The notes under the pieces are model-generated. The model had not been told where the DNA came from and did not search any database. It saw nothing but the letters and a program-made list of their open reading frames with translations. Shown here one piece after another: positions 1-64,000 of a stretch of DNA of 64,000 nucleotides. A program made the translations under genes and the position numbers. Location of the stretch: positions 2,215,784 through 2,279,783 of the forward strand of contig NZ_DS999411.1 of assembly GCF_000158175.1 (NCBI RefSeq), in the 5' to 3' direction. The stretch is from Luminiphilus syltensis NOR5-1B. Lineage in GTDB: Bacteria > Pseudomonadota > Gammaproteobacteria > Pseudomonadales > Halieaceae. Each line of letters begins with the position of its first letter. The stretch's first letter is position 1.

Positions 1-2
1 GT

Positions 3-56
3 CTCGGTGAGCAATGGCAGTGTGTGCAGGATTGGATACAGCAGAATCCGCGGTAA
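3..56 (+). CDS. C-terminal end of an upstream gene (partial)
   Basis: The frame opening at base 3 is free of stops and reads LGEQWQCVQDWIQQNPR before TAA at 54-56. It sits upstream of the next gene on the same strand, so it is most likely the tail of a gene that begins outside the window. Seventeen residues are too few to name a family. The 92 bases that follow hold a weak hairpin (CCGGT at 71-75 with ACCGG at 83-87) and the ribosome site of the next gene. Confidence 0.4.
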   Translation, partial: LGEQWQCVQDWIQQNPR

Positions 57-148
57 ATACGGTCAATTTTCCGGTGCAATTTACCGGCCAGAGGTGTAAA
101 ACGTGGTCGTTGATCTCCTAACGGCTCCGCCGCGTAAGGAGGCCATCG

Positions 149-901
149 ATGAACGCAGAAATTAGGAAGCAAACCATGGCAGCAAAAAGCCTTTGGTGTG
201 GTGTTCTGGCCACTCTTGTGGTGCTGCTCACGCCCCCGCCGGCGTTGGCTCAGTCCGAGGATGACCCTTGGGAGGGGTTTAATCGCGCGGTTTTCAAGTT
301 TAATGACACCGCCGATACCTACGTTGTGCGGCCTGTCGCGGTCGGTTACGACGCCGTGATGCCCGACTTTGCCCGGGTGGGCGTTAACAACATCTTCAGC
401 AACTTTCTCGATGTCAACGGCCTGCTCAACGCACTCCTTCAAGGCGAGCTGAATGGCGCGTGGCGCAATACCAGCCGCGTAGTCCTGAATACAACACTGG
501 GCTTTTTTGGTGTGTTCGACGTCGCCTCCGATATGGGTATTGAGCGCTATCCGACCGATTTTGGTCATACGTTGGCGAAGTGGGGGGTGGGACGAGGTCC
601 TTACGTCATGTTGCCGCTGTTTGGCCCGAATACCGTGCGTTCATCGATCGGCTTTGGCGTCGATGCCTATGCGTCACCGATGGGCCAGCTTTTTGATGAT
701 GAGCCCGAGTGGGGGCTGCGAGCGCTGAATATCGTCGATCTGCGGGCCGGATTGCTGGGATCGGACGAACTGGTCACCGGTGACCGCTACATCTTTATTC
801 GCGATGCTTTTCTTCAGCGTCGGGAAGCACTGGTCAATGACGGTCGGGCCAAGGATAATTTTTCTGAGTTTGAGGACGATTGGGAAAGCGATGGCCTGTA
901 G
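149..901 (+). CDS. mlaA: MlaA/VacJ-family outer-membrane lipid-asymmetry protein
   Basis: MlaA proteins sit in the outer membrane and pass mislocalised phospholipids from the outer leaflet to MlaC and the MlaFEDB transporter. The 250-residue product has the family's opening motif DPWEGFNRAVFKFND (about 39-53) and later GFFGVFDVA and FGHTLAKWGVGRGPY, with a normal overall length. An N-terminal export signal ends near ALAQS (about 35). No lipobox cysteine is seen there, whereas characterised MlaA proteins are lipoproteins, so this copy looks like a soluble-signal variant. The start at 149 is supported by AAGGAGG at 137-143; a second ATG at 176 would also keep the signal. No other mla gene is visible. 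The next gene starts 35 bases downstream and may be cotranscribed. Confidence 0.9.
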   Translation: MNAEIRKQTMAAKSLWCGVLATLVVLLTPPPALAQSEDDPWEGFNRAVFKFNDTADTYVVRPVAVGYDAVMPDFARVGVNNIFSNFLDVNGLLNALLQGELNGAWRNTSRVVLNTTLGFFGVFDVASDMGIERYPTDFGHTLAKWGVGRGPYVMLPLFGPNTVRSSIGFGVDAYASPMGQLFDDEPEWGLRALNIVDLRAGLLGSDELVTGDRYIFIRDAFLQRREALVNDGRAKDNFSEFEDDWESDGL

Positions 902-936
902 CCGAAGCTGCTGTCGGCAGGCCAGGTGCTAATGCC

Positions 937-2124
937 ATGACCGCGGGCTCAGTACTCATCGTCGATGACCAGAAAGAGCGAGCGCAGGAGCTGGTAAACG
1001 CACTCGATGGGCATGATTTTTATATCGAGGTTCGTCCTGAAGTTGTTGATCTTGAGACGGTGCTTGGTGTCGATTCACCCTGGGATTGCGTGATAACCAC
1101 GGTGGATTTGCACGGTGTCTCGTGGTCCTCGGTGCGGCGGTCGATGCGTGGATTTGATGTTCAGGTCCCCGTCATAACCTTTAGTAATGAGAAGAATTTT
1201 GACAGTATGTCCACGGCCCTGAGCTTGGGGGCCGCCGATTTCTTTGTCCGGCCCGCCAAGAAGCCTGGCTTATTGGTGCGGTCGGTGGAGCGCTCGGTGC
1301 ACCATCGGCAGCTACAACGGGAACTCAAGCGGAGTAAAGAGCGGCTTGAGCGCCTGAATGCAGAGTTGCGACACTCGCTGAGAATTCTTGAGCAGGATCA
1401 GCAGGCCGGTCGGCAGGTGCAGCGAGCAATGCTGCCAGCGGGGTCCTTGAAGTTAGAAGATTACTGGTTGAGCCATAAAATTGTCCCTTCTTTGTACCTC
1501 AGTGGTGATTTCACGGATTATTTTCGCGTCGGCGAGCACTCGGTCGTTTTCTACCTTGCCGACGTGTCGGGGCACGGTAGTTCTTCGGCCTTCGCGACGG
1601 TACTGCTGAAGAATCTTTTTGCCCGGAAGCGATCGGATTTTCTCAGGCAAAAGGATCATGCGATCACCAATCCGGTGCAGATGCTGAAATTTGCCAATCG
1701 GGAATTGCTCGAGCTCGCCGTCAGTAAATACGCCACCATGGTGGTGGGCGTTCTCGATACTGATAAAGGCCTCCTGCGATACAGTGTGGCGGGCCATTTA
1801 CCACTGCCCGTTTTGATTTCTGACAAGGAGACCGTATATCTCCCCGGTGAGGGTTCCCCGGTGGGTTTGATCCCGGACCCGGTTTATGAGGAGCATGCGG
1901 TTGAGTTACCGGACCACTGCATACTGACCATTATGTCCGATGGTGTGCTTGAGACCATGAACGACTCGGATCTTATCGGTAAAGAGGCGGAACTGCTCAA
2001 GCGGCTTACAGGCGCTGTCTGTAAACCCAGTGAGGTGGTAGCCCGTCTCGGTCTTGAAGATTTGGGTAAGGTCGAGCTGCCCGATGATATTGCAGGTCTT
2101 TTCCTCAGTCGGGGATTGTCATGA
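937..2124 (+). CDS. Response-regulator receiver plus PP2C/SpoIIE phosphatase (partner-switch controller)
   Basis: A 395-residue protein with three parts: a receiver-like domain (about 1-125), a charged coiled coil (about 128-165), and a SpoIIE-type PP2C Ser/Thr phosphatase domain to the C-terminus. The phosphatase carries GDFTDYF and LADVSGHG, the metal-binding motifs of this family. Such proteins dephosphorylate a STAS-domain partner, and a STAS gene follows with a 4-base overlap. The receiver looks degenerate: the N-terminal acidic pair is present (IVDD), but the strand that should carry the phosphoacceptor reads CVITTVDL with the Asp displaced, and the usual Lys-Pro is RPAKK. Input may therefore be phosphorylation-independent. 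The start at 937 is preferred because upstream in-frame codons lie inside mlaA and MTAGSVLIVDD is a normal receiver start. HsbR/RssB-like proteins are the nearest known type. Confidence 0.88.
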   Translation: MTAGSVLIVDDQKERAQELVNALDGHDFYIEVRPEVVDLETVLGVDSPWDCVITTVDLHGVSWSSVRRSMRGFDVQVPVITFSNEKNFDSMSTALSLGAADFFVRPAKKPGLLVRSVERSVHHRQLQRELKRSKERLERLNAELRHSLRILEQDQQAGRQVQRAMLPAGSLKLEDYWLSHKIVPSLYLSGDFTDYFRVGEHSVVFYLADVSGHGSSSAFATVLLKNLFARKRSDFLRQKDHAITNPVQMLKFANRELLELAVSKYATMVVGVLDTDKGLLRYSVAGHLPLPVLISDKETVYLPGEGSPVGLIPDPVYEEHAVELPDHCILTIMSDGVLETMNDSDLIGKEAELLKRLTGAVCKPSEVVARLGLEDLGKVELPDDIAGLFLSRGLS

Positions 2125-2603
2125 GCGATTGCCGGATTCGTGCAGCAAGCGATGGTGGTGACTATCTGCTCCGACTCGAGGGCGACGTACGCCTGACGAT
2201 GTGCACCGCGCTCGATGAGTACTTTCAGCAGATTACCGCTGATCCTGATTTTTCCAGTGTTTGTGTTGATTTGACTCGCGCAACCGGGCTCGACAGTACC
2301 ACGCTCGGCATGCTGGCCCAGCTCGCGCTGAAGACCAAGGATTGCTTTGGCGTCAGGCCCGTGATGTACAGTAATAATCCCGGCATCGATCGGCTTTTGC
2401 AGTCGATGGGCTTCGGCGTCTTATTTTCTTTGCAGCAGGATTCACCTGGTGCTGCGGCGTTCGATCAGGATTTGGCGGAGCTGGGCAGCAGTGAAAGCGA
2501 AGTCAAAGAAAAAGTGATCGAGGCCCACCGTGCCTTGATGTCAATCAGCGACGACAATACCGAGCGTTTTCGTGATTTGGTGCAAACGCTGGAATCTGAC
2601 TAA
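2121..2603 (+). CDS. STAS-domain anti-sigma-factor antagonist
   Basis: This 160-residue protein is a single STAS domain (about 5-110) plus a charged C-terminal tail. The segment VCVDLTRATGLDSTTLGML matches the STAS phosphorylation loop, where a Ser or Thr after the Asp is modified by a partner kinase; the candidate is in DSTTLG. It overlaps the PP2C gene by four bases, which points to translational coupling and makes it the probable substrate of that phosphatase. In Pseudomonas the related HsbR-HsbA pair links phosphorylation of the STAS protein to motility and biofilm control. The downstream target, an anti-sigma factor or other partner, is not in this window. The gene ends five bases from the convergent transaldolase gene. 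Confidence 0.85.
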   Translation: MSDCRIRAASDGGDYLLRLEGDVRLTMCTALDEYFQQITADPDFSSVCVDLTRATGLDSTTLGMLAQLALKTKDCFGVRPVMYSNNPGIDRLLQSMGFGVLFSLQQDSPGAAAFDQDLAELGSSESEVKEKVIEAHRALMSISDDNTERFRDLVQTLESD

Positions 2604-2607
2604 CCAC

Positions 2608-3540
2608 CTACCGCGTTATTTTTGCCGCGAGTAGTGATTCCAAGGCCTGCTGGTCTGCCGCAAAGCGTCGTATACCATCAGCGAGCTTGTCGCTCGCCAT
2701 GGCATCGTCATTGGTTTGATAGCGAAAGTCCGCTTCTTCGATAGCGGGCACCGGTTGTTGGGTTGCTCCAGCGGTCGCCAATGCCCGCGGCAAATGGCCA
2801 TTGTCTTCGGCGAGCGCATCCATCAGTGCAGGACTGATCGTCAGCCGATCACAACCGGCGAGCGCCTCGATCTCGCCGCTATTACGGAAGCTGGCGCCCA
2901 TGACCACCGTCTCATACCCGTGATTCTTGTAGTGCTCATAGATTCGGGTAACCGACCGAACGCCGGGATCATCAAAGGGTGTGTTGACCACTAGATCGGT
3001 GTTGGCGAGGTGCCAGTCCAGGATACGTCCGACAAAGGGCGATATCAGGAATGCGCCGGCATCGGCACAGGCCTGGGCCTGTGCAAAGCCAAACAGAAGC
3101 GTGAGGTTGCAGTTTATGCCTTCGCGCTCGAGTTCACGTGCGGCACAAATGCCTTCCCAGGTGGCCGCAATTTTTATCAGTATCCTTTTTTTGTCGATCC
3201 CGGCGTGATCGTAGAGCTCGATGAGACGGTGCGCTTTGGCAATGGTCGCCTGAGTATCAAAGGACAGCCGCGCATCGACTTCGGTACTGACCCGGCCAGG
3301 AATGTGGTTGAGTATTTCTCCGCCCACGATAACGGCAAACTGGTCGCAGGCATCGGCGGCTGACCGCGCCGCCGCAATCGCTCGATCCAGAAGGTCGGAG
3401 AAACGAGGTAGTTGAGCGGTCTTCAGCAATAACGATGGGTTGGTTGTCGCGTCGATCGGCTGGAGACGGGCAATGGCATCGATCTCTCCCGTGTCGGCAA
3501 CAACCTCTGTCATCGCGCGCAGTTGCTCAAGTTTGTTCAT
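2608..3540 (-). CDS. tal: Transaldolase
   Basis: Cytosolic enzyme of the non-oxidative pentose phosphate pathway. It moves a dihydroxyacetone unit from sedoheptulose 7-phosphate to glyceraldehyde 3-phosphate. The 310-residue product has the TalB-type length, the early motif [10 protein letters not shown] (about 30-39) and the Schiff-base lysine K123 in [10 protein letters not shown], followed by [19 protein letters not shown] and [11 protein letters not shown]. All are hallmarks of the family. It begins at an ATG with only a weak GGA upstream. It is convergent with the STAS gene and shares its strand with the downstream-facing dusA, 44 bases away, though a joint transcript is not demonstrated. 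Confidence 0.95.
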
Positions 3541-3584
3541 AGGTGTTCCGGTCTTCCAAAATAGTGGGCTGGTTAGTCGTACCG

Positions 3585-4565
3585 TCAGGCCGCTTTAGGG
3601 TAATCCATCGCGGCCCGAAGCACATCGGAGGTGGCGTTGGGTAAATGGGCGTTTTCACTGATTACTCGTCGGAAGCGCTTGCCACCGGGGATTCCCTGAT
3701 AAAGACCCAGAACGTGCCGGGTGACGTGATTGAGCCGACCTCCTCGGGCCAGCTCGCGATCAATATAGGGCATCAAAGCCTCCAGCACCGAGGCTCGCGA
3801 TTGTCCCCGGGGGGCATCACCGAACAGCGCCTGATCAACAGACGCCAACAGCCATGGATTCTGGTAGGCCGCACGACCCAGCATTACCCCGTCTACCTTT
3901 CCGAGGTGCGACTCGCAGGCCGGGATGTCAGTCACACCTCCGTTGAGTACGATAGTCAGGTGAGGGAAGTCCTGCTTCAGTCGATACACCCACGGGTAAT
4001 TGAGCGGGGGGATTTCCCGGTTCTCCTTGGGCGATAGCCCCTGCAGCCATGCTTTGCGGGCATGGACGATAAAAACACGAGCGCCACCACTGGCCACGGT
4101 ACCCACGAAATCCCGGAGCTCGTTGTAACTTTCCTGATGGTCGATTCCGATACGATGCTTCACCGTTACGGGCAGTGCACTGGCGTCGCACATGGCGGCA
4201 ACACAGTCGCGGACGAGTTCCGCCTCAGCCATGAGACAGGCACCGAATCGACCATTTTGCACGCGGTCTGAGGGGCATCCGCAATTCAGATTGACCTCAT
4301 CGTAGCCCCAGTCTTCAGCCATCCGCGCACAGCTGGCGAGTTCTTCGGGGTTCGATCCACCGAGCTGTAATGCTATCGGGTGCTCGCAGTCGTTAAACTG
4401 CAGGTGCCGCGCCACATCCCCATGCAGCAGTGCGCCGGTGGTGACCATTTCGGTGTAGAGGCGGGCACGACGGGTCAGTAGCCGCCAGAAATAACGGCAA
4501 TGGCGGTCCGTCCAGTCCATGCACGGTGCCGTGCAAAAACGCCAGGGTGAAGGGGAGTCGTGCAT
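3585..4565 (-). CDS. dusA: tRNA-dihydrouridine(20/20a) synthase DusA
   Basis: FMN enzyme that reduces uridine to dihydrouridine in the D-loop of tRNAs. Family landmarks are [16 protein letters not shown] near the N-terminus, the flavin-site block [21 protein letters not shown] with its catalytic cysteine, the KHRIGID motif, and the DusA-specific [20 protein letters not shown] stretch. These separate it from DusB and DusC. I place the start at the ATG at 4565, which gives MHDSPSPW as in other DusA proteins. A GTG six codons upstream (4583) is possible, but neither start has a strong ribosome site. The usual Leu in the early APMLDWTD motif is altered (APCMDWTD). Confidence 0.95.
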
Positions 4566-4632
4566 AACCACAGCTCTAGGCACGCGAAAAACACGTATTG
4601 TACAAGACAGACCAGATTAAGGGAGTGGAACA

Positions 4633-6300
4633 ATGTCGGGCTTGGCGGAAGCGTCTCAGGAACGAAAAGCATCGGATTTGATGGTCAGGGCATTGATCAA
4701 TGAAGGTGTCGAACGCGTCTTCGCCGTTCCGGGCGAGGAGAACCTCGACTTGCTGGAGTCCCTGCGAGTGGCCGGAATCGAGCTTATCGTGACCCGACAC
4801 GAGCAGGGGGCCGCGTTTATGGCGGCGACCTATGGTCGTTTAACGGGGAGGGCTGGGGTTTGTCTTGCGACTCTTGGCCCTGGCGCCACGAACTTTACGA
4901 CGCCGGCAGCCTATGCTCAGCTGGGAGGCTTTCCCTTGGTGATGATTACGGGTCAGAAGCCCATCAAGAATTCAAAGCAGGGTCAGTTTCAGATCGTGGA
5001 TGTTGTGCAGTTAATGGACCCCTTAACCAAGATGTCCCGGCAGATCGTGCACGGCAACACCATACCCAGCCTTGTCCGGGAGGCTTTCCGTTTGGCGGAG
5101 GAGGAGCGACCGGGCGCTGTCCTTCTTGAACTACCCGAGGATATCGCGGCGGAGCAGACCCGTGCCCCCCTCTACGAACGCCATGAACGGCATTACGCGG
5201 TTGCCGATGAGACGGTGATTCGTGAGGCGGCGACCATGATTGGCGAGGCCAGGCATCCACTGGTGCTGATCGGTGCCGGTGCGAATCGTAAGTCAGCGCG
5301 GGTGGCGATCGACAGCTTTGTCAAAACATCGGGAATTCCCTTTTTTACCACTCAGATGGGGAAGGGTGTGATCGATGAGCGCAGCCCGCTTTATCTGGGT
5401 ACAGCGGCGCTGTCCGACGGAGATTATGTGCATTGCGCGATCGATCGCGCCGATCTGGTGATTAATATTGGACACGATGTTATCGAGAAGCCGCCCTTTT
5501 TCATGACCGAGGGGGGCAAACGGGTGATTCATGTGAATTTCCGCTCGGCGCAGGTTGATCAGGTGTATTTCCCCCAGGTTGAAGTGGTGGGAGATATAGC
5601 CCGTTCGGTATCCCGCCTCGCCGAGGTGGCACGACCGAATAACGCTGATTTTGATTATTTCGAGCGGGTGAGCCGCGAAATTGACAGCCATGTGATGGAT
5701 CGCGCTGATGACTCACGGTTCCCTGCACTTCCTCAGCGGCTGGTAGCGGACGTGCGGCAGGTGATGAGTGATCGCGACATCATCGCGTTGGATAATGGGA
5801 TGTACAAGATTTGGTTTGCCCGCAATTATTATGCGTATCAGCCGAACACCGTGCTGGTCGACAATGCGCTCGCGACCATGGGTGCGGGTTTACCGTCGGC
5901 GATGATGGCATCGATGTTGTATCCAGATCGGCGGGTGATGGCGATATGCGGCGATGGTGGCTTCATGATGAACAGTCAGGAATTGGAAACCGCGCTTCGT
6001 TACCAACTCAACCTGGTGGTGCTGATTATCAGTGATGATGGGTATGGAATGATTCGCTGGAAACAGCGACAGATGGGTTTTGAGGACTGGGGTCTCGAAT
6101 TCAATAATCCCGACTTTGTAGCCTACGCTGAGAGTTATGGTGCGCACGGGCATCGAATCGATAGCGCGGAGGCAATCATACCGACCCTTGAAGCCGCGTT
6201 TAATGCCGGCGGTGTTCATGTGGTTGAGGCGCCGGTAGATTACTCCGAGAACACGCGGGTTTTGATCGAAGAGCTCGCAGAAAAAGTGTGTCTGGTCTGA
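4633..6300 (+). CDS. Acetolactate synthase large-subunit-like ThDP enzyme
   Basis: A 555-residue thiamine-diphosphate enzyme of the acetohydroxyacid synthase family. The N-terminal PYR domain carries the catalytic glutamate in RHEQGA (E57), the middle domain binds a nucleotide, and the C-terminal domain has the GDG...N cofactor motif in GDGGFMMN (about 440). Acetolactate synthases condense pyruvate with pyruvate or 2-ketobutyrate; other members decarboxylate different 2-keto acids. No small regulatory subunit gene (ilvN) lies beside it, so it may be a catabolic or stand-alone form rather than the branched-chain biosynthetic enzyme. The start at 4633 has AAGGGAGTGG upstream. A PhoD-like gene follows directly, and the pair may share a transcript. 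The exact substrate cannot be told from sequence. Confidence 0.85.
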   Translation: MSGLAEASQERKASDLMVRALINEGVERVFAVPGEENLDLLESLRVAGIELIVTRHEQGAAFMAATYGRLTGRAGVCLATLGPGATNFTTPAAYAQLGGFPLVMITGQKPIKNSKQGQFQIVDVVQLMDPLTKMSRQIVHGNTIPSLVREAFRLAEEERPGAVLLELPEDIAAEQTRAPLYERHERHYAVADETVIREAATMIGEARHPLVLIGAGANRKSARVAIDSFVKTSGIPFFTTQMGKGVIDERSPLYLGTAALSDGDYVHCAIDRADLVINIGHDVIEKPPFFMTEGGKRVIHVNFRSAQVDQVYFPQVEVVGDIARSVSRLAEVARPNNADFDYFERVSREIDSHVMDRADDSRFPALPQRLVADVRQVMSDRDIIALDNGMYKIWFARNYYAYQPNTVLVDNALATMGAGLPSAMMASMLYPDRRVMAICGDGGFMMNSQELETALRYQLNLVVLIISDDGYGMIRWKQRQMGFEDWGLEFNNPDFVAYAESYGAHGHRIDSAEAIIPTLEAAFNAGGVHVVEAPVDYSENTRVLIEELAEKVCLV

Positions 6301-6324
6301 GTGGCCGGGGAGCCCGTTAGCACC

Positions 6325-7947
6325 ATGCGTCGCCGCCGCTTCCTGGCCCATACCGCCACGGGTATCGCGGCATCCCTGTTGAAGGGTGCGTCGATCAGGG
6401 CCGCAGCGCCGGTGCATTTTACCCATGGGGTTGCCAGCGGGGATCCGTTATCGGATCGGGTGATTTTATGGACCCGCGTCGTCCCCGGGGATTTCGTCGA
6501 TCGACCCATTGAGTGTGTCTGGGAGGTCGCTGCGGACGAAGGCTTCTCGCAGATCGTAGCCCGAGGCCAGGCGCGGGCTGATCGTTACGCCGATTACACG
6601 GTGAAAGTCGACGCAGAGGGTCTTCTACCCGGCCGTCGCTACTTCTACCGGTTTGCTGTCGGCGATAGTCTGTCGCCGGTGGGAAGGACCCGCACGCTGC
6701 CGGTTGGTGCGATTGAGCGCTTTTCGCTGGGCGTTTGCTCCTGCGCTAATTATCCCCAGGGGCGGTTTCACGTCTATCGTGAAATGGCGAACGCGGATAT
6801 CGATGCGATCGTGCATCTCGGTGATTATATTTACGAGTACCCCATCGGATTTTACGATTCGGTTTATGCGCGGGAAACACTGGGTCGGCGCGTCGAGCCC
6901 GAGCATGAGTTGCTCGTGCTGGAGGACTATCGAGCACGGTATGGTGTGTATCGCACCGACCCCGATTTGCAGGCGGCCCATGCGGCGCACCCGTTCATCT
7001 GCGTTTGGGATGATCACGAAATCGCCAACGACACCTGGCGCACCGGTGCCCAGAACCATAATCGTGGCGAGGGCGACTTCGCCGATCGACTGTGGGCCGC
7101 GCGGCAGGCTTACTGCGAGTGGTTACCCATTCGTGCTCGCCCCGAGCAGCCTATTTTTCGGGCTTTTTCCATCGGCGATCTCGCCGATTTGATCATGCTC
7201 GATACTCGAATCCACGGCCGGGATCGTGCCTATGACTATCGTAAAGGTAGCCCGGTGCACCGGGACCTGGGCGCGTTTCGCCGCGTTATTGCCGATCCCG
7301 GGCGCACCCTGCTGGGTATCGATCAGGAGCAGTGGCTCAGCCAGCGGCTCAGTGAAAGCTCAGAACGTGGTGCCACCTGGCAGGTACTCGGTCAGCAGGT
7401 GGTAGTGGGGAGCGTGACCTTACCCCGCATCCCGGATGCCGCCTTTGACTTTGACGGCGCCTCCGGGTACGCACGGAGTTACGTATCGACAATGCAGAAG
7501 ATGGCGGTGCACAGCCTTCCGCTCAATACGGATGCCTGGGACGGTTACCCGGCGGCTCGCGAACGACTGTTTCAGGATTTACAGCGGTTTGCTGATAATC
7601 CGGTGGTGCTTGCGGGGGACACCCACAATGCCTGGGCGTTCAACCTTAGTGACCATCGGGGCAGACCGATCGCGGTGGAAATTGACACCCCCAGCGTCAA
7701 CAGCTCGGGCGCCGAAGGGTATATCTGTTTGCCACCCAGCCAATGGGCTGCTGCGTTGCGGCAGGCGAATCCACATCTACTGGCCGCTGATATGGCACAC
7801 CGTGGCTGGACGTCAGTGTCGCTGACACCGGAGTCCATGGTTGCACAATGGCACTTCGTCGATGATGTGCTCAACGAAAATTACCGAAGTTTTTCGGGCG
7901 GCCGGTTCACCAGTGCTGCCGGTTCCCGTCAGCTGGTTAGGGCTTAG
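6325..7947 (+). CDS. phoD: Tat-exported alkaline phosphatase D (PhoD) family protein
   Basis: PhoD enzymes are secreted metal-dependent phosphomono- or diesterases that release phosphate from organic esters. The product (540 residues from 6325) opens with a twin-arginine signal (RRRRFLA, then a hydrophobic run to about residue 30). It continues with the PhoD N-terminal domain (GVASGDPLSDRVILWTRV) and the catalytic core: HLGDYIYEY, WDDHEIANDTW and the late LAGDTHNAWAF, which hold the expected Asp, His and Asn ligands. A GTG at 6301 would add eight residues; the ATG at 6325 puts the Tat motif in normal position with GGGGAG upstream. No Pho box could be confirmed. It follows the acetolactate-synthase-like gene with almost no gap. 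Confidence 0.9.
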   Translation: MRRRRFLAHTATGIAASLLKGASIRAAAPVHFTHGVASGDPLSDRVILWTRVVPGDFVDRPIECVWEVAADEGFSQIVARGQARADRYADYTVKVDAEGLLPGRRYFYRFAVGDSLSPVGRTRTLPVGAIERFSLGVCSCANYPQGRFHVYREMANADIDAIVHLGDYIYEYPIGFYDSVYARETLGRRVEPEHELLVLEDYRARYGVYRTDPDLQAAHAAHPFICVWDDHEIANDTWRTGAQNHNRGEGDFADRLWAARQAYCEWLPIRARPEQPIFRAFSIGDLADLIMLDTRIHGRDRAYDYRKGSPVHRDLGAFRRVIADPGRTLLGIDQEQWLSQRLSESSERGATWQVLGQQVVVGSVTLPRIPDAAFDFDGASGYARSYVSTMQKMAVHSLPLNTDAWDGYPAARERLFQDLQRFADNPVVLAGDTHNAWAFNLSDHRGRPIAVEIDTPSVNSSGAEGYICLPPSQWAAALRQANPHLLAADMAHRGWTSVSLTPESMVAQWHFVDDVLNENYRSFSGGRFTSAAGSRQLVRA

Positions 7948-7995
7948 GTGTCATTTCAAACGTTGTTCTAGTACGTGTCTATCGGTGGAGGCTGT

Positions 7996-8313
7996 ATGCA
8001 TTACATTTTCGAAGTACACATTAAGCCGGGGTACAGTGCCGAAGAATATGCCGCGAGCTGGGTCGAGGTGAGTCAGCACATTCAGCAGGCCCAGGGGGCC
8101 CAGGGCACGCGCTTACACCGAAAAATCGGTGACCCCAATGTGTTGCTGGCGATTGCTACCTGGGAATCCAAGAGCGCGCGGGATGCTATGGAGAGCAGTC
8201 CCCCCGCAATCGTAAATGAGCTGATAAAGCGACAGATACCGTATGTTGATATCCGGCTGATCGGCGAGTTCGACGCGCCGGAGTGGGTCGTGCTACCTCC
8301 GGAACAGGCGTAG
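7996..8313 (+). CDS. Small ABM-like (dimeric alpha-beta barrel) protein
   Basis: A 105-residue protein with the pattern of an antibiotic-biosynthesis-monooxygenase-like ferredoxin fold: YIFEVHIKPGYSAEEYAASW, then LHRKIGDPNVLLAIATWESKSARDAM, then a final strand. Members are small, usually dimeric, and include heme or quinone oxygenases as well as proteins of unknown role. The start at 7996 is clear because GGTGGAGG lies at 7984-7991; an in-frame GTG at 7975 would place that ribosome site inside the gene. It follows phoD on the same strand after 48 bases. I do not recognise a specific function. Confidence 0.6.
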   Translation: MHYIFEVHIKPGYSAEEYAASWVEVSQHIQQAQGAQGTRLHRKIGDPNVLLAIATWESKSARDAMESSPPAIVNELIKRQIPYVDIRLIGEFDAPEWVVLPPEQA

Positions 8314-8332
8314 GTCAGGACTGACTGAGGGT

Positions 8333-9937
8333 TTATGCACTGATCGGCTCGGCCAGCGATTTTTTACCGGGAATACTGGCCAGCAACCGCTGCGTGTACG
8401 GATCCTGGGGCGACCCAAAGATTTCGGCGGCAGTCCCACGCTCCACCAGCTTGCCGTGGTACATCACCGCGATGTGATCGGCGATCTGGCGGATTACAGC
8501 GAGGTCATGGGAGACAAACAGCATAGTGAGTCCGTGTTCACGTCCAAGGTCCTGCAGCAGTTCGAGAATCTGTGCCTGAATAGTGACGTCAAGTGCGGAA
8601 ACCGGCTCATCGGCAACAATGAATTCAGGCTGGGTTGCCAGTGCGCGGCCGATGGCAATGCGCTGTCGCTGCCCTCCGGAAAATTCGTGTGGGTACTTGC
8701 GCACGAAATTTCTGGCCAGGCCGACATCATCCATCAGTCGCTGAATGGCATTATCCAGGCCTTTTCGATCGACGATGTTGTGCAGCAGTAGCGGCTCCGC
8801 CAGCGTGTCGAAAACCGTCATTCTTGGATTTAGCGAGGCGAACGGATCCTGAAAAATCATTTGCATTCGCCGTCGGAAGCCCTTGAGTGCTGCGCCGGAC
8901 AGTTGGGTGAGGTCAGTGCCGTCAAAGGTAATAGTGCCGTCGGTAATGGGCGCGAGACGCAGAATTGAGCGCCCGAGCGTTGATTTGCCACTGCCCGATT
9001 CGCCAACGAGCCCCAGTATTTCCCCGCGATTGATGGTCAGTGACACATCGTCCACGGCCTTGACGGGTTCTTGTGAATTGTCCGAATAGAACCAGGTGCG
9101 TAGCGAAGAGATCTCTATCAAGGGGTCTGATGCGCCTTCCTGACTCGCCCGTTCAGCACTCGGTATGGCATCCAGTAGTTTTTGTGTGTAAGGGTGTTGG
9201 GCGTTTTCGAAGATGGCTTTGGGTTCACCCTTTTCAACCAGATTGCCACGCTCCATCACAATAATCTGGTCGGCAATATCGGCGACCACCGCGAGGTCAT
9301 GGCTGATCAACAGCACGCCGATGTCGTGGGAGTTTTGAAGATCGGCGATGAGGCGCAGGATCTGCGCCTGGATGGTGACGTCGAGCGCCGTTGTTGGCTC
9401 GTCGGCGATGAGGAGCTTGGGTTCATTGATTAGCGCCATGGCGATCATGACCCGCTGGCGCATGCCACCTGAGAATTCATGGGGATAGCAGCTAAAGCAT
9501 TGTGCGGGGCTGCGCATACCGACCTCATCAAGCAGTTCGATGGCGCGGGCTTTGGCGTCCGCTTTGCCCATGTTCTTGTGTAGGCGTAGCGGCTCAATCA
9601 ACTGATCGCCAATAGTCATAAAGGGGTTCAGGCAGGTCATTGGGTCCTGAAAAATCATTGCGATGTCGCGGCCGCGGATTTTGCGGAGCTCGTCCTCGCT
9701 CAGGCTGAGCAAATCCTTACCCTCGAACAGCGCGGTACCCCCGTCGATACGACCCGGCGGGGAAGGAATCAGGCCCAGCATCGCGTAGCAGGACACCGAT
9801 TTACCCGATCCACTCTCGCCGATAATTGCGGTGATCTGGTTCTTCTCAACGGTGAAGCTGATGCCGTTGACCGCAGTGCTGATGCCGTTTCGGGTGCTAA
9901 AGCTAATTTGCAGATTGTCGACCGAGAGCAGACTCAT
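8333..9937 (-). CDS. Oligopeptide ABC transporter, fused double ATPase (OppDF-type)
   Basis: The motor of a peptide importer. The 534-residue protein is two complete ATPase domains in one chain: the first with [17 protein letters not shown] and LLIADEPT; the second with [18 protein letters not shown] and [12 protein letters not shown]. Both halves carry the C-terminal extension with the oligopeptide-transporter PYTQ motif (HPYTQKLL and DPYTQRLL). Characterised Opp and Dpp systems usually have separate D and F subunits, while YejF-type systems are fused as here. It is the last gene of a five-gene operon and starts three bases after the permease gene ends. Confidence 0.92.
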
Positions 9938-9940
9938 GAT

Positions 9941-10831
9941 TCAGTCCTTGGAACCACGGACATCGAGGGCATCGCGCAGGCCGTCGCCGAGGAAATTGAG
10001 GGAAAATAAAGTAACGGTTAGCGCGAGTCCTGGAAATATAAGCAGCCAGGGATACTCCTCCATGGTCTCGGCGCCGAAGCTGATCAGCAGTCCCCACGAT
10101 GTCTTGGGCGGCTGAATACCCAACCCCAGGAAGCTGAGAAAGGCTTCCAGCAGCATCACCGACGGGATGGTAAGGGTGGTGTAGACAATGATCGGCCCGA
10201 GGGCATTGGGCACCACATGTCTTCGAATAATGGCGCTTTGGGAAAGCCCCAGGGAAATAGCGGCTTCAACGAACTCCTGTTGGCGCAGCGACTGCACCTG
10301 TGAGCGCATGATTCGCGCCATGGTCAGCCACTCTACTGCGCCGATTGCGAGGAACAAAAGCAATATATTGCGCCCGAACACCACCATAAGCAGCACGATA
10401 AAAATCATGAAGGGCAGGGCGTACAGGATGTCGACGATGCGCATCATCGCTGCATCAAGGCGGCCGCCGACATAGCCCGCTACCGCACCCCAGGTGACGC
10501 CGATAAGCAGCGCAACAGCGGTGGCGATGAAACCCACCATGAGCGAAACACGACCGCCATACATAATTTGAGTCAGCAGGTCGCGACCGAAGACGTCGGT
10601 ACCCAGCCAATGCTGCGCGGAAGGTGGTGATGCCCCGAGGTCAAGATTCTGCACCTCGTAGTCGTAGGGTGCGATCCAGGGCGTGAGCAGCGAGATAACG
10701 ATGAGAAATAGCAGCACATAGGCGCCACCGACCGCCGGTTTATTGCGGCGCAAACGAATCCAGGCATCCTGCCAGAGCGAGGAACCGGTATCTGCCGAAT
10801 CCGGGCTGGCGGTATCCGCTAACGTATTCAT
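9941..10831 (-). CDS. oppC: Oligopeptide ABC transporter permease (OppC-type)
   Basis: Inner-membrane permease of the BPD_transp_1 family. A cytoplasmic N-terminal tail (about 1-35) leads to the first helix (VGGAYVLLFLIVISLL), then the periplasmic NLDLGASPPSAQHWLGTDVFGRDLL motif typical of OppC/DppC, and four or five more helices. The coupling-helix (EAA) motif is EFVEAAISLGLSQSAIIRRHVVPN. I take the ATG at 10831, which overlaps the TGA of the upstream permease; a GTG at 10834 is the alternative. It pairs with the OppB-type gene to form the channel. Confidence 0.92.
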   Translation of the reverse strand: MNTLADTASPDSADTGSSLWQDAWIRLRRNKPAVGGAYVLLFLIVISLLTPWIAPYDYEVQNLDLGASPPSAQHWLGTDVFGRDLLTQIMYGGRVSLMVGFIATAVALLIGVTWGAVAGYVGGRLDAAMMRIVDILYALPFMIFIVLLMVVFGRNILLLFLAIGAVEWLTMARIMRSQVQSLRQQEFVEAAISLGLSQSAIIRRHVVPNALGPIIVYTTLTIPSVMLLEAFLSFLGLGIQPPKTSWGLLISFGAETMEEYPWLLIFPGLALTVTLFSLNFLGDGLRDALDVRGSKD

Positions 10832-11766
10832 CACTTACCTCCCTGGAATTGCGCGCGCAGTCTCGGATTGAGCCAGGCGGCGGCAACGTCACTCAGCAGG
10901 TTGAAAAAGACGATGAGCGTTGACAGGAATACGGTGGTTCCAAGAATCATGGTGTAGTCACGGTTAAACGCCGCTTGCACATAGAAGCGACCGAGGCCCG
11001 GAATCTGGAAAATGGTTTCTACAACAAAGGAGCCAGCCAGCAAACCCGCGAAAGCCGGTCCCAAAAAGGCCACTACCGGAATAATCCCCCCGCGCAGGGC
11101 ATGCCGCACAACGACTTGCCACTCGGGCAGTCCCTTGGCTCGGGCGGTGCGAATATAATCCTGTGACAGTACTTCGAGCATGCCCGCGCGGCTGAGACGG
11201 GCAACATAAGCCGCATAGGCCGACCCCAATGTGACCGAGGGTAGGATTTTGTCCCCGGGTAACATTCCCCAACCAGCGATCGGCAGGAGCTCCAGATAAA
11301 TGCCGAACACCAAAACCAATAGCGGCCCCAGCAGGAAGGAGGGCATACAGATCCCGACCATGGCCAGAGTCATGGGAATATAGTCTTGCTTGGTGTTGGG
11401 TTTGAGTGCGGCAAAAACGCCAGCAGTCCCTCCTATGACCAGCGCGATCAACAGCGCGTAGAAGCCAAGTTCAGCCGTAATAGGCAGGCCTGAGGCCAGA
11501 ATTTCGTTAACGCTTCGGCCCGGGTATTTGAATGAAGGGCCCAGATCGCCCTGGAATAAATCTCCCAGATACGCGAAGTACTGTTCATGAAGGGGTAGGT
11601 CGAGTTTGTATTGGGCTTCCAGGGCCTTCCTGACTTCCGGCAGTACGGCCTTCTCTTCGTCAAAGGGCCCCCCCGGCGCTGCCCGTACGAGGAAAAAGGT
11701 GGCCGTCACCACGATCAGGATGACGGGCACGGACTGAAGCAATCGACTAATCAGAAATTTCAGCAT
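10831..11766 (-). CDS. oppB: Oligopeptide ABC transporter permease (OppB-type)
   Basis: A 311-residue inner-membrane permease. It starts with the family's MLKFLISRLLQSVPVILIVV helix and FFLVRAAPGGPF, followed by helices near 100-130, 140-165, 230-255 and 280-300. The EAA coupling motif is YIRTARAKGLPEWQVVVRHALR. It lies 18 bases downstream of the second binding-protein gene and overlaps the oppC-type gene, as expected for one operon. Opp, Dpp and related systems share this architecture, so the ligand class (peptides) rests mainly on the OppA-like binding proteins. Confidence 0.92.
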   Translation of the reverse strand: MLKFLISRLLQSVPVILIVVTATFFLVRAAPGGPFDEEKAVLPEVRKALEAQYKLDLPLHEQYFAYLGDLFQGDLGPSFKYPGRSVNEILASGLPITAELGFYALLIALVIGGTAGVFAALKPNTKQDYIPMTLAMVGICMPSFLLGPLLVLVFGIYLELLPIAGWGMLPGDKILPSVTLGSAYAAYVARLSRAGMLEVLSQDYIRTARAKGLPEWQVVVRHALRGGIIPVVAFLGPAFAGLLAGSFVVETIFQIPGLGRFYVQAAFNRDYTMILGTTVFLSTLIVFFNLLSDVAAAWLNPRLRAQFQGGK

Positions 11767-11784
11767 GGGCTCCTGGGGTTCCTG

Positions 11785-13557
11785 TTATTGCATGGCATCT
11801 GGGAGTTGCCGGCCCGGAACGAGTGTCACGTACTTCCAGTTCAGTGAATCCATGAGATTACCGGGCATACCCTCTACGCTGGGATGAAGCAAATATCGCG
11901 AGTTATAGGTATAGATCGGAATAATCGGCATGGTCTCGATTAGTCGGGTTTCGGCCTCAACAAAGTAGGCATAGCGTACTTCCCTCGTCTTTGCCCTGGG
12001 TGCTTTCTGGCTGACGAGATTGTCAAATATGGGGTCTGCAAAACCTGTGTTGTTATTGCCGCCGCCCGTTAGAAACAGCTCAAGAAAAGTGTTCGGGTCC
12101 ACATAGTCGCCGATCCATCCCCGGCGGGCAATCTGGTAATCCCCGGTCTTCACCGAATCTGAGTAGACCTTCCATTCCTGGTTGGTGAGGGTGACCGTAA
12201 CGCCCAGATGCTTCTTCCACATCTGCTGAATGGCGATGGCAATTTTTCGGTGAGCCTCATGGGTGTTGTAGAGAATCTCGAGTCCGGGCCAGCCTTCCCC
12301 GCCGGGGTAGCCCGCCTCGGCCAGGAGTTCGCGCGCAGCTGCGGGATCAAAGGTAAAGAGCTGTGGCGGTTGGTAGCCCAGCGTGCCCGGTGGGACCATG
12401 CTATAGGCTGGGGTAACAATGCTCTGCATGACGGACCGGGTGAGTAACTCCCGGTCGACGGCCATCGACAGTGCCCGGCGTACCCGTGGGTCATCGACCG
12501 GAGATTTGTCGATGTTCACGAGATAGTAGTAGGTTCCGATGTAAGGGTCCTGATGGTAGAGCGTATCGGGCATTTGTCGGTAATCAGGGACCTTGTCGAG
12601 GGGCACCTCGTAAGTGCGGTGTACCTGACCGACGCGGAACATGCGTTCTTCCAGCGTTTGGTTGTCAATCGGGTGATACACAATTCCGTTTAGCGATACG
12701 TTCTCGCGATCCCAATACGTGTCATTTTTGCGCACTTTGATAAACCGGTTCATGGCCCAGTCATCCAGATTAAAGGCACCGTTGCCGATAAGGTTTCCCG
12801 GACGGGTCCAGGCGGTAAATCGGTCGGTCATTTCGCCGAACTGAAGCAGGGTTTCCGGGTGGACTGCGTACGCGGCGTAATGGTCCATCAGTTGCAGGAA
12901 GTAGGGCGTTGGTGCCTCAAGGGTGACTTCTAGGGTGGACTCGTCAAGTGCTGCGATGCCCACCGCCGTAAAGTCTTTGAGTTCACCTTTGGCATAGCGC
13001 TCGGCGTTTTTGACCGGGTAGAGCATGTAGGCATTGCGATTGCCCGTCTCGGGGTGGAGGGCGCGATTCCAACTCCAGATAAAATCACTGGCGTTTATGA
13101 CCTCGCCGTTGGACCACCGAGCCTCAGGGTTCAGGTGGAAGGTGTAAACCAGGCCGTCATCGCTAATCGTCCACCGCTGGGCGACACCGGGTTCGGGTTC
13201 AAGCGTGTAGGGGTTCTTTACGACCAGCCCCTCGAACAGCGAACGGAGGATACGGTTTTCCGGGACCCCTGTGACCGCGTGTGGATCCAAACCCTGGGGT
13301 TCAGCGGCATTGGCCAAATGAAAGATACCGTCGCGATTGCCACTGTCGACATTGGACTCACCCCCGCCACAGCCTGTGGTTATCAGTAACGCGGACAGTG
13401 CCAGTGTTCCGACTGCCCATGCGGTTTGTCGATACCGCGTGGCCAGTGTCTCAACCCAACCGCGGGTTGTTGCGGCGGTGCTCGGGTCAGTGGCCAGCGA
13501 AAACCAGGGGTTTCTGGATGTTGCGCTACCGGGTGCTGCGGCCATGGTTTGTTTCAC
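11785..13557 (-). CDS. Oligopeptide-binding lipoprotein, second of a tandem pair (OppA/MppA-type)
   Basis: Solute-binding protein of the SBP_bac_5 family, 590 residues, closest in style to OppA/MppA. A lipobox is visible in LLITTGCGGG (about 58-67), so the mature protein should be anchored by a lipid. Family motifs include GLDPHAVTGVPENRILRSLFEGL, EPEPGVAQRW and HLNPEARWSNGE. The N-terminal extension of about 40 residues before the signal helix is unusual, but the start at 13557 overlaps the stop of the upstream paralog by four bases and no ATG or GTG lies nearer the signal. It resembles its upstream neighbour closely along the whole length, as expected of a tandem duplication with divergence. 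Confidence 0.9.
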   Translation of the reverse strand: MKQTMAAAPGSATSRNPWFSLATDPSTAATTRGWVETLATRYRQTAWAVGTLALSALLITTGCGGGESNVDSGNRDGIFHLANAAEPQGLDPHAVTGVPENRILRSLFEGLVVKNPYTLEPEPGVAQRWTISDDGLVYTFHLNPEARWSNGEVINASDFIWSWNRALHPETGNRNAYMLYPVKNAERYAKGELKDFTAVGIAALDESTLEVTLEAPTPYFLQLMDHYAAYAVHPETLLQFGEMTDRFTAWTRPGNLIGNGAFNLDDWAMNRFIKVRKNDTYWDRENVSLNGIVYHPIDNQTLEERMFRVGQVHRTYEVPLDKVPDYRQMPDTLYHQDPYIGTYYYLVNIDKSPVDDPRVRRALSMAVDRELLTRSVMQSIVTPAYSMVPPGTLGYQPPQLFTFDPAAARELLAEAGYPGGEGWPGLEILYNTHEAHRKIAIAIQQMWKKHLGVTVTLTNQEWKVYSDSVKTGDYQIARRGWIGDYVDPNTFLELFLTGGGNNNTGFADPIFDNLVSQKAPRAKTREVRYAYFVEAETRLIETMPIIPIYTYNSRYLLHPSVEGMPGNLMDSLNWKYVTLVPGRQLPDAMQ

Positions 13558-15212
13558 CGTATGCTGTCGGGGAGTGTTCGGCCGGGCACCAGCTCGGCGT
13601 ATTTCAGATTAATCGACTGCGTCACGTTGAGAGGCATACCCTCAACGCTGGGATGTTGCAGTAGGCGAGTGGTATAGGAATAGATGGGAATGATCGGCAT
13701 GGCATCCATAAGCAGCGCTTCCGCCTGTTGCATATACCTGTAGCGCTCTTCACGGGTAACCGACTGACCGCCTTTGCTGATCAGTAGGTCGTCGAAGCGC
13801 GGATCCGAATAGCCCGAATCATTATTGCCGCCATCGGTTAAGAACAGCTCCAGAAAGCTCGACGGATACACATCACCAATCCAGCCCATTCGCGCCACCT
13901 GATAATCCTTTTGGTTGACCGTTTCCACGTAGACTTTCCATTCCTGATTGGCGAGGGTGATTTCAACACCAAGGTTTTTTTTCCACATTTGCTGGATGGC
14001 GATGGCTATCTTGCGATGTGCTTCGCTGGTGTTGTAGGTGATCTCGAGGCCAGGCCAGCCCTCACCGTCGGGGTAGCCGGCCTCAGCGAGTAGTTCTCTA
14101 GCCCGCTCCGGGTTGAAAGCAAAGGGTGCAGGCGGCGTGTAATGGGGAATAAAGGGTGGCACGACGCCATAAGCGGGGATGACAGAGTCGTACATGATTG
14201 TTCGCGCGATCTTTTCCCGATCCACTGCCAGCGCGAGCGCCTTGCGCACTCTTACATCATCGGTGGGCGCGCGAAGATTGTTCACGACATAAAAATAAGA
14301 ACCAAGATAGGGAGCGGTTCTGAAGGGCGTATCGGGCATCGTCGAGTAGGCAGGAATTTTATCCAGCGGCAGGGTGAAGGTGCGATGCAGTTGGTCTACC
14401 CGAAACATGCGTTCCTCGATGTTATCGTCTTCGATAGGGTAGAAGACCACACCGTTAAGACTGACCTTGTCCCGATCCCAGTAGGTGGGGCTCTTACCGA
14501 CCTTGATATAACGGTTCATCGCCCACTCCTCCAGAATGAAGGGCCCGTTACCAACGAAATTTTCGGGACGCGTCCACTGGGTAAAGCGGTCGGTCATCTC
14601 ACCGTGTTTGAGTATCGTCTCCGGGTGCAGCGCATAGGAGGAATGGTGCATCAACTGAACAAGAAAGTGGGGTGTGGGGCCACGCAGGGTGACTTGCAGG
14701 ATGGCTTCTTCGAGCGCTTTAACCCCGACTTCGCCAAAGTCATCAATGGCACCTGTGGCGAACGCCTCAGCGTTATCAATTACGTAAAGCAGGTAGGCGT
14801 TTCGATTGCCGGTCTTGGGGTGCAGGGCGCGTTTCCAGGTCCAGACATAGTCGCTGGCGGTGATGGGTTCGCCGTTAGACCAGACGGCTTTTGGATTGAT
14901 ATGAAAGGTATAGATCAGGCCGTCCGTACTGATCTCCCAGCGCTCGGCCACCCCAGGCTCGGGTTCGAGCGTCCACGGGTTGCGTGTGACCAATCCTTCG
15001 AACAGAGCGCCGAGAATGCGTGAAGCGTCGGTGGTGGTGACGACGTGGGGATCGAGCCCTGTCGGCTCTGAGGCATTACCCAGATGAAGAATACCCTCGC
15101 GATTGCCGATGACCACGTTGCTCTCGCCAACACCACAGCCCACCAGTGAAACGACTATCAGTGCCGACACACCGGCGAGAAGGTGCGTGCATTTACGGTA
15201 GGTATGCTTCAT
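13554..15212 (-). CDS. Oligopeptide-binding lipoprotein, first of a tandem pair (OppA/MppA-type)
   Basis: First gene of the peptide-transport operon, 552 residues. The signal peptide ends in VVSLVGCGVG, a clear lipobox (Cys about 26). The mature part has GLDPHVVTTTDASRILGALFEGL, EPEPGVAERW and WSNGEPITASDYVW, typical of OppA-like peptide receptors. It shares most of these blocks with the next gene, so the importer has two receptors, probably with different peptide preferences. The promoter should lie between 15212 and the divergent gltX at 15379; no operator was recognised there. Confidence 0.9.
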   Translation of the reverse strand: MKHTYRKCTHLLAGVSALIVVSLVGCGVGESNVVIGNREGILHLGNASEPTGLDPHVVTTTDASRILGALFEGLVTRNPWTLEPEPGVAERWEISTDGLIYTFHINPKAVWSNGEPITASDYVWTWKRALHPKTGNRNAYLLYVIDNAEAFATGAIDDFGEVGVKALEEAILQVTLRGPTPHFLVQLMHHSSYALHPETILKHGEMTDRFTQWTRPENFVGNGPFILEEWAMNRYIKVGKSPTYWDRDKVSLNGVVFYPIEDDNIEERMFRVDQLHRTFTLPLDKIPAYSTMPDTPFRTAPYLGSYFYVVNNLRAPTDDVRVRKALALAVDREKIARTIMYDSVIPAYGVVPPFIPHYTPPAPFAFNPERARELLAEAGYPDGEGWPGLEITYNTSEAHRKIAIAIQQMWKKNLGVEITLANQEWKVYVETVNQKDYQVARMGWIGDVYPSSFLELFLTDGGNNDSGYSDPRFDDLLISKGGQSVTREERYRYMQQAEALLMDAMPIIPIYSYTTRLLQHPSVEGMPLNVTQSINLKYAELVPGRTLPDSIR

Positions 15213-15378
15213 GAACTGCCGACATTAGAGCGTTGTAACAGAGTAAACAAGCTCACCGTGTTTTTGAATCACAGAAAGTCCGTCAAATTAAGCGTTTTAA
15301 CGTGCGTTTCTTCCGGATAAGCGCGTTCTGCTTTGGTAAACTCGCGGTCTTCTTGTCGCTCTCCGGAACTCTGTACTT

Positions 15379-16863
15379 ATGACAATTCGCACGCGTGTTG
15401 CCCCTTCTCCCACTGGAGATCCCCACGTCGGTACCGCCTATATGGCACTGTTTAACCGCTGTTTTGCCCGCGCGCATGGTGGGCAATTTGTGCTTCGAAT
15501 CGAAGATACCGACCGCGCCCGTAGTACGCCCGAAGCGGAAGCGGCTATTCTCGATTCGCTCAAATGGCTGGGGCTCGACTGGGATGAGGGTCCCGATGTC
15601 GGTGGTGCTTACGGCCCCTACCGCCAGAGTGAGCGGGGAAGTATTTACGCTGATTACGCGTGGCAGTTGGTGGAGTCCGGCCATGCCTTTGTCTGTTACC
15701 GCACGGCTGAGGAGCTCGATTCGCTGCGCAACACACGGCGTGAAGCGGGACAGTCGACCGCGCTCAAGCCTTCGGATCTGATGTTGTCGGAGGCGGAGCA
15801 GGCCGCCCGGAAGTCGGCCGATGCGCCGTTTGTCATTCGTATGATGGTCCCGGAAGAGGCGGGTGCATGTACCGTTAACGACCTTTTGCGCGGGGCTATC
15901 GAACTCGACTGGTCGATGGTCGATGCGCAGATTCTGCTCAAATCCGATGGTATGCCGACATATCACCTGGCCAATGTGGTCGACGATCATTTGATGGAAA
16001 TTACCCACGTGATCAGGGGCGAAGAGTGGATCAATTCGGCGCCCAAACACCAATTGCTCTACCAATACTTCGGTTGGGAAATGCCGGTGCTGTGTCATAT
16101 GCCGCTGCTACGCAATCCCGATAAATCAAAGCTGAGCAAGCGCAAAAACCCGACCAGCATCCTGTACTACCAACGCATGGGCTTTTTACCCGAGGCCCTT
16201 GTCAATTACCTCGGTCGCATGGGGTGGTCTATGCCTGAAGAACAGGAGAAGTTCTCCCTGACCGAGATGGAAGCGGCTTTCGATATTGAACGCGTCTCTC
16301 TCGGCGGACCCATCTTTGATGTGGAGAAACTGCGTTGGCTGAATGGTTTGTGGATTCGGGAATCGCTGTCGCAGGAGCAGTTGGCCGAATGTCTTTATCA
16401 ATGGGCGCTGAACAAATCGACGCTACAGGCGATATTGCCCCATGCTCAAGGCCGAATGGAATTGCTCTCGGACCTGGTACCCCTGTCGGCTTACCTGCTT
16501 TCTGGAGACTTAGGTGTTACCGCTGAGCAGTTTGAGGGATTGCCGGAGCCGGCAGAGGAAATCGTACAACGACTGCAATTTGTACTGTGGCGCCTTGAGG
16601 TCCAGCGTGATTGGGGCCGGGATGCGCTGTTCGAGTCACTTAAATCCCTGGCGGATCAGCTGGGCCTCAAGCCCAAGGTCTTGTTTGCACCGCTGTTTAT
16701 AGCGATTGCGGGCTCCACTACGGCGTATTCAATGCCCGATTCGATGGCGATTTTGGGCCCCGATATGACGCGAGCCCGGTTGCGCCAGGCCATTGAGGCG
16801 CTGGGTGGAGTTTCGAAAAAAGCAGCGAAGCGGCTGGAAAAGGCCTATGCCGCTCTGGGGTAA
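15379..16863 (+). CDS. gltX: Glutamyl-tRNA synthetase
   Basis: Class I aminoacyl-tRNA synthetase that charges tRNA-Glu, 494 residues. The HIGH-type signature is [15 protein letters not shown] (H16, G18), followed by [13 protein letters not shown]. The KMSKS-type signature is KLSKRKNP (about 251-258). The C-terminal half is the alpha-helical anticodon-binding domain. The pattern is that of the Pseudomonas-type discriminating enzyme. The usual cysteine cluster of the zinc-binding type is not seen. It is divergent from the peptide-transport operon and ends 21 bases before the convergent DUF4345 gene. Confidence 0.96.
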
Positions 16864-16883
16864 CCCGGGGACGCTGACCGCGC

Positions 16884-17291
16884 TCAGGCGGGTCGGCGTT
16901 TCAGGGCAATAATCCCAAGTACGGCGAGCCCGAGTTCGAACGCCACCGCACCGTAAGAGTAGCTCGTGAGCAACCCCGTCGGTGCCAGCAGCATGCCCAC
17001 CCCTCGCGCGGCACCGAGAGCGCCGATGCAGATTGCGATTAACCACAAACCTGCTTCGGTGTAAGCGGGCATTCGTGCAGAGGCCAATAGAATAGCGCCG
17101 AAGCTGGCCTGAAAACCGCCGTACATGGCGGCGATTTCACCGTGTCCATCCGCGTTTGTGATCTGTAAACCGGCAACCTCTGCAGCAAAGGAGGGGAAGA
17201 ACAGGCAAACGAGTCCGTAGCTGAAAAATATCGTTCCGGGAATTCCGAGCAGCAATCGTTCGAACAGCGTGATGGTTCCCGCGTTACTCAT
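16884..17291 (-). CDS. DUF4345-family small membrane protein
   Basis: A 135-residue protein with four predicted membrane helices and the family's central block GEIAAMYGGFQASFGAILLA. DUF4345 proteins are of unknown function. It is the last of three same-strand genes for envelope-type proteins: its start overlaps the end of the DUF2959 gene by four bases, so translation is probably coupled. The GXXXG-rich helices suggest a compact bundle, but nothing in the sequence points to a substrate. Confidence 0.75.
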   Translation of the reverse strand: MSNAGTITLFERLLLGIPGTIFFSYGLVCLFFPSFAAEVAGLQITNADGHGEIAAMYGGFQASFGAILLASARMPAYTEAGLWLIAICIGALGAARGVGMLLAPTGLLTSYSYGAVAFELGLAVLGIIALKRRPA

Positions 17292-17938
17292 GCCGGGTTT
17301 TCGATACTGGCGATAAAGGCATCGGACTCAGCGATCGCGGCGTTCATCTCCTTGATCAACTGGGCAACATCAGCCTCGATGCTGTTGAGCTCCCCCTGCA
17401 GCGCGCCGACAGCGCTGGCATTCAGGTTATGCTTTAAATAGAGCACGTTGTCCCGCAGGGCGTCGAGTACCGGTGCCATTCGGCTCTCGGCGCGGCGCAT
17501 TGATGTTAATAGTTGCTTTGACCGCCGCTCGGTATCCCGGAGTTTTCGCTCGCTGTCCCGGCGCAGATTGGCGTTGGTGTATTGTTCCAGCTCTTGGCGC
17601 CATTCATCGAATAGGTCGTCGCTGACGTCTTCGATGGCATCGATTCGACCCCGTACGTCGCTGGCGGCATCCTCGCTGGCTTCATATTCGTCGCTCAGTG
17701 CCTCATACACATCTTGTAATTCACCGCCGTCAAAATTGATCAGTGCACTGAACTGCTCCAGCGCAGAAGCGAACTGCTCCTGGGCTTCCTCCTGGGAATC
17801 GCGAGCTTCCTCGACCCGATCGACCAGGATGTCACGCTTTTCGACACCCATCGTCTCCATGGCCGAGTAGTAGGTTGATTCGCAGGCTGCCACCAGGGTA
17901 AGGCTTGCGATTAGTAAAACTTTTGTCAAAGAAGTCAT
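17288..17938 (-). CDS. DUF2959-family coiled-coil lipoprotein
   Basis: A 216-residue lipoprotein. The signal MTSLTKVLLIASLTLVAACES ends in a lipobox (LVAAC), followed by the family motif TYYSAMETMGVEKRDILVDRVEEARDSQEEAQEQF. The rest is nearly all alpha-helical and acidic, compatible with a long coiled-coil bundle. The start at 17938 is chosen because it begins the signal peptide directly and has GAGGAC upstream; the open frame continues 21 codons further without a signal. DUF2959 proteins are found in marine gammaproteobacteria and have no assigned role. It lies between a small membrane protein and a DUF4345 protein in a tight operon. Confidence 0.82.
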   Translation of the reverse strand: MTSLTKVLLIASLTLVAACESTYYSAMETMGVEKRDILVDRVEEARDSQEEAQEQFASALEQFSALINFDGGELQDVYEALSDEYEASEDAASDVRGRIDAIEDVSDDLFDEWRQELEQYTNANLRRDSERKLRDTERRSKQLLTSMRRAESRMAPVLDALRDNVLYLKHNLNASAVGALQGELNSIEADVAQLIKEMNAAIAESDAFIASIENPA

Positions 17939-17948
17939 AGCGATGTCC

Positions 17949-18176
17949 TCAGGAGCGAAAGCGTGCGGCGTCAACGATTGACCAGATGTGCAGCAGTACA
18001 CCGGGTAACCACATGAACACTAGAATCACTGTGGCACCAAGCGCGTAACAGGCACCGGTCAGAAGAAAGAAGAGCAGGGCGGCCAGAATGCGTCCCTGCA
18101 CCAGTTGTCCGAGCCCCGGTATGAAAAAACTGCAGATTGCGGCAAGCACGTTGCCACCTGATCCCTGTCCAGCCAC
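17949..18176 (-). CDS. Small two-helix membrane protein (TM2-like)
   Basis: A 75-residue hydrophobic protein. It has the FIPGLGQLVQGRILAALLFFL pattern seen in TM2-type proteins, where a Gly-Leu-Gly-Gln turn precedes a membrane helix, and a second hydrophobic segment (GATVILVFMWLPGVLLHIWSIVDA). Two membrane passes are likely. It is the first gene of the three-gene envelope operon and ends ten bases before the DUF2959 start. Function unknown. Confidence 0.65.
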   Translation of the reverse strand: MAGQGSGGNVLAAICSFFIPGLGQLVQGRILAALLFFLLTGACYALGATVILVFMWLPGVLLHIWSIVDAARFRS

Positions 18177-18334
18177 GATTTTTATCCTTTAGCTTCAATT
18201 CAATCTTGAAAGTAGTATAGCTGGCCTCCCAGCTCAAGGCCGACGATCGGTTTTGATGAGGGCGGGAAAGGTTGACAGGCGAGCGCTCTGTGCATAGGAT
18301 TCGCGTCCTTCGCCAATCGTGGTGATGCCTTATT

Positions 18335-18410
18335 GGGGCCATAGCTCAGCTGGGAGAGCGCAACACTGGCAGTGTTGAGGTCGGCGGTTCGATCCCGCCT
18401 GGCTCCACCA
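18335..18410 (+). tRNA. tRNA-Ala (anticodon GGC)
   Basis: A 76-base cloverleaf with encoded CCA. The acceptor stem pairs GGGGCCA (18335-18341) with TGGCTCC before ACCA, allowing one G-U pair. The D-arm is AGCTCAGCTGGGAGAGC, the anticodon stem and loop read CACTGGCAGTG with GGC as anticodon, and the T-arm is GGCGGTTCGATCCCGCC. All match alanine tRNA. It stands alone, followed 44 bases later by the end of a convergent toxin-antitoxin pair. I looked for a second copy of its 3' end as an integration scar within the next few kilobases and saw none. Confidence 0.95.
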
Positions 18411-18453
18411 AATATTGATACGATTCAGCTGCCTATTCTGGCGCTGTGGTAGC

Positions 18454-18792
18454 TCATTCGGCGAGATCTACCTGCTTTTCATCGCTAGACTCGGCAAAGT
18501 TCTGAATACGAACCTCACCATCGGGAAATCGGGCAATGATGTCGAGCTCTCCACCCATAGCCCTAATATGGTTCCGTAACGTTGACAGGTACATATCAGT
18601 GCGTTTTTCCATCTTCGCAACGGCTGGTTGTTGGACGTGAAGTACCTCAGCCAACGTTTTTTGAGAAAGTCCCCGGGCCAGCCGGAGCTCATGCAGAGGC
18701 ATGTCTTGCAACATAGCTTGAGCTTTAACCTCTGACTGCGTCCGCGCCTCGACGGACATAGCTGCCCGAAGTTTTGAAAATTTCTTAGCCAT
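18454..18792 (-). CDS. higA: XRE-family antitoxin (HigA/NadS-type)
   Basis: A 112-residue protein with an N-terminal helical region and a central helix-turn-helix (ELRLARGLSQKTLAEVLHVQQPAVAKMEKRTD, about 36-67), followed by LRNHIRAMGGELDIIARFPDGE. This C-terminal pattern is typical of HigA-like antitoxins, which bind the cognate RelE/HigB toxin and repress the operon. I use the ATG at 18792; it overlaps the toxin stop codon by eight bases, so the toxin gene comes first, as in hig operons. The probable binding site is the long palindrome at 19157-19194. Confidence 0.85.
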   Translation of the reverse strand: MAKKFSKLRAAMSVEARTQSEVKAQAMLQDMPLHELRLARGLSQKTLAEVLHVQQPAVAKMEKRTDMYLSTLRNHIRAMGGELDIIARFPDGEVRIQNFAESSDEKQVDLAE

Positions 18793-19150
18793 CAATCAAG
18801 CCCTCACGTTTCAACTCGTTCAAATGTTCGTCATAAAGCCTATCGGCTACCGGTATGTTCTCTTCATACCACTGATCGTCGCCGGTCTTGTCGCCACCCA
18901 GGAGCAAAATAGCGGCCCGTCTTGGATCAAAGGCATACAGCGTTCGGTAAGGGCGACCTTCATGCTGGGTGCGAAGCTCTCTCAGATGGGTGTGCTTTGA
19001 GCCATTGATGCCACTGCTATGTGGAAACGGCAGTTGCGGGCCTCGTTCTTCCAAGAGCTGTACAGTTGCTGCAACAGAAATCTGCTCTTCTTCAGTGAGG
19101 ATCGACCACCACGCTTCGAATTCATCCGTGTATTCAACTTCCCAGCCCAG
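18785..19150 (-). CDS. higB: RelE/HigB (Gp49-like) toxin with no standard start codon
   Basis: HigB-type toxins are ribosome-dependent mRNA endonucleases. The frame reads WEVEYTDEFEAWWSILTEEE, then LLEERGPQLPFPHSSGI, HLRELRTQHEGRPYR, YAFDPRRAAILLLGGDKT and LYDEHLNELKREGL, the full-length family pattern. The N-terminal WEVEYTDEF lies where homologs have their start, but no ATG, GTG or TTG precedes it in frame nearby. The first candidate is CTG at 19150. An ATG at 19158 is out of frame by a tandem (CCCAG)2 at 19141-19150; with one copy, the product would begin MSAWEVEY. A TTG at 19054 would lose the first third of the domain. So it is either a CTG-initiated or a frameshifted gene. Confidence 0.65.
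   Translation of the reverse strand: MGWEVEYTDEFEAWWSILTEEEQISVAATVQLLEERGPQLPFPHSSGINGSKHTHLRELRTQHEGRPYRTLYAFDPRRAAILLLGGDKTGDDQWYEENIPVADRLYDEHLNELKREGLIDG
19141..19150. repeat. Tandem CCCAG duplication at the toxin start
   Basis: The plus strand reads CCCAGCCCAG, two exact copies of a five-base unit, at the point where the toxin frame would need to join the ATG at 19158. Removing one copy restores an open frame from that ATG into the conserved toxin sequence. A duplication of this kind can arise by slippage, which makes it a candidate inactivating mutation. Confidence 0.6.
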
Positions 19151-19156
19151 GCAGAC

Positions 19157-19194
19157 ATAATTCCATAAAAGGAATATTCCGTCAATGGAATTAT
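19157..19194. promoter_or_regulatory. 38-base palindromic operator of the toxin-antitoxin operon
   Basis: Outer arms ATAATTCCAT (19157-19166) and ATGGAATTAT (19185-19194) are exact reverse complements. A perfect inner palindrome GGAATATTCC (19171-19180) sits at the centre, with four-base spacers on each side. Its position just upstream of the toxin coding start and its two-fold symmetry fit a double HigA-type operator. On the minus strand, TTGACG (19185-19180) and AATTAT (19162-19157), 17 bases apart, could be a promoter inside the operator; that would start transcription close to 19150. Confidence 0.6.
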
Positions 19195-19433
19195 TTTGAA
19201 AGAATGAAACCGAGCGTGGGTAAGCTTAAATGGCGGGTTTGGATATTTTTGTATCCCCCGTTCGCTTTGAACCGTTGAACGACCACTAAATGACAGATTC
19301 GCCAAAGCACTTCGCGATGCTTTATGGCGTCTTCTAGTCTGATTCCAATCCTTTGCGATTAGTAAAGAGTGGACTTCCCCTCCACCAAGTGATGCAAACG
19401 CAAACGGCGTCGGCTCGGTCACGGCGAGCTAGG

Positions 19434-20720
19434 CTACCGGCTACGAAGCCCGAGCAGTTCGTGCGGGGTGGCGTACAGCAACTCTGCGCCGTCCTCGGTG
19501 ATGATATAGACGTCTTCCATGTGGCAGGGGCCGAACTCGCTGCCGAAATGGAGCATGTCGATACTGATCACCATGCCTTCTTCGAGGGTAAAGCCCTTCG
19601 CACCCTCGCGCCCCTGGTTGGGGAAGGGCAGGGGGAACTCGAGCGGCTGGTGGCCTATACCGTGGGCAATCACCAGTAGCTTCTCCGGAGCAGAGACGCC
19701 CCGCTTGGTGAGCGCCTCACGCCCGAGGGCAGGTAATACGCCGGTGTGGTTTCCGGGCCGTACCTGCGCCACGACTTCCTCATAGGCGCCACGGACCTGG
19801 TCATGAAGACGCTGGAAGTCTGGGGTTGGATTACCGATCACGGCGGTCCGGTTAATATCGATCCACAGCCCTTTCCAGATGCCCTGGGTTTCGAGAATCA
19901 CAATCTGACCCTCTTGCAGCGGACCTTCGTGGGGGGTGCGGAAAAGTTCCGGTATGAACTGATCGTCGAAGGAACCCCCGAACAGCATGGCGCCTTCGTC
20001 CACTGGCCGGATGTCGTTGCGGATCATGAATTCAGCCACCCGGTACGACACTTCGTCCCAGCTTACCCCGTGCTCCAGAAGCCCGGCAGCGTATTGGATA
20101 CAGGCATCCGCGAGTTTTCCGAGCTGTCGAAAACGTTCGTGTTCCGGAGGCGTCTTGACGATTCGTGCAGCCATTATGGGATTGAGTGCATCCACCACGG
20201 AAACGCCGCTCACCCTGTGGGCGACCGACTGCCCCACGCGAAGATCGTCGAAACCGACGTTGCCGATAAGTCCGAACTGCTCCAGCGCCCGCGCAAGGGC
20301 CGCAATAACATCGTCTTCAGACGGACCGAGCACCCGCTCGGCATAAAACGCGGTCGAGGCCGTCTCTAGCGCGCCGGGGCTGGCGTGGGGGTCTATCGCT
20401 CTGGCCGTCTCGCAGAAATCGAGAAGCTCAAAGGGCACCACCCGATCCACGCGCAGCTCTGAACCCCGGGTCTCGGAGACAGCCAGGAGGCCCACCATCG
20501 CTTCCGGTACACAGAGCAGCAGTGGGTCTTCAGCACGGGCACTCACCACTACCGCCGACATCGGCTCCACTTGCATCCAGCGCTCGAGCGTCGATTCGTA
20601 GCCGCTGGCGTAGAGAACGTTTTGCGGGCTGGAAAGCACCATCGCCGACAGGCCGTGTTCGGCCATTTGCGCGCGGAGCCGCACGATCCGTGGGTCCGCC
20701 GCTGCCATAAATTCAGTCAT
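19434..20720 (-). CDS. M24-family (Xaa-Pro aminopeptidase/prolidase-like) hydrolase
   Basis: A pita-bread-fold protein, 428 residues from the ATG at 20720, which has AAGG at a good distance; ATGs at 20729 and 20708 are alternatives. The N-terminal creatinase-type domain (about 10-150) is followed by the catalytic domain. The expected metal ligands are Asp, Asp, His, Glu, Glu. Aligning motifs by eye gives E277 (ILETQG), D288 (WIDINRT), H357 (HGIGH), D388 (VISIDM) and E402 (HMEDVY). So the first Asp is Glu and the fourth ligand Glu is Asp. Charge is kept, but the geometry must differ, so activity as a classical aminopeptidase is uncertain. No neighbour on this strand suggests an operon. Confidence 0.8.
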   Translation of the reverse strand: MTEFMAAADPRIVRLRAQMAEHGLSAMVLSSPQNVLYASGYESTLERWMQVEPMSAVVVSARAEDPLLLCVPEAMVGLLAVSETRGSELRVDRVVPFELLDFCETARAIDPHASPGALETASTAFYAERVLGPSEDDVIAALARALEQFGLIGNVGFDDLRVGQSVAHRVSGVSVVDALNPIMAARIVKTPPEHERFRQLGKLADACIQYAAGLLEHGVSWDEVSYRVAEFMIRNDIRPVDEGAMLFGGSFDDQFIPELFRTPHEGPLQEGQIVILETQGIWKGLWIDINRTAVIGNPTPDFQRLHDQVRGAYEEVVAQVRPGNHTGVLPALGREALTKRGVSAPEKLLVIAHGIGHQPLEFPLPFPNQGREGAKGFTLEEGMVISIDMLHFGSEFGPCHMEDVYIITEDGAELLYATPHELLGLRSR

Positions 20721-21005
20721 CGTCACCATCCTTGTTGTCAGACAATTTCAGACGCTAATTGACCCGTCAGCGCAACTCGCTGGCACAGGCCTCAATACTC
20801 ACGCCCAAGTATAGGACAGGTAAACAGCTTGAGAGTAGATTTCCCGACTGCTGCCGATTCAGTCCGGCAAGTCCTGCGATGAAATCTGCCGGCTCTAGAG
20901 GCGACTAGATTAGTCCACCCCAAAACTCACATTATGCAGCGTATTCATAACCATCTGAGAAAATGAGGTAGAAGCCTGCTTAAATGCAGAAAAGATAGCG
21001 TTACG

Positions 21006-21926
21006 TTACGTTTCCGAGCGGCGTATTACGGCAAGCTGGTTTTTGAAGGCAGCCACTAATTGCGCATAGCAATCGGGTAATTCTGCGCCAGCGAGATGCA
21101 CAAAATACATATGCGCCATTCCCCGCAAACGTTCGACCTTCAGCTCAACAATATCAGGATGTTCTTTTTTTACCGCGCGCCAGTTGAGATCGGGGACCAC
21201 TACTATTTGGTTGGTCTTTGAAATCACTGGAAGCAATTGCAGTGGATCGGGCATTACTGACCCGGGCACATTGCGCTGAAACAATTCCAGCGACTCAACG
21301 GAAGTCAGTGACCTCCAGGTATCGATTGCCGATGGAAAGCCAAGAACCGGGTAATGGATAAGATCTTCCAATGTTATTGCAGATCGCAGCAATATCGGAT
21401 GATCCTTGTGCGCAAGCGCAACAATGGTGTCATTATAAAGCGGAGTAAATTCAAACCGGTCGTCATTAGGTGGACTGGCAAAACCACCGATGAACATATC
21501 GATTTCCCGATTGATGAGCTTACCTTCACAGGAAGTCCAAAAGGCCACCTCAAAGCGTGGCACGAGATCTCGATGTTCAGTGCATATCTCGGCCAGCGTG
21601 TCCTTGAGAAATAAACTGGCGACTGCCGGTCCAATGCCAAACCGCAGTACCCCTTGTGCACCCTGCGCGATCGCGTCTATGTCAAAGGTCAGCGCTTCCA
21701 ACTCGTTCAGTAGGATCGATACCCGCCGAATTGCTGCTATACCTGAGCGAGTGGGAACCAAGGCCCCCCTACGGCGAATGAATAGCTGCGTGCCCAGCTT
21801 ACGTTCGATACCACTGAGCGACTTGCTAATGGCGGGGGCAGAAATCCCGCCTCTGGCGGCGGCGTCTGCGACGGAAGTCGCTTGTGCTAGCAGGCGCAAG
21901 TGTCGTAACTCATTGATACTCAGCAC
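21006..21926 (-). CDS. LysR-family transcriptional regulator
   Basis: A 306-residue regulator with an N-terminal winged helix-turn-helix (INELRHLRLLAQATSVADAAARGGISAPAISKSLSGIERKLGTQLFIRRRG, described here by position about 3-53) and a C-terminal periplasmic-binding-protein-like effector domain (about 90-300). The start is GTG at 21926 with GGGGAAA upstream. It is divergent from the TonB receptor at 22140 with a 213-base shared promoter region. The classical LysR arrangement makes the block starting at 22140 its most likely target. The inducer is unknown; the effector domain gives no clue by eye. Confidence 0.9.
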   Translation of the reverse strand: MLSINELRHLRLLAQATSVADAAARGGISAPAISKSLSGIERKLGTQLFIRRRGALVPTRSGIAAIRRVSILLNELEALTFDIDAIAQGAQGVLRFGIGPAVASLFLKDTLAEICTEHRDLVPRFEVAFWTSCEGKLINREIDMFIGGFASPPNDDRFEFTPLYNDTIVALAHKDHPILLRSAITLEDLIHYPVLGFPSAIDTWRSLTSVESLELFQRNVPGSVMPDPLQLLPVISKTNQIVVVPDLNWRAVKKEHPDIVELKVERLRGMAHMYFVHLAGAELPDCYAQLVAAFKNQLAVIRRSET

Positions 21927-22139
21927 AATATTTCCCCTTGATTAGGGTCAGCCTACACGTTCCGGGACCGGAGGGGTATCAGGGCCCTAACCGCTATTTT
22001 TTCGGAACCTCAGGTTATCCATGTCGTTATCGATTGAAAATAGGTTAATAGTAAACAACTTGGATTGTTTTTTAGCTCACGTTGACTGAATCTGTGCCTC
22101 GCGGGGTCGATAAATATAACTAACAAAGGAAGCGATACG

Positions 22140-24386
22140 ATGTCTGAACGTCTTCGGGGTTCCATCTGTTTTACAGCACGCAATGGCCTGGTGGCCGCCG
22201 TGGCTATGGCCGTTTCAATGCAGGCGAGTGCACAACTTGAGGAAGTTGTGGTGACCGCGCAAAAACGCTCTGAGAGCATGCAGGACGTCCCCATCGCGAT
22301 GGCGGCCTTCACTTCGGAAAGCATGCAGGACATGGGCATCACCAGCTCTCAGGACTTGCAGGTGGCGGTGCCGGCATTGGTATTTCCAAGCTTGGGCAGT
22401 CTTGGCCAGGTCTATTTGCGTGGTGTTGGAACCCGATTCACCCTGAATGGTCTCGACCCCAGCGTTGCCACCTATGTCGGTGAGCGATACTCACCGCGAG
22501 GGAGCGGCGCTATTTTCTCTCTCGGCCCCGACGTGGATCGTGTGGAGGTGCTGAAGGGTCCTCAGGGAGTCTTGTTTGGGCGTAACGCCACCGGCGGCGC
22601 CATTCGCGTCATCAAAAAAGACGTTACCGATGTGCTGGAAGGGGAATTCCAGGCAAGCGTAGGTAATTACGACTACTACAAGGTTGGCGGCACCGTGAAC
22701 ATCCCGATATCCGATACCTTGGGTATCCGACTCTCCGGACAAACCGAAAAACGCGATGGATTGCGCAAGAACATCGCAGCCGGCCAGATGACCTATCTGG
22801 GACCGATCCCGGACCGCCATGACGAACTCGACCGCACTCAGTTCAATGCACATTTGGCGTGGACCCCCACGGATCGTCTTAGTGCCAACTTGTACGTTGA
22901 TTACTGGACCCAGGACGAACTCCAGGGTTCGACCTACGTGCTCGGACCACCGGAATTGAATCGGGGCATTCTCTTTGGCGGGCTCGTTGAGGGCTTGAGC
23001 CACGACACGACCTCTACTGACGCTATCCAGCCCAACGACGGCGATCAAATTGCCAGCGAACTGAATCTACGCTACTCGTTTGACTCGGTGGATTTGGTGT
23101 CAGTGACCACCTATGCCGATTTTGACACTCGCTGGAACAGTGAGGGGGATGGTAGCAGCGCGCAGATCTTTGACCCGGCGTCGGCATTCGACGCGTCAAA
23201 AACCTATTCTCAAGAACTTCGCCTCGAATCTACCGGTGATGGGCCTTTCTCCTGGACACTGGGTGGCTTTTACTACGATGACGAACACAGTCAGGAATTT
23301 ATTTTCTGGACGAACGATTTCGCCGTGCTCAATGAGGCCTCCCAGGGCGACCAAACCGTAGACACCACCTCCTGGGCGGCGTTTGGCCACGTGCGCTGGG
23401 ATATGACCGAACGGCTCGCGGTTACAGCCGGCGTGCGCTACTCCTACGACGAGCGGGATGTTGTCATGCAAGAAACGTCGCGGACACAGTTCGCAAACCG
23501 TACGCTTGCCGCACCTATTTTACCGTTTAGTTATAAAGGCGATTGGAGCGAAACTACGCCGCAGTTCACTGTTGAGTACAACTTCGACGAAACCATGGTA
23601 TATGCCACCTATTCCTCGGGTTACAAAAGCGGTGGCGTCAATTACCCGATATACAGCACCCCCGAGGGCATTGAGCCGGAAATGCTCGATATGTTCGAGA
23701 TTGGAATGAAGGGTGACTACCTCGATAACACGCTTCGACTAAACGCATCGTTGTTCTACTATGATTACACCGACTTACAGGTCCAGCGCCCCGCATCCTC
23801 AGGTGCGGGAACCACGGTTGAAAACGCCGCCGATGCAGAGATCACCGGCCTTGATCTGGATGCCACGTGGGCTCCTACCGCCGATTTCACCCTGCGCGTT
23901 GGCTTGAGCGCACTGGACTCCGAATACTCGGATTACACCGCTATTGTTCAGTTCTCCCGGGCCGTACTGGATGGCACCATCAACACCGACAACCCCACAC
24001 CGGGGGCTGCAGGTCAGGAGGTTGATGTTTCAGGTCGAAGCCTTCTAAAGGCGCCTGAGCTGTCTTATTTTGCAACCGTCAACTACGACTTCCATCTAGG
24101 CTCGGGTGTAATTCCGGTCTCTCTGACCTACTCCTACAAAGACGATACCATTTTCGACTTTGGCGACGACCCGGTGTTTGGTCCTTACCTGACCCAGGAT
24201 GGCTACGGACTGCTGAGCGGGCGTATTTCCTACGAACCTGCCGAGGGCAACTGGTCAGTGGGTGTCTGGGGTCGCAATTTAACGGACGAGGAATACCTCA
24301 GCGAAATAGCGGCCAATGCACAGGGCCTACGCGGTGCGCCTGCAGAGCCGCGCACTGTCGGTATTGATGCACGCTATAGCTTCTGA
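22140..24386 (+). CDS. TonB-dependent outer-membrane receptor 1
   Basis: A 748-residue active-transport receptor. A signal peptide (about 1-31) leads to the TonB-box region LEEVVVTAQKR, the plug domain (about 45-160, ending RVEVLKGPQGVLFGRNATGGAIRV) and a 22-strand beta-barrel closing in a terminal phenylalanine (DARYSF). The architecture is that of the catch-all receptors common in Sphingomonadales and marine gammaproteobacteria, which import siderophores or organic substrates. It opens a same-strand block with DUF3604, parvulin, HupE/UreJ, SDR and Rieske genes, which argues for an organic or metal-linked substrate handled by those genes. The likely regulator is the divergent LysR protein. 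Confidence 0.93.
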   Translation: MSERLRGSICFTARNGLVAAVAMAVSMQASAQLEEVVVTAQKRSESMQDVPIAMAAFTSESMQDMGITSSQDLQVAVPALVFPSLGSLGQVYLRGVGTRFTLNGLDPSVATYVGERYSPRGSGAIFSLGPDVDRVEVLKGPQGVLFGRNATGGAIRVIKKDVTDVLEGEFQASVGNYDYYKVGGTVNIPISDTLGIRLSGQTEKRDGLRKNIAAGQMTYLGPIPDRHDELDRTQFNAHLAWTPTDRLSANLYVDYWTQDELQGSTYVLGPPELNRGILFGGLVEGLSHDTTSTDAIQPNDGDQIASELNLRYSFDSVDLVSVTTYADFDTRWNSEGDGSSAQIFDPASAFDASKTYSQELRLESTGDGPFSWTLGGFYYDDEHSQEFIFWTNDFAVLNEASQGDQTVDTTSWAAFGHVRWDMTERLAVTAGVRYSYDERDVVMQETSRTQFANRTLAAPILPFSYKGDWSETTPQFTVEYNFDETMVYATYSSGYKSGGVNYPIYSTPEGIEPEMLDMFEIGMKGDYLDNTLRLNASLFYYDYTDLQVQRPASSGAGTTVENAADAEITGLDLDATWAPTADFTLRVGLSALDSEYSDYTAIVQFSRAVLDGTINTDNPTPGAAGQEVDVSGRSLLKAPELSYFATVNYDFHLGSGVIPVSLTYSYKDDTIFDFGDDPVFGPYLTQDGYGLLSGRISYEPAEGNWSVGVWGRNLTDEEYLSEIAANAQGLRGAPAEPRTVGIDARYSF

Positions 24387-24398
24387 GGTCTAGACAGG

Positions 24399-24422
24399 GG
24401 CAGGGGGGCAAATACCCCTGCC
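24399..24422 (+). terminator. Stem-loop after the TonB receptor gene
   Basis: GGCAGGGG (24399-24406) pairs perfectly with CCCCTGCC (24415-24422) across an eight-base loop, 12 bases after the receptor stop. There is no T-run behind it, so it is not a standard intrinsic terminator. It may trim or stabilise the receptor mRNA and lower expression of the downstream genes. Confidence 0.4.
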
Positions 24423-24524
24423 ACCCACCACCAAAAATAAAATGAGGTCCTTGTATTTCAGTTTAAAAACTGGAGCTTGACCCCGCAGGTTAAACCTGTG
24501 GCCTCTACAAGCAGAGAGTGTGGT

Positions 24525-26408
24525 ATGAAGACATTAAAGAGCAGGTTCGCAGGTAGCCCGGGTGCCGCCCACCTATCATTTGCGCTGGGGATGGCTATGG
24601 TGGTCGGGGCAGCGTCTGCGATAGCTGACGATGCCGAAAAGGTGCCTTACTCCCCGCCCCTGAGAGACCACGCTACCCAGCTCCTCTGGGGAGATACGCA
24701 TTTGCACAGCAGCCGGTCTGCCGATGCCTATACTACTGGTGTACGCATAACCCCAAGCCAGGCTTACGAATTCGCACGGGGTGGCTCTGCGATTGCGGAC
24801 AACGGCGTACCGCTGAAGCTCAAGCGTCCGCTCGACTTCCTGTTACTTAGCGACCATTCCGATTACCTCGGCATCTACCCCATGCTTGATGCTTCCGATC
24901 CTCGACTGAAAAACTGGAAGGTTGGGCAGCGTTGGGCGGCTTATTTACGTGACAACGAGCATGTTAAATTGGGAAGTGAGTTCGCAGCCGCGATACAGCA
25001 ATCCGACCCGGCCGATGACGTTCCCCTCGAGACCGCCAGGAGCATCTGGTCTGACGTTGCTGCGCTGGCTGATCGTTACAACGATCCGGGTGTTTTTACC
25101 GCCCTTATTGGCTATGAGTGGACTTCGATGATAACGGGCGACAACCTGCATCGAGTCATCATGTATCGCGATGGTGCTGAGAAGGCCAGTCAGGTGCTTC
25201 CATTCACAGCGAGGGACAGCACTGATCCGGAAGATCTTTGGCGGGCTCTGGAGGAGTATGAGTCGATCACCGGAGGCGAGGTGCTGGCTATTGCCCATAA
25301 TGGCAACGTTAGCAATGGGCGGATGTTTTCACCCAAGACAGTATCGGGGGATCCTCTTGACGCTGCCTACGCCAAGATGCGCAGCCGCTGGGAGCCGGTT
25401 TATGAAGTGACGCAGGTCAAAGGGGATGGCGAGGCGCATCCGATCCTGTCTCCCAGTGATGAATTCGCTGACTTCGAGACGTGGGACCAGGGCAATATAA
25501 TGCTGAGCGTTGATAAAGAGCCCTGGATGCTCCAGTACGAATACGCGCGCCCGGCGTTAAAAGAAGGTCTGCGTCATGAAGCCGAGCTGGGGACCAACCC
25601 GTTCAAGTTTGGGCTTATTGGCAGTACCGATTTCCATACTGGCTTCTCGACGCCCGAGGAAAATAATTTTTTCGGAAAATTCGTTGAAACCAACCCCTCT
25701 CCAGATCGCATCAATAACCCGATGGCCGGCCAGCTTCAGGAGGGGTGGAAGTTGGGAGCCTCTGGGCTTGCGGCTGTCTGGGCGAGCGAAAATACACGGG
25801 ACGCTATTTTTGAAGCCATGAAACGTCGTGAGGTTTATGCCACGACCGGTCCTCGTATACAGGTACGCTTTTTCGGCGGTTGGGATTTCGAGGCTGCAGA
25901 CATCGACCGGTCTGATTACGTTCGGATTGGTTACGAGGCTGGCGTACCAATGGGCGGGGATCTGATCGGTGGAGAGGGTAACGAGGCGCCGAGCTTTCTC
26001 ATCGCCGCAAGCCGGGACCCGGATGGAGCAAACCTAGATCGAGTGCAGGTCATCAAGGGTTGGCTGGAGGACAACGGCGAGACCCGTGAGCGTATCTACG
26101 ATGTTGCTCTGTCTGACGGACGAGAGGTGAATGTCGAAACCGGGCAAGTGCCACCGGTCGGTAACACAGTAAATATGCTCCAGCCGAGCTACAGCAACGC
26201 CATCGGTGATCCCGAGCTAGCCACGGTGTGGCGGGACCCGGATTTTGAGCCGGATCAACGCGCCTTTTATTACCTGCGGGTATTGCAGATACCCACGCCT
26301 CGATGGACGGCTTATGACGCTGGGTATTTTGACGTCCAGATGCCAGACGGTATTCCCATGGTGGTGCAGGACAGGGCCTATACCTCCCCAATTTGGTACA
26401 CACCGTAG
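24525..26408 (+). CDS. Exported DUF3604-family PHP-like metal-dependent protein
   Basis: A 627-residue protein with an N-terminal signal (hydrophobic core LSFALGMAMVVGAASAIA, about 17-34). The rest is one DUF3604 domain. It shows PHP/amidohydrolase-like metal motifs in order: WGDTHLHSS (H-x-H), LLLSDHSDYLG, AIAHNGNVSNG and GSTDFHTGFS. This suggests a metal-dependent hydrolase in the periplasm, but no member has a settled reaction that I know of. The ATG at 24525 begins the signal directly with AGAGAGTG upstream; a TTG at 24477 is open but unlikely. It follows the TonB receptor and precedes a membrane-anchored peptidyl-prolyl isomerase. Confidence 0.85.
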   Translation: MKTLKSRFAGSPGAAHLSFALGMAMVVGAASAIADDAEKVPYSPPLRDHATQLLWGDTHLHSSRSADAYTTGVRITPSQAYEFARGGSAIADNGVPLKLKRPLDFLLLSDHSDYLGIYPMLDASDPRLKNWKVGQRWAAYLRDNEHVKLGSEFAAAIQQSDPADDVPLETARSIWSDVAALADRYNDPGVFTALIGYEWTSMITGDNLHRVIMYRDGAEKASQVLPFTARDSTDPEDLWRALEEYESITGGEVLAIAHNGNVSNGRMFSPKTVSGDPLDAAYAKMRSRWEPVYEVTQVKGDGEAHPILSPSDEFADFETWDQGNIMLSVDKEPWMLQYEYARPALKEGLRHEAELGTNPFKFGLIGSTDFHTGFSTPEENNFFGKFVETNPSPDRINNPMAGQLQEGWKLGASGLAAVWASENTRDAIFEAMKRREVYATTGPRIQVRFFGGWDFEAADIDRSDYVRIGYEAGVPMGGDLIGGEGNEAPSFLIAASRDPDGANLDRVQVIKGWLEDNGETRERIYDVALSDGREVNVETGQVPPVGNTVNMLQPSYSNAIGDPELATVWRDPDFEPDQRAFYYLRVLQIPTPRWTAYDAGYFDVQMPDGIPMVVQDRAYTSPIWYTP

Positions 26409-26493
26409 TATTTAAAAAAACGGACCGGGCAGTGCAGACAACCGATCCGATAACAAACCGTTGGGTAATTCCGGTGGATGTTGAACACTGAAA

Positions 26494-27426
26494 ATGACTC
26501 TAATGACCCTGGTAACCTCCTGTATAAGACAGCCACTGGTGCATTTTCTCATCATGGGTGCGTTTCTGTTTGTCTTTTACCTGGCTATCACTGATGACGA
26601 GGCCAGTGAAGACGGTCACCGCATCGTTGTCGATGAGCCGACGCTACTCAGATTTCTCCAATACCGTAGCAAGTCCTTCGATCCCAATATGGCGGCGCAA
26701 AAACTGTCGGCTCTTAACATGTCGAAGCGCGAGCAACTGCTAATGCAGCTGGTACGGGAAGAGGCGCTTTACCGAGAGGCGGGGCGATTGGGTTTGCACA
26801 GAGACGACTATGTAATCAAGCAGCGTATGGTGCAGAAAGTCGAGTACCTTGCTCGGGGATTCGGCGAGGCGGAGCAGTTGATCGATCGGAATGCTGTGGC
26901 GACCTACTATGTGGAAAATATAAGCCGTTATGAGGAGCCCTCTATTGCGACCTTCGCACATGTGTTTGTCCGCGGGCTGGATGACAATGCACGGCAGCGA
27001 ATAAAAGGACTGCAACAAGCGCTCAGTCGTGAGGATATAGCGTTTTCGTCGGCGATGGGGCGTGGCGATCGTTTTGTCTACCACGCCAATTACGTCGAAC
27101 GTAGCCGGGATATGATTGATTCGCACTTCGGTGAACGCTTCGGCGCCAAGCTCTTCGAAATGTCTCCTGACCAGAAACGATGGCAGGGTCCTGTTGCTTC
27201 GGACCACGGCTACCACTTGGTCATGCTCTTTAAGCGAGATCCGGCTAGCGTTCCCAGCCTTGACAGCATTTATCCCCGCGTTGCTGAAGATGCCAGAAGG
27301 GTGGCACTTGATCAACAGACTGAGCAGGCATTGACTGATATCGTCAGTAATTATGAAGTCACGTTCGAAGGTCTGCCGTGGGCGGAAACGCTGGCCTGGC
27401 AAACGTCAGATAGTGACGCAGGATAG
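26494..27426 (+). CDS. Membrane-anchored parvulin-type peptidyl-prolyl isomerase
   Basis: A 310-residue protein with one N-terminal membrane helix (FLIMGAFLFVFYLAITD, about 19-35), a helical SurA/PrsA-like segment (about 60-140) and a parvulin domain (about 140-260) with FAHVFV and the closing DHGYHLVMLF. It should face the periplasm and help fold exported proteins. Its gene lies between the DUF3604 gene and a HupE/UreJ-like gene and its stop codon overlaps the latter's possible GTG. The tight link suggests a dedicated folding factor for one of these neighbours, most plausibly the exported DUF3604 enzyme; that is inference. Confidence 0.82.
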   Translation: MTLMTLVTSCIRQPLVHFLIMGAFLFVFYLAITDDEASEDGHRIVVDEPTLLRFLQYRSKSFDPNMAAQKLSALNMSKREQLLMQLVREEALYREAGRLGLHRDDYVIKQRMVQKVEYLARGFGEAEQLIDRNAVATYYVENISRYEEPSIATFAHVFVRGLDDNARQRIKGLQQALSREDIAFSSAMGRGDRFVYHANYVERSRDMIDSHFGERFGAKLFEMSPDQKRWQGPVASDHGYHLVMLFKRDPASVPSLDSIYPRVAEDARRVALDQQTEQALTDIVSNYEVTFEGLPWAETLAWQTSDSDAG

Positions 27427-27428
27427 TG

Positions 27429-28436
27429 ATGGCCTTCATACGCGTCTTTCTTATTTTGTACTTCATGCTGATGGCTTCTGTCGCCGTGGGCCACGATGCG
27501 CGTCCCATTTATGTTGATATTCGTGAAGTGCAGCAGCACCAATTTGCTGTTCAGTGGAAGGCGCCATCATCCATGCCTGCCTCCGGCCTTCCGACTCTCA
27601 GTCTACCTTCTCTCTGTACTCAATCAGGCGCTAGCGTCTCGGGGCGCATCGGTGGTGCCTACACCGTTAGCGCCAGTTACGTCTGCACAGCTGGGCTTGC
27701 AGGTCAGCAATTAAGCCTTAAATACCCGGGAAACAATCCGGGGGTTAACACACTATTTCGTATCAGCCTGCTCAACGGTGAGGTCCGCAATCAGATTTTG
27801 CAGCCGGGTGAAGAAACGCTGGTGGTTGCCGAGGTGGAAAGTCTTACACGCGTCAGCGCACAATACGCCTGGCTGGGCATTGAGCATATCTTCCTTGGGC
27901 TCGATCACCTTCTGTTCGTCCTCTGCCTGGTTTTTATCGCCCGTTCGCCGCGGCGAATCCTCGTTACCATAACCGGCTTCACGGTAGCCCATTCGCTGAC
28001 ACTGGCGCTATCCACGCTTGGCTTTATCCAGCTGCCAATACCAGCGGTGGAAGCTGTCATCGCACTGAGCATCCTGTTCCTGGCTCACGAAATTGCCGTT
28101 GCTGACCGAAGTTCCTGGACGTGGCGCTATCCGGTTTTGGTATCCAGCTCCTTTGGTCTTTTGCACGGTTTTGGGTTTGCCGCTGTACTCGGTGATATTG
28201 GCTTACCTCAGACTGAGCTACCGGCGGCACTGCTTTTTTTCAATATCGGCGTGGAACTCGGGCAGATTGCATTCATAACATTGCTTATTCTCGGGATTGG
28301 CTCTGTCACACTTCTTCTCGGTCGTGCTCATGGTGCACTGCTGAATGGTCGCTACACGGGGCTCGCTGGCACTTATGTGATCGGGACCGTAGCCAGTTTC
28401 TGGTTGTTGCAACGCGTCTCGGCATTCTCGACGTGA
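27429..28436 (+). CDS. HupE/UreJ-family membrane protein with periplasmic domain
   Basis: A 335-residue protein. A signal or first helix (about 4-20, ending GHDA) precedes a periplasmic beta-rich domain (about 21-125) and then six or so membrane helices. The helical part carries the HupE/UreJ signature HIFLGLDH (H-x5-DH) and LLHGFGFA, residues linked to nickel transport in HupE and UreJ. No hydrogenase or urease gene is present, so the transported ion or molecule is open. The ATG at 27429 is preferred over an overlapping GTG at 27426. The two-base gap to the isomerase gene indicates an operon. Confidence 0.85.
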   Translation: MAFIRVFLILYFMLMASVAVGHDARPIYVDIREVQQHQFAVQWKAPSSMPASGLPTLSLPSLCTQSGASVSGRIGGAYTVSASYVCTAGLAGQQLSLKYPGNNPGVNTLFRISLLNGEVRNQILQPGEETLVVAEVESLTRVSAQYAWLGIEHIFLGLDHLLFVLCLVFIARSPRRILVTITGFTVAHSLTLALSTLGFIQLPIPAVEAVIALSILFLAHEIAVADRSSWTWRYPVLVSSSFGLLHGFGFAAVLGDIGLPQTELPAALLFFNIGVELGQIAFITLLILGIGSVTLLLGRAHGALLNGRYTGLAGTYVIGTVASFWLLQRVSAFST

Positions 28437-28558
28437 AAAAACTGACGAGAAAATGAGATTGTTTGTCACCCGCGATGGGTATTTTCAAGAGAATTTTTTC
28501 TGGCGAGCTCACGCTTGCCAATGTCGTTTATAAAATCACTGTCTATAGGGATTCCGTA

Positions 28559-29305
28559 ATGGGTAGAGTCGCAGGAAAAGTTGTCATTATCACCGGAGGA
28601 GCCTCTGGTCTTGGCGCGGCAGATGCGCGCCTCCTCTCTGGCGAGGGCGCCCGTGTTGTGCTGACGGACGTCGATCGGGAGCGGGGCGAGGCGCTTGCGG
28701 CAGAGCTGGAGGGTGCGCTGTTCATTGAGCATGATGTGCGTGATGAGGCCGCCTGGCAGCACGTGATTGCGACAACAGTTGAGCGGCTCGGTGGACTCGA
28801 TGTGCTGGTCAATAACGCGGGTCTCGTAAAATTTGGCTCGGTTGAAGAAACCACGCTCGAGGAGTATCGGCTGCTTAATTCCGTCATGTCGGAGGGAACC
28901 TTTCTCGGTTGCAAATATGCCGTACCTGCAATGGCACAGTCTGGAGGGGGATCGATTATTAATATCTCTTCTGTTGCCGCCCTAAAAGGCGTCGGGGCAA
29001 TTGTGGCCTATACCGCCGCGAAGGGAGCGATACGTGCAATGACACGTTCTGTGGCGGTGCACTGTCAGGAAAGGAAGTACAATATTCGTTGTAATGTCGT
29101 ACTGCCCGGAGCCCACGACACACCGATGACTCGAGCTGCGCTGGCTGAACTTCCATCCGAGGAAGAGGGTCTTAATCAGATACAACAGCATGGGCAGGGA
29201 AGGCCTGAAGACGTGGCACGCCTGGTGCTTTTCCTGGCGTCCGAGGAGTCATGCCACATTACCGGTTCGGAGCTGGTAATTGATAACGGTGAAACTATGA
29301 GGTGA
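28559..29305 (+). CDS. Short-chain dehydrogenase/reductase (SDR)
   Basis: A 248-residue classical SDR. The cofactor motif is TGGASGLG (about 12-19) with D37 at the end of the second strand, which favours NAD(H). NNAG lies at 85-88, and the catalytic residues are S138, Y151 and K155 (YTAAK). The pattern is close to 3-hydroxysteroid or cyclic-alcohol dehydrogenases of the family, though the substrate cannot be fixed. The start at 28559 has TAGGG upstream and is the natural SDR N-terminus; the frame is open 32 codons upstream. It precedes a Rieske oxygenase and probably acts in the same catabolic route. Confidence 0.9.
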   Translation: MGRVAGKVVIITGGASGLGAADARLLSGEGARVVLTDVDRERGEALAAELEGALFIEHDVRDEAAWQHVIATTVERLGGLDVLVNNAGLVKFGSVEETTLEEYRLLNSVMSEGTFLGCKYAVPAMAQSGGGSIINISSVAALKGVGAIVAYTAAKGAIRAMTRSVAVHCQERKYNIRCNVVLPGAHDTPMTRAALAELPSEEEGLNQIQQHGQGRPEDVARLVLFLASEESCHITGSELVIDNGETMR

Positions 29306-29380
29306 CAAACACAGGCTCGATGAGAATTAACTCGCGCCAGTGTCACCACGATTCAACATATGGATATTTCTGGAGGATTT

Positions 29381-30724
29381 ATGAGCAGTCAAAGCACGCA
29401 TCCACAGACCATGGACGGACGCGATCCGTCTCATCTTCGTGGCGATGCCATCACCGGCGATCGGTACTACTCGAAAGAATTTGCCGAGAAGGAATGGGAG
29501 CACCTCTGGACGCGGATCTGGCATATCGCCGGGCGCCTCGCCGATATTCCCGAGCCCGGCGACTACGTCGTTCACAACTTTCTGAAAGAATCTGTTATCG
29601 CGGTGCGCCAGGATGATGGCTCGGTGCGCGCGTTCTACAACAGCTGCCGCCACCGCGGTATGCGGCTGGTTCATGACGACAGCTCCACCGAAGAATTCGT
29701 TTGCCCCTACCACGGCTGGCGTTACGCCAAGGATGGTCTGCTGGTTCATGCTCAGGACTCGGACGTGGATTTCCCCCAGGGAGATCCCTGCGGAAAACTG
29801 CGCCTGAACGAGCTTCGCTGCGACACTTGGGGCGGGTTTGTCTGGTACACGATGGACGACAATGCCCCGACGCTTGCCGACTATCTGGATCCGATGCCCG
29901 AAGTCGCCAAGAACTACCCCATGGACACCGCGGTGCGTGTTGCGTGGTATCGGGTGAAGATAAATGCCAACTGGAAGTTCGTTACCGACAATTTCAGCGA
30001 GAGCTATCACACCCGCACCGCGCACCCGCAAGTGCCCCCCTGGATAGACCAGGATGTCGATTCCGCGCGCCATGAAATGTGGCCCAAGGGGCACGGTCGC
30101 ACGGTGCAGCCGATGCACCCCTCCATATCCGACCGGCCAGCCGATGGACGCAATGTAATGTTCGAGGCGGTGTTGCGACAATGGGATATCGACCCCGATA
30201 GCTACGACAGCTACGAAGAGTTTGCGTTTCAGGGCTGGAAAGACCTCAAGGCGGCAAAGCAAAAGCTGTGGCGGGAGAAGGGCTATGTGCACTATGAGCA
30301 TATGAACGATGAGGAGATCACCGACAGTCCCCACACCGTGATCTTCCCCAACGTAACCATCAGTTTTCTGCCTGACAATCTCGTTTTCTTCCGCTCAGAG
30401 CCGTGTCCGGACGATCCGGAAAAGTGCTACTTCGACCTGTGGTGCATGGCGTTTCCGGTAGAAGGGCAGACCGAGGTGGAATCCATTATGGCGGGCCCCA
30501 AGCCGCTTGAAGAAGTGGCGGTCTGCGAGCATCGGGATTTTGACGGCGGACAGGGAATCCCCGAATTGGCGGGCCAGATCGTCTACCAGGACATGAGCCT
30601 CGCCGAGGCGATGCAGGCGGGGATGCACAGCAAAGGCTATACCGACGCCGTGCTCTCAGGGCAGGAAACCCGAGTGCGGTTTTTCCACGAAGTGCTCAAC
30701 GATTATCTTGAAGGGAGACGCTGA
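29381..30724 (+). CDS. Rieske non-heme iron oxygenase, large (alpha) subunit
   Basis: A 447-residue ring-hydroxylating-type oxygenase. The Rieske [2Fe-2S] site is C89-x-H91 and C108-x2-H111 (CRHRGMRLV and CPYHGW). The catalytic iron region is DNFSESYHTRTAHP, with two histidines five apart as in known alpha subunits; the third acidic ligand would be in the C-terminal half. The start at 29381 is fixed by GGAGG ten bases upstream. Electrons would come from a ferredoxin or reductase not encoded here. The next gene, one base after the stop, is a SnoaL-like protein that could serve as a beta-type subunit. Substrate unknown; aromatic or polycyclic compounds are typical. Confidence 0.92.
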   Translation: MSSQSTHPQTMDGRDPSHLRGDAITGDRYYSKEFAEKEWEHLWTRIWHIAGRLADIPEPGDYVVHNFLKESVIAVRQDDGSVRAFYNSCRHRGMRLVHDDSSTEEFVCPYHGWRYAKDGLLVHAQDSDVDFPQGDPCGKLRLNELRCDTWGGFVWYTMDDNAPTLADYLDPMPEVAKNYPMDTAVRVAWYRVKINANWKFVTDNFSESYHTRTAHPQVPPWIDQDVDSARHEMWPKGHGRTVQPMHPSISDRPADGRNVMFEAVLRQWDIDPDSYDSYEEFAFQGWKDLKAAKQKLWREKGYVHYEHMNDEEITDSPHTVIFPNVTISFLPDNLVFFRSEPCPDDPEKCYFDLWCMAFPVEGQTEVESIMAGPKPLEEVAVCEHRDFDGGQGIPELAGQIVYQDMSLAEAMQAGMHSKGYTDAVLSGQETRVRFFHEVLNDYLEGRR

Positions 30725-30725
30725 A

Positions 30726-31172
30726 ATGGCCTTTACCGGACCACTGGAAGATCGCCTTGCGATTCGTGAACTGATGAACACCCACGCCCACGGTGTAATG
30801 ACCAAGGATCCCGAAATCTGGGGTTCCATCTGGGCCGAGGAGGCGCATTGGGAGCTTTTGGAGTACCCGGATCTGGGCGGGTTTGATGGCAAGGACACCA
30901 TTCTTGGCGCCTGGGTGGAATCGATGAAGGTCTATGGCCTCAATGATATGGCCAAGCCGATGGTGTATTTCATGGAGCCGGGTGCGATTACGGTGGACGG
31001 CGATAGGGCAGAAGCTGTCGCCTACACCCATGAGGTGTATCAGCACCCGGAGACGCGCAAGATCGTGCGCTGCACCGGGCGCTATGATGACAAACTGGAA
31101 AAACGCGACGGTCAGTGGCTATTCGTTTACCGCGCTTACGGCATTGTGCACGAGCAGATCAGCGACGCCTAG
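30726..31172 (+). CDS. SnoaL/NTF2-like protein, possible dioxygenase small subunit
   Basis: A 148-residue protein of the cone-shaped NTF2-like fold (LEDRLAIRELMNTHAHGVMTKDPEIWGSIWAEEAHWEL). This superfamily includes beta subunits of ring-hydroxylating dioxygenases, SnoaL cyclases and small dehydratases. Its start (30726) lies two bases after the alpha-subunit stop with GGGAGA upstream, which makes a joint role with the Rieske protein likely. Sequence alone does not separate a structural beta subunit from a separate isomerase or dehydratase. Confidence 0.75.
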   Translation: MAFTGPLEDRLAIRELMNTHAHGVMTKDPEIWGSIWAEEAHWELLEYPDLGGFDGKDTILGAWVESMKVYGLNDMAKPMVYFMEPGAITVDGDRAEAVAYTHEVYQHPETRKIVRCTGRYDDKLEKRDGQWLFVYRAYGIVHEQISDA

Positions 31173-31229
31173 CTAGGGCCTCGCTGGTGCTGATGCAAAC
31201 GAGGAGGGTGCACAGCATCGAACTCGACA

Positions 31230-31364
31230 AAACGGATCATCGGGCTGCTGGTCGACTACGGCATTAAGACGAGCGACCCACTCGAGATCAAGGGTCTGGG
31301 GCAGAAAGGCGACCTCCGCCCTGTGATGGCTGCTGATTTCATCGTCGTAAAGCGTGCGTTTCAT
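31230..31364 (-). pseudogene. Remnant of a phytanoyl-CoA-dioxygenase-like gene (N-terminus)
   Basis: From an ATG at 31364 the minus strand reads MKRTLYDDEISSHHRAEVAF and then LPQTLDLEWVARLNAVVDQQ. This resembles the first 45 residues of PhyH-type 2OG dioxygenases (start, short helix, strand, then LDxEWVARL). After about residue 45 the resemblance stops and the frame ends within 20 codons, so the catalytic domain is missing. I read it as a deletion remnant; the match is from memory of the family and needs a search. The surrounding stretch (31173-31507) otherwise holds no gene I can support. Confidence 0.4.
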
Positions 31365-31507
31365 AGTGTGATCACGCTGTAAAGCTGTCGTTACCTGTTA
31401 TTCGACGTCTATGCGATGGTGCGGGCGTAGTAATGCCGCAGCGTTTCACATGCCGGGGTTTCTCGCCCGCTGGCGTGTTGGTGTCGGCCAGGCGTGCTCG
31501 CGTTACA

Positions 31508-33052
31508 ATGGTGTCTCTAACGTCAGCAACCGGAGGTGGCGCAATCCGCAGGTTCAGCATTCGGTTTCTCCCGCGTGTCGAGCGGGGTCCATGGTGCAAC
31601 GCGCGCAGCCGTTCCGTTTTGACGGCCTTTGGCGCTGTTGTTTTTGGGGCTGCGTTGCTGCTTGCCGCGCTCGACGGCAAGACCGTCAGCGCTCAGCCCG
31701 AGCAGCGCAGCGTTTTTCTGCTGACGGTCGCTGACGCCATCACGCCCGCGACAATGGACTATGTGCAGCGCGGCATCGCCTATGCCGAGTCCGAGGGCGC
31801 TGAGCTGCTGATCATCGCGCTGGATACCCCGGGCGGCCTCATGGCATCAACCCACGATCTGATTAAGTCGATTCTTGCCTCCAGGGTTCCTGTCGCTACC
31901 TACGTCTATCCCTCAGGATCACGAGCTGCCAGCGCCGGTGCATATATCGTCCTCGCCAGCCACGTGGCAGCCATGGCCCCGGCGACACATATTGGTTCGG
32001 CCACGCCCGTTCAGATTGGCGGGTTGCCGAGTCTGCCGTCAGATGATGCACCGGTAACCCCTGAGGCTCCGATGGAGCAGGGGGCCGAACCTCAGAACCT
32101 CCCGGCCCAGTCGCCTTCTGCAGCGGCGCCATCGGCGATGGAGCGCAAGGTGCTCGAAGATGCGGTGAGCTATATCCGTGAGCTCGCTGCCCGCCACGAT
32201 CGCAACTCAGACTGGGCCGAACGCGCGGTACGCGATGCCGCAAATCTCGGCGCGCAGGAGGCGCTCGCGCAAAACGTTATTGATCTTGTCGCCGACGATA
32301 TCGACGAGCTTCTGCAAGCCATCGATGGCAGGGTTGTGCGTATGGCTTACGGAGAGGTGACCCTGACTACCGCCGACTTGGTCGTTCAACGTATGGACCC
32401 GGACTGGCGCACGCGTCTGCTGTCGGTGATCACGGATCCGAATATCGCCTACTTCCTGTTGCTGATCGGTTTTTATGGTCTGGTTTTTGAGTTTGCCAAT
32501 CCCGGGAGCCTGTTTCCAGGCGTTTTCGGTGCAACCTGTCTGTTGCTGGCGCTGTTTGCCTTCCAAATCCTGTCGGTGAATTACGCGGGTCTTGCGCTGA
32601 TATTTCTCGGTCTGGCGTTCATCGTTGGTGAGGCGTTTATTCCCAGCTTCGGCGTGCTGGGTATTGGCGGGATTGCGGCGTTCGTGGCGGGTTCTGTGAT
32701 CCTCATGGATGGGACCAATCAGGCCGTTTCACTGCCTGCCGTTGGTGGGGTGGGTGCGATTGGCGCCGGCTTCCTGCTGTGGGTGCTAACCCGACTGACG
32801 ACGCTGCGGCGTCGCAGGCCTGTTTACGGTGTCGAGCATTTCACCGACGAGTCGGCGACCGCGGAAGACGACTTTGAGCAGGACCAGGGTCGTTTCTTTG
32901 GTTTTGTGCATATGAGTGGCGAGCGTTGGCGTGCGGTCAGCGAACGGCCGGTGAGCGCTGGTCAATCGCTTCAGGTACTTGGGGTCACGGGTTTGACGGT
33001 GCGGGTAGCACCTGCAGCCAGGAAAACACCCGGAGATGGCTCTAATTCTTAA
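31508..33052 (+). CDS. NfeD-family membrane serine protease (long form)
   Basis: A membrane protein of about 514 residues. After an export signal ([26 protein letters not shown]) comes a ClpP-like protease domain with [10 protein letters not shown] and the catalytic serine in [13 protein letters not shown]; the lysine is likely that in [10 protein letters not shown]. Then four membrane helices ([21 protein letters not shown] and following) and a C-terminal OB-fold NfeD domain. Known long NfeD proteins cleave the C-terminus of partner stomatins. The stomatin gene follows 17 bases later. The start is uncertain: ATG at 31508 is used here, the frame is open from 31433, and a TTG closer to the signal is also possible. 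Confidence 0.88.
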
Positions 33053-33069
33053 TTATTGAGGAGAACATT

Positions 33070-33879
33070 ATGCCCGTCGATCTGCTTGGAAATATCGCGC
33101 CGTACTTTGCGCCAATTGTGGTGCTGGTGCTCATACTGGCATCGTCGATCAAGATCGTGCCCGAGTACCAGCGGGCGGTGGTGTTTTTTCTCGGCCGGTT
33201 TCAGGGCGTGAAAGGCCCCGGGCTGATTATTGTCATCCCGGGAGTCCAGCAGATGCAGCGGGTTGATCTTCGGGTTATCACCCTCGACGTTCCCAGTCAG
33301 GATGTCATATCTCGTGATAACGTCACCGTCCATGTCAATGCGGTACTGTATTTTCGGGTGATTGACCCGGAGCGCGCAGTGATTCGCGTTGAGGATTTTG
33401 GTGTCGCCACCAGCCAACTGGCGCAGACCACCCTGCGCTCGGTACTCGGCAAGCATGATCTCGACGAGATGCTTTCGGAGCGGGACAAGCTGAACAGGGA
33501 TGTGCAGGAAATTATCGACGCACAAACCGAGGAGTGGGGCATCAAGGTGGCTAACGTTGAGATCAAACAGGTCGATCTTAACGAGTCGATGATTCGCGCC
33601 ATCGGCCGGCAGGCCGAGGCTGAGCGCGAGCGGCGGGCCAAGGTGATTCACGCAGAAGGGGAACTTCAGGCTTCGCAAAAACTGCTGGAAGCGGCTCAGG
33701 TGATGTCCAAGAGTTCGGGCTCAATGCAGCTGCGCTATCTGCAGACCCTCGCGGATATGAGTAATTCCAATTCATCGACGGTGGTTTTTCCGCTGCCCAT
33801 AGAAATTATGGAGACCTTCAAAAAGATGGCAGCGGTTACCGATTCGCCGACGGATCACGCCCCGGTAAAGCCCGACTGA
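33070..33879 (+). CDS. Stomatin/slipin (SPFH-domain) membrane protein
   Basis: A 269-residue protein with an N-terminal membrane hairpin ([18 protein letters not shown]), the SPFH domain ([28 protein letters not shown] through about residue 170) and a coiled-coil C-terminus ([20 protein letters not shown]). Slipins form oligomers at the inner membrane and organise membrane domains or regulate proteases. GAGGAG precedes the ATG. It forms the well-known NfeD-stomatin operon pair with the upstream gene, and its C-terminus ([10 protein letters not shown]) is the region NfeD-type proteases are known to cut in archaeal homologs. Confidence 0.93.
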
Positions 33880-34070
33880 ATCGATCCTGATGCCATGCCG
33901 GAGAGGGGGTGGCTGACCTGGCTGACTGTCAAATAAGTACGCCACTAAGAAAACGAGAAGGGTGCTACCGAGGGGTAGTCCGTGTAGTCGGTATCCGATC
34001 GGTCAGAGCTTTTGTTATCCGTGAAGCCCGACCAATAGGTGAGTGTGCCGCCCAGCGTCTCGTAGTCGAT

Positions 34071-34319
34071 CTAAAAGGTGCCAAATCGCTGTGTCTGTTC
34101 CATTCCTGGAAACGGTTTGCCCGTGGCTGGATCCAGTGAAAAGTCTATCTCTTGCTCGCTTGCATCGAGTTCGCCAATGACGACCCTGCGGGTCGTGTCA
34201 GTGCCGGGTACGGGCAGACGATCGTTATAGGTGGATAACTCGGAAGCAGTTTGACTGTATTCCTCGTCGCTCTGCTGGTGGCGCCCATACACTTTCAGGC
34301 GCTCAGAGGGGGTCCGCAA
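34071..34319 (-). pseudogene. Possible gene fragment beside a direct repeat
   Basis: The minus-strand frame reads RTPSERLKVYGRHQQSDEEY and continues polar to its stop, for 82 codons. No ATG or GTG start is present; the frame opens with TTG just after a stop that lies inside the first copy of the direct repeat at 34327. It could be the C-terminal tail of a disrupted gene. I do not recognise a family. It is part of a roughly 530-base stretch (33880-34411) with no intact gene. Confidence 0.25.
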
Positions 34320-34326
34320 CAGTTTT

Positions 34327-34387
34327 CGGGAAACCTAGATCAGTCCAAAAATAGGCCGAAAGTGTCCGGGAAACCTAGATCAGTCCA
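34327..34387. repeat. Direct repeat with 40-base period (insertion-sequence-end-like)
   Basis: A 21-base unit beginning CGGGAAACC and ending CAGTCCA occurs exactly at 34327-34347 and 34367-34387. The second copy is preceded by AGTGTC, so it reads like an insertion-sequence terminus starting TGTCCGGG. A shorter related string (CTAGATTAGTCCA, one mismatch) lies at 20905-20917. No transposase gene is nearby. The repeat sits between two gene fragments, as a deletion or excision scar would. Confidence 0.5.
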
Positions 34388-34411
34388 TACCACCTAAAAA
34401 AGCGTCCGGAT

Positions 34412-34714
34412 TCATTTAACCACTACGGACTGCCAGAAGTCGATTTCGGCATCGCGAAGCAGCACTTCAAAGCGCATGCGAATTTCGTGGATTCGGTTAT
34501 ACAGCGCCTCGAGTTTGCTGCCCTTATCGACAATTTGTGCGAACTGTAGTGCGGCATCGGCCTCACCGCTGGTGGTCTCAAGTTGATAGCTCAGGTAGGC
34601 GGTGACAGCTGTGAGCAACAGTATGGATGCGGCTGCCATAAGCCCCATTAGCGTACGAAATCGGAAGCGCGAGGGCGTATTTTCGGTGCTGGGTGTTGTA
34701 GCGCCAGAATTCAT
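34412..34714 (-). CDS. Short membrane protein, probable truncated sensor
   Basis: A 100-residue product with one membrane helix (TLMGLMAAASILLLTAVTAYLSY, about 21-43) followed by a helical stretch (EADAALQFAQIVDKGSKLEALYNRIHEIRMRF) like the start of a periplasmic sensing domain in chemoreceptors or signalling enzymes. It ends after only about 55 residues beyond the helix, just short of the direct repeat at 34367-34387. The most likely reading is the N-terminus of a larger signal-transduction gene cut by a rearrangement. No good ribosome site is seen upstream. Confidence 0.4.
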   Translation of the reverse strand: MNSGATTPSTENTPSRFRFRTLMGLMAAASILLLTAVTAYLSYQLETTSGEADAALQFAQIVDKGSKLEALYNRIHEIRMRFEVLLRDAEIDFWQSVVVK

Positions 34715-34858
34715 CGTACCGTACTTGTACTGATTGGACAGCAGCTACCATCGCACGGTGGTGACGCGGAGTGAGTTGAGATACCGGTGAAAAAAGCTTA
34801 TCTACCTGAACGCATCGACGAGTTTTAGCTTAAAAAAGCTATAGATTTAAGATTTTTT

Positions 34859-34872
34859 ATACAGCACTGTAT
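34859..34872. promoter_or_regulatory. Palindrome upstream of the TetR gene (possible operator)
   Basis: ATACAG (34859-34864) and CTGTAT (34867-34872) are exact inverted arms separated by CA, ending 38 bases before the TetR start, in an AT-rich stretch that probably holds its promoter. TetR proteins commonly bind such a site to repress their own gene. Confidence 0.4.
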
Positions 34873-34910
34873 GATCGGGCGTCGGGGCCTGCTAATGGAG
34901 TATAAACACC

Positions 34911-35570
34911 ATGGGAACACGTGAGACGAAGTCCAGGATTCTGGACGCCGCACTCGAGTTGTTCAATACATCAAGTACCTCAGACATTTCGGCGAACCGC
35001 GTTGCTGAGGCCGCCGGAATCAGCCGTGGCAATCTGCATTATCACTACGCCTCCAAAGAAGAGATTGTTCTCGATCTTTGGAATCGTATCGAGGCCGAGA
35101 TGGGAGAATGGTCCAAGAACCCGATGTCGCCTACGCTGGAGAATATGGCGTTGATGGCCCTGCGGCAGTTTCGCCTGATATGGCGTTACCGATTTTTTTA
35201 CCAGGAGCTCAACGTATTACTCGAGCGCGATACTGAGCTTCGATACCGGTTCACGCGCGCCCGACAAAAGCGCATGGAAGATGTCTTTGTGTTCTTCCGT
35301 CAACTCGCCAACGCTGGATTTCTGCGGTCCGACCTCAGCGACCGACAGCTTAGGCGGCTGATCAAGATTTCCTGGCTGGTATCCGATTTTTGGCTCAGCT
35401 TTGTTCGGGTCGAGGACGAGGTCATTGATATCGGAACGATGGAGGACGGATTCAAGCTGATAGTGCAACTGTTTGAACCAGTAATGACCGACAGGGGCAA
35501 GCGGGGGATACCCTTATCACTAAGGGCATTTTCGCTGGACCCTACCGATTTTACGCAACGCTCAGCGTAG
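34911..35570 (+). CDS. TetR-family transcriptional regulator
   Basis: A 219-residue regulator. The N-terminal helix-turn-helix domain (about 5-55) has TKSRILDAALELFN, SANRVAEAAGISRGNLHYHYASKEEIV. The C-terminal ligand domain is helical with many aromatic residues (WRYRFFYQELN, FWLSFVRVED). It overlaps the convergent amidohydrolase gene by nine bases at its 3' end. Its targets are not visible; the palindrome upstream suggests autoregulation, and the two amidohydrolases plus TonB receptor next door are candidates by position. Confidence 0.9.
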   Translation: MGTRETKSRILDAALELFNTSSTSDISANRVAEAAGISRGNLHYHYASKEEIVLDLWNRIEAEMGEWSKNPMSPTLENMALMALRQFRLIWRYRFFYQELNVLLERDTELRYRFTRARQKRMEDVFVFFRQLANAGFLRSDLSDRQLRRLIKISWLVSDFWLSFVRVEDEVIDIGTMEDGFKLIVQLFEPVMTDRGKRGIPLSLRAFSLDPTDFTQRSA

Positions 35571-36920
35571 CGCGGTTCCCGCCACCGGCAGCGACTGTCT
35601 ATCGATCACCCGGCCGTTTTTCATCACCAGCTCGATGCTACGCGTGTTGGTGATGTCCTCTACGGGATTGGCAGTTAACAGCACCGCATCGGCCAGCTTA
35701 CCGACCTCAATAGAGCCCATGTCGGTTTCGCGGCCCAAAAACTCCGCCCCGTTGAGGGTGGCGATACGGATAATATCTTTGGCGGGGATGCCCGCATCCG
35801 CCAGCAGTTTCATTTCATGATGTACCGCCGGCCCTATGGTCTGATCGGTACCGAGAACCAGAACACCCCCGGCGTTGTGAATAAGTGCCAGTCCTTCCTG
35901 CGCAATTGGCGTCATGATTTGCATCCACCACGTCCACTTCCGTTCCTGCCAGGCAGGGCGGGTCTCTGTCTTCAGCGTCTCGATTTCGTCCGCTGAAAGA
36001 CTGGCCTGGTAGAGGGGTTGATCGAGGAAATCCGGACTCTCAGCGAGCCGAGAGTATCCCTCTCCAATAGCAAGAGTCGTTACCATCGGTATTTTCTTGG
36101 CGCCCATAAGACGTCCAAAAGCTTCGGTTGCAGGACCCTGGATAATCGGATGGGAGAGATTATCGATGCCTGCGAAAATCGCCTGACGAGCTCTTCGTTC
36201 GCTCGAGGTATGAACCGTTGTGCGAATGCCGTGGTCATTGTAGTACTCGATAACCTTCTGCATGAGGTCTACAGGCAGCAGGGGAATCATTGGCCGCGCA
36301 CCCCAGCCGCGTTCCTCAAGTGTCAACTTCAGAATATCCGGCTTTCTGGCGATGTGGTCGTCGAGGGCTGCCTTGGCTTCAGGCCAGTCGTCGACGGGTG
36401 TATAACCGGGACCGCTGCCATGGCTTCCCGGGTAGGTGACAATACCTCCCGTAGCAAAGATTCGTGGCGACTCGATACTCCCACTACGCTCTTCGTCGCG
36501 AAGGGCGAAGATATAGTCTGGATTATTCCCCGAGTCATAAACGGCGGTCACACCGCTGTAGAGATAACTGGCCAATGCTGCGAGGCCTACCTGCCGATCG
36601 TTACCCGCTTCCCGAAGGCCCGTTTCCGTAACCGTCACACCGCCCTTCAGGTGAATGTGCATATCCATCAGTCCGGGAATCAGATAGCGGCCGGTTCCAT
36701 CGATGCGCGTACCTTCCACACCTGCCAGGGTTTCCGCCGGGGCTATCTGACTGAACTTTCCGTCCTCCACGACAACACTGATGCCCGCCAGGGGATCCCT
36801 GCCAGTACCATCGATCAGCGTAACATTGTCGAAAATGACGGTGTCGGCTTGGGCGAGTGTGCAGAAAACAGCAGTGGCAGCCACCACCAGGCGAGCGCGT
36901 GTCTTTGAAAATAAGATCAT
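35562..36920 (-). CDS. Exported amidohydrolase-family protein, second of a pair
   Basis: A 452-residue amidohydrolase-superfamily member with a signal peptide (about 1-25, ending AQAD). The barrel carries the H-x-H ligand pair in LMDMHIHLKGG, a lysine in ILKLTLEERG that could be carboxylated, later histidines (TTVHTSS, NLSHPII) and the aspartate in VLGTDQTIG. This is the set expected for a binuclear metal hydrolase such as imidazolonepropionase-like or prolidase-like members. It overlaps the upstream amidohydrolase gene by four bases. The substrate is unknown; export to the periplasm suggests cleavage of amide compounds brought in through the neighbouring TonB receptor. Confidence 0.85.
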   Translation of the reverse strand: MILFSKTRARLVVAATAVFCTLAQADTVIFDNVTLIDGTGRDPLAGISVVVEDGKFSQIAPAETLAGVEGTRIDGTGRYLIPGLMDMHIHLKGGVTVTETGLREAGNDRQVGLAALASYLYSGVTAVYDSGNNPDYIFALRDEERSGSIESPRIFATGGIVTYPGSHGSGPGYTPVDDWPEAKAALDDHIARKPDILKLTLEERGWGARPMIPLLPVDLMQKVIEYYNDHGIRTTVHTSSERRARQAIFAGIDNLSHPIIQGPATEAFGRLMGAKKIPMVTTLAIGEGYSRLAESPDFLDQPLYQASLSADEIETLKTETRPAWQERKWTWWMQIMTPIAQEGLALIHNAGGVLVLGTDQTIGPAVHHEMKLLADAGIPAKDIIRIATLNGAEFLGRETDMGSIEVGKLADAVLLTANPVEDITNTRSIELVMKNGRVIDRQSLPVAGTALR

Positions 36921-38254
36921 TTTGCCTCTACCGCCTTAAAGACGTGTCCATCACGCATAACAAAATTCACATCCAGTACCGCGGAGATGTCTTCAAGCGG
37001 ACTTTCGCTCATTGCCACCAGGTCGGCATACATACCCGGCGCAATGCTTCCCACGCCTTCAATGCCACCCGCCGTCGCCGCACGGACAGTACCGGCCATC
37101 AGGGCCTCCATGGGTGACATACCAATACCGACGTACTCGACAAATTCATTGGCATTCTCGCCGTGGGGCGAAACTCCGGAGTCGGTGCCCAGCGCGATAT
37201 TCACACCCATGTTGTGTGCCATACGAGTCATATCTTTGGGCTGTCGACCCAGTGCCAATAGCTTCTCCATCACGGCGGGTGGCGCATCCTTGAACGGGCC
37301 TTGTTTCATTTTTTCGGGTGTATCGCCGACGTAGCTAATGGGATAAACGGTTGGAATAACAAATGCCCCTGTTTTCTTGAACAGCTTCATCGTGTCCTTG
37401 TCGGCCCACATGGAATGTTCGATGGAATCAAAGCCCGCGTTAAGTGCCGCCTCAATGCCGGGTTTGGCGTGGGCATGGGCGGTTACCTTTCTACCCAGCA
37501 TATGCGCGGTGTTGGCAATGGCGACCAGCTCCTCGTGGGTAAACTGCTGCCCTGTACCCGCATTGGTATTGGACAACACTCCCCCCGTGGAGGTTACCTT
37601 AATCACGTCGGCCCCACGTTTAACCATTTGCCTTACGGCGCGCATACAGTCGTCCGCGCCATCGCAGGTGCCTGTTGCCGGTAGTGCGTTCGCCACTTCC
37701 TCCCGGTAGCCGTGGAAGTCACCGTGTCCTCCCGAGGGCGTAATGGCCGATCCGGCGACAAGAAGTCGGGGGCCGGGCACGATACCCTCGGCTATCGCAT
37801 CGCGGAGCGCGAAAATCGAATAGCCCCTCGAGCCCAGGTCCCTGACGGTCGTGAAACCCGCCATCAGTGTTTTGTGCGCATTCTGCGCACCGATGAGCGC
37901 AAAATAGGCGTCGGGTTTACGAACGTAAAGGCCTCGAGCTCCCGCGTTGGCATAAGCACCCAGGTGCACATGCAGGTCAATAAAACCGGGCATGACAAAC
38001 TGATTCGAGAGATCAATCACTCGGGTATCAGCGTCCAGCGACAGGCTTTCAGGCGTTACAAACCCCGAATGTACCGCCTTTATCTTCCCATCGTGTATTT
38101 CGACCGTCGCCTCTGACTGTGGCGAATCGCCTGGTATGGCGAGGAGGGTTCCGGCGTGTACGAGCGTGGCCTCAGCCAATGCGGGACCAGAAAAGCCGAC
38201 TGCGGCTATCACGGCGAGACAGCCTCGAAGGAGCAACTTCATTTGACTTAGCAT
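36917..38254 (-). CDS. Exported amidohydrolase (Xaa-Pro dipeptidase/imidazolonepropionase-like)
   Basis: A 445-residue protein with a signal peptide (about 1-27, ending ALAEA). Metal motifs are FIDLHVHLGAYAN (H-x-H), the carboxylated-lysine block DVIKVTSTGGVLSNTN, TAHAHAKPGI, SIEHSMWAD and ALGTDSGVSPHG. This order matches the group of amidohydrolases shown in other bacteria to hydrolyse Xaa-Pro or N-acyl amino-acid dipeptides. GGGATA lies upstream of the ATG at 38254; a second ATG at 38242 is possible. It comes first in a coupled pair, 15 bases after the TonB receptor gene ends, so three genes probably form one operon read on the minus strand. Confidence 0.87.
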   Translation of the reverse strand: MLSQMKLLLRGCLAVIAAVGFSGPALAEATLVHAGTLLAIPGDSPQSEATVEIHDGKIKAVHSGFVTPESLSLDADTRVIDLSNQFVMPGFIDLHVHLGAYANAGARGLYVRKPDAYFALIGAQNAHKTLMAGFTTVRDLGSRGYSIFALRDAIAEGIVPGPRLLVAGSAITPSGGHGDFHGYREEVANALPATGTCDGADDCMRAVRQMVKRGADVIKVTSTGGVLSNTNAGTGQQFTHEELVAIANTAHMLGRKVTAHAHAKPGIEAALNAGFDSIEHSMWADKDTMKLFKKTGAFVIPTVYPISYVGDTPEKMKQGPFKDAPPAVMEKLLALGRQPKDMTRMAHNMGVNIALGTDSGVSPHGENANEFVEYVGIGMSPMEALMAGTVRAATAGGIEGVGSIAPGMYADLVAMSESPLEDISAVLDVNFVMRDGHVFKAVEAK

Positions 38255-38269
38255 GGGTCTATCCCGTTA

Positions 38270-40663
38270 TTAAAAGGTCTTCGTCAGATCGATACCGATG
38301 GTTCTCGGCATAGTCGTCCATTTAACGGTTAGCAAGGAATCTTCGGTCCTGACCCGGAGATCGCCGCGTTCATCAAACACATTTTCGACGTAAAGGGTTA
38401 CGTTTAGCCCGTTATCGCGATCCATGACACCCGCCCTGAAATTGAAGAGCTCATAAGAATTCTGCTTCCGGTTGAAGCGGGACGTGGTATCGAGCTCAGA
38501 ATCCGAGCCGCCTCGATGAACAAATTCACCGCGAATGAAGCCATCCCAGTCACCGCCCACCTCGAAGTTGTACTGCGCCATCGCGTTAGCGGTAAATTCC
38601 GGGACGAACGGCAGCTTGTCTCCTTTACGCCCCGGTGCCACGATTTGATCGCTGATTTGATCCTCCGACAGCTCGCGGGTAGGAAGCCATGCGAAACCGG
38701 CGGTCAGGTCCAGTTGATCGATCGGGCGCGCGTTAAGCTCAAATTCGAGCCCGAGCACTTCGGCCGCGCCGGCATTGCCAACAAATCCGAAAGCGCCCGT
38801 AGGGTCCTGGCCGGCGACCTGAATGTCAGACCAGTCAATATAGAAAGCGGCCAGGTTCAGATTCACCCTGCCGTCCGCCAATGTGGTTTTTGCGCCCAAT
38901 TCATAGTTCCAGAGTTCGTCTGCTTCGTAACCCGGGGGAACCGCAACGACACCCTGGCCATTGGTGCCCCCGAGTCGGAATCCCTGAGACGCCAATCCAT
39001 AGAACACATAATCATCGCTGGGGCTGTAGGACACCTGGAACTTCGAGATGGTCTTGTCTTCTTTAAACGCTCGCAGATCCGGCTCGGGCAGAAAGTTTTC
39101 TGGTGGAAAAAGTGCGAAGGGGAATAGTTGCAAACCATTATCGGTCTGCTCGGCCTCGAACCAGCGGAGTCCAGCCATGAGCTCCCATTGATCGTTGAGG
39201 GCATAAGTGACCTCACCAAATACGGCAATCTCTTCCATCTTACGTCTATTTTCACGGGCAAAAACGCATGGATTACATTCGTCAATTCCCTCTCCAGGGG
39301 CCCCGGAGATAAAGCCTGTCGGTGGCATGCCCGTGTCAATCAAGTCGCCGGTGATTTCATCGACTACGGGTACATAGCTGCGGAAATCAGAGGTGCGCTC
39401 GCGGTAAAAAACCCCGCCCATCCACTGGAATCGTGAATCGCTGGTTGAGTTCAGTCGCATCTCAAACGCTGTTTGTTCGACGTCCTGTGTCTGGTCGGTT
39501 AGCGCAGGAAACAAGTCCGCGCGGTTGGCGGGCGGATCATCCGGTGAAGTCGGTTCGGGGCGAACTCCAAGACGGAGGATGACCCAGGTCGAGTCCCGAC
39601 GGAAATCGAAGCTTCGATCGTAGTAGGATCCTGCTGCCGTCAAGCTGACGTTATCAAAATCATAATTCAGGGTGAGGCTGTATATTTCCTGCTCATCGGG
39701 CATTTGCGTTCGGGCAAAATCACCATTAATCAGATCGCCAGTTTCGAAGAAAGCGACATTTCTAATATCCTCAAGGGGCTCCAGGTCGTTGTTCACAAAG
39801 TCGAGATTATCGGGGGAGTCTGAAAAAGAATCGTAGGGGTTGTAGCGATCAGTGCCACCGGCGTCCGTGTCCTGCATCCATGCCATCGCATCGATGGTCA
39901 TGCGGTCATTGGGCTGAAAACGCAGCATGCCTCTAAAACCCTTGGTCTCGTACCAGTTGTAGTCTTCGCGATTTAGCCGGTTGTTATCGAGGTAACCGGG
40001 TTGATCATCGTAGTAACCGACAGCTCTGAACGATAGTTTGTCATCAATCAGTGGAACGTTGACCATGCCGTAAACGCTGCCACCCGTATCGCCCTCTTCA
40101 ACGGTAGTGCCGCCGACTTGTATTTTGGCGCCGAATTCAGTCATATCAGGCTTGTTCAGAATAAAGCGCAGGGTTCCGATCTGGGAGTTGGCACCGAAGG
40201 TTGTGCCCTGTGGTCCTTTGAGGACCTCCACTCGGTCGAGATCAAAGAGTTTTAAATCGGTGGTTTGTGAACCGCTGTTGCCAGCTGCTCCCTGGATCCC
40301 CGGAAGCGGGATTTCATCGTAATAAACGGCAACCTGCTGCTGGCCGGCCGAACGCACGCCGCGCAATACGTATCGTTTTTGTCCGGCACCCTCATCAGAA
40401 AAGGTTAATCCCGGAACTTGATAAGCAAAAGAGTCGAAGTCCAGCGCGCGCATCTGCTGGAGTTGATCGGATCCGAACGCCGTGATTGTCGCTGGAACGT
40501 CCTGAAGTTTCTCGGCACCACGTTTCCGCGCAGTGACAACGATCTCTTCGAGAACGGTTGCCCCCTGCGCGAAGGTCGCCGTGGGCTGAGTCCAGCAAAG
40601 TGCAGCAATGGCGGAAGCAAGAGTAACGGGGACAAAGTTTTTGCGACTGAGGGGCTTGGACAT
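38270..40663 (-). CDS. TonB-dependent outer-membrane receptor 2
   Basis: A 797-residue receptor from the ATG at 40663, which has GAGGAA upstream; an ATG at 40693 lies further out without a ribosome site. Signal peptide to about residue 33 (ATFAQG), TonB-box region LEEIVVTARKRG, plug with YVLRGVRSAGQQQVAVYYDE and DRVEVLKGPQGTTFGANSQIGTLRF, then a long barrel that ends in a C-terminal phenylalanine (IDLTKTF). It leads an operon with two exported amidohydrolases, which suggests import of an amide, peptide or N-acyl compound that is then cleaved in the periplasm. Confidence 0.93.
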   Translation of the reverse strand: MSKPLSRKNFVPVTLASAIAALCWTQPTATFAQGATVLEEIVVTARKRGAEKLQDVPATITAFGSDQLQQMRALDFDSFAYQVPGLTFSDEGAGQKRYVLRGVRSAGQQQVAVYYDEIPLPGIQGAAGNSGSQTTDLKLFDLDRVEVLKGPQGTTFGANSQIGTLRFILNKPDMTEFGAKIQVGGTTVEEGDTGGSVYGMVNVPLIDDKLSFRAVGYYDDQPGYLDNNRLNREDYNWYETKGFRGMLRFQPNDRMTIDAMAWMQDTDAGGTDRYNPYDSFSDSPDNLDFVNNDLEPLEDIRNVAFFETGDLINGDFARTQMPDEQEIYSLTLNYDFDNVSLTAAGSYYDRSFDFRRDSTWVILRLGVRPEPTSPDDPPANRADLFPALTDQTQDVEQTAFEMRLNSTSDSRFQWMGGVFYRERTSDFRSYVPVVDEITGDLIDTGMPPTGFISGAPGEGIDECNPCVFARENRRKMEEIAVFGEVTYALNDQWELMAGLRWFEAEQTDNGLQLFPFALFPPENFLPEPDLRAFKEDKTISKFQVSYSPSDDYVFYGLASQGFRLGGTNGQGVVAVPPGYEADELWNYELGAKTTLADGRVNLNLAAFYIDWSDIQVAGQDPTGAFGFVGNAGAAEVLGLEFELNARPIDQLDLTAGFAWLPTRELSEDQISDQIVAPGRKGDKLPFVPEFTANAMAQYNFEVGGDWDGFIRGEFVHRGGSDSELDTTSRFNRKQNSYELFNFRAGVMDRDNGLNVTLYVENVFDERGDLRVRTEDSLLTVKWTTMPRTIGIDLTKTF

Positions 40664-41139
40664 AGGGGGAATTCCTCTGGGCTTTGGGTTCATGACGGAA
40701 ATGCAGTGAGCGAATCCATCATCATGAGTCTTCAGCGACCGCGAATCTTTCAGGTGCAGGCACCAACAGCGGCGTTTCCAGAAAAATCAGGAAAAGCCTT
40801 TTTCATAATTGTTGGACAGAAGTTGTACTAATTACGGGTTTGTATCAAATTAAAATTAGGGCGCGCGTTCTAAACAGGTGCGAATGGCTGAAGACTTCGC
40901 CTGTATACTCGCTGTTTGGATTGCTACTTTGATGCGCAGCATAAAGGGCCGATAGAGACAGGGCTGGCTAACTCAGGCAGGGGGTCGTAACCCTTGTGGC
41001 GACCCTATGTGATTTTAGTGATTGCGGCGATTACAGCAGACAGTGCGCTTACGACTCACACGCGCGCTACCCCCACCACTGATGGATGGCAAGAGCACAC
41101 GCGCGTCAGAAAGTTGTCCTGGGTGGTCAGTAATGACGC
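40664..41139. other. Intergenic region between receptor 2 and an outer-membrane protein gene
   Basis: About 475 bases without a gene I can support. It should hold the promoter of the TonB receptor (minus strand), most likely in the AT-rich part at 40800-40860. A weak stem-loop pairs GGGTCG (40982-40987) with CGACCC (41000-41005). No known motif or RNA was recognised. Confidence 0.4.
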
Positions 41140-42060
41140 TCAGAACAAATGCTGAAGCGCTATGCTGAAAAGCGTAAACGATTCGTCGGAGTCATTGACG
41201 GAGCCCGTTGCGATGCTTACCTTCACTGCATTGCGTGACAAGACCGGAAATACCACACTCGCGCCGACGCGCATATCTCTCTGCAGATCATCCAATTGCA
41301 CAGGGCCGATTTTGCTGCGACCACCGCGGTAGAAATTGGAGTCCAGAGACATCCAGAAGCCGGGCTTAAAGCGCCGAATCAGGTTGAGTTGAACGGCATA
41401 AATCGGATCCTGCTGGCGGCGGACACCGAGAAAGTCATCATTGTCGGTAAACACCCAGGCACTGGCCTTCGCTTCGACCAGCAATTTGTCGGTTATCGGA
41501 CCGATAAAGCCCAACTCGCCGCGAGCGGCCCAGCGGTTGGCACCCACATTGATGACCCGATCGTTGTCATAGTCGCCAGTCGGTGCGACGACCTTCAAAC
41601 TCGCGCCCAGAATCGGCTTGGGATCACGCCGCAAAGCCGCGAATTCCTCCTTATCCATGCTGGGTGCGCCAATCAGATTCACGGTAAGGGTCGCGGAAAT
41701 ATCGCCGAGGCCACTATAGTTTCTTTCTATATTCCCGATATCGGGCACATCCGCGGCTGTGGTGCCGTCGGAAAAGGGCGCTTCCAATACCAGATTGGCG
41801 GTCCGGCCGAGAAAGTTTATGGTCTGTAAATAACCCACGACAATAGTGGAGATCGATGAGTCCAGACCTGCTATCGGCAGTGACGGGTCCGGCACCACAT
41901 CGCCCCTGGTGACGGCCAATCCCAGCGTGGCAACCTGCGTGCCCTTGGGTGCGGGCCAGTAAGTTCGAGGCGTAAGTTCCTGCGCTGACGTTGCCGCAGG
42001 AAATAGCGTCGCGGTCAGGCACGCAACGAAAAGTGCCCTGCTGAGCGTAAAGCAGGTCAA
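41140..42060 (-). CDS. Outer-membrane channel-like protein (phenol-degradation MetA family)
   Basis: A 306-residue protein with a signal peptide (about 1-26, ending TSAQE) and a beta-barrel pattern of alternating strands ending in ALQHLF. The blocks GDISATLTVNLIGAPSM, LKVVAPTGDYDNDRVINVGANRW and the late DLQRDMRVGASVVFPV with TGSVNDSDESF match the transporter family named after a phenol-degradation pathway gene. Members are thought to be outer-membrane channels for hydrophobic compounds. It stands alone on the minus strand; no catabolic gene is directly linked. Confidence 0.8.
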   Translation of the reverse strand: MTCFTLSRALFVACLTATLFPAATSAQELTPRTYWPAPKGTQVATLGLAVTRGDVVPDPSLPIAGLDSSISTIVVGYLQTINFLGRTANLVLEAPFSDGTTAADVPDIGNIERNYSGLGDISATLTVNLIGAPSMDKEEFAALRRDPKPILGASLKVVAPTGDYDNDRVINVGANRWAARGELGFIGPITDKLLVEAKASAWVFTDNDDFLGVRRQQDPIYAVQLNLIRRFKPGFWMSLDSNFYRGGRSKIGPVQLDDLQRDMRVGASVVFPVLSRNAVKVSIATGSVNDSDESFTLFSIALQHLF

Positions 42061-42436
42061 GTGTTGAGGAACCGACGCGTTTTCAAGTTATTGGGGTCCA
42101 CTGGTTGCTTATGAAGCCGATTATGGGGTTTGGACTTCGACAAATACAGACCTTGTCGGAACTCCGAGCCTCGCTCTTACGGTTAAATCGCTGTGCGGTC
42201 AATCGGTGTGATAGCGGCTTTTACTATGCTGCTTGTTTCCAGGGAATCCAGACAAGCCAAGCACTACGAGAAATATGCTGTTTTATAGGGTTATTGGGGT
42301 GAGGCAAGAAAGACAGCATGCGTTTCCAAACGTTTGACGCCCTGGAAAATAAGTGGCCCCAAAAGGGCTGCTTGATTAGCGGCAGAACAAATGACAATCT
42401 CGATACATTGCGTCACTGGTAGCCGTACAGGCTGCA
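42061..42436. other. Intergenic region between divergent genes
   Basis: Roughly 375 bases carrying the promoters of the outer-membrane channel gene (minus) and the DUF3754 gene (plus). A 65-codon plus-strand frame at 42105-42302 has no ribosome site or recognisable family and is not called. No operator or RNA was recognised. Confidence 0.35.
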
Positions 42437-43726
42437 TTGGGGGGAGCCACCATCGTCAAAACGCAGACTCAGGATGTCGACGCATCCGATTCGGCTAATT
42501 TCCAGAGCCTGGCCGTTCCGCGGCTTCGTTTTATTCCTTTTCGACGCTCAGAGCTTGTTCAGACTTTGCGCGATTCGCCCATTGGTGGTTTCCAGATTCC
42601 GCCTTCAGTCAGCGCGCGCTTCGAGGCCGGAGTCGCTCGAATCACTGAGGCGCTTTCAGCAGAATTTCATGCCGAGCGTCAGGCAATCAAAGATGCCTAT
42701 GCGCCACTCGATCCCGACGCGGATACTCGCAGGATCAGTACTGAAGCCACGACGGATACGAGCTCTGAGCTGGGTGAGCGCCTCGTCCACATTCTCGATC
42801 GCGGCAACTATGAACGGATTACCGAAAAGGATTTGAAGCGGGCGTTCCGCAGCGCCTCGTTATTTCAAATTCGATTGCGTGTCGATATGCGTGATTTTGA
42901 GGAGGTGTTGTTGTTCGCCAGAGGCATTTCCCAGAAGGAAGAGACTGTTTCCCACCTGGCGGGGCTCTGGAAGCGGACGATCCGTTTTATCAACTATGAT
43001 CGCGTGGTGCTCTTCTTGCGTTTCGCGGATCGCGGTGAGAAGGGTGATCCCGATTTACCGCCCGGCCGGGTAATGATCAAGCTGTTCCAGAATGTCCCCA
43101 ATGCCGACCTGGAAATGTTATTCCCCAATACCCGTGTCGCCATGCGCTGGTCGGACCGATTGCTTATCGGTGTACCCGCGATAGTCAGTGGCGCTGCTGT
43201 TGCTTTTACAAAGCTCGGTGCCCCCTTGGTGTTGCTGGGTGCCTTACTGGGGTTTTGGCTGGGGCTACACACCGATCCGGTGTCGTTGGATCGTCAGGGC
43301 TTGCTTGTTATCGGCGCGGGCCTGGGCGCATTGGGTGCTTATCTGTGGAAGCAGATTTCGAACTATAGACATCGAAAGGCACGTTTTCGCCAGGCATTGA
43401 CGCGAAATCTTTATTTTAAGCTATTGGATAACAACGCGGGAGTTCTGCTGCGCGTATTGGACGATGCGGAAGATTCAGAGTGCAAGGAGGCGTGGGTTGC
43501 GTACCGTTTTCTGTTGGCGAACCCCGATGGTGTCACCGAGCAGCAGCTTGATCAGCAGATTGAACGCTGGTTTGTTACCCAGTTGGGCGCGGAAATTGAT
43601 TTTGAGATCGATGACGCACTGCGTAAGTTGGCGCGTTTGGGCCTTGCCCGTGAGGAGCAGCAGGTCTGGTGGGCCGCTGACAATAAGGTTAGTGAGCAGG
43701 GTGTTGAAAATCTGGCAGCCGATTGA
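42437..43726 (+). CDS. DUF3754 (TMEM143-like) membrane protein
   Basis: A 429-residue protein. The N-terminal half is soluble (about 1-235) and carries the family block VMIKLFQNVPNADLEMLFPNTRVAMRWSDRL at its end. Two or three membrane helices follow (GVPAIVSGAAVAFTKLGAPLVLLGALLGFWLGL and LLVIGAGLGALGAYLWKQI), then a helical C-terminal domain with FRQALTRNLYFKLLDNNAGVL. DUF3754 proteins occur in bacteria, plants and animals, with no firm function. The start is uncertain: TTG at 42437 is the first normal codon, and no ATG or GTG lies between it and conserved sequence. Confidence 0.8.
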   Translation: MGGATIVKTQTQDVDASDSANFQSLAVPRLRFIPFRRSELVQTLRDSPIGGFQIPPSVSARFEAGVARITEALSAEFHAERQAIKDAYAPLDPDADTRRISTEATTDTSSELGERLVHILDRGNYERITEKDLKRAFRSASLFQIRLRVDMRDFEEVLLFARGISQKEETVSHLAGLWKRTIRFINYDRVVLFLRFADRGEKGDPDLPPGRVMIKLFQNVPNADLEMLFPNTRVAMRWSDRLLIGVPAIVSGAAVAFTKLGAPLVLLGALLGFWLGLHTDPVSLDRQGLLVIGAGLGALGAYLWKQISNYRHRKARFRQALTRNLYFKLLDNNAGVLLRVLDDAEDSECKEAWVAYRFLLANPDGVTEQQLDQQIERWFVTQLGAEIDFEIDDALRKLARLGLAREEQQVWWAADNKVSEQGVENLAAD

Positions 43727-43898
43727 CTAGTAGGTGGGTAAATTTTCTGCAGTAGCAATCAGGCGTATTCGCAGGCCGCGCCGAAGACTTCATTTATTGG
43801 CGGGTGGTTGGGTAAGTGATACTTCGCTGGTTTCAAGGACTCTCATGGGAATAGGGCCGAGACTGGTGGATCCCACGGTATTGAAATTCTGGCGGCGC

Positions 43899-44732
43899 TT
43901 ACTGTTTTTTGTTAATCAACCGTTTGCCTCGGCCGATTTTAAGCACCTTCGATACGCTGTTGCGCAGCGTATTGTCGAAATGACCTAGTAAACTCCGTAA
44001 TGGCTGCTCGGGTCGACCAAGAAACGATGTCACGTGGAAGTAGTCGGTGGCGTCCGGCGAGACCTCAGAGAAGTAATAGTTCGAGACGCAGCATCGAGGT
44101 TGGTCGGCGATAACCTTGCTCACTGAGTGCCAGCTGGTCTTGTTGGTCTCCATAACGACCAACCGATTCCGATGCGAGACGACGGTGCGGGGGTGTGTCC
44201 TTGTCGTATCCCAGAGCTCAAAGTTACCACCGCGTTCGAGGCCCCAGTGTGGACTGACATAGAACAGCAGGTTCAGCCGGCGATAGCGATTGCGCTGGGC
44301 GTCGTGGCTGTTGTCGATATGCGGATTCAAATAGTCCCCCTGAAACATCATGGAGAGACCGCTCGCATATAAGTCGGGATCGGGCTCGATCCCCGGGAGT
44401 TCCAGTAACCCGGTAATCAGATCAACCACCCTTGGATTCTGAAACGCATAGGTGATATCCGAGAGAATGGGGGAGTACTGTGATAAATCGGTAGCTGTGC
44501 GTTTCTTTTCCCGAAAGCTTTGGCGATCGAAAAAGCCATCCCCATTTTTGGGAAAGGCGTTGTAGATGGCGTTGACATCGTCTTTGGTCAATACATCATC
44601 GAGCACAAAGTGGCGTGTCGTTGTGCCCTCCGGGTTATTCCACTGCTGCGAAATGCTGGCACTGCACTCGGTAAGACGATTAACGAGTGCGTCGCTGAAG
44701 TAGTCGATTTGGGTGTCGGCGTCCGCGCTCAT
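43899..44732 (-). CDS. 2-oxoglutarate/Fe(II)-dependent oxygenase family protein
   Basis: A 277-residue protein with the double-stranded beta-helix signature: H138-x-D140 in LNPHIDNSHD, the distal H202 in TSWHSVSKV, and R213 in QPRCCVSNYYFSE, which should bind the 2-oxoglutarate carboxylate. The spacing (62 residues between D140 and H202) is typical of prolyl-hydroxylase-like members. Substrates in this class include protein residues and small molecules; nothing here decides. It is convergent with the DUF3754 gene and divergent from nothing obvious, with about 255 bases to the next gene upstream. Confidence 0.85.
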   Translation of the reverse strand: MSADADTQIDYFSDALVNRLTECSASISQQWNNPEGTTTRHFVLDDVLTKDDVNAIYNAFPKNGDGFFDRQSFREKKRTATDLSQYSPILSDITYAFQNPRVVDLITGLLELPGIEPDPDLYASGLSMMFQGDYLNPHIDNSHDAQRNRYRRLNLLFYVSPHWGLERGGNFELWDTTRTHPRTVVSHRNRLVVMETNKTSWHSVSKVIADQPRCCVSNYYFSEVSPDATDYFHVTSFLGRPEQPLRSLLGHFDNTLRNSVSKVLKIGRGKRLINKKQ

Positions 44733-44955
44733 GTTGGTTCGATGTTCTCTTGTATGAAGCTCAAAAGTTTACCGCTGTCAAAGCGCGAGTTTTGATGCCA
44801 CTTATTGCACCAGAGTTGGCTCTGGGTCCGTGCTGTCAACACATGCCTATTCTGCTTTACGAGTAATAAAGACGGATTGTGAATTTTCCAGGACAGCGAC
44901 TAGGATATTTCGCTTCTGGCTCGGATAAGGGTGGCCGGCTTTGGTGCGGCGAATT

Positions 44956-44980
44956 GGCGCAGGCGGCGGCCGCCTGCGCC
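44956..44980 (-). terminator. GC-rich hairpin after TonB receptor 3
   Basis: GGCGCAGGCGG (44956-44966) and CCGCCTGCGCC (44970-44980) are perfect arms around a three-base loop, eight bases beyond the receptor stop codon. The stem is very stable, but no T-run follows on the minus strand, so it may act as a weak or factor-assisted terminator or as an mRNA-end stabiliser. Confidence 0.5.
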
Positions 44981-44988
44981 TCGAGCAC

Positions 44989-47268
44989 TCAGAACGCGTA
45001 AGAGATTCGCATACCATAGGTGCGTGGCATACCACCCCAGCGGGCAGAATCGAGCGTGCCCACGTCGGCGGCATAATCGAAGAACTCTTCGTCATTGAGG
45101 TTTTTGCCAAACACAGCGACCCTTAAATTACCTTCGGGGTTTACGTAAGCGAGGCTGGCGTCCAGCAGGCCAAAGGCCTCCTGTTGCAACCAGTGCTTGT
45201 TGTAAAGGTCCGTCATGTAATCGTCACGCCAGGAATAAGCGACTCGAGTAATAATCGATCCACCACTGCTCAGACCGAAATCGTAAGTACCCATGATGTT
45301 GTAGCTGAGTTCCGGTGTTTTCTGGAAATCCCAGGTTTTCGCCAAGGCATTATCCGCGGGATCAACCACACCATCCTGATTGGCATCGAAGAACTGGATG
45401 TCGGTGTACTCGGGATCGACAGTGCCAACGGAGGCATCGAGGCGCAGCCCGGTTGTTGGTTGCAGCGACAGTTCTGCTTCCCAGCCGCTGATTTCAGCCT
45501 CACCCGCATTGAAGTTGATCAAGCTGGCACCGCTGTTTTCGTCGGGATTGTTTACGAAAAGTATCAAATCATCGTACTCGGCAAGGTAGTAGGCCAGGTT
45601 GAAGCGGGCACGACCATCCCAGAATGTCGACTTGAAGCCGGCTTCGTAGGAATCAACCGTTTCCGGATCCGTGGGTCCAATGCCGTCGAGTGTCGTTGCG
45701 CGAGCGTTGAATACACCACTGGCAAAGCCCCGGGTGTAGCTTGCATACAACATGGTGTCTTCATTGATGTGGTAGGACACTGCGATCTTGGGTGAGATAT
45801 CGTCCCAATCCTTTTGGTTCGATACGACATTGTCACAGGCGGAGAAGTCGAGTTCGCAGGTACCGAGAATACCAATATCGATTTCTTTATCTTCTTTGGT
45901 CCAACGAGCACCCGCTGTTAGCGTTAGTGCATCCGTAATCGACCAGTTCATTTCACCGAACACGCCGAGTGTGCTGTGCTGGGTTTCAGAAAACGTGGCC
46001 GCATTGAGTGTTACAAAGAAGTTTCGACGTTCACCAATCGTATATTCCTGATCGAAATAATTGACTCCGACCACGAAGTCGAAGTTATCAGAGAATGTCG
46101 ACGAGTAGCGCACCTCAAGACTGGTTTGATCCTGAGTCTCCTTGTTATCGTTGAAGTGGAAGATGGTAAATGGGGTGCCGTCAAAATCGGTGCTGCTGTT
46201 GTACTCCACATCACGCCACCCGGCGATGGTGGTTACCACACCGTGATCAAGGTTCCAGTTGGCGTCGAGGGTCAATGACTTGGTTTCAACTTCGGTGTAA
46301 CCAATCAGGTCATGATTGATGTCGTATTTGTCTTCGGGTGGTTGGTAACCAAAGGACGTCTGAGCAAGAAACTGGCTGCCTTCGCCGCAAACTATATCCC
46401 GGTTATCCACGCCGGGAATCGGAACACAATTATGTGCCACGTTCTGCGAGTTGGCGCTTCCCGCATCATTCTTCTGGTATTCGCCAATTAGCGTTAAATT
46501 TAAATCCTCGGTCGCTTGCCAGCTGACGATCGGTCGTAGAATCAGCAAATCCATTCCTACTTTATCCCCGGTGCCTGTTTCTGGCATGCCCGCGGGGTTA
46601 ATACTGGTGTCGACGGTACCGCCGTTATTATCCTCAAAAAAGCCATCGCGATCGGCCTTGATGATCGCCAGTTTGCCGTTGACCGAATCGCTGATCGGGC
46701 CCTCTATGCTGCCATTGAAGGTCAAGGCGTTATAGTTTCCGGCCTCGACCTCTACCTGGGCGGCGAACTCATCTCCGGGGCGTTTTGTTTTCAGTAGCAC
46801 CGCGCCGCCGGTCACGTTTCTCCCCAGCAGAGTACCTTGCGGACCGCGAAGTACTTCTACCGCTTCCAGATCAAAGGTGCTGGCGAGGGCGCCGGCGTTG
46901 TAGCCAAGGTAAACACCGTCTACAAAAATTCCCACTTTGGGGTCGTTGGTCCGGGTGGAACCATTGACGCCCATGCCGCGGATAAAAAAATTGGGATAAC
47001 TGGCGTAGGTGCCGACATTGTTGAGTTCGGCGTTGGCGACCATTTTGCCGACATCGACCAGATCGACACTAAAGGCATCTTTCAGCATGCCCTCATTGAA
47101 GGTCATTACCGAAGTCGGTATGTCCTGGGTGGATTGCTCGCGGGCCACCTTCTGCGAGATGACGATAACTTCTTCGAGCTCCTTGGCTTGGGTCGTCGCG
47201 GCCGCCATTGCTATAACACTGGCTGCGATCAATGTAGGCGTTGTCTTGAGATCAGTTTTCTTTTTCAT
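44989..47268 (-). CDS. TonB-dependent outer-membrane receptor 3
   Basis: A 759-residue receptor with a signal peptide (about 1-28, ending TQAKE), TonB-box region LEEVIVISQKV, plug (NFFIRGMGVNGSTRTNDPKVG and AVEVLRGPQGTLLGRNVTGGAV) and a barrel that ends in RISYAF. It lies just downstream of the aromatic-amine-dehydrogenase-type operon on the same strand, separated by about 415 bases with a TetR-type palindrome. That spacing means a separate promoter, but a shared physiology (amine or aromatic uptake) is plausible. Confidence 0.93.
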   Translation of the reverse strand: MKKKTDLKTTPTLIAASVIAMAAATTQAKELEEVIVISQKVAREQSTQDIPTSVMTFNEGMLKDAFSVDLVDVGKMVANAELNNVGTYASYPNFFIRGMGVNGSTRTNDPKVGIFVDGVYLGYNAGALASTFDLEAVEVLRGPQGTLLGRNVTGGAVLLKTKRPGDEFAAQVEVEAGNYNALTFNGSIEGPISDSVNGKLAIIKADRDGFFEDNNGGTVDTSINPAGMPETGTGDKVGMDLLILRPIVSWQATEDLNLTLIGEYQKNDAGSANSQNVAHNCVPIPGVDNRDIVCGEGSQFLAQTSFGYQPPEDKYDINHDLIGYTEVETKSLTLDANWNLDHGVVTTIAGWRDVEYNSSTDFDGTPFTIFHFNDNKETQDQTSLEVRYSSTFSDNFDFVVGVNYFDQEYTIGERRNFFVTLNAATFSETQHSTLGVFGEMNWSITDALTLTAGARWTKEDKEIDIGILGTCELDFSACDNVVSNQKDWDDISPKIAVSYHINEDTMLYASYTRGFASGVFNARATTLDGIGPTDPETVDSYEAGFKSTFWDGRARFNLAYYLAEYDDLILFVNNPDENSGASLINFNAGEAEISGWEAELSLQPTTGLRLDASVGTVDPEYTDIQFFDANQDGVVDPADNALAKTWDFQKTPELSYNIMGTYDFGLSSGGSIITRVAYSWRDDYMTDLYNKHWLQQEAFGLLDASLAYVNPEGNLRVAVFGKNLNDEEFFDYAADVGTLDSARWGGMPRTYGMRISYAF

Positions 47269-47683
47269 TTTCTGCCCTTTTTATATTTTTCGGGTGTGTG
47301 CCTTTAAAATGAATATCGGAAATGGTCGTCCAGATTTACTGTCTGCCATCATTGATTTAGTCGATAAAGATCCCCCTGAAATTTCGGACATCTGAGTCTA
47401 CGATTATTTTGAATGCAATTCAAAACTGTCATCGAACGGCTACCCTCCAGGTCTGATTCGCTCCAGGGCCCCGAGATTTCTCTCTGGATAGGCGGTGAGC
47501 GCGTGATGTCCTGATTCTGATACGGGAAATCAGAGACGGCTTTTGGTGGGCCGGGTAATAATAAGGACACAGTGAGTATTCTTCGGGTATCCATGGAAGT
47601 CGGAGGCCAGAAACGCATAGCGTAGTTTCAAAGAGGGCTTGACCGATCGGTCAGGGTTCGGCGGAAGGGGGTATGAGCTGAAC
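47269..47683. other. Intergenic region between the aau-type operon and TonB receptor 3
   Basis: About 415 bases without a supported gene. An 89-codon minus-strand frame at 47349-47618 has no family features and no ribosome site. The region should carry the receptor promoter, and it contains the perfect palindrome listed at 47640-47653. Confidence 0.4.
47640..47653. promoter_or_regulatory. Perfect 14-base palindrome (TetR-type operator candidate)
   Basis: TGACCGATCGGTCA is its own reverse complement. Symmetric sites of this TGACC-N4-GGTCA form are bound by TetR-family regulators such as RutR-like proteins. It lies 31 bases beyond the stop of the cytochrome gene and about 370 bases upstream of receptor 3, so it could control that receptor. 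No regulator gene adjoins it. Confidence 0.45.
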
Positions 47684-48103
47684 TCAGCTATCGACCTGAT
47701 ACTGCTCCCACAGGCGTGTTCGCTCCCGCAGGGGATCGGTCAGCACATTTTCGCGTGCGCTATGGACCTCCCTCGCCGTGATCGGTGCAAAGTCGCTCGA
47801 TAGGTTCGGGGCGTTCAGTTCGGTCAGGATATAGTTGAGAACGTCGGCGAGTTCGGCATCACTGATTGGCGCCTGGGAGGACCCAGGTACACGAGCGAGA
47901 TAAGCCCTTCCATCGCTGAAGTCAGTGATCTGTGTGATCTCTCCAATCAGCGTCGGTACTTCTGGCGGTGAGCCCTGTCCATCCGCCAAATGACAGCCCG
48001 CACAATGCAGGAGATAGTTGAATCGTGCTTTGTCGGCCCACGCGGTCGATCCAAGCAGGAAAAGTAGTGCGAACACTGCGCCGCGACACAACGGTTTTCC
48101 CAT
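47684..48103 (-). CDS. Small periplasmic c-type cytochrome without methionine ligand
   Basis: A 139-residue protein with a signal peptide (about 1-23, ending AWAD) and one heme site C34-A-G-C37-H38. In class I cytochromes a distal methionine completes the iron coordination, but the only Met in this protein is residue 1. Possible distal ligands are H33, H114 or a lysine, or the site may be five-coordinate. It is the last gene of the amine-dehydrogenase-type operon and starts five bases after the small subunit gene. The known Alcaligenes aau cluster also has a small monoheme cytochrome directly after aauA, so an electron-acceptor role for the enzyme is likely. Confidence 0.82.
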   Translation of the reverse strand: MGKPLCRGAVFALLFLLGSTAWADKARFNYLLHCAGCHLADGQGSPPEVPTLIGEITQITDFSDGRAYLARVPGSSQAPISDAELADVLNYILTELNAPNLSSDFAPITAREVHSARENVLTDPLRERTRLWEQYQVDS

Positions 48104-48108
48104 AGCGA

Positions 48109-48666
48109 TCAGTCTATCTCCGCCTCACCCAGAACGAGTGAAACCGTGCAGTGATACGCCTGCGACTCGGTACCGAAGCACCACAGAATATCGTTACTCT
48201 TGGCTGGAAAATAAACGGGTTTGTCGCGTTCGGTACGATGACAAACACACCGTTCACAATAGGATTTACCACAGCAATCGTTATAGGAGATTAAATAGTC
48301 CTTACCATCCGCAGGATTGTGGCAGGTGCCGATCCAGCTGATGGGAGAGGGCTCGGACCCGGGTGGGCAGGTCGTTGCACTACCTCCGCAGCAGGAGCAC
48401 AGTGAGCCTCCGAGTGCACAGTAGCGCCAATAGTCACAACTCTGGGGATCGCCGATTTCCGAGACTGCAGCGAGGTCCTGTGGCGGTTCATTGCCAAAGG
48501 CCCGCCGGACCGGTAGCAGCGGGAAGAAGCTTGCTCCCGCCAACATCAAGCCGAGTTTTCCCAAAAAACTGCGTCGGGAGGTTCGTTGGGCGACGCGACG
48601 TGCCGCCTCACTCATCCGCTGATCGAGTCGTTGAGAAAGTCGGGCCAGATCGAGAGGTTTCGTCAT
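48109..48666 (-). CDS. aauA: Aromatic-amine-dehydrogenase-type small subunit (TTQ-bearing)
   Basis: The catalytic subunit of a quinoprotein amine dehydrogenase, which oxidises primary amines to aldehydes and ammonia in the periplasm. A long Tat signal holds SRRSFLG (31-37). The mature part has all key residues: W111 (SPISWIGTC) and W162 (DILWCFG), which form the tryptophan tryptophylquinone cofactor, and catalytic base D130 (YNDCCG). The cysteine-rich core (CDYWRYCA, CSCCGG, CCGKSYCERC) and the PSPISWIGTCHNP block match my recollection of the Alcaligenes aromatic amine dehydrogenase better than the Paracoccus methylamine enzyme, which has CSGG and different residues there. The C-terminal NDILWCFG is closer to the latter. 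Confidence 0.88.
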   Translation of the reverse strand: MTKPLDLARLSQRLDQRMSEAARRVAQRTSRRSFLGKLGLMLAGASFFPLLPVRRAFGNEPPQDLAAVSEIGDPQSCDYWRYCALGGSLCSCCGGSATTCPPGSEPSPISWIGTCHNPADGKDYLISYNDCCGKSYCERCVCHRTERDKPVYFPAKSNDILWCFGTESQAYHCTVSLVLGEAEID

Positions 48667-48670
48667 TTAA

Positions 48671-49321
48671 TCACCCTGTGTGTTGTTCAGAGACTGTTGT
48701 GTGCGGTTCAAAAACTTCAGGCTCATCGGGATGGTTGATGGCCATGTAGTCCTGAATTGAGTCGATACCGGTTCGCATCGCCTCGAGTAAGCTTTCGAGA
48801 TGCTCGCGGGTATTCACAAGGCCCTTGGCGGCGAGGGCGCCCTGGTCGTCAATTAAGACCGCAAAAGGCAGCTTGCTGACCGCAAAACCAATTCCCAGGG
48901 GTTGGGAAACCACGTAAGGGTAGCGTTCGATACCGAGCTTTTGCGCGTAAGCCTGGTGTGCACTGATATCAGCGCCATCGCTGGCAAAAATCAGGTCAAA
49001 ATTATCTTCCCGGGCAACGGCTCGCGCCACTGGCACCAGCGCTTTGCAAACCGGGCAGGTGGGTGAAATGAACAGGAGCATTTGCTTTGTCGCTCGCGTC
49101 GTATCACCGATAGTTACCCGTTGGTTGTCGATGGTGTCGTAAGTTGCTGCCTCCACGCGCTCCCCGATTTTCGGACCGTTTGTCGGCGTTAGCGCCCCCG
49201 CCGGTGCGATTCGCTCGTGCAGGAGACCAATTTGTCGGGTCAGTGCGAGTACCAGAATACCCAGGCCAAGAACCGCCAGCCAGAGAATGATGTGAGATAT
49301 CCAAAGAAGACTGTCCATCAC
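48671..49321 (-). CDS. aauD: AauD/MauD-type thioredoxin-like maturation protein
   Basis: A 216-residue membrane-anchored protein: one N-terminal helix (HIILWLAVLGLGILVLAL) and a periplasmic thioredoxin-like domain with the active-site motif C89-P-V-C92 (FISPTCPVCKALVP). MauD and AauD are needed to form the many disulfides of the small subunit. Its start overlaps the aauE-type gene end by four bases, and the small subunit gene follows four bases after its stop. Order and spacing match known mau and aau operons. Confidence 0.9.
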   Translation of the reverse strand: MMDSLLWISHIILWLAVLGLGILVLALTRQIGLLHERIAPAGALTPTNGPKIGERVEAATYDTIDNQRVTIGDTTRATKQMLLFISPTCPVCKALVPVARAVAREDNFDLIFASDGADISAHQAYAQKLGIERYPYVVSQPLGIGFAVSKLPFAVLIDDQGALAAKGLVNTREHLESLLEAMRTGIDSIQDYMAINHPDEPEVFEPHTTVSEQHTG

Positions 49322-49875
49322 GCGCTGCCTCGGCGCCAGTTGGCGAGGCTCATGGCGTTCTTCAGAAGCTGCTGTCCCGCGAGGTAAAACACCACGAGTA
49401 AAAGGGTCGCCCCTGCCGCAACGATGTAATCGAGCCCGCTCAGTGGTCGGTCACCAGGGGCGATCACCACCGTCAGGGCCACTACTGCAAGGGCAAGATT
49501 CCTGACCACCAGGGCAGTTGACAGCCCTCCGGAGGGCGCGAAGCTGCAGCCGCAGTCGATATGGGTGCGGCCTCGCCATAGATTTATCGCCATGCCGGCC
49601 GCATACAGGGTGAGCAAAGCAGCACTCGCAGCCGCAGACCACATCAATAGTGTGGTGCCCTGACTACCGCCCAAGGAGAGCAGCCATCCTCCGGCTATGC
49701 CGAGTTCGAGCAGTGGAAGAGAGACTGCGATCACGGCGAGGGTCCACGGCGGAACAATCTGGTATTCCGACACAATCATTCGAAAAGCGGATAGATTATT
49801 GAGCTTCTCGAGGGCGCCGGAGGCAAACAGTAACGCGAAGGCGATCGATACGATAAGGGGAACTATAGGATCCAC
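49318..49875 (-). CDS. aauE: AauE/MauE-type membrane protein
   Basis: A 185-residue inner-membrane protein with four or five helices and the conserved cysteine motif DCGCSFAPSGG in a loop between helices (about 107-117), as in MauE. MauE works with MauD in maturation of the small subunit, probably passing reducing or oxidising equivalents across the membrane in a DsbD/VKOR-like way. It starts three bases after the large-subunit gene ends. Confidence 0.9.
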   Translation of the reverse strand: MDPIVPLIVSIAFALLFASGALEKLNNLSAFRMIVSEYQIVPPWTLAVIAVSLPLLELGIAGGWLLSLGGSQGTTLLMWSAAASAALLTLYAAGMAINLWRGRTHIDCGCSFAPSGGLSTALVVRNLALAVVALTVVIAPGDRPLSGLDYIVAAGATLLLVVFYLAGQQLLKNAMSLANWRRGSA

Positions 49876-49878
49876 GAT

Positions 49879-50985
49879 CTAAAAACCCTGAAGGATCGCG
49901 GCTTCCTCGCCGGGTTCCTCGATCCGCCGAATCAATTTCAGTGTCATCGCATCGTAAATATCGATCTGGTTATTGATGTCGGAGGTGATGAGTAACGGCT
50001 TCTCGTCCTGGGTTAGGTATAGATTCATTACCGGTATCTCCAGAGGCAATCGCGCGATACGGCGCTGGGCCTTAAGATCGAACACCCAGATCTCCGTGCC
50101 CGGATCTTCGTGGGTATCGATGTCGCCCTGGTGCATCAGCGTGTAGAAGATGCTTTTGTTGGCTGTGAGCCCCATAATCTGCCAGCCGCCGAGCTTCCAG
50201 TCCTCAGCAGCCTCGGCCGTAGTGACAACCCGCCAGGGTTCTGAAATTTCGATCTGATCGGCCCGCACGTGCACGGTGTAGACCAGGCCCTCAAAGGAGC
50301 TCAGCAACCAGCCATCGCCGAAAGGAAGCACTCGGTCAAAGATCGGATCGTCGTCGATATCAAAAAACGGGCGACTGCGAAAACGAGTGACTTCATTGCC
50401 ATCAGCGTCCAGACGAATTAACTGAAGTCTGCCATCGCCACACAGCTGGAGGAATGCGTTTTCGGGTACCGGCAGCATCATGGCACAGCCGGGGGTCGAA
50501 ATTTCTGCCACAAATTTTTGTGCCTCGACATCGACGATGCTTATCGACTGCGCGGGTGTCAGGTTGAACACCGCGAGATGGCGCTCATCATCCATTAGCG
50601 CCGAGAATTGTCGGTGTGGGAACGCGGCTATTTTGTTGGGCACGGGTATTTCAGCGACTGGCGCCAGGTCCTCGATGCTATAGATCGTCACCACGTCGGT
50701 GCGCTCTCCACGATCGCTACGGGAGTAATAACTTTCAGCGGCGTAAATAACGCCCTTTTCCGGGTGGGGTTCGATGACCGGTGTGTAGGGCGTCAATGTC
50801 AGTCGACCCAGCATCTCGCCGGTGGAGGCGTCGAAAAGATTGGTGCCCCCCATGTACGCTTTGATAAAAACCCAGGTAGGCGTGGGTTCTCCGAGTTTTG
50901 CAACGGAAATGGTTTCGGGTTTGACACCGGCGTGGGCAAGCGATGCCATTAACAGCGCCATCAGAACGGCAAGCCGTTGAATCAT
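49879..50985 (-). CDS. aauB: Amine dehydrogenase large (beta-propeller) subunit
   Basis: A 368-residue secreted protein. The signal MIQRLAVLMALLMASLAHAG is followed by a seven-bladed propeller fold with the family motifs VFIKAYMGGTNLFDAST, YTPVIEPHPEKGVIYAAES, DVVTIYSIEDL and DIDTHEDPGTEIWVFD. The large subunit cups the cofactor-bearing small subunit and shapes the substrate channel. The frame is open 40 codons further upstream, but the ATG at 50985 begins the signal exactly and has GGAGAG before it. It is the first gene of the operon; a palindrome lies about 70 bases upstream. Confidence 0.9.
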   Translation of the reverse strand: MIQRLAVLMALLMASLAHAGVKPETISVAKLGEPTPTWVFIKAYMGGTNLFDASTGEMLGRLTLTPYTPVIEPHPEKGVIYAAESYYSRSDRGERTDVVTIYSIEDLAPVAEIPVPNKIAAFPHRQFSALMDDERHLAVFNLTPAQSISIVDVEAQKFVAEISTPGCAMMLPVPENAFLQLCGDGRLQLIRLDADGNEVTRFRSRPFFDIDDDPIFDRVLPFGDGWLLSSFEGLVYTVHVRADQIEISEPWRVVTTAEAAEDWKLGGWQIMGLTANKSIFYTLMHQGDIDTHEDPGTEIWVFDLKAQRRIARLPLEIPVMNLYLTQDEKPLLITSDINNQIDIYDAMTLKLIRRIEEPGEEAAILQGF

Positions 50986-51319
50986 TGGTGGCTCTCCATT
51001 GGGATTATGGGGCGTCTCGTGCTCGAGAAGGCAAGTAGTGTCCCTGATTTGCGCTGGACGGTCCAGTGAGTGGGTCCTGTGCTCGCCTAAAAGCCGTGAT
51101 TGCACTGTTAATCGAGCGATGACAACCCGTCGATAATCCGTTTTTCCAAGGGCACCGCAATAACCTGAGCACAGCTTTCAGTTGGCTTCAAAGTAGTCAT
51201 TCAATCGATGTCGCTTCGGGTAATCGATTGCGCCTACAGCGGACGTTGTCGCTCGATGCCAAAGGCCGGTCCAGGTGGCTTTATTCTGCACTCGTGCGGT
51301 TGATGTAATCCCGCTGGCC
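50986..51319. other. Promoter region of the aau-type operon
   Basis: About 335 bases between the amine-dehydrogenase operon and the end of a CMD-type gene. It holds the palindrome at 51054-51066. I see no coding region: the open frame from 51105 into aauB lacks a ribosome site and a signal peptide. Confidence 0.45.
51054..51066. promoter_or_regulatory. Perfect 13-base palindrome upstream of aauB
   Basis: CTGGAC and GTCCAG flank a single G. The site ends about 70 bases upstream of the aauB start, where an activator or repressor would bind. It resembles but does not match the TGACCGATCGGTCA palindrome on the other side of the operon. Confidence 0.4.
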
Positions 51320-51706
51320 TTAGCTATTTTCGAAATAATCGAACGCTTTTGTGGCGGAATTTATGGCGTTAATGCACGCAGGAACCCCGGCATAGACGGC
51401 GACCTGAAGGGCGATTTCGACAATTTCTTCCCGTGTCACCCCTGCACTCATTGCGGCGCGCATATGAAAATCCAATTGGTCGGGCGCGGTACCCATGGCA
51501 GAGAGCATCGCAATCGTCAGCATTTCACGGGTACGAAGATCGATGCCTTGGCGCGCAATCACGTCGGTAAACGCAAAGCCCAAAATAATCTCGCTGGCAC
51601 CGGGGCAAAAGTTCTCCAATTTAGTCTTCACTTTATCGGCGGTTGAGGGAGCGAGTTGCTCCAATAATTGCATCGCTCCCGGTAAGGGGTCCGCTTCTCG
51701 GGTCAT
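51320..51706 (-). CDS. Carboxymuconolactone-decarboxylase-family protein
   Basis: A 128-residue protein of the CMD/AhpD fold: LRTREMLTIAMLSAMGTAPDQLDFHMRAAMSAGVTREEIVEIALQ and YAGVPACINAINSATKAF. This pattern is the gamma-carboxymuconolactone decarboxylase type, and it lacks the CxxC of AhpD peroxiredoxin partners. True members act in the protocatechuate branch of the beta-ketoadipate pathway, but many paralogs have other roles. It lies upstream of the aromatic-amine-dehydrogenase-type operon, on the same strand. Confidence 0.8.
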   Translation of the reverse strand: MTREADPLPGAMQLLEQLAPSTADKVKTKLENFCPGASEIILGFAFTDVIARQGIDLRTREMLTIAMLSAMGTAPDQLDFHMRAAMSAGVTREEIVEIALQVAVYAGVPACINAINSATKAFDYFENS

Positions 51707-51803
51707 TGCGTTTTACCTCGCAAGCTTGACGGTCTGTTTATCGGGCATTTGCATGGTCAAGCCTCGATTCCATGGCTGCTGGGATTGGGCATAGCCAGAT
51801 CGT

Positions 51804-53204
51804 CTAGTCTATGGGCACAATAGCGCGGACGTTATCATCAGCCCCGGACGCCTGCCCCTCTGCGACGGGTGCGGCGGATTGGCGCCACATGAGACTTCTG
51901 ACCTGACCGTAGGCAATGGGGCGCGGGGATAGCTCCACGACCAGACGCATACCGTCGCTAAAATAAGGATCGCCGACGTGATTGTAGGCCGGGTCCTCCA
52001 TGGTTGCCGCTTGTGCCCCCTCGACAAAGCCAAAGGCATTGACGAAGCCGCCTGCGAGCAGGGTTTGCAGAAGGTACTCCCGCGCCTGATCCACCTCGGG
52101 GTCGATCACGTGGGTGGTGATGGTGGGAGACTTTGGCGTCAGTTTAATACCGATATCACGACTGATCTGGCCGACCCAGACGTGTTGTCCGCGGTAGGTG
52201 AATGGCGCCATCCACAACCGCATATGGTTTCGCTGGGATATTCCTGCACGAGCACGCTGCAGTGCAAAATCCTGTTTACGGCCGAAGGTATCCAGTGAGC
52301 TGACCGGAGACACCGGATAGCTTTTATCTGAAATTGAGGCACCAACGACTTTTAATACCGTGCCCGGGGTGATGCGATGGGTAAACGACCAGCCCACGCG
52401 GGAGAGCGAATTCAACACATCCGCTGAATCGCCAATGATCGCTATATTTAGCGGGTCAGCCGGCGTCTGATCATCGGGCGCCATGGAACAACAGGGTAGG
52501 GCGCTGAGGCGGGCTCGAAGTTCGTCTTCGTTCAGGTCGGGGAGTTTCACACCCGGATAGGTGTTTTCCGGATCCAGAAGTTCGTAATCAAATAATCCAT
52601 CGGGAAGCGGTAGCGCAAAGCCAAATCGAAACTCAAGATCCCGATTGTCCGATGGGTCGCCACCTTTCTTCTGATTGAGACGTCGTTTTTCCGCCTCATA
52701 AGCATCCTCGAGCAGGCGAACATCGACGTAGCGTCCGCCCACGGCGCGGGGAGCAAAGACAAAACCCTCGACCACGGTCTTAGGCTCGATTCGCAGCCGC
52801 ATGGATTCATCCCGGAGTCGCTGCTGAGCACGGGGTAAATCATCATCGGAGATCGAGGAGTCCGCCATACGGGCGATCTCATCGGCGGGGAAGAAGTCCG
52901 GATCCAGCGCAGCGCGAAGAAGCCAGAGTCTCATCCCAGAGCCATTGCGTACGTTCAGCCAAATCGCCTGGATATCGTAGCGGCCAAGATCAATGCCGAA
53001 ATGTGCCTTTGCCTGATCATCGTCGAGGATGGCAACGGATACCGTGATGTTATCCTGGGTTTGCGTGCGTACATCGTGCAGCTGATTCGGGATAGTCAGC
53101 TCGCTATAGCTCCAACTGGTACAGCCCGAAACGACAGCGAGTAGCACGAGCCAGTGAAACTTCGCCAGGCGTTGCAGGATTGCAGTAATGCTATTCAAGG
53201 TCAT
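51804..53204 (-). CDS. LssY_C-domain lipoprotein
   Basis: A 466-residue protein with a lipobox in LLAVVSGCTSW (Cys about 28). The N-terminal half (about 35-250) is an unrecognised region with many charged residues. The C-terminal half (about 255-425) reads DPLNIAIIGDSADVLNSLSRVGWSF, YPVSPVSSLDTFGRKQDFALQRA, HMRLWMAPFTYRGQHVWVGQISRDIG, which is the LssY C-terminal domain first seen in a Legionella type I secretion locus. Its function is unknown. It overlaps the upstream hydrolase gene by 14 bases, so the two are translated together. Confidence 0.8.
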   Translation of the reverse strand: MTLNSITAILQRLAKFHWLVLLAVVSGCTSWSYSELTIPNQLHDVRTQTQDNITVSVAILDDDQAKAHFGIDLGRYDIQAIWLNVRNGSGMRLWLLRAALDPDFFPADEIARMADSSISDDDLPRAQQRLRDESMRLRIEPKTVVEGFVFAPRAVGGRYVDVRLLEDAYEAEKRRLNQKKGGDPSDNRDLEFRFGFALPLPDGLFDYELLDPENTYPGVKLPDLNEDELRARLSALPCCSMAPDDQTPADPLNIAIIGDSADVLNSLSRVGWSFTHRITPGTVLKVVGASISDKSYPVSPVSSLDTFGRKQDFALQRARAGISQRNHMRLWMAPFTYRGQHVWVGQISRDIGIKLTPKSPTITTHVIDPEVDQAREYLLQTLLAGGFVNAFGFVEGAQAATMEDPAYNHVGDPYFSDGMRLVVELSPRPIAYGQVRSLMWRQSAAPVAEGQASGADDNVRAIVPID

Positions 53205-54294
53205 GTTTTGATGCCTCTGCTCGTTGTTCGAGGTCGGTCACCACAAAATCCGCGATGGCAAGCCACAGGCGTGTTCGGGGATAACCATTGGTTACCAGGA
53301 CATCTCCCAGGGGGATAGCGTCAGTTTCAACGGGGATGGCTACCGCCCAATGATCAGCATTGGCATAACCCAATAGCGTTGAACCGGGTAGAAGCTGATC
53401 CCAATAGAGCAGCGCACCATCATTGACAGGGTGAAGCGCGCCCAGTAATTCGTAACTGGAGCGGAGCGCTCGCGAAACCCGCTCGGGCTCGGGAGTGGTG
53501 ACCAGCGAGTAGGCCGGGATGGAAAGCGGCAGGTGGTCGGCCATCCACGCGTGCCGGCGGGCCGGGCGCAGGCTCTCGAGTGCATCTCCCCGGCTACTCG
53601 AACAATCCCCATACGGACTGTATCGTATCGCCGCTATCGTCGAGGCGGAAGTGTGCTCGGCGATGGGTGAGCCGCCGATCGCGCCGGCAATCGATACAAA
53701 CGCCGCCGTATTCGCCAGCACGTCGGGATACCGTTCAAGAGCCACCAATGCATCCGGTGCTCCTTTGGAATAGCCGATTAATATGAAAGGACGTTTGTCG
53801 TCACCGCCCATTAGTGCGCGTAAGGTCGTATCGATGATTTCGGCATTACGCGGGGTGCTCGATAATCCCTGAATTGGAATTATCGTCGTGTCATAACCGA
53901 ACTCCTCAAGATGTAGCGTGGGGAGATCAGTCTCGTCGACAAGCCCACGGAGACAGTCCCAGGCGGTTCCTGGAACGAAGGCAATCCGATAGCGTGATCG
54001 CTTGTCGGTTTTGACCTCTAGAGGGACCACCTCGTCAGCTTCACCGCGAAAGCGCCGGAGTGCTGAACTGCACTGTTCACTGGAGGCTGATGTCATCTCC
54101 TCCTCCCGACAAAACAGTTCACGAAATTCGGCGCGAGCATCCCGAACGCCCGCGAGTGCTGCAGGAGCCAGTGTCAGCGGCGCATAAAGGGAAGTGTCGA
54201 CGGCCGGTGGACTTTGGCCGCATCCCGAAATGCCAAACAGAACTGCCGCAATGAAAAGAACCAGAGGGCATTTTGTGTACCTCTGATTGGGCAT
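53191..54294 (-). CDS. Alpha/beta-hydrolase-fold lipoprotein
   Basis: A 367-residue lipoprotein from the ATG at 54294: signal MPNQRYTKCPLVLFIAAVLF followed by GISGC (lipobox). The nucleophile elbow is G-Y-S-K-G in FILIGYSKGAPDAL, and a histidine near the end (NADHWAVAIP) suits the catalytic His. The family of this hydrolase is not clear; sequence around the elbow is like lipases and cutinase-type enzymes that act on envelope or external esters. The open frame continues 113 codons upstream without features, so the lipoprotein start is preferred. It overlaps the LssY_C lipoprotein gene, which implies one envelope complex or pathway. Confidence 0.78.
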   Translation of the reverse strand: MPNQRYTKCPLVLFIAAVLFGISGCGQSPPAVDTSLYAPLTLAPAALAGVRDARAEFRELFCREEEMTSASSEQCSSALRRFRGEADEVVPLEVKTDKRSRYRIAFVPGTAWDCLRGLVDETDLPTLHLEEFGYDTTIIPIQGLSSTPRNAEIIDTTLRALMGGDDKRPFILIGYSKGAPDALVALERYPDVLANTAAFVSIAGAIGGSPIAEHTSASTIAAIRYSPYGDCSSSRGDALESLRPARRHAWMADHLPLSIPAYSLVTTPEPERVSRALRSSYELLGALHPVNDGALLYWDQLLPGSTLLGYANADHWAVAIPVETDAIPLGDVLVTNGYPRTRLWLAIADFVVTDLEQRAEASKHDLE

Positions 54295-54654
54295 GGAGCG
54301 CGTCAACGTTGAGTCATCCGATCGATATTCTCTGGGAGGGTACAATGGTGGCGCTCGTAAAAATACACCTCGGGCGCCTTTGTTTTTAAAGCCGCAGGCA
54401 TTCGTGCCTAACGATGGGCTGTCGTGTCCCCGAAGCGACACAAATAGCGGCTCAACTAGGTGGCCCGCGAATCCGATCGCAAATGAGAGTGAAGGAAGCC
54501 TCTGTGTGCGGCGAAGGTCTGCCTGATTTGTAGCTTGCGGGAGAATTAGGGTCAGCCCGGTATCGCCTTCGAACAGCTCTTCAAACCGAAGGCAGTGCAG
54601 TGACTTCAATGGTGATCTATCATCCCGATCCACTTCTCTTGATGGAAACCGCTC
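54295..54654. other. Intergenic region between divergent genes
   Basis: About 360 bases. The minus-strand frame from 54633 is only the open extension of the hydrolase gene. The promoters for the lipoprotein operon (minus) and the M32 carboxypeptidase gene (plus) must lie here. Nothing else was recognised. Confidence 0.4.
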
Positions 54655-56139
54655 ATGAACCCGTACGAGTCACTCGAGTCGACGTTCAAGCGTCTGTCCG
54701 CACTGAACAATGCCCAGGGAATTTTGCAATGGGATCAGGCGACAATGATGCCGGCAGGTGCCGCTGAGCCGCGCTCTGAAGTCCTAGCCGAACTGAGCTT
54801 GATGCGGCACGAAATTCTGACGGATCCATCGCTGGCCGATCGCATCGAGAAAGCCGAGTCAGAGGCGCTGGGGCCCTGGCAGCACGCCAATCTGGCTGAG
54901 ATAAAACGTCATCACCTTCACTCCACGACGATTCCTGGCGATCTGGTGGAGCAGCTGGTGCTGGCTGAGTCCGACTGCCATGCGACCTGGCTTGAAGCCA
55001 AGCCCGCCAATGATTTCAAAAGGCTTGCTCCCAAGCTTGAGGCGCTATTTGCGCTGAAACGCGAGGAGGCGAATATAAAGTCTGAATTTATGGAGTGTTC
55101 TCCCTACGAAGCACTTCTGGATCAGTACGATCCGGGGCGACGCACCCCCCAGGTTGATTCTCTGTTTGCGGATCTTTCGGAGTTTCTACCGGGCGCCATC
55201 GAAGAAATTGTTGAGCATCAGGCCAAATCCGGTCCAGTGATCGAACCGCAGGGCCCCTTCGGGATTCAGCAGCAGCAAGTGCTTAGCGAGCAGGTAATGG
55301 AGGTGCTTGATTTTCCATTCTCTCGTGGCCGCCTCGATACCGCTGCACACCCGTTTAGTGGCGGTGCCTCCGGCGATATTCGTATCACCACGCGCTACGA
55401 AGAAGACGACTTCATGAAAAGCCTGATGGCCGTTATCCATGAAGTAGGCCACGCCTTGTACGAAGATGGCCTGCCTGTGGAGTGGCGTACCCAGCCGGTG
55501 GGCGAGTCGCGCGGTATGACACTCCATGAGAGCCAGTCGCTGCTGCTCGAAATGCAGGCGGCCCGCTCCGAGGAGTTTATTCGATTTTTAACGCCTCGCT
55601 TGCGCCAGATATTTGCGGGTCAGGGTGACGCCTGGGAGCCCGACAATATCGTCCGACTCTACAGGCGTGTAAAACCTGGTCTCATTCGAGTTTACGCTGA
55701 TGAGGTGACTTATCCGCTGCACGTGATTATTCGTTACCAACTTGAAACGGCGATCATCAACGATGATATCCCGGTAGCTGAGTTGCCCGGGGCCTGGAAC
55801 GAGTTAATGGACCGCTATCTCGGCGTTTGCCCGGAAACCGATACCGATGGTGTCATGCAGGATGTGCACTGGTCGGCCGGATTGTTCGGCTATTTTCCGA
55901 CGTACTCGCTCGGCGCGCTGACGGCCGCGCAGTTATTTTCGAAGGCGAAAGCGGATGATCCACGACTACTACCCGGATTGTCCGAGGGTAACTTCAAACC
56001 CTTATTTGCATGGCTTGATGACAATATACGCAGTAAAGCATGCCTTTATTCTGCCGATGAACTGATCGAACGTGCCTCGGGATCGTCATTGGGTGCCGAT
56101 GCCTTCAAGTCCCACATCCGCGCGCGGTATCTGGCATGA
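54655..56139 (+). CDS. M32-family metallocarboxypeptidase (Taq-type)
   Basis: A 494-residue cytosolic zinc carboxypeptidase that removes C-terminal residues from peptides, broad in specificity but usually unable to cut before proline. The zinc motif is H262-E-V-G-H266 (VIHEVGHALYEDGLP); the third ligand is in HESQSLLLEMQ. The N-terminal block LNNAQGILQWDQATMMP and the late IRYQLETAIINDDI are family hallmarks, and the length is standard. It probably finishes degradation of peptides taken up by the Opp-type system elsewhere in the window. Confidence 0.93.
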   Translation: MNPYESLESTFKRLSALNNAQGILQWDQATMMPAGAAEPRSEVLAELSLMRHEILTDPSLADRIEKAESEALGPWQHANLAEIKRHHLHSTTIPGDLVEQLVLAESDCHATWLEAKPANDFKRLAPKLEALFALKREEANIKSEFMECSPYEALLDQYDPGRRTPQVDSLFADLSEFLPGAIEEIVEHQAKSGPVIEPQGPFGIQQQQVLSEQVMEVLDFPFSRGRLDTAAHPFSGGASGDIRITTRYEEDDFMKSLMAVIHEVGHALYEDGLPVEWRTQPVGESRGMTLHESQSLLLEMQAARSEEFIRFLTPRLRQIFAGQGDAWEPDNIVRLYRRVKPGLIRVYADEVTYPLHVIIRYQLETAIINDDIPVAELPGAWNELMDRYLGVCPETDTDGVMQDVHWSAGLFGYFPTYSLGALTAAQLFSKAKADDPRLLPGLSEGNFKPLFAWLDDNIRSKACLYSADELIERASGSSLGADAFKSHIRARYLA

Positions 56140-56193
56140 CGACGGTCGCTTATCGACTACCTGTTTATTGTCTGTAGAAGTAGTTGGCCGTCA

Positions 56194-57075
56194 TTGCGTT
56201 ACTACCTGCTACTACTGACTTCAACCCTACTTATGGCATCGGGGTTTATCACGGCGAAGCTGCTGATAGTGGGCGGTGCGCCACCCATCGCACTGGTAGC
56301 GGCCCGCTTCACGCTGGCCGGCGGTTTGGCGTTACTGTGGTTAGCATTTATTCGGCGATTACAGCGGCCGAAATCGCTGAGTGCTCTATTGGGTATTGTC
56401 CTGATAGGCAGCCTGCAGACGGCGGTGATGTTTGTTCTCAGTTTCGGTGCCCTGGCGCATCTCGACCCGGCCGTCGTTGCATTATTAACCTTTACCATGC
56501 CGCTGTGGGTGGTGGCATTGGAGGCGACTGCCAGCAGGCAATGGCCTTCTTATTCGCAGTTGGCAGGGTTGATTCTCGGTCTTGCCGGCGTGGCATTGAT
56601 TTTGGGTGCTGGGTTTGTGGGCAATGGTCCTCGGGCGCTTCTTGCTGCAGTAGGGGTATTGGTGGGAGCGTTCGGCTGGGCGGTCGCGACGGTATTTACC
56701 AAGCGCGTTGATCTCGGTGTACACGGGTGGAGCCTCAATGGCTCACAAATGTTTGTAGGCGGCATGCTGGTGATGATAGCGACACAATTCGTGGACCCAC
56801 GGCCGCTAGCAATTCACACAGCTGTTGATGCCGCACTTTTTGTCTGGCTGGTTGTACCGGCCTCAATCATCTCCTTTGGGTTCTGGTTTGCCGCGTTACA
56901 TCTGCGCGGGGCCAGTCAAACGAGTGGTTTTTTGTTTCTCGTTCCCTTTTTTACTGCGGTATTGGCGGTACCGGCAATGGATGCTGAATTCTCAACCGCG
57001 CAGTTATTGGGCGGCTGCGCCGTTGGCGCGGCGATATGGTTGATGGGACGGTCTCAGGCACCAAGGAAAGGCTGA
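56194..57075 (+). CDS. EamA (DMT-superfamily) transporter
   Basis: A 293-residue inner-membrane protein with ten helices in two EamA repeats (about 3-135 and 145-290). The second repeat opens with LLAAVGVLVGAFGWAVATVFTKR. Members export amino acids, metabolites or toxic compounds; the substrate is not predictable. The start is TTG at 56194, the only normal start codon before the first helix, and the family motif ASGFITAKLLI at its N-terminus supports it. It follows the M32 gene after 54 bases. Confidence 0.85.
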   Translation: MRYYLLLLTSTLLMASGFITAKLLIVGGAPPIALVAARFTLAGGLALLWLAFIRRLQRPKSLSALLGIVLIGSLQTAVMFVLSFGALAHLDPAVVALLTFTMPLWVVALEATASRQWPSYSQLAGLILGLAGVALILGAGFVGNGPRALLAAVGVLVGAFGWAVATVFTKRVDLGVHGWSLNGSQMFVGGMLVMIATQFVDPRPLAIHTAVDAALFVWLVVPASIISFGFWFAALHLRGASQTSGFLFLVPFFTAVLAVPAMDAEFSTAQLLGGCAVGAAIWLMGRSQAPRKG

Positions 57076-57240
57076 GTTCGCTGGTCAGCTTTCTCGGGGC
57101 TTATTGACTGATTGAGCAGTCCCTGAAAATCTACACTGGATGTCTTTGTCGGCTGATATTGCATGCCAAAATCAGGCATTCATGGACACCGGGTTACTGC
57201 GTCGTGGCTTACTCGTCAGCAAACACTCCCCAACAGCAAA

Positions 57241-57690
57241 CTACTCAGCAGCTAGTGTGGTGAGTTTATCCAATGCACCCGTCATCTTACGGAGATACGC
57301 GGAATCAGCAGGCAACTGGTGATCCTCGGCCAGTTCATCTGGTGCGTGGTAAGCCACTTTCGTATCACCATTTTCATCACTGTAAACCAGCACCCGCAAC
57401 GGGAGGTCGAGGCCGGTTCGGATATTGTCCTGCATTGCGGGGGTGCCCAGACGCGGATTCCCGAAAACCAGCACCTGAGCAGCGGGCAAGTCAATCCCCA
57501 CTGAGCGGGCGCCGGCAGTGTGATCAATGATGGCAAACACGGTTGCTCCTGCGTCCTCTATCGCGGTCGTCAATCGGGCTACTACCGTGGCTACGGCGTG
57601 CGGGCTGTTTTTTTCGATGAGTTCCGACGCACTCAATGGCGCACCGGCCGTGAGCAAAATAATCAGGATCAAAATGGGTAGATGTCGCAT
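57241..57690 (-). CDS. DUF302-family exported protein
   Basis: A 149-residue protein with a signal peptide (MRHLPILILIILLTAGAPLS, then ASEL) and a DUF302 domain: VATVVARLTTAIEDAGATVFAIIDHTAGA, VLVFGNPRLGTPAMQ and LPLRVLVYSDENGDTKVAYH. DUF302 domains form small alpha-beta dimers with unknown ligands. The ATG at 57690 starts the signal with GGAGGAG upstream; the open frame upstream has no features. It stands alone on its strand. Confidence 0.85.
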   Translation of the reverse strand: MRHLPILILIILLTAGAPLSASELIEKNSPHAVATVVARLTTAIEDAGATVFAIIDHTAGARSVGIDLPAAQVLVFGNPRLGTPAMQDNIRTGLDLPLRVLVYSDENGDTKVAYHAPDELAEDHQLPADSAYLRKMTGALDKLTTLAAE

Positions 57691-57961
57691 AAACGATGGC
57701 TCCTCCGCTATTGGCATCAGGCTATCACGGCTCGGGCGCGCCGCGGGCGAACCATGGGAGGAAGTATCAGAAGTGGCGATCTCCGCCGTTAATCCACTCG
57801 TAATCTGGTGAGGGTGAGTGTAATTGGCCCATTCGTCACCTGAGCGAGTCTGTGATCGAAGTCCACCGAGCTTTACCATCGGTGCACAGGAGGCAGGTTA
57901 TTCGATGCGGCCGCTGGGTGTGCCGGCTTGCGTCTCAATGTAATCTCCGGTCTTGAAATCC

Positions 57962-59284
57962 ATGTTGTTTTTTGGGGGGTATCGGGTGGGCCAGGTGAAA
58001 CGGTTTGTTCTGACAACAGTGCTTGCGAGTGTGATGTTGCCAGGGTGTGCAGGTCCGCAGGTGCAGCCGCTAATGCCAACGCCCATCGTCTTTTCCGCTC
58101 TGGATTTCAGTCCGTTGGCGCATATTCCTGAAGACCAGCGGTGGACGCCTCGGCGCGTATATTACGCCACCACCCGCCAGAGAACGCAGGATCTCCAGAA
58201 AATTGATTACACCAATAACGAGGCTGACCGAATCTCACTGGGAATGAGTCTCGTCGGTTTCGGGGTGCCACAAATGTCATGGAGCGAATTGAGCAACGCG
58301 TCACGCCAACCTGAACGCGACGGTGACATCGAATTGGCGCTCTCTGGGCTGGTGGAAATAGGCAACTTCGAGGCAGCGACGGCGGAAACACCCGCCATCG
58401 ATGCTGCGGGTGCTTTATCCTGGCTGGCTAACGATATCAACACCTCGATCGATGCCGCTCGCGACAAGGATTTATTGATCTATGTCCATGGCGCCAAGGT
58501 CAATTTTTATAATACCAATGCGTTCGCTGCCCAGCTTGATCACTTTATGGGCAGGGATATGACGTCCCTGGCATTCTCCTGGCCGACTCGACAGAGCATT
58601 TTGGCCTACGGCACCGGTAGTGATGTGCGCAGAGCCTATCGCGCCGCCCCAGCGCTGACGTCGCTGCTTGAAGAGTTGAGTAAAGGGACGACGGCGCGAA
58701 AAATCCATATTGTCTGTTGGAGTGCCGGCGGCCGTGTGGTGACCGCTGCGCTAAAGGAGATGTTTGAAAGACATGCCGGGAACGATGAAGATCTGCGTGA
58801 GAGGTTTCGGTTGGGCACCGTTTATTACGCAGCAGCAGATGTGCCGCAATCGGAGTTTATCGAGGCTTTACCGGCGCTTAACGCACTGACATCGCGAATG
58901 GTTGTAACGGTATCGTCCAAGGACAGCGCATTGGTAATGGCAAAAAGTTTTATGGGTGGTGGATTGCGAATCGGACAACGCGCCAGCGATCTCAGCGAGG
59001 AGCAGATGGGTATTGTGCGCGAGGCCGGTCGGCTTGAAGTGGTGGATGTATCCAGGGACTGGGAGGGCCGGGGATTTGATATCACGGGTCACCGGTACTG
59101 GTTCGACCACCCCTGGGCCAGCAGCGATGTCGTATTGTCCGTGCGCAGCGATTTCTCACCCGCGGAGCGGGGCCTCGCGCCTACCGATCACTCCCTACTC
59201 TGGAGTATTCCTGCTGACTACCCCGAACGGTTGCGCCGCATCCTGACGCGGGAAAATCTAAGCAGCGGTCTGCGCGAACCATGA
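57962..59284 (+). CDS. DUF900-type alpha/beta-hydrolase lipoprotein
   Basis: A protein of 440 residues from the ATG at 57962, with a lipobox in ASVMLPGCAG. A GTG at 57995 would give a more compact lipoprotein signal (MKRFVLTTVLASVMLPGC). The hydrolase core has VYYATTRQRTQD, LLIYVHGAKVNFYNTNAFAAQ and the nucleophile elbow IVCWSAGGR (S with flanking G, variant of G-x-S-x-G), with a C-terminal His in DITGHRYWFDH. DUF900 proteins are serine-hydrolase-like and usually of unknown substrate. It overlaps the next hydrolase gene by four bases. Confidence 0.83.
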   Translation: MLFFGGYRVGQVKRFVLTTVLASVMLPGCAGPQVQPLMPTPIVFSALDFSPLAHIPEDQRWTPRRVYYATTRQRTQDLQKIDYTNNEADRISLGMSLVGFGVPQMSWSELSNASRQPERDGDIELALSGLVEIGNFEAATAETPAIDAAGALSWLANDINTSIDAARDKDLLIYVHGAKVNFYNTNAFAAQLDHFMGRDMTSLAFSWPTRQSILAYGTGSDVRRAYRAAPALTSLLEELSKGTTARKIHIVCWSAGGRVVTAALKEMFERHAGNDEDLRERFRLGTVYYAAADVPQSEFIEALPALNALTSRMVVTVSSKDSALVMAKSFMGGGLRIGQRASDLSEEQMGIVREAGRLEVVDVSRDWEGRGFDITGHRYWFDHPWASSDVVLSVRSDFSPAERGLAPTDHSLLWSIPADYPERLRRILTRENLSSGLREP

Positions 59285-60195
59285 ATCGAAACCCCTTTTC
59301 CCGTGATAACCCGTTCTGTCTGATACTCTGTTTATGGCTGATGGGTGTGGCGGAAATGTCCAGTGCAGGAACCGCGTTGCCGTCCATCTCGATCCCGTTC
59401 CTGACCAATCGCGGGGTACTACAGCAGTCGGATGGGGGTCTTGACTACGGAACACGCATCGATGCGCTTTCAGGGGGGCGCTGCCAGGTCGATTGGGACG
59501 ACAATGCCCCGTCTTCTGCAACCAACGGCCCTGTAGAATCTCTCTCGGTTGAGCGCGTATTGGACCTTATCGATCATCCCGATGCGCGCAACGTCATTGT
59601 TTATGTTCATGGTTATAACGTGAGCCTTGAGCGTGGGTGCAGAGAGGCCGCGACGCTCGCGCACCAGACTGGGTTTGACGGGCGAGTACTTTTGTTTAGC
59701 TGGCCTGCCAGTGATCTGATGGTGACCTACTGGCAGGACGAGGCTATGTTTGCCGCGAGCGTGGCCAGCATCTTCGCTGCCCTCGAGTCGGTCGGCTCGC
59801 GAATCGGGTTTAACAGGCTCAATGTGGTTGCCCACAGTATGGGATCGAGATTGGCCTCCGCAGAGATGAGCAGCAGTTCATTTGGCAAACGACGCCTAAA
59901 CCACCTCGTGCTCGTTGCACCCGATATCGATTCCCGTATTTTTCGCGAGGCGCTACCCGAGCTCCAACAGCGAGCGAGAAAGTTATCGATCCTGGTGAGC
60001 GATTCGGACCGACTGCTTCTTTTATCCCAGATTATAAATCTGGGCGGTCGCCTGGGTCGGGCGAGCGACTTCGATGCGAATGGCGTTGACGTGTTTGATG
60101 TATCTGATTTTGACAGTCTCGGTTTGAGCCAGCACCTCTACCATCTTGAGAGCCCACAGGTGGGTGATGTGCTGCGACAGGTGCTTGACGAATAG
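59281..60195 (+). CDS. DUF900-type alpha/beta hydrolase, second of a pair
   Basis: A 304-residue exported hydrolase with a signal (PFCLILCLWLMGVAEMSSAG, about 11-30). The core is NVIVYVHGYNVSLERGCREAATL and LNVVAHSMGSRLAS, with the nucleophile elbow A-H-S-M-G; DIDSRIF and a late histidine (LSQHLYHLES) complete the picture. It is related to the upstream lipoprotein but lacks a lipobox, so the pair joins one anchored and one soluble periplasmic form. The ATGA overlap indicates translational coupling. Confidence 0.83.
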   Translation: MNRNPFSRDNPFCLILCLWLMGVAEMSSAGTALPSISIPFLTNRGVLQQSDGGLDYGTRIDALSGGRCQVDWDDNAPSSATNGPVESLSVERVLDLIDHPDARNVIVYVHGYNVSLERGCREAATLAHQTGFDGRVLLFSWPASDLMVTYWQDEAMFAASVASIFAALESVGSRIGFNRLNVVAHSMGSRLASAEMSSSSFGKRRLNHLVLVAPDIDSRIFREALPELQQRARKLSILVSDSDRLLLLSQIINLGGRLGRASDFDANGVDVFDVSDFDSLGLSQHLYHLESPQVGDVLRQVLDE

Positions 60196-60264
60196 CCGTA
60201 TTGGTACCGGCTTCAGCAGAAGTCTCTTAAGCTCTGTGTCAGGGTTTACGATCAGGAATAGCAG

Positions 60265-61470
60265 ATGAAACCAAAGGTTGTCGTTCTTGGCGGTGGTTTT
60301 GCCGGGTTGTCCTGTGCATTGCGGCTACCCGCTTCAGAATTTGATGTCGTTCTCGTTGACCAGCGTGCTGAATTTGAGTTTTTACCTGCGATTCATGAAC
60401 TGCTTTCGGGGATGAAAACCAAGCGGGCGTTGCGCTTACCGCTGAAGCCTATTTTGGAGACAAGAGGGCATCAATTCAGACGCGGAATCGTGGGGTCGAT
60501 CGATACCGGGCACCGGTGCGTCGTTTTGCAGCGGGGTCGTATCGCCTACGACTATCTCGTACTCGCGTTGGGTGCCGCGGATGCGGACTTCGGTGTAGCG
60601 GGGGTGAGCGAGCATGCTTTTCGATTCAAGTCGGTAGATCAGTGCGCGGCTCTGGGGCGACAGGTTGCTCGTCAGGTTCGTGATCGAGGGTCGACCCGTA
60701 TCACCATTGTCGGGGGTGGATTGGAGGGGGTCGAAGCGTGCGGTGAACTGCTGCGAGCCTATCGTAATTACGCCATCGACATTCGTGTGATCGAGCGGTC
60801 CGGGCGGCTACTGCCTGCGGCGCCAAAAGCCGTCAGTGAGCATCTTCATCATCAGTGTGAGTATCACGGCGTTACGCTCGTCCTGGGAGAAGAAGTCAGG
60901 CGGGTGATGCCGAAAACGATCGAGCTCGGTAACGGTAAGCGCCGGCGGTCCGACGTTACTATCTGGACCGGCGGTGCAATTCCGAAACCCCTGTTTGCGG
61001 ATAGTGGTTTGTCGTATGGAAAGAACTGGGTGGACGTGACTGAACGCCTGCAGCATTGCGATGATGAATCGATTTATGTGCTTGGCGATTCTGCAGGATT
61101 ACCGCAACCGCTATCGAAGCAGGCCTACCACGCGATCGATATGGGAGAGTTCTGTGCGGATGACCTTCAACGACGAATTGCCGGTCGCAGACGCCGGGTG
61201 TTTAAACCCTCAAAAAAACCGCAGTTGGTGGCTTTTGGCGATCTCGATACGCTTTTGATCGGCGATCGCATGGTCCTTGCTGGCCCCAGTCTCGGTGTGC
61301 TGAAAGAGGCGATTTACCAGGGGGTTATGGTACAGCTCGACGGGCGAGCCGCGCTGCCGCGCCTCAAGGGCCTGGTCACGCGGGGAGTCGGTCTGCCGTC
61401 CCGGCTCGACTGGCCGGTGCCGTCCCTGAGCGCTCTTGGACAACGTGCCTCACTGAAAAAATTGGCCTGA
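60265..61470 (+). CDS. NDH-2-like FAD-dependent pyridine nucleotide oxidoreductase
   Basis: A 401-residue flavoprotein with two Rossmann motifs: VVVLGGGFAGLSCALRL for FAD (about 4-20) and ITIVGGGLEGVEACGELL for NAD(P) (about 148-165), and the FAD-binding IYVLGDSAGLPQPLSKQAYH block. This matches type II NADH dehydrogenases and related quinone oxidoreductases, which pass electrons from NADH to quinones at the membrane without pumping protons. A positively charged C-terminus could serve for membrane binding. It lies between the DUF900 pair and aceE on the same strand. Confidence 0.85.
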   Translation: MKPKVVVLGGGFAGLSCALRLPASEFDVVLVDQRAEFEFLPAIHELLSGMKTKRALRLPLKPILETRGHQFRRGIVGSIDTGHRCVVLQRGRIAYDYLVLALGAADADFGVAGVSEHAFRFKSVDQCAALGRQVARQVRDRGSTRITIVGGGLEGVEACGELLRAYRNYAIDIRVIERSGRLLPAAPKAVSEHLHHQCEYHGVTLVLGEEVRRVMPKTIELGNGKRRRSDVTIWTGGAIPKPLFADSGLSYGKNWVDVTERLQHCDDESIYVLGDSAGLPQPLSKQAYHAIDMGEFCADDLQRRIAGRRRRVFKPSKKPQLVAFGDLDTLLIGDRMVLAGPSLGVLKEAIYQGVMVQLDGRAALPRLKGLVTRGVGLPSRLDWPVPSLSALGQRASLKKLA

Positions 61471-61568
61471 TGTCGTGCGGGCCCGTGCTAACGCATTAAT
61501 TCAAAGGCGGGTGGTGATCAATCCTGCATCGCTTACCATTGAGGCTCACCCATCGGGAATAAAGAGCC

Positions 61569-64000
61569 GTGAGTTACGATCAAACCACCAGTAATCTGCA
61601 ATCGAACGGTAATCAACTGCTCTCAGACGATGAGGAAATCGCGGAGTGGCAGCAAGCGTTACTTGCGCTCTTCAACCACGCAGGGTCAGGGCGTGCGCGT
61701 GAGGTGCTCGATGGCTTGGTCACCATTGCCCGAGATCCTGCCATCGGCTGGCGGTCACCCCTGAATAGTCCCTACGAAAACACCGTAACCGTCGACCGGC
61801 AGCCGCCGTTCCCGGGAGATCTCGATCTTGAGGAGCAATTGGTGGCCATCATGCGCTGGAATGCGCTTGCCATGGTGGTGCGCGCCAATCAGACCTATGG
61901 AGAACTGGGTGGGCACATTGCGAGTTATGCCAGTGCCGCAGATTTGTTTGAGGTGGGCTTCAACCATTTTTTTCGTGCGCGCGATGAGAACTTTGGCGGT
62001 GACATTCTTTTTTATCAGCCGCACTCCGCGCCCGGTGTGTACGCCCGCGCTTTCCTGGAGGGGCGTTTAGACGCCTCGGACCTGTCTCACTATCGCCAGG
62101 AGGTCGCTGCATTGGGCAAGGGGGTAACGGGCTTGTGTAGTTATCCCCATCCCTGGCTCATGCCCGACTTCTGGCAGTTTCCCACTGGATCGATGGGGAT
62201 CGGTCCGATTAGCTCCATCTATCAGGCGCGCTTTATGCGTTACCTGAACCACCGGGGTCTCGCCGATACCGCAAAGCAAAAGGTGTGGGGCGTCTTCGGT
62301 GATGGTGAGATGGACGAACCCGAGAGTATGTCCGCGTTAACACTTGCCGCCAGAGAGAAGCTTGATAATTTGGTTTGGGTGGTCAACTGTAATCTGCAAC
62401 GCCTCGACGGTCCGGTCAGGGGGAATGGTCGGATTATCGATGAGCTTGAATCACTATTTGTAGGCGCGGGTTGGCGGGTTATCAAGCTGGTCTGGGGTTC
62501 GGACTGGGATGGGCTGTTCGCGGGGGATAACCAGGGTGCATTGCGAGAGGCCTTTTCCAACATTGTTGATGGGCAACTACAGACGTTTGCCGCCAACGAT
62601 GGGCGCTTTAATCGCGAGCGATTTTTCGGCCAGAATGAAGCATTGTCATCTCTGGTAGCAGGCCTCACCGATGATCAGATCGATCGACTCAAGCGCGGCG
62701 GCCACGATCTGGTAAAGATTTATTCGGCCTATCATGCCGCGCTCGAGACCGATGGTGCACCCACGGTCATCCTCGCCCAAACGAAAAAAGGTTTTGGCAT
62801 GGGGAAATCAGGTCAGGGCAAGATGACGACGCATCAGCAGAAAAAACTGGACACTGACGCCCTGCTGGAATTCCGTGATCATTTTCGGCTGCCACTGACC
62901 GACCAGCAAGTTGCTGATCTGGCTTTTTATAAACCAGCTGCGGGTTCTCGTGTTAGTGATTACCTGCATGATCGAAGGGCGGCCCTCGGTGGATACATGC
63001 CGCAGCGTTCGAACCTGGCGCCTATGGTCTCTGTTCCATCGCGATCCGTGTATGCGGGTTTTACCGAGGATCAGTCAGGCAAACCCATGTCGACTACCAT
63101 GGGCTTCGTACGCATGCTGGCCGGCCTGCTCAAGGATAAAAATCTGGGGCCGAGAGTGGTCCCTATTGTCGCCGATGAGGCGCGCACTTTCGGTATGGCG
63201 AATCTATTCAAGCAGGTCGGGATTTATGCCAGTGCCGGGCAGAAATACGAACCTGAGGATATTGGTTCGATTCTGAGTTACCGCGAAGCGCTTGACGGTC
63301 AGATTCTGGAGGAGGGTATCAGCGAAGCGGGTGCCCTCAGTTCCTGGACTGCTGCTGCGACCAGCTACTCGGTTCATGGCCTACGTATGCTGCCGTTTTA
63401 TATTTATTACTCGATGTTTGGATTTCAGCGCGTGGGCGACCTCATCTGGGCGGCGGCGGACCAGCGAGCCCGGGGTTTTTTGCTCGGTGCTACCTCGGGC
63501 AGGACCACATTGGGGGGTGAGGGACTTCAGCACCAGGATGGCCACAGTCATGTTATGGCTGCAACGGTGCCCAACTGTCGGGCTTATGACCCCGCATTCA
63601 CCGGTGAGCTTGCAGTGATTCTTGACCACGGTATGCGACGAATGATGGAGCAGGATGTCGATGAGTTCTATTACATCACCCTGATGAATGAGAATTACGC
63701 CCAGCGTCCATTACACGAGGATGCAGCGGAAGGTGTGGTTAAAGGGATGTATCGGTTGGAAACGCAGGTTCCAGATTCGACCGTGGCAACTGTGCGCCTG
63801 CTCGGTTCAGGGTCGTTGCTTCCCGAGGTGCTTCGTGCAGCGGAACGACTGGCCGAGGACTGGCAGGTCGCCAGTGAGGTGTGGAGCGTGACCAGCTATC
63901 CCGAGCTCGCCAGGCAGGCCCAGTCGGTTGAGCGGGAGAACCGCCTGCACCCGATGCAGGAGTTGAAAACCAGCTACGTGGCCGAGTGTCTCGAGGGTAA
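61569..64000 (+). CDS. aceE: Pyruvate dehydrogenase E1 component, homodimeric type (partial, 3' end outside the window)
   Basis: Thiamine-diphosphate subunit that decarboxylates pyruvate in the pyruvate dehydrogenase complex. About 810 codons are visible of a family length near 890. The GTG at 61569 follows AAAGAGCC and opens MSYDQTTSNLQSNGNQLLSD, then DDEEIAEWQQALLALFNHAG. Landmarks are GGHIASYASAADLFEVGFNHFF, the ThDP motif in VFGDGEMDEPESMSALTLAARE with NCNLQRLDG, DEARTFGMANLFKQVG and SGRTTLGGEGLQHQDGHSH. No stop codon lies in frame to base 64000. aceF should follow outside the window. Confidence 0.95.
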   Translation, partial: MSYDQTTSNLQSNGNQLLSDDEEIAEWQQALLALFNHAGSGRAREVLDGLVTIARDPAIGWRSPLNSPYENTVTVDRQPPFPGDLDLEEQLVAIMRWNALAMVVRANQTYGELGGHIASYASAADLFEVGFNHFFRARDENFGGDILFYQPHSAPGVYARAFLEGRLDASDLSHYRQEVAALGKGVTGLCSYPHPWLMPDFWQFPTGSMGIGPISSIYQARFMRYLNHRGLADTAKQKVWGVFGDGEMDEPESMSALTLAAREKLDNLVWVVNCNLQRLDGPVRGNGRIIDELESLFVGAGWRVIKLVWGSDWDGLFAGDNQGALREAFSNIVDGQLQTFAANDGRFNRERFFGQNEALSSLVAGLTDDQIDRLKRGGHDLVKIYSAYHAALETDGAPTVILAQTKKGFGMGKSGQGKMTTHQQKKLDTDALLEFRDHFRLPLTDQQVADLAFYKPAAGSRVSDYLHDRRAALGGYMPQRSNLAPMVSVPSRSVYAGFTEDQSGKPMSTTMGFVRMLAGLLKDKNLGPRVVPIVADEARTFGMANLFKQVGIYASAGQKYEPEDIGSILSYREALDGQILEEGISEAGALSSWTAAATSYSVHGLRMLPFYIYYSMFGFQRVGDLIWAAADQRARGFLLGATSGRTTLGGEGLQHQDGHSHVMAATVPNCRAYDPAFTGELAVILDHGMRRMMEQDVDEFYYITLMNENYAQRPLHEDAAEGVVKGMYRLETQVPDSTVATVRLLGSGSLLPEVLRAAERLAEDWQVASEVWSVTSYPELARQAQSVERENRLHPMQELKTSYVAECLEG

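Follow-up and report, generated by a model that had tools for sequence, protein, structure and literature searches.

The biosynthesis of tryptophan tryptophylquinone (TTQ) has been worked out for methylamine dehydrogenase (MADH), where MauG finishes the cofactor. The aromatic amine dehydrogenase (AADH) of Alcaligenes faecalis is reportedly encoded by aauBEDA, in the order B-E-D-A followed by a c-type cytochrome gene, and the mau biogenesis genes are said to be missing from its surroundings. To our knowledge, the origin of TTQ in AADH has been open since the description of this cluster.

An aau-type operon in Luminiphilus syltensis

The window, a stretch of 64,000 nucleotides from Luminiphilus syltensis NOR5-1B, carries five genes on the minus strand (47684-50985) in the order aauB-E-D-A, then a monohaem cytochrome c, with intergenic gaps of 3, -4, 4 and 5 bases from aauB to the cytochrome gene. 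An earlier reading made from the sequence alone had assigned an AADH-type aau operon on this gene order, and the Pfam matches agree, with the scores for aauB, aauE, aauA and the cytochrome all above cut-off. The aauB gene (49879..50985) encodes the large subunit of a TTQ amine dehydrogenase (Me-amine-dh_H, 122 bits); its frame is open up to 51105, and the Met at 50985 begins an apparent signal peptide. The product of aauE (49318..49875) is a MauE-family membrane protein (MauE, 70 bits) with Cys108 and Cys110, the presumed redox partner of AauD. AauD itself (48671..49321) is a MauD-type thioredoxin-fold factor with CPVC at residue 89; its thioredoxin-like character lies below Pfam's cut-off and its NCBIfam MauD score of 188.6 bits exactly at cut-off. 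The TTQ-bearing small subunit is encoded by aauA (48109..48666; Me-amine-dh_L, 176 bits), and the last gene (47684..48103) encodes a monohaem cytochrome (Cytochrom_C, 28 bits) with a CAGCH motif and no Met-ligand loop. AauB and AauA would form a periplasmic TTQ amine dehydrogenase, converting a primary amine to aldehyde and ammonia, with the electrons leaving through a soluble carrier. By analogy with their mau counterparts, AauE and AauD would set the disulfides of the small subunit.

The operon resembles that of A. faecalis in its gene order, the TTQ tryptophans, Asp128, Thr172, the extra cysteine pair of AADH and the lack of detected mau biogenesis genes nearby. It differs in belonging to another clade (clade I, below), in a small-subunit domain identity of 63%, and in that no aldehyde dehydrogenase was found among the five neighbouring products scanned. 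With Paracoccus MADH (mauFBEDACJGMN) it shares homologous subunits, MauE/MauD and the TTQ residues, whereas both subunits score below the NCBIfam MADH equivalog cut-offs (small, 180.2 versus 196.85; large, 126 versus 454.45). Tblastn queries from P. denitrificans for mauF, mauG, mauJ, mauM, mauN and amicyanin left the whole window unmatched at E<=1e-3, a search that was not very sensitive because true MauE was also missed; the same queries match in two MADH control loci (L193 and L200). The lack of mauG, mauF, mauM and mauN noted previously is thus borne out, and the window holds no PF03150 match. Loci L192, L193 and L200 served as the MADH comparison for the mau gene set, as did L194, which is without amicyanin. 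No conserved neighbour gene besides the cytochrome stood out, families beyond B/E/D/A/cytochrome occurring in at most 14 of the 82 loci compared. An aldehyde dehydrogenase like that of L003 is encoded up to three genes away in either direction in 17/129 loci (clade I, 1/54; outside it, 16/75).

Phylogenetic position and active-site residues

In the PDB, the large subunit matches the AADH heavy chain best (4e-44), with MADH behind at 2e-30. For the small subunit, a single MADH chain of precursor length ranks first (6e-51, counting its leader) and AADH comes next (9e-48), although over the mature domain identity to AADH (63%) exceeds that to MADH (53-57%). The C-terminal half of AauA had been read as nearer to MADH. 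This holds against A. faecalis AADH (42% identity, versus 52-56% for MADH) and fails against the genome's own second AADH, which is equally close (56%); the MADH likeness is seen mainly against the A. faecalis enzyme, whose branch in the tree is long (0.7).

Both subunits group with AADH, apart from MADH. In the small-subunit tree, the non-MADH fork has an SH-aLRT of 99 and clade I one of 87, the window sequence lying outside the branch that holds A. faecalis; in the large-subunit tree, clade I (54 rows) reaches 100. The idea of an intermediate MADH/AADH clade is rejected by both trees, which place the window in clade I beside the AADHs, and the likeness of AauA to the second AADH of this genome speaks against it too. 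The accompanying idea of a separate clade, possibly with a substrate range of its own, is supported. Judged from the sequences, the operon is of the AADH type and clade I, to which AauB and AauA belong, is a gammaproteobacterial sister clade of the other AADHs. It is a large and apparently uncharacterised subfamily, no characterised member having been found.

A further AADH cluster, of the ordinary kind, lies next to phenylacetate genes in the same genome; neither this cluster nor the missing second aspartate described below appears in the sequence-only reading. Its view of AADH as an enzyme of few bacteria is out of date: relatives are encoded in 389 stretches of the genome contigs surveyed, a count in which two patterns can match one gene, and 80 were kept. 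Within one order, PF02975 scores above cut-off in 37 of 293 genomes (matches in G089, G485 and G509, weak or degenerate, were not counted as enzyme-bearing). A search with the A. faecalis small subunit against 394 genomes of one family within the phylum matched 7, at best with 64% identity, and A. faecalis itself is therefore not among the matched genomes. Near-identical small subunits (L062, L203, L170, L028, L156, L157, L153, L047 and L165) and the degenerate L220 were dropped; L178 and L219 were also left out of the trees, and L179 is without a small-subunit match.

AauA contains the TTQ tryptophans Trp111 and Trp162, the catalytic Asp130, Thr174 and 14 cysteines from residue 61 onward. In AADH numbering these correspond to Trp109, Trp160, Asp128 and Thr172, and the extra cysteine pair 91/135 is likewise present, all as expected of a family member. 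Both cofactor tryptophans, the catalytic Asp and the AADH-type cysteines had been called from the sequence correctly, with the qualification that the pair 91/135 also occurs in one of four MADH rows. Relative to A. faecalis AADH, Asp84 is replaced by Gly, Asn159 by Leu and Met162 by Phe. The first of these changes affects the second active-site aspartate, since AauA has Gly86 where MADH Asp32 and AADH Asp84 stand. The position is S or G in 58/58 clade I rows and D in 4/4 MADH rows and in 80/82 other AADH rows, the latter being all non-MADH rows outside clade I (clade II), with L150, L163 and L177 basal in the tree. Because Asp84, a residue conserved across AADH and MADH, is replaced, the window is filed as an AADH sister subfamily.

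Loss of this aspartate throughout clade I could mean that its members, the window enzyme included, are not usual amine dehydrogenases and have altered or no TTQ chemistry. PMC7876137 implicates an Asp near the cofactor in the formation of tryptophylquinone, and a 2005 JBC paper cited there describes, by its title, MADH active-site Asp residues as critical for TTQ biogenesis. We consider altered chemistry very improbable, as the TTQ Trp pair, Asp128 and Thr172 do not vary in any of the 58 clade I rows and the window retains the accessory genes.

A Met-loop-deleted cytochrome adjoining the enzyme

The cytochrome gene accompanies the enzyme strictly. A profile of it (A3) matches the same 37 of 293 genomes as PF02975 and 0/256 others, with 45 copies versus 46, at a threshold of E<=1e-10 chosen in this analysis, with up to 15 first-look candidates scored per genome and with some profile rows derived from genomes within the survey. 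Of the 138 non-redundant non-MADH loci with downstream sequence, 135 have it no more than 700 bases from aauA, on the same strand in every case but L075; a further 5/5 loci have it as well. After removals, 145 loci remained, and the 10 that lack an operon cytochrome comprise 4 MADH loci, 3 at contig ends (L027, L178 and L219) and 3 true exceptions, namely L041 (917 bases downstream), L212 and L214. Among plasmid records, it occurs in 6/6 AADH plasmids versus 0/4 MADH plasmids with mauG.

The Met-ligand loop is deleted in 135/135 operon cytochromes. The GR..N segment measures 26 aa in every one of them, versus 43-45 aa with a Met in 23/24 matches to second cytochromes. The window protein has a Met at position 1 only and so lacks the distal Met ligand of an electron-transfer class I cytochrome c. 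Across the 135 sequences, no column apart from CxxCH has a conserved His, Met, Lys or Cys that could act as a replacement. Another fixed ligand in place of the Met was rejected on this ground; 55/135 have some Met in the segment, and at most 22 share any column. The closest solved relative is Thermus thermophilus c552 (1c52, 2fwl; E 7e-21), with which the cytochrome shares the C-terminal extension and an invariant arginine (Arg108 of the mature window protein, aligned with Arg125 of c552). The two differ in that the alignment to 1c52 breaks over chain residues 50-70, containing the ligand Met69. According to PMC10635480, docking brings c552 Arg125 into contact with the porphyrin and a C14A/M69A mutant has a five-coordinate haem; two papers cited there report, by their titles, engineering of c552 into an artificial peroxidase. 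The operon cytochrome, having lost the Met loop, should therefore hold a five-coordinate haem that H2O2 or O2 can reach.

In the main rival explanation, this protein serves specifically to accept electrons from AADH, its haem having no sixth ligand or an unusual one, and TTQ arises in another way. Its strict one-to-one association and operon position fit such a role; an obligate acceptor would show an equally strict association, and operon linkage alone favours co-inheritance. T. thermophilus c552 is an electron carrier, and the profile found no other cytochrome beside 100 of 135 operons, the window included. Uniform loss of the Met loop with no conserved His, Met, Lys or Cys in its place points the other way, as do the ordinary-type carriers encoded alongside in 35 loci (a second, Met-bearing monohaem cytochrome is found in 23 and a dihaem cytochrome in 12). 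Moreover, A. faecalis AADH was reportedly crystallised with azurin as its electron partner; entries 2h47 and 2iaa are listed in the PDB for its heavy chain.

Linkage to MauG cuts both ways. In G164, G098 and G203, all of a single genus, the cytochrome forms a fusion with MauG; in L058, L166, L167 and L169 it is followed by a separate MauG gene. These MauGs group with that of Paracoccus (SH-aLRT 100) and keep Tyr294, Pro107 and Glu113, with Trp93 in 6/7. Since the cytochrome is kept where MauG adjoins it or is fused to it, it does something that MauG does not replace. Its retention there is compatible with an electron acceptor, whereas the fusion argues against one, and on balance we regard the acceptor role as unlikely.

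MauG-family proteins and the formation of TTQ

That something must build TTQ here without mauG, as had been pointed out, is upheld and sharpened by the genomic survey. CCP_MauG is absent from 14 of 52 enzyme-bearing genomes (12/37 of the order and 2/15 further genomes), three of them single contigs (G083, G163 and G171); within these 14, a clade I enzyme occurs in G271 only. A search of the remaining L. syltensis genome for mauG-like dihaem proteins, as had been proposed, returned a sole PF03150 match, at C1:35068, far from the operon. This protein has Tyr at the MauG Tyr294 site, a feature that is not diagnostic because 17/18 aligned members have Tyr there, and does not group with the MauGs of Paracoccus and of the operons. 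It scores higher with the NCBIfam MbnH model (182 bits) than with the MauG model (169 bits), both below cut-off, although the latter model is a poor criterion because its cut-off of 444 is not reached even by P. denitrificans MauG (97). An obvious MauG maturase elsewhere in the genome was rejected on these grounds.

MauG-type help is nevertheless possible in this genome, given a MauG-family protein with Tyr at the 294 site, and 38/52 enzyme-bearing genomes have some family member. The TTQ of AADH could come from an unlinked enzyme, either a dihaem protein like MauG or MbnH or one of another kind, and the cytochrome would then have a minor role. The 14 genomes without any family member argue against the MauG/MbnH form of this explanation, as does the phylogenetic position of the C1:35068 protein. 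MauG-family proteins are also not enriched over background (15/22 with the enzyme versus 87/133 without), and we judge an unlinked maturase improbable.

The reading we prefer is that the open-haem cytochrome helps to make the TTQ of AADH in MauG's place, with a probability of roughly 0.48. Because the cytochrome adjoins nearly every enzyme examined and has lost its Met loop, it qualifies as a good candidate TTQ builder. As a c552-type protein without the Met loop, it would not be an ordinary electron carrier. It would bind the unfinished dehydrogenase through a five-coordinate, open haem and, by peroxidase-like chemistry, provide a high-valent haem oxidant for Trp hydroxylation, the Trp-Trp cross-link or both, thereby doing for AADH the job of the dihaem MauG in MADH. 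The likeness to MauG would lie in this task, in a periplasmic c-haem with an open distal side, and in the fusion of the two proteins in three genomes. Unlike MauG, a CCP_MauG protein with two c-haems, the operon cytochrome is a class I protein of ~120 residues with one CxxCH and a Cytochrom_C match only, and we know of no precedent for MauG-like long-range chemistry by a lone haem.

More tentatively, the Met-loop-deleted monohaem cytochrome may be the general TTQ-forming partner of AADH, a simpler second route independent of MauG, with one lineage having fused a captured MauG to it and clade I forming TTQ without the second Asp. Among the open-access papers listed in literature searches, no prior report was seen of MauG-free AADH genomes with this cytochrome as their candidate TTQ builder or of an Asp-less subfamily.

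Genomes that encode AADH and no MauG-family protein are now shown to exist, and one small, strictly associated gene is named as a candidate, which brings the TTQ question within reach of one deletion or co-expression experiment. The widespread AADH subfamily defined here lacks an active-site residue common to the other AADHs and MADH, and it offers a test of which residues TTQ needs.

The aau operon and its subfamily

The aau operon occupies 47684-50985 on the minus strand of the window (C1:2215784-2279783), in a genome of 3.26 Mb assembled as one contig (completeness 99.8%). Reading frames and a domain scan bear out the coordinates and gene order of the sequence-only reading, namely tightly packed aauB, aauE, aauD, aauA and a monohaem cytochrome c. 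The tryptophans of the tryptophan tryptophylquinone (TTQ) cofactor, the catalytic Asp and the extra cysteine pair that it described were all found in the small subunit, as was the Thr. Its claim that mau biogenesis genes are missing nearby also held for mauF, mauG, mauM and mauN: P. denitrificans mauF, mauG, mauJ, mauM, mauN and amicyanin gave no tblastn match in the window (E<=1e-3) and did match in two methylamine dehydrogenase (MADH) control loci, in a test that detected the window's aauB, aauD and aauA but missed aauE, so that weak mau relatives could escape it.

A TonB-dependent receptor lies downstream of the operon and a carboxymuconolactone-decarboxylase-family protein upstream. Elsewhere in the window, two adjoining, similar oligopeptide-type solute-binding proteins accompany one ABC transporter set by frame reading (11785-15212), and two adjoining paralogous genes, hydrolase-like by reading, fall into one family in locus clustering (57953-60195).

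The same genome carries a second cluster (L003, C1:3002500-3022400) with an aldehyde dehydrogenase, aauBEDA, a cytochrome, a dihaem cytochrome and an AraC-family regulator; nearby, paaA, paaC and paaD score above NCBIfam cut-offs and paaE slightly below (408 vs 421). This looks like a standard phenylethylamine-to-phenylacetate pathway, whereas the window's operon lacks the aldehyde dehydrogenase and paa-type neighbours. Other genomes hold further copies: four TTQ dehydrogenase small-subunit genes in G007 (L160, L163, L176, L177), and three in G744 (L212-L214), two of them without an adjoining cytochrome.

Trees were built from 80 relatives, kept from 389 relative-encoding stretches, together with three other sets: 46 small-subunit matches above cut-off, spread over 37 of the order's 293 genomes; 15 more genomes from the class and phylum; and 10 plasmid records. 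In the small-subunit tree (144 rows), the four MADH rows are set apart (SH-aLRT 99) and 58 rows including the window form clade I (SH-aLRT 87), although many forks are weak because the alignment is short (116 columns); the remaining rows include A. faecalis aromatic amine dehydrogenase (AADH) and the window genome's own paralog. The large-subunit tree (135 rows) recovers clade I with 54 rows (SH-aLRT 100). Neither subunit falls inside MADH, and in both trees the window's enzyme belongs not to the proposed "intermediate" MADH/AADH clade but to a subfamily that is sister to the known AADHs.

Clade I also differs at the active site. The AADH Asp84 position, which we equate with MADH Asp32 by alignment and residue numbering, is Ser or Gly in 58/58 clade I rows, vs Asp in 80/82 other AADH rows and 4/4 MADH rows. 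Residue 159 is Leu in 53/58 clade I rows and residue 162 Phe in all 58. Asp128 and both TTQ tryptophans are invariant across the 144 rows, and Asp76/Asp128 is kept in clade I. A 2005 JBC paper on MADH active-site Asp residues reportedly found TTQ formation impaired in both the Asp32 and the Asp76 variants. PMC7876137, which cites that paper, describes the first hydroxylation of tryptophylquinone biogenesis as presumably autocatalytic and involving an Asp close to the cofactor, and notes evidence against such a role in one oxidase.

A loop-deleted cytochrome associated with the enzyme

Of 138 non-redundant non-MADH loci that include downstream sequence, 135 have the operon cytochrome no more than 700 bases from aauA, and only in L075 do the two genes differ in strand. 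The cytochrome is also near aauA in all five of a further set of loci. Its profile matches exactly the 37 enzyme-bearing genomes among 293 (at most the best 15 candidates per genome scored), with cytochrome and enzyme copies equal except for one copy at a contig end. Fisher's p (8e-48) is descriptive only, because the genomes are related and the genes linked in an operon. Among plasmids, the cytochrome accompanies 6/6 AADH and 0/4 MADH records. An electron acceptor dedicated to AADH would account for this association equally well. At L036, two further tandem loop-deleted cytochromes lie about 9 kb downstream of aauA, close to where the available sequence stops and distant from the small-subunit gene.

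The segment expected to bear the Met ligand spans 26 residues in 135/135 operon cytochromes, with the motif V/I/L/A, then P (134/135), then G (129/135). Second cytochrome hits near the operons have 43-45 residues with Met in 23/24; the 24th has a short c4-like segment. In the closest solved relative, T. thermophilus c552, the match to 1c52 is interrupted at chain residues 50-70, the range holding ligand Met69. PMC10635480 describes a five-coordinate haem in the c552 C14A/M69A mutant and cites two works whose titles concern c552 made into an artificial peroxidase. Taken with these precedents, the loop deletion would in principle make the operon cytochrome a naturally occurring equivalent of a scaffold engineered into a peroxidase. 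We infer an open haem, peroxidase-like activity and a role in TTQ formation; an electron acceptor fits the lost Met ligand less easily, and likewise the presence at 35 loci of separate carriers (monohaem at 23, dihaem at 12).

MauG beside the operon cytochrome

PF03150 (CCP_MauG) detected MauG beside the enzyme in G041, G144, G164, G184, G098 and G203, a positive control, and gave no match at E<=0.001 in 12 of the order's 37 enzyme-bearing genomes or in 2 of the 15 further ones; matches in G106 and G150 are only partial. Three of these 14 MauG-free genomes are single contigs, and their enzymes lie outside clade I in 13 cases and inside it in one. By hand tally over 155 genomes (taken as G000-G154), MauG-family frequency is equal without the enzyme (87/133) and with it (15/22). 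The rest of the window's genome, where a search had been proposed, holds one MauG-family protein, which counts against the cytochrome as TTQ helper in this organism.

In three genomes of one genus (G164, G098 and G203, the last a single contig; L168, L172, L173), the cytochrome is the N-terminal and CCP_MauG the C-terminal domain of one open frame with three CxxCH motifs. At L058, L166, L167 and L169 the two are unfused, MauG being the next gene. All seven MauGs group with those of P. denitrificans and P. yeei (SH-aLRT 100) and retain Tyr294, Pro107 and Glu113, with Trp93 in 6/7. Their loci form one group nested inside clade I in the small-subunit tree; this topology suggests that MauG was acquired late, when the operon already carried the cytochrome.

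MauGs of Methylobacterium and Indioceanicola MADH lie elsewhere in the CCP/MauG tree, so an earlier exchange of the dihaem maturase is possible. MADH-operon MauGs occupy two separate places (L192/L200 vs L193/L194), as if the maturase had been swapped.

The fusion is less easily explained by an electron acceptor than by a helper in TTQ formation. Retention of the cytochrome alongside MauG suggests that it carries out a step which MauG does not perform; speculatively, this could be the first hydroxylation.
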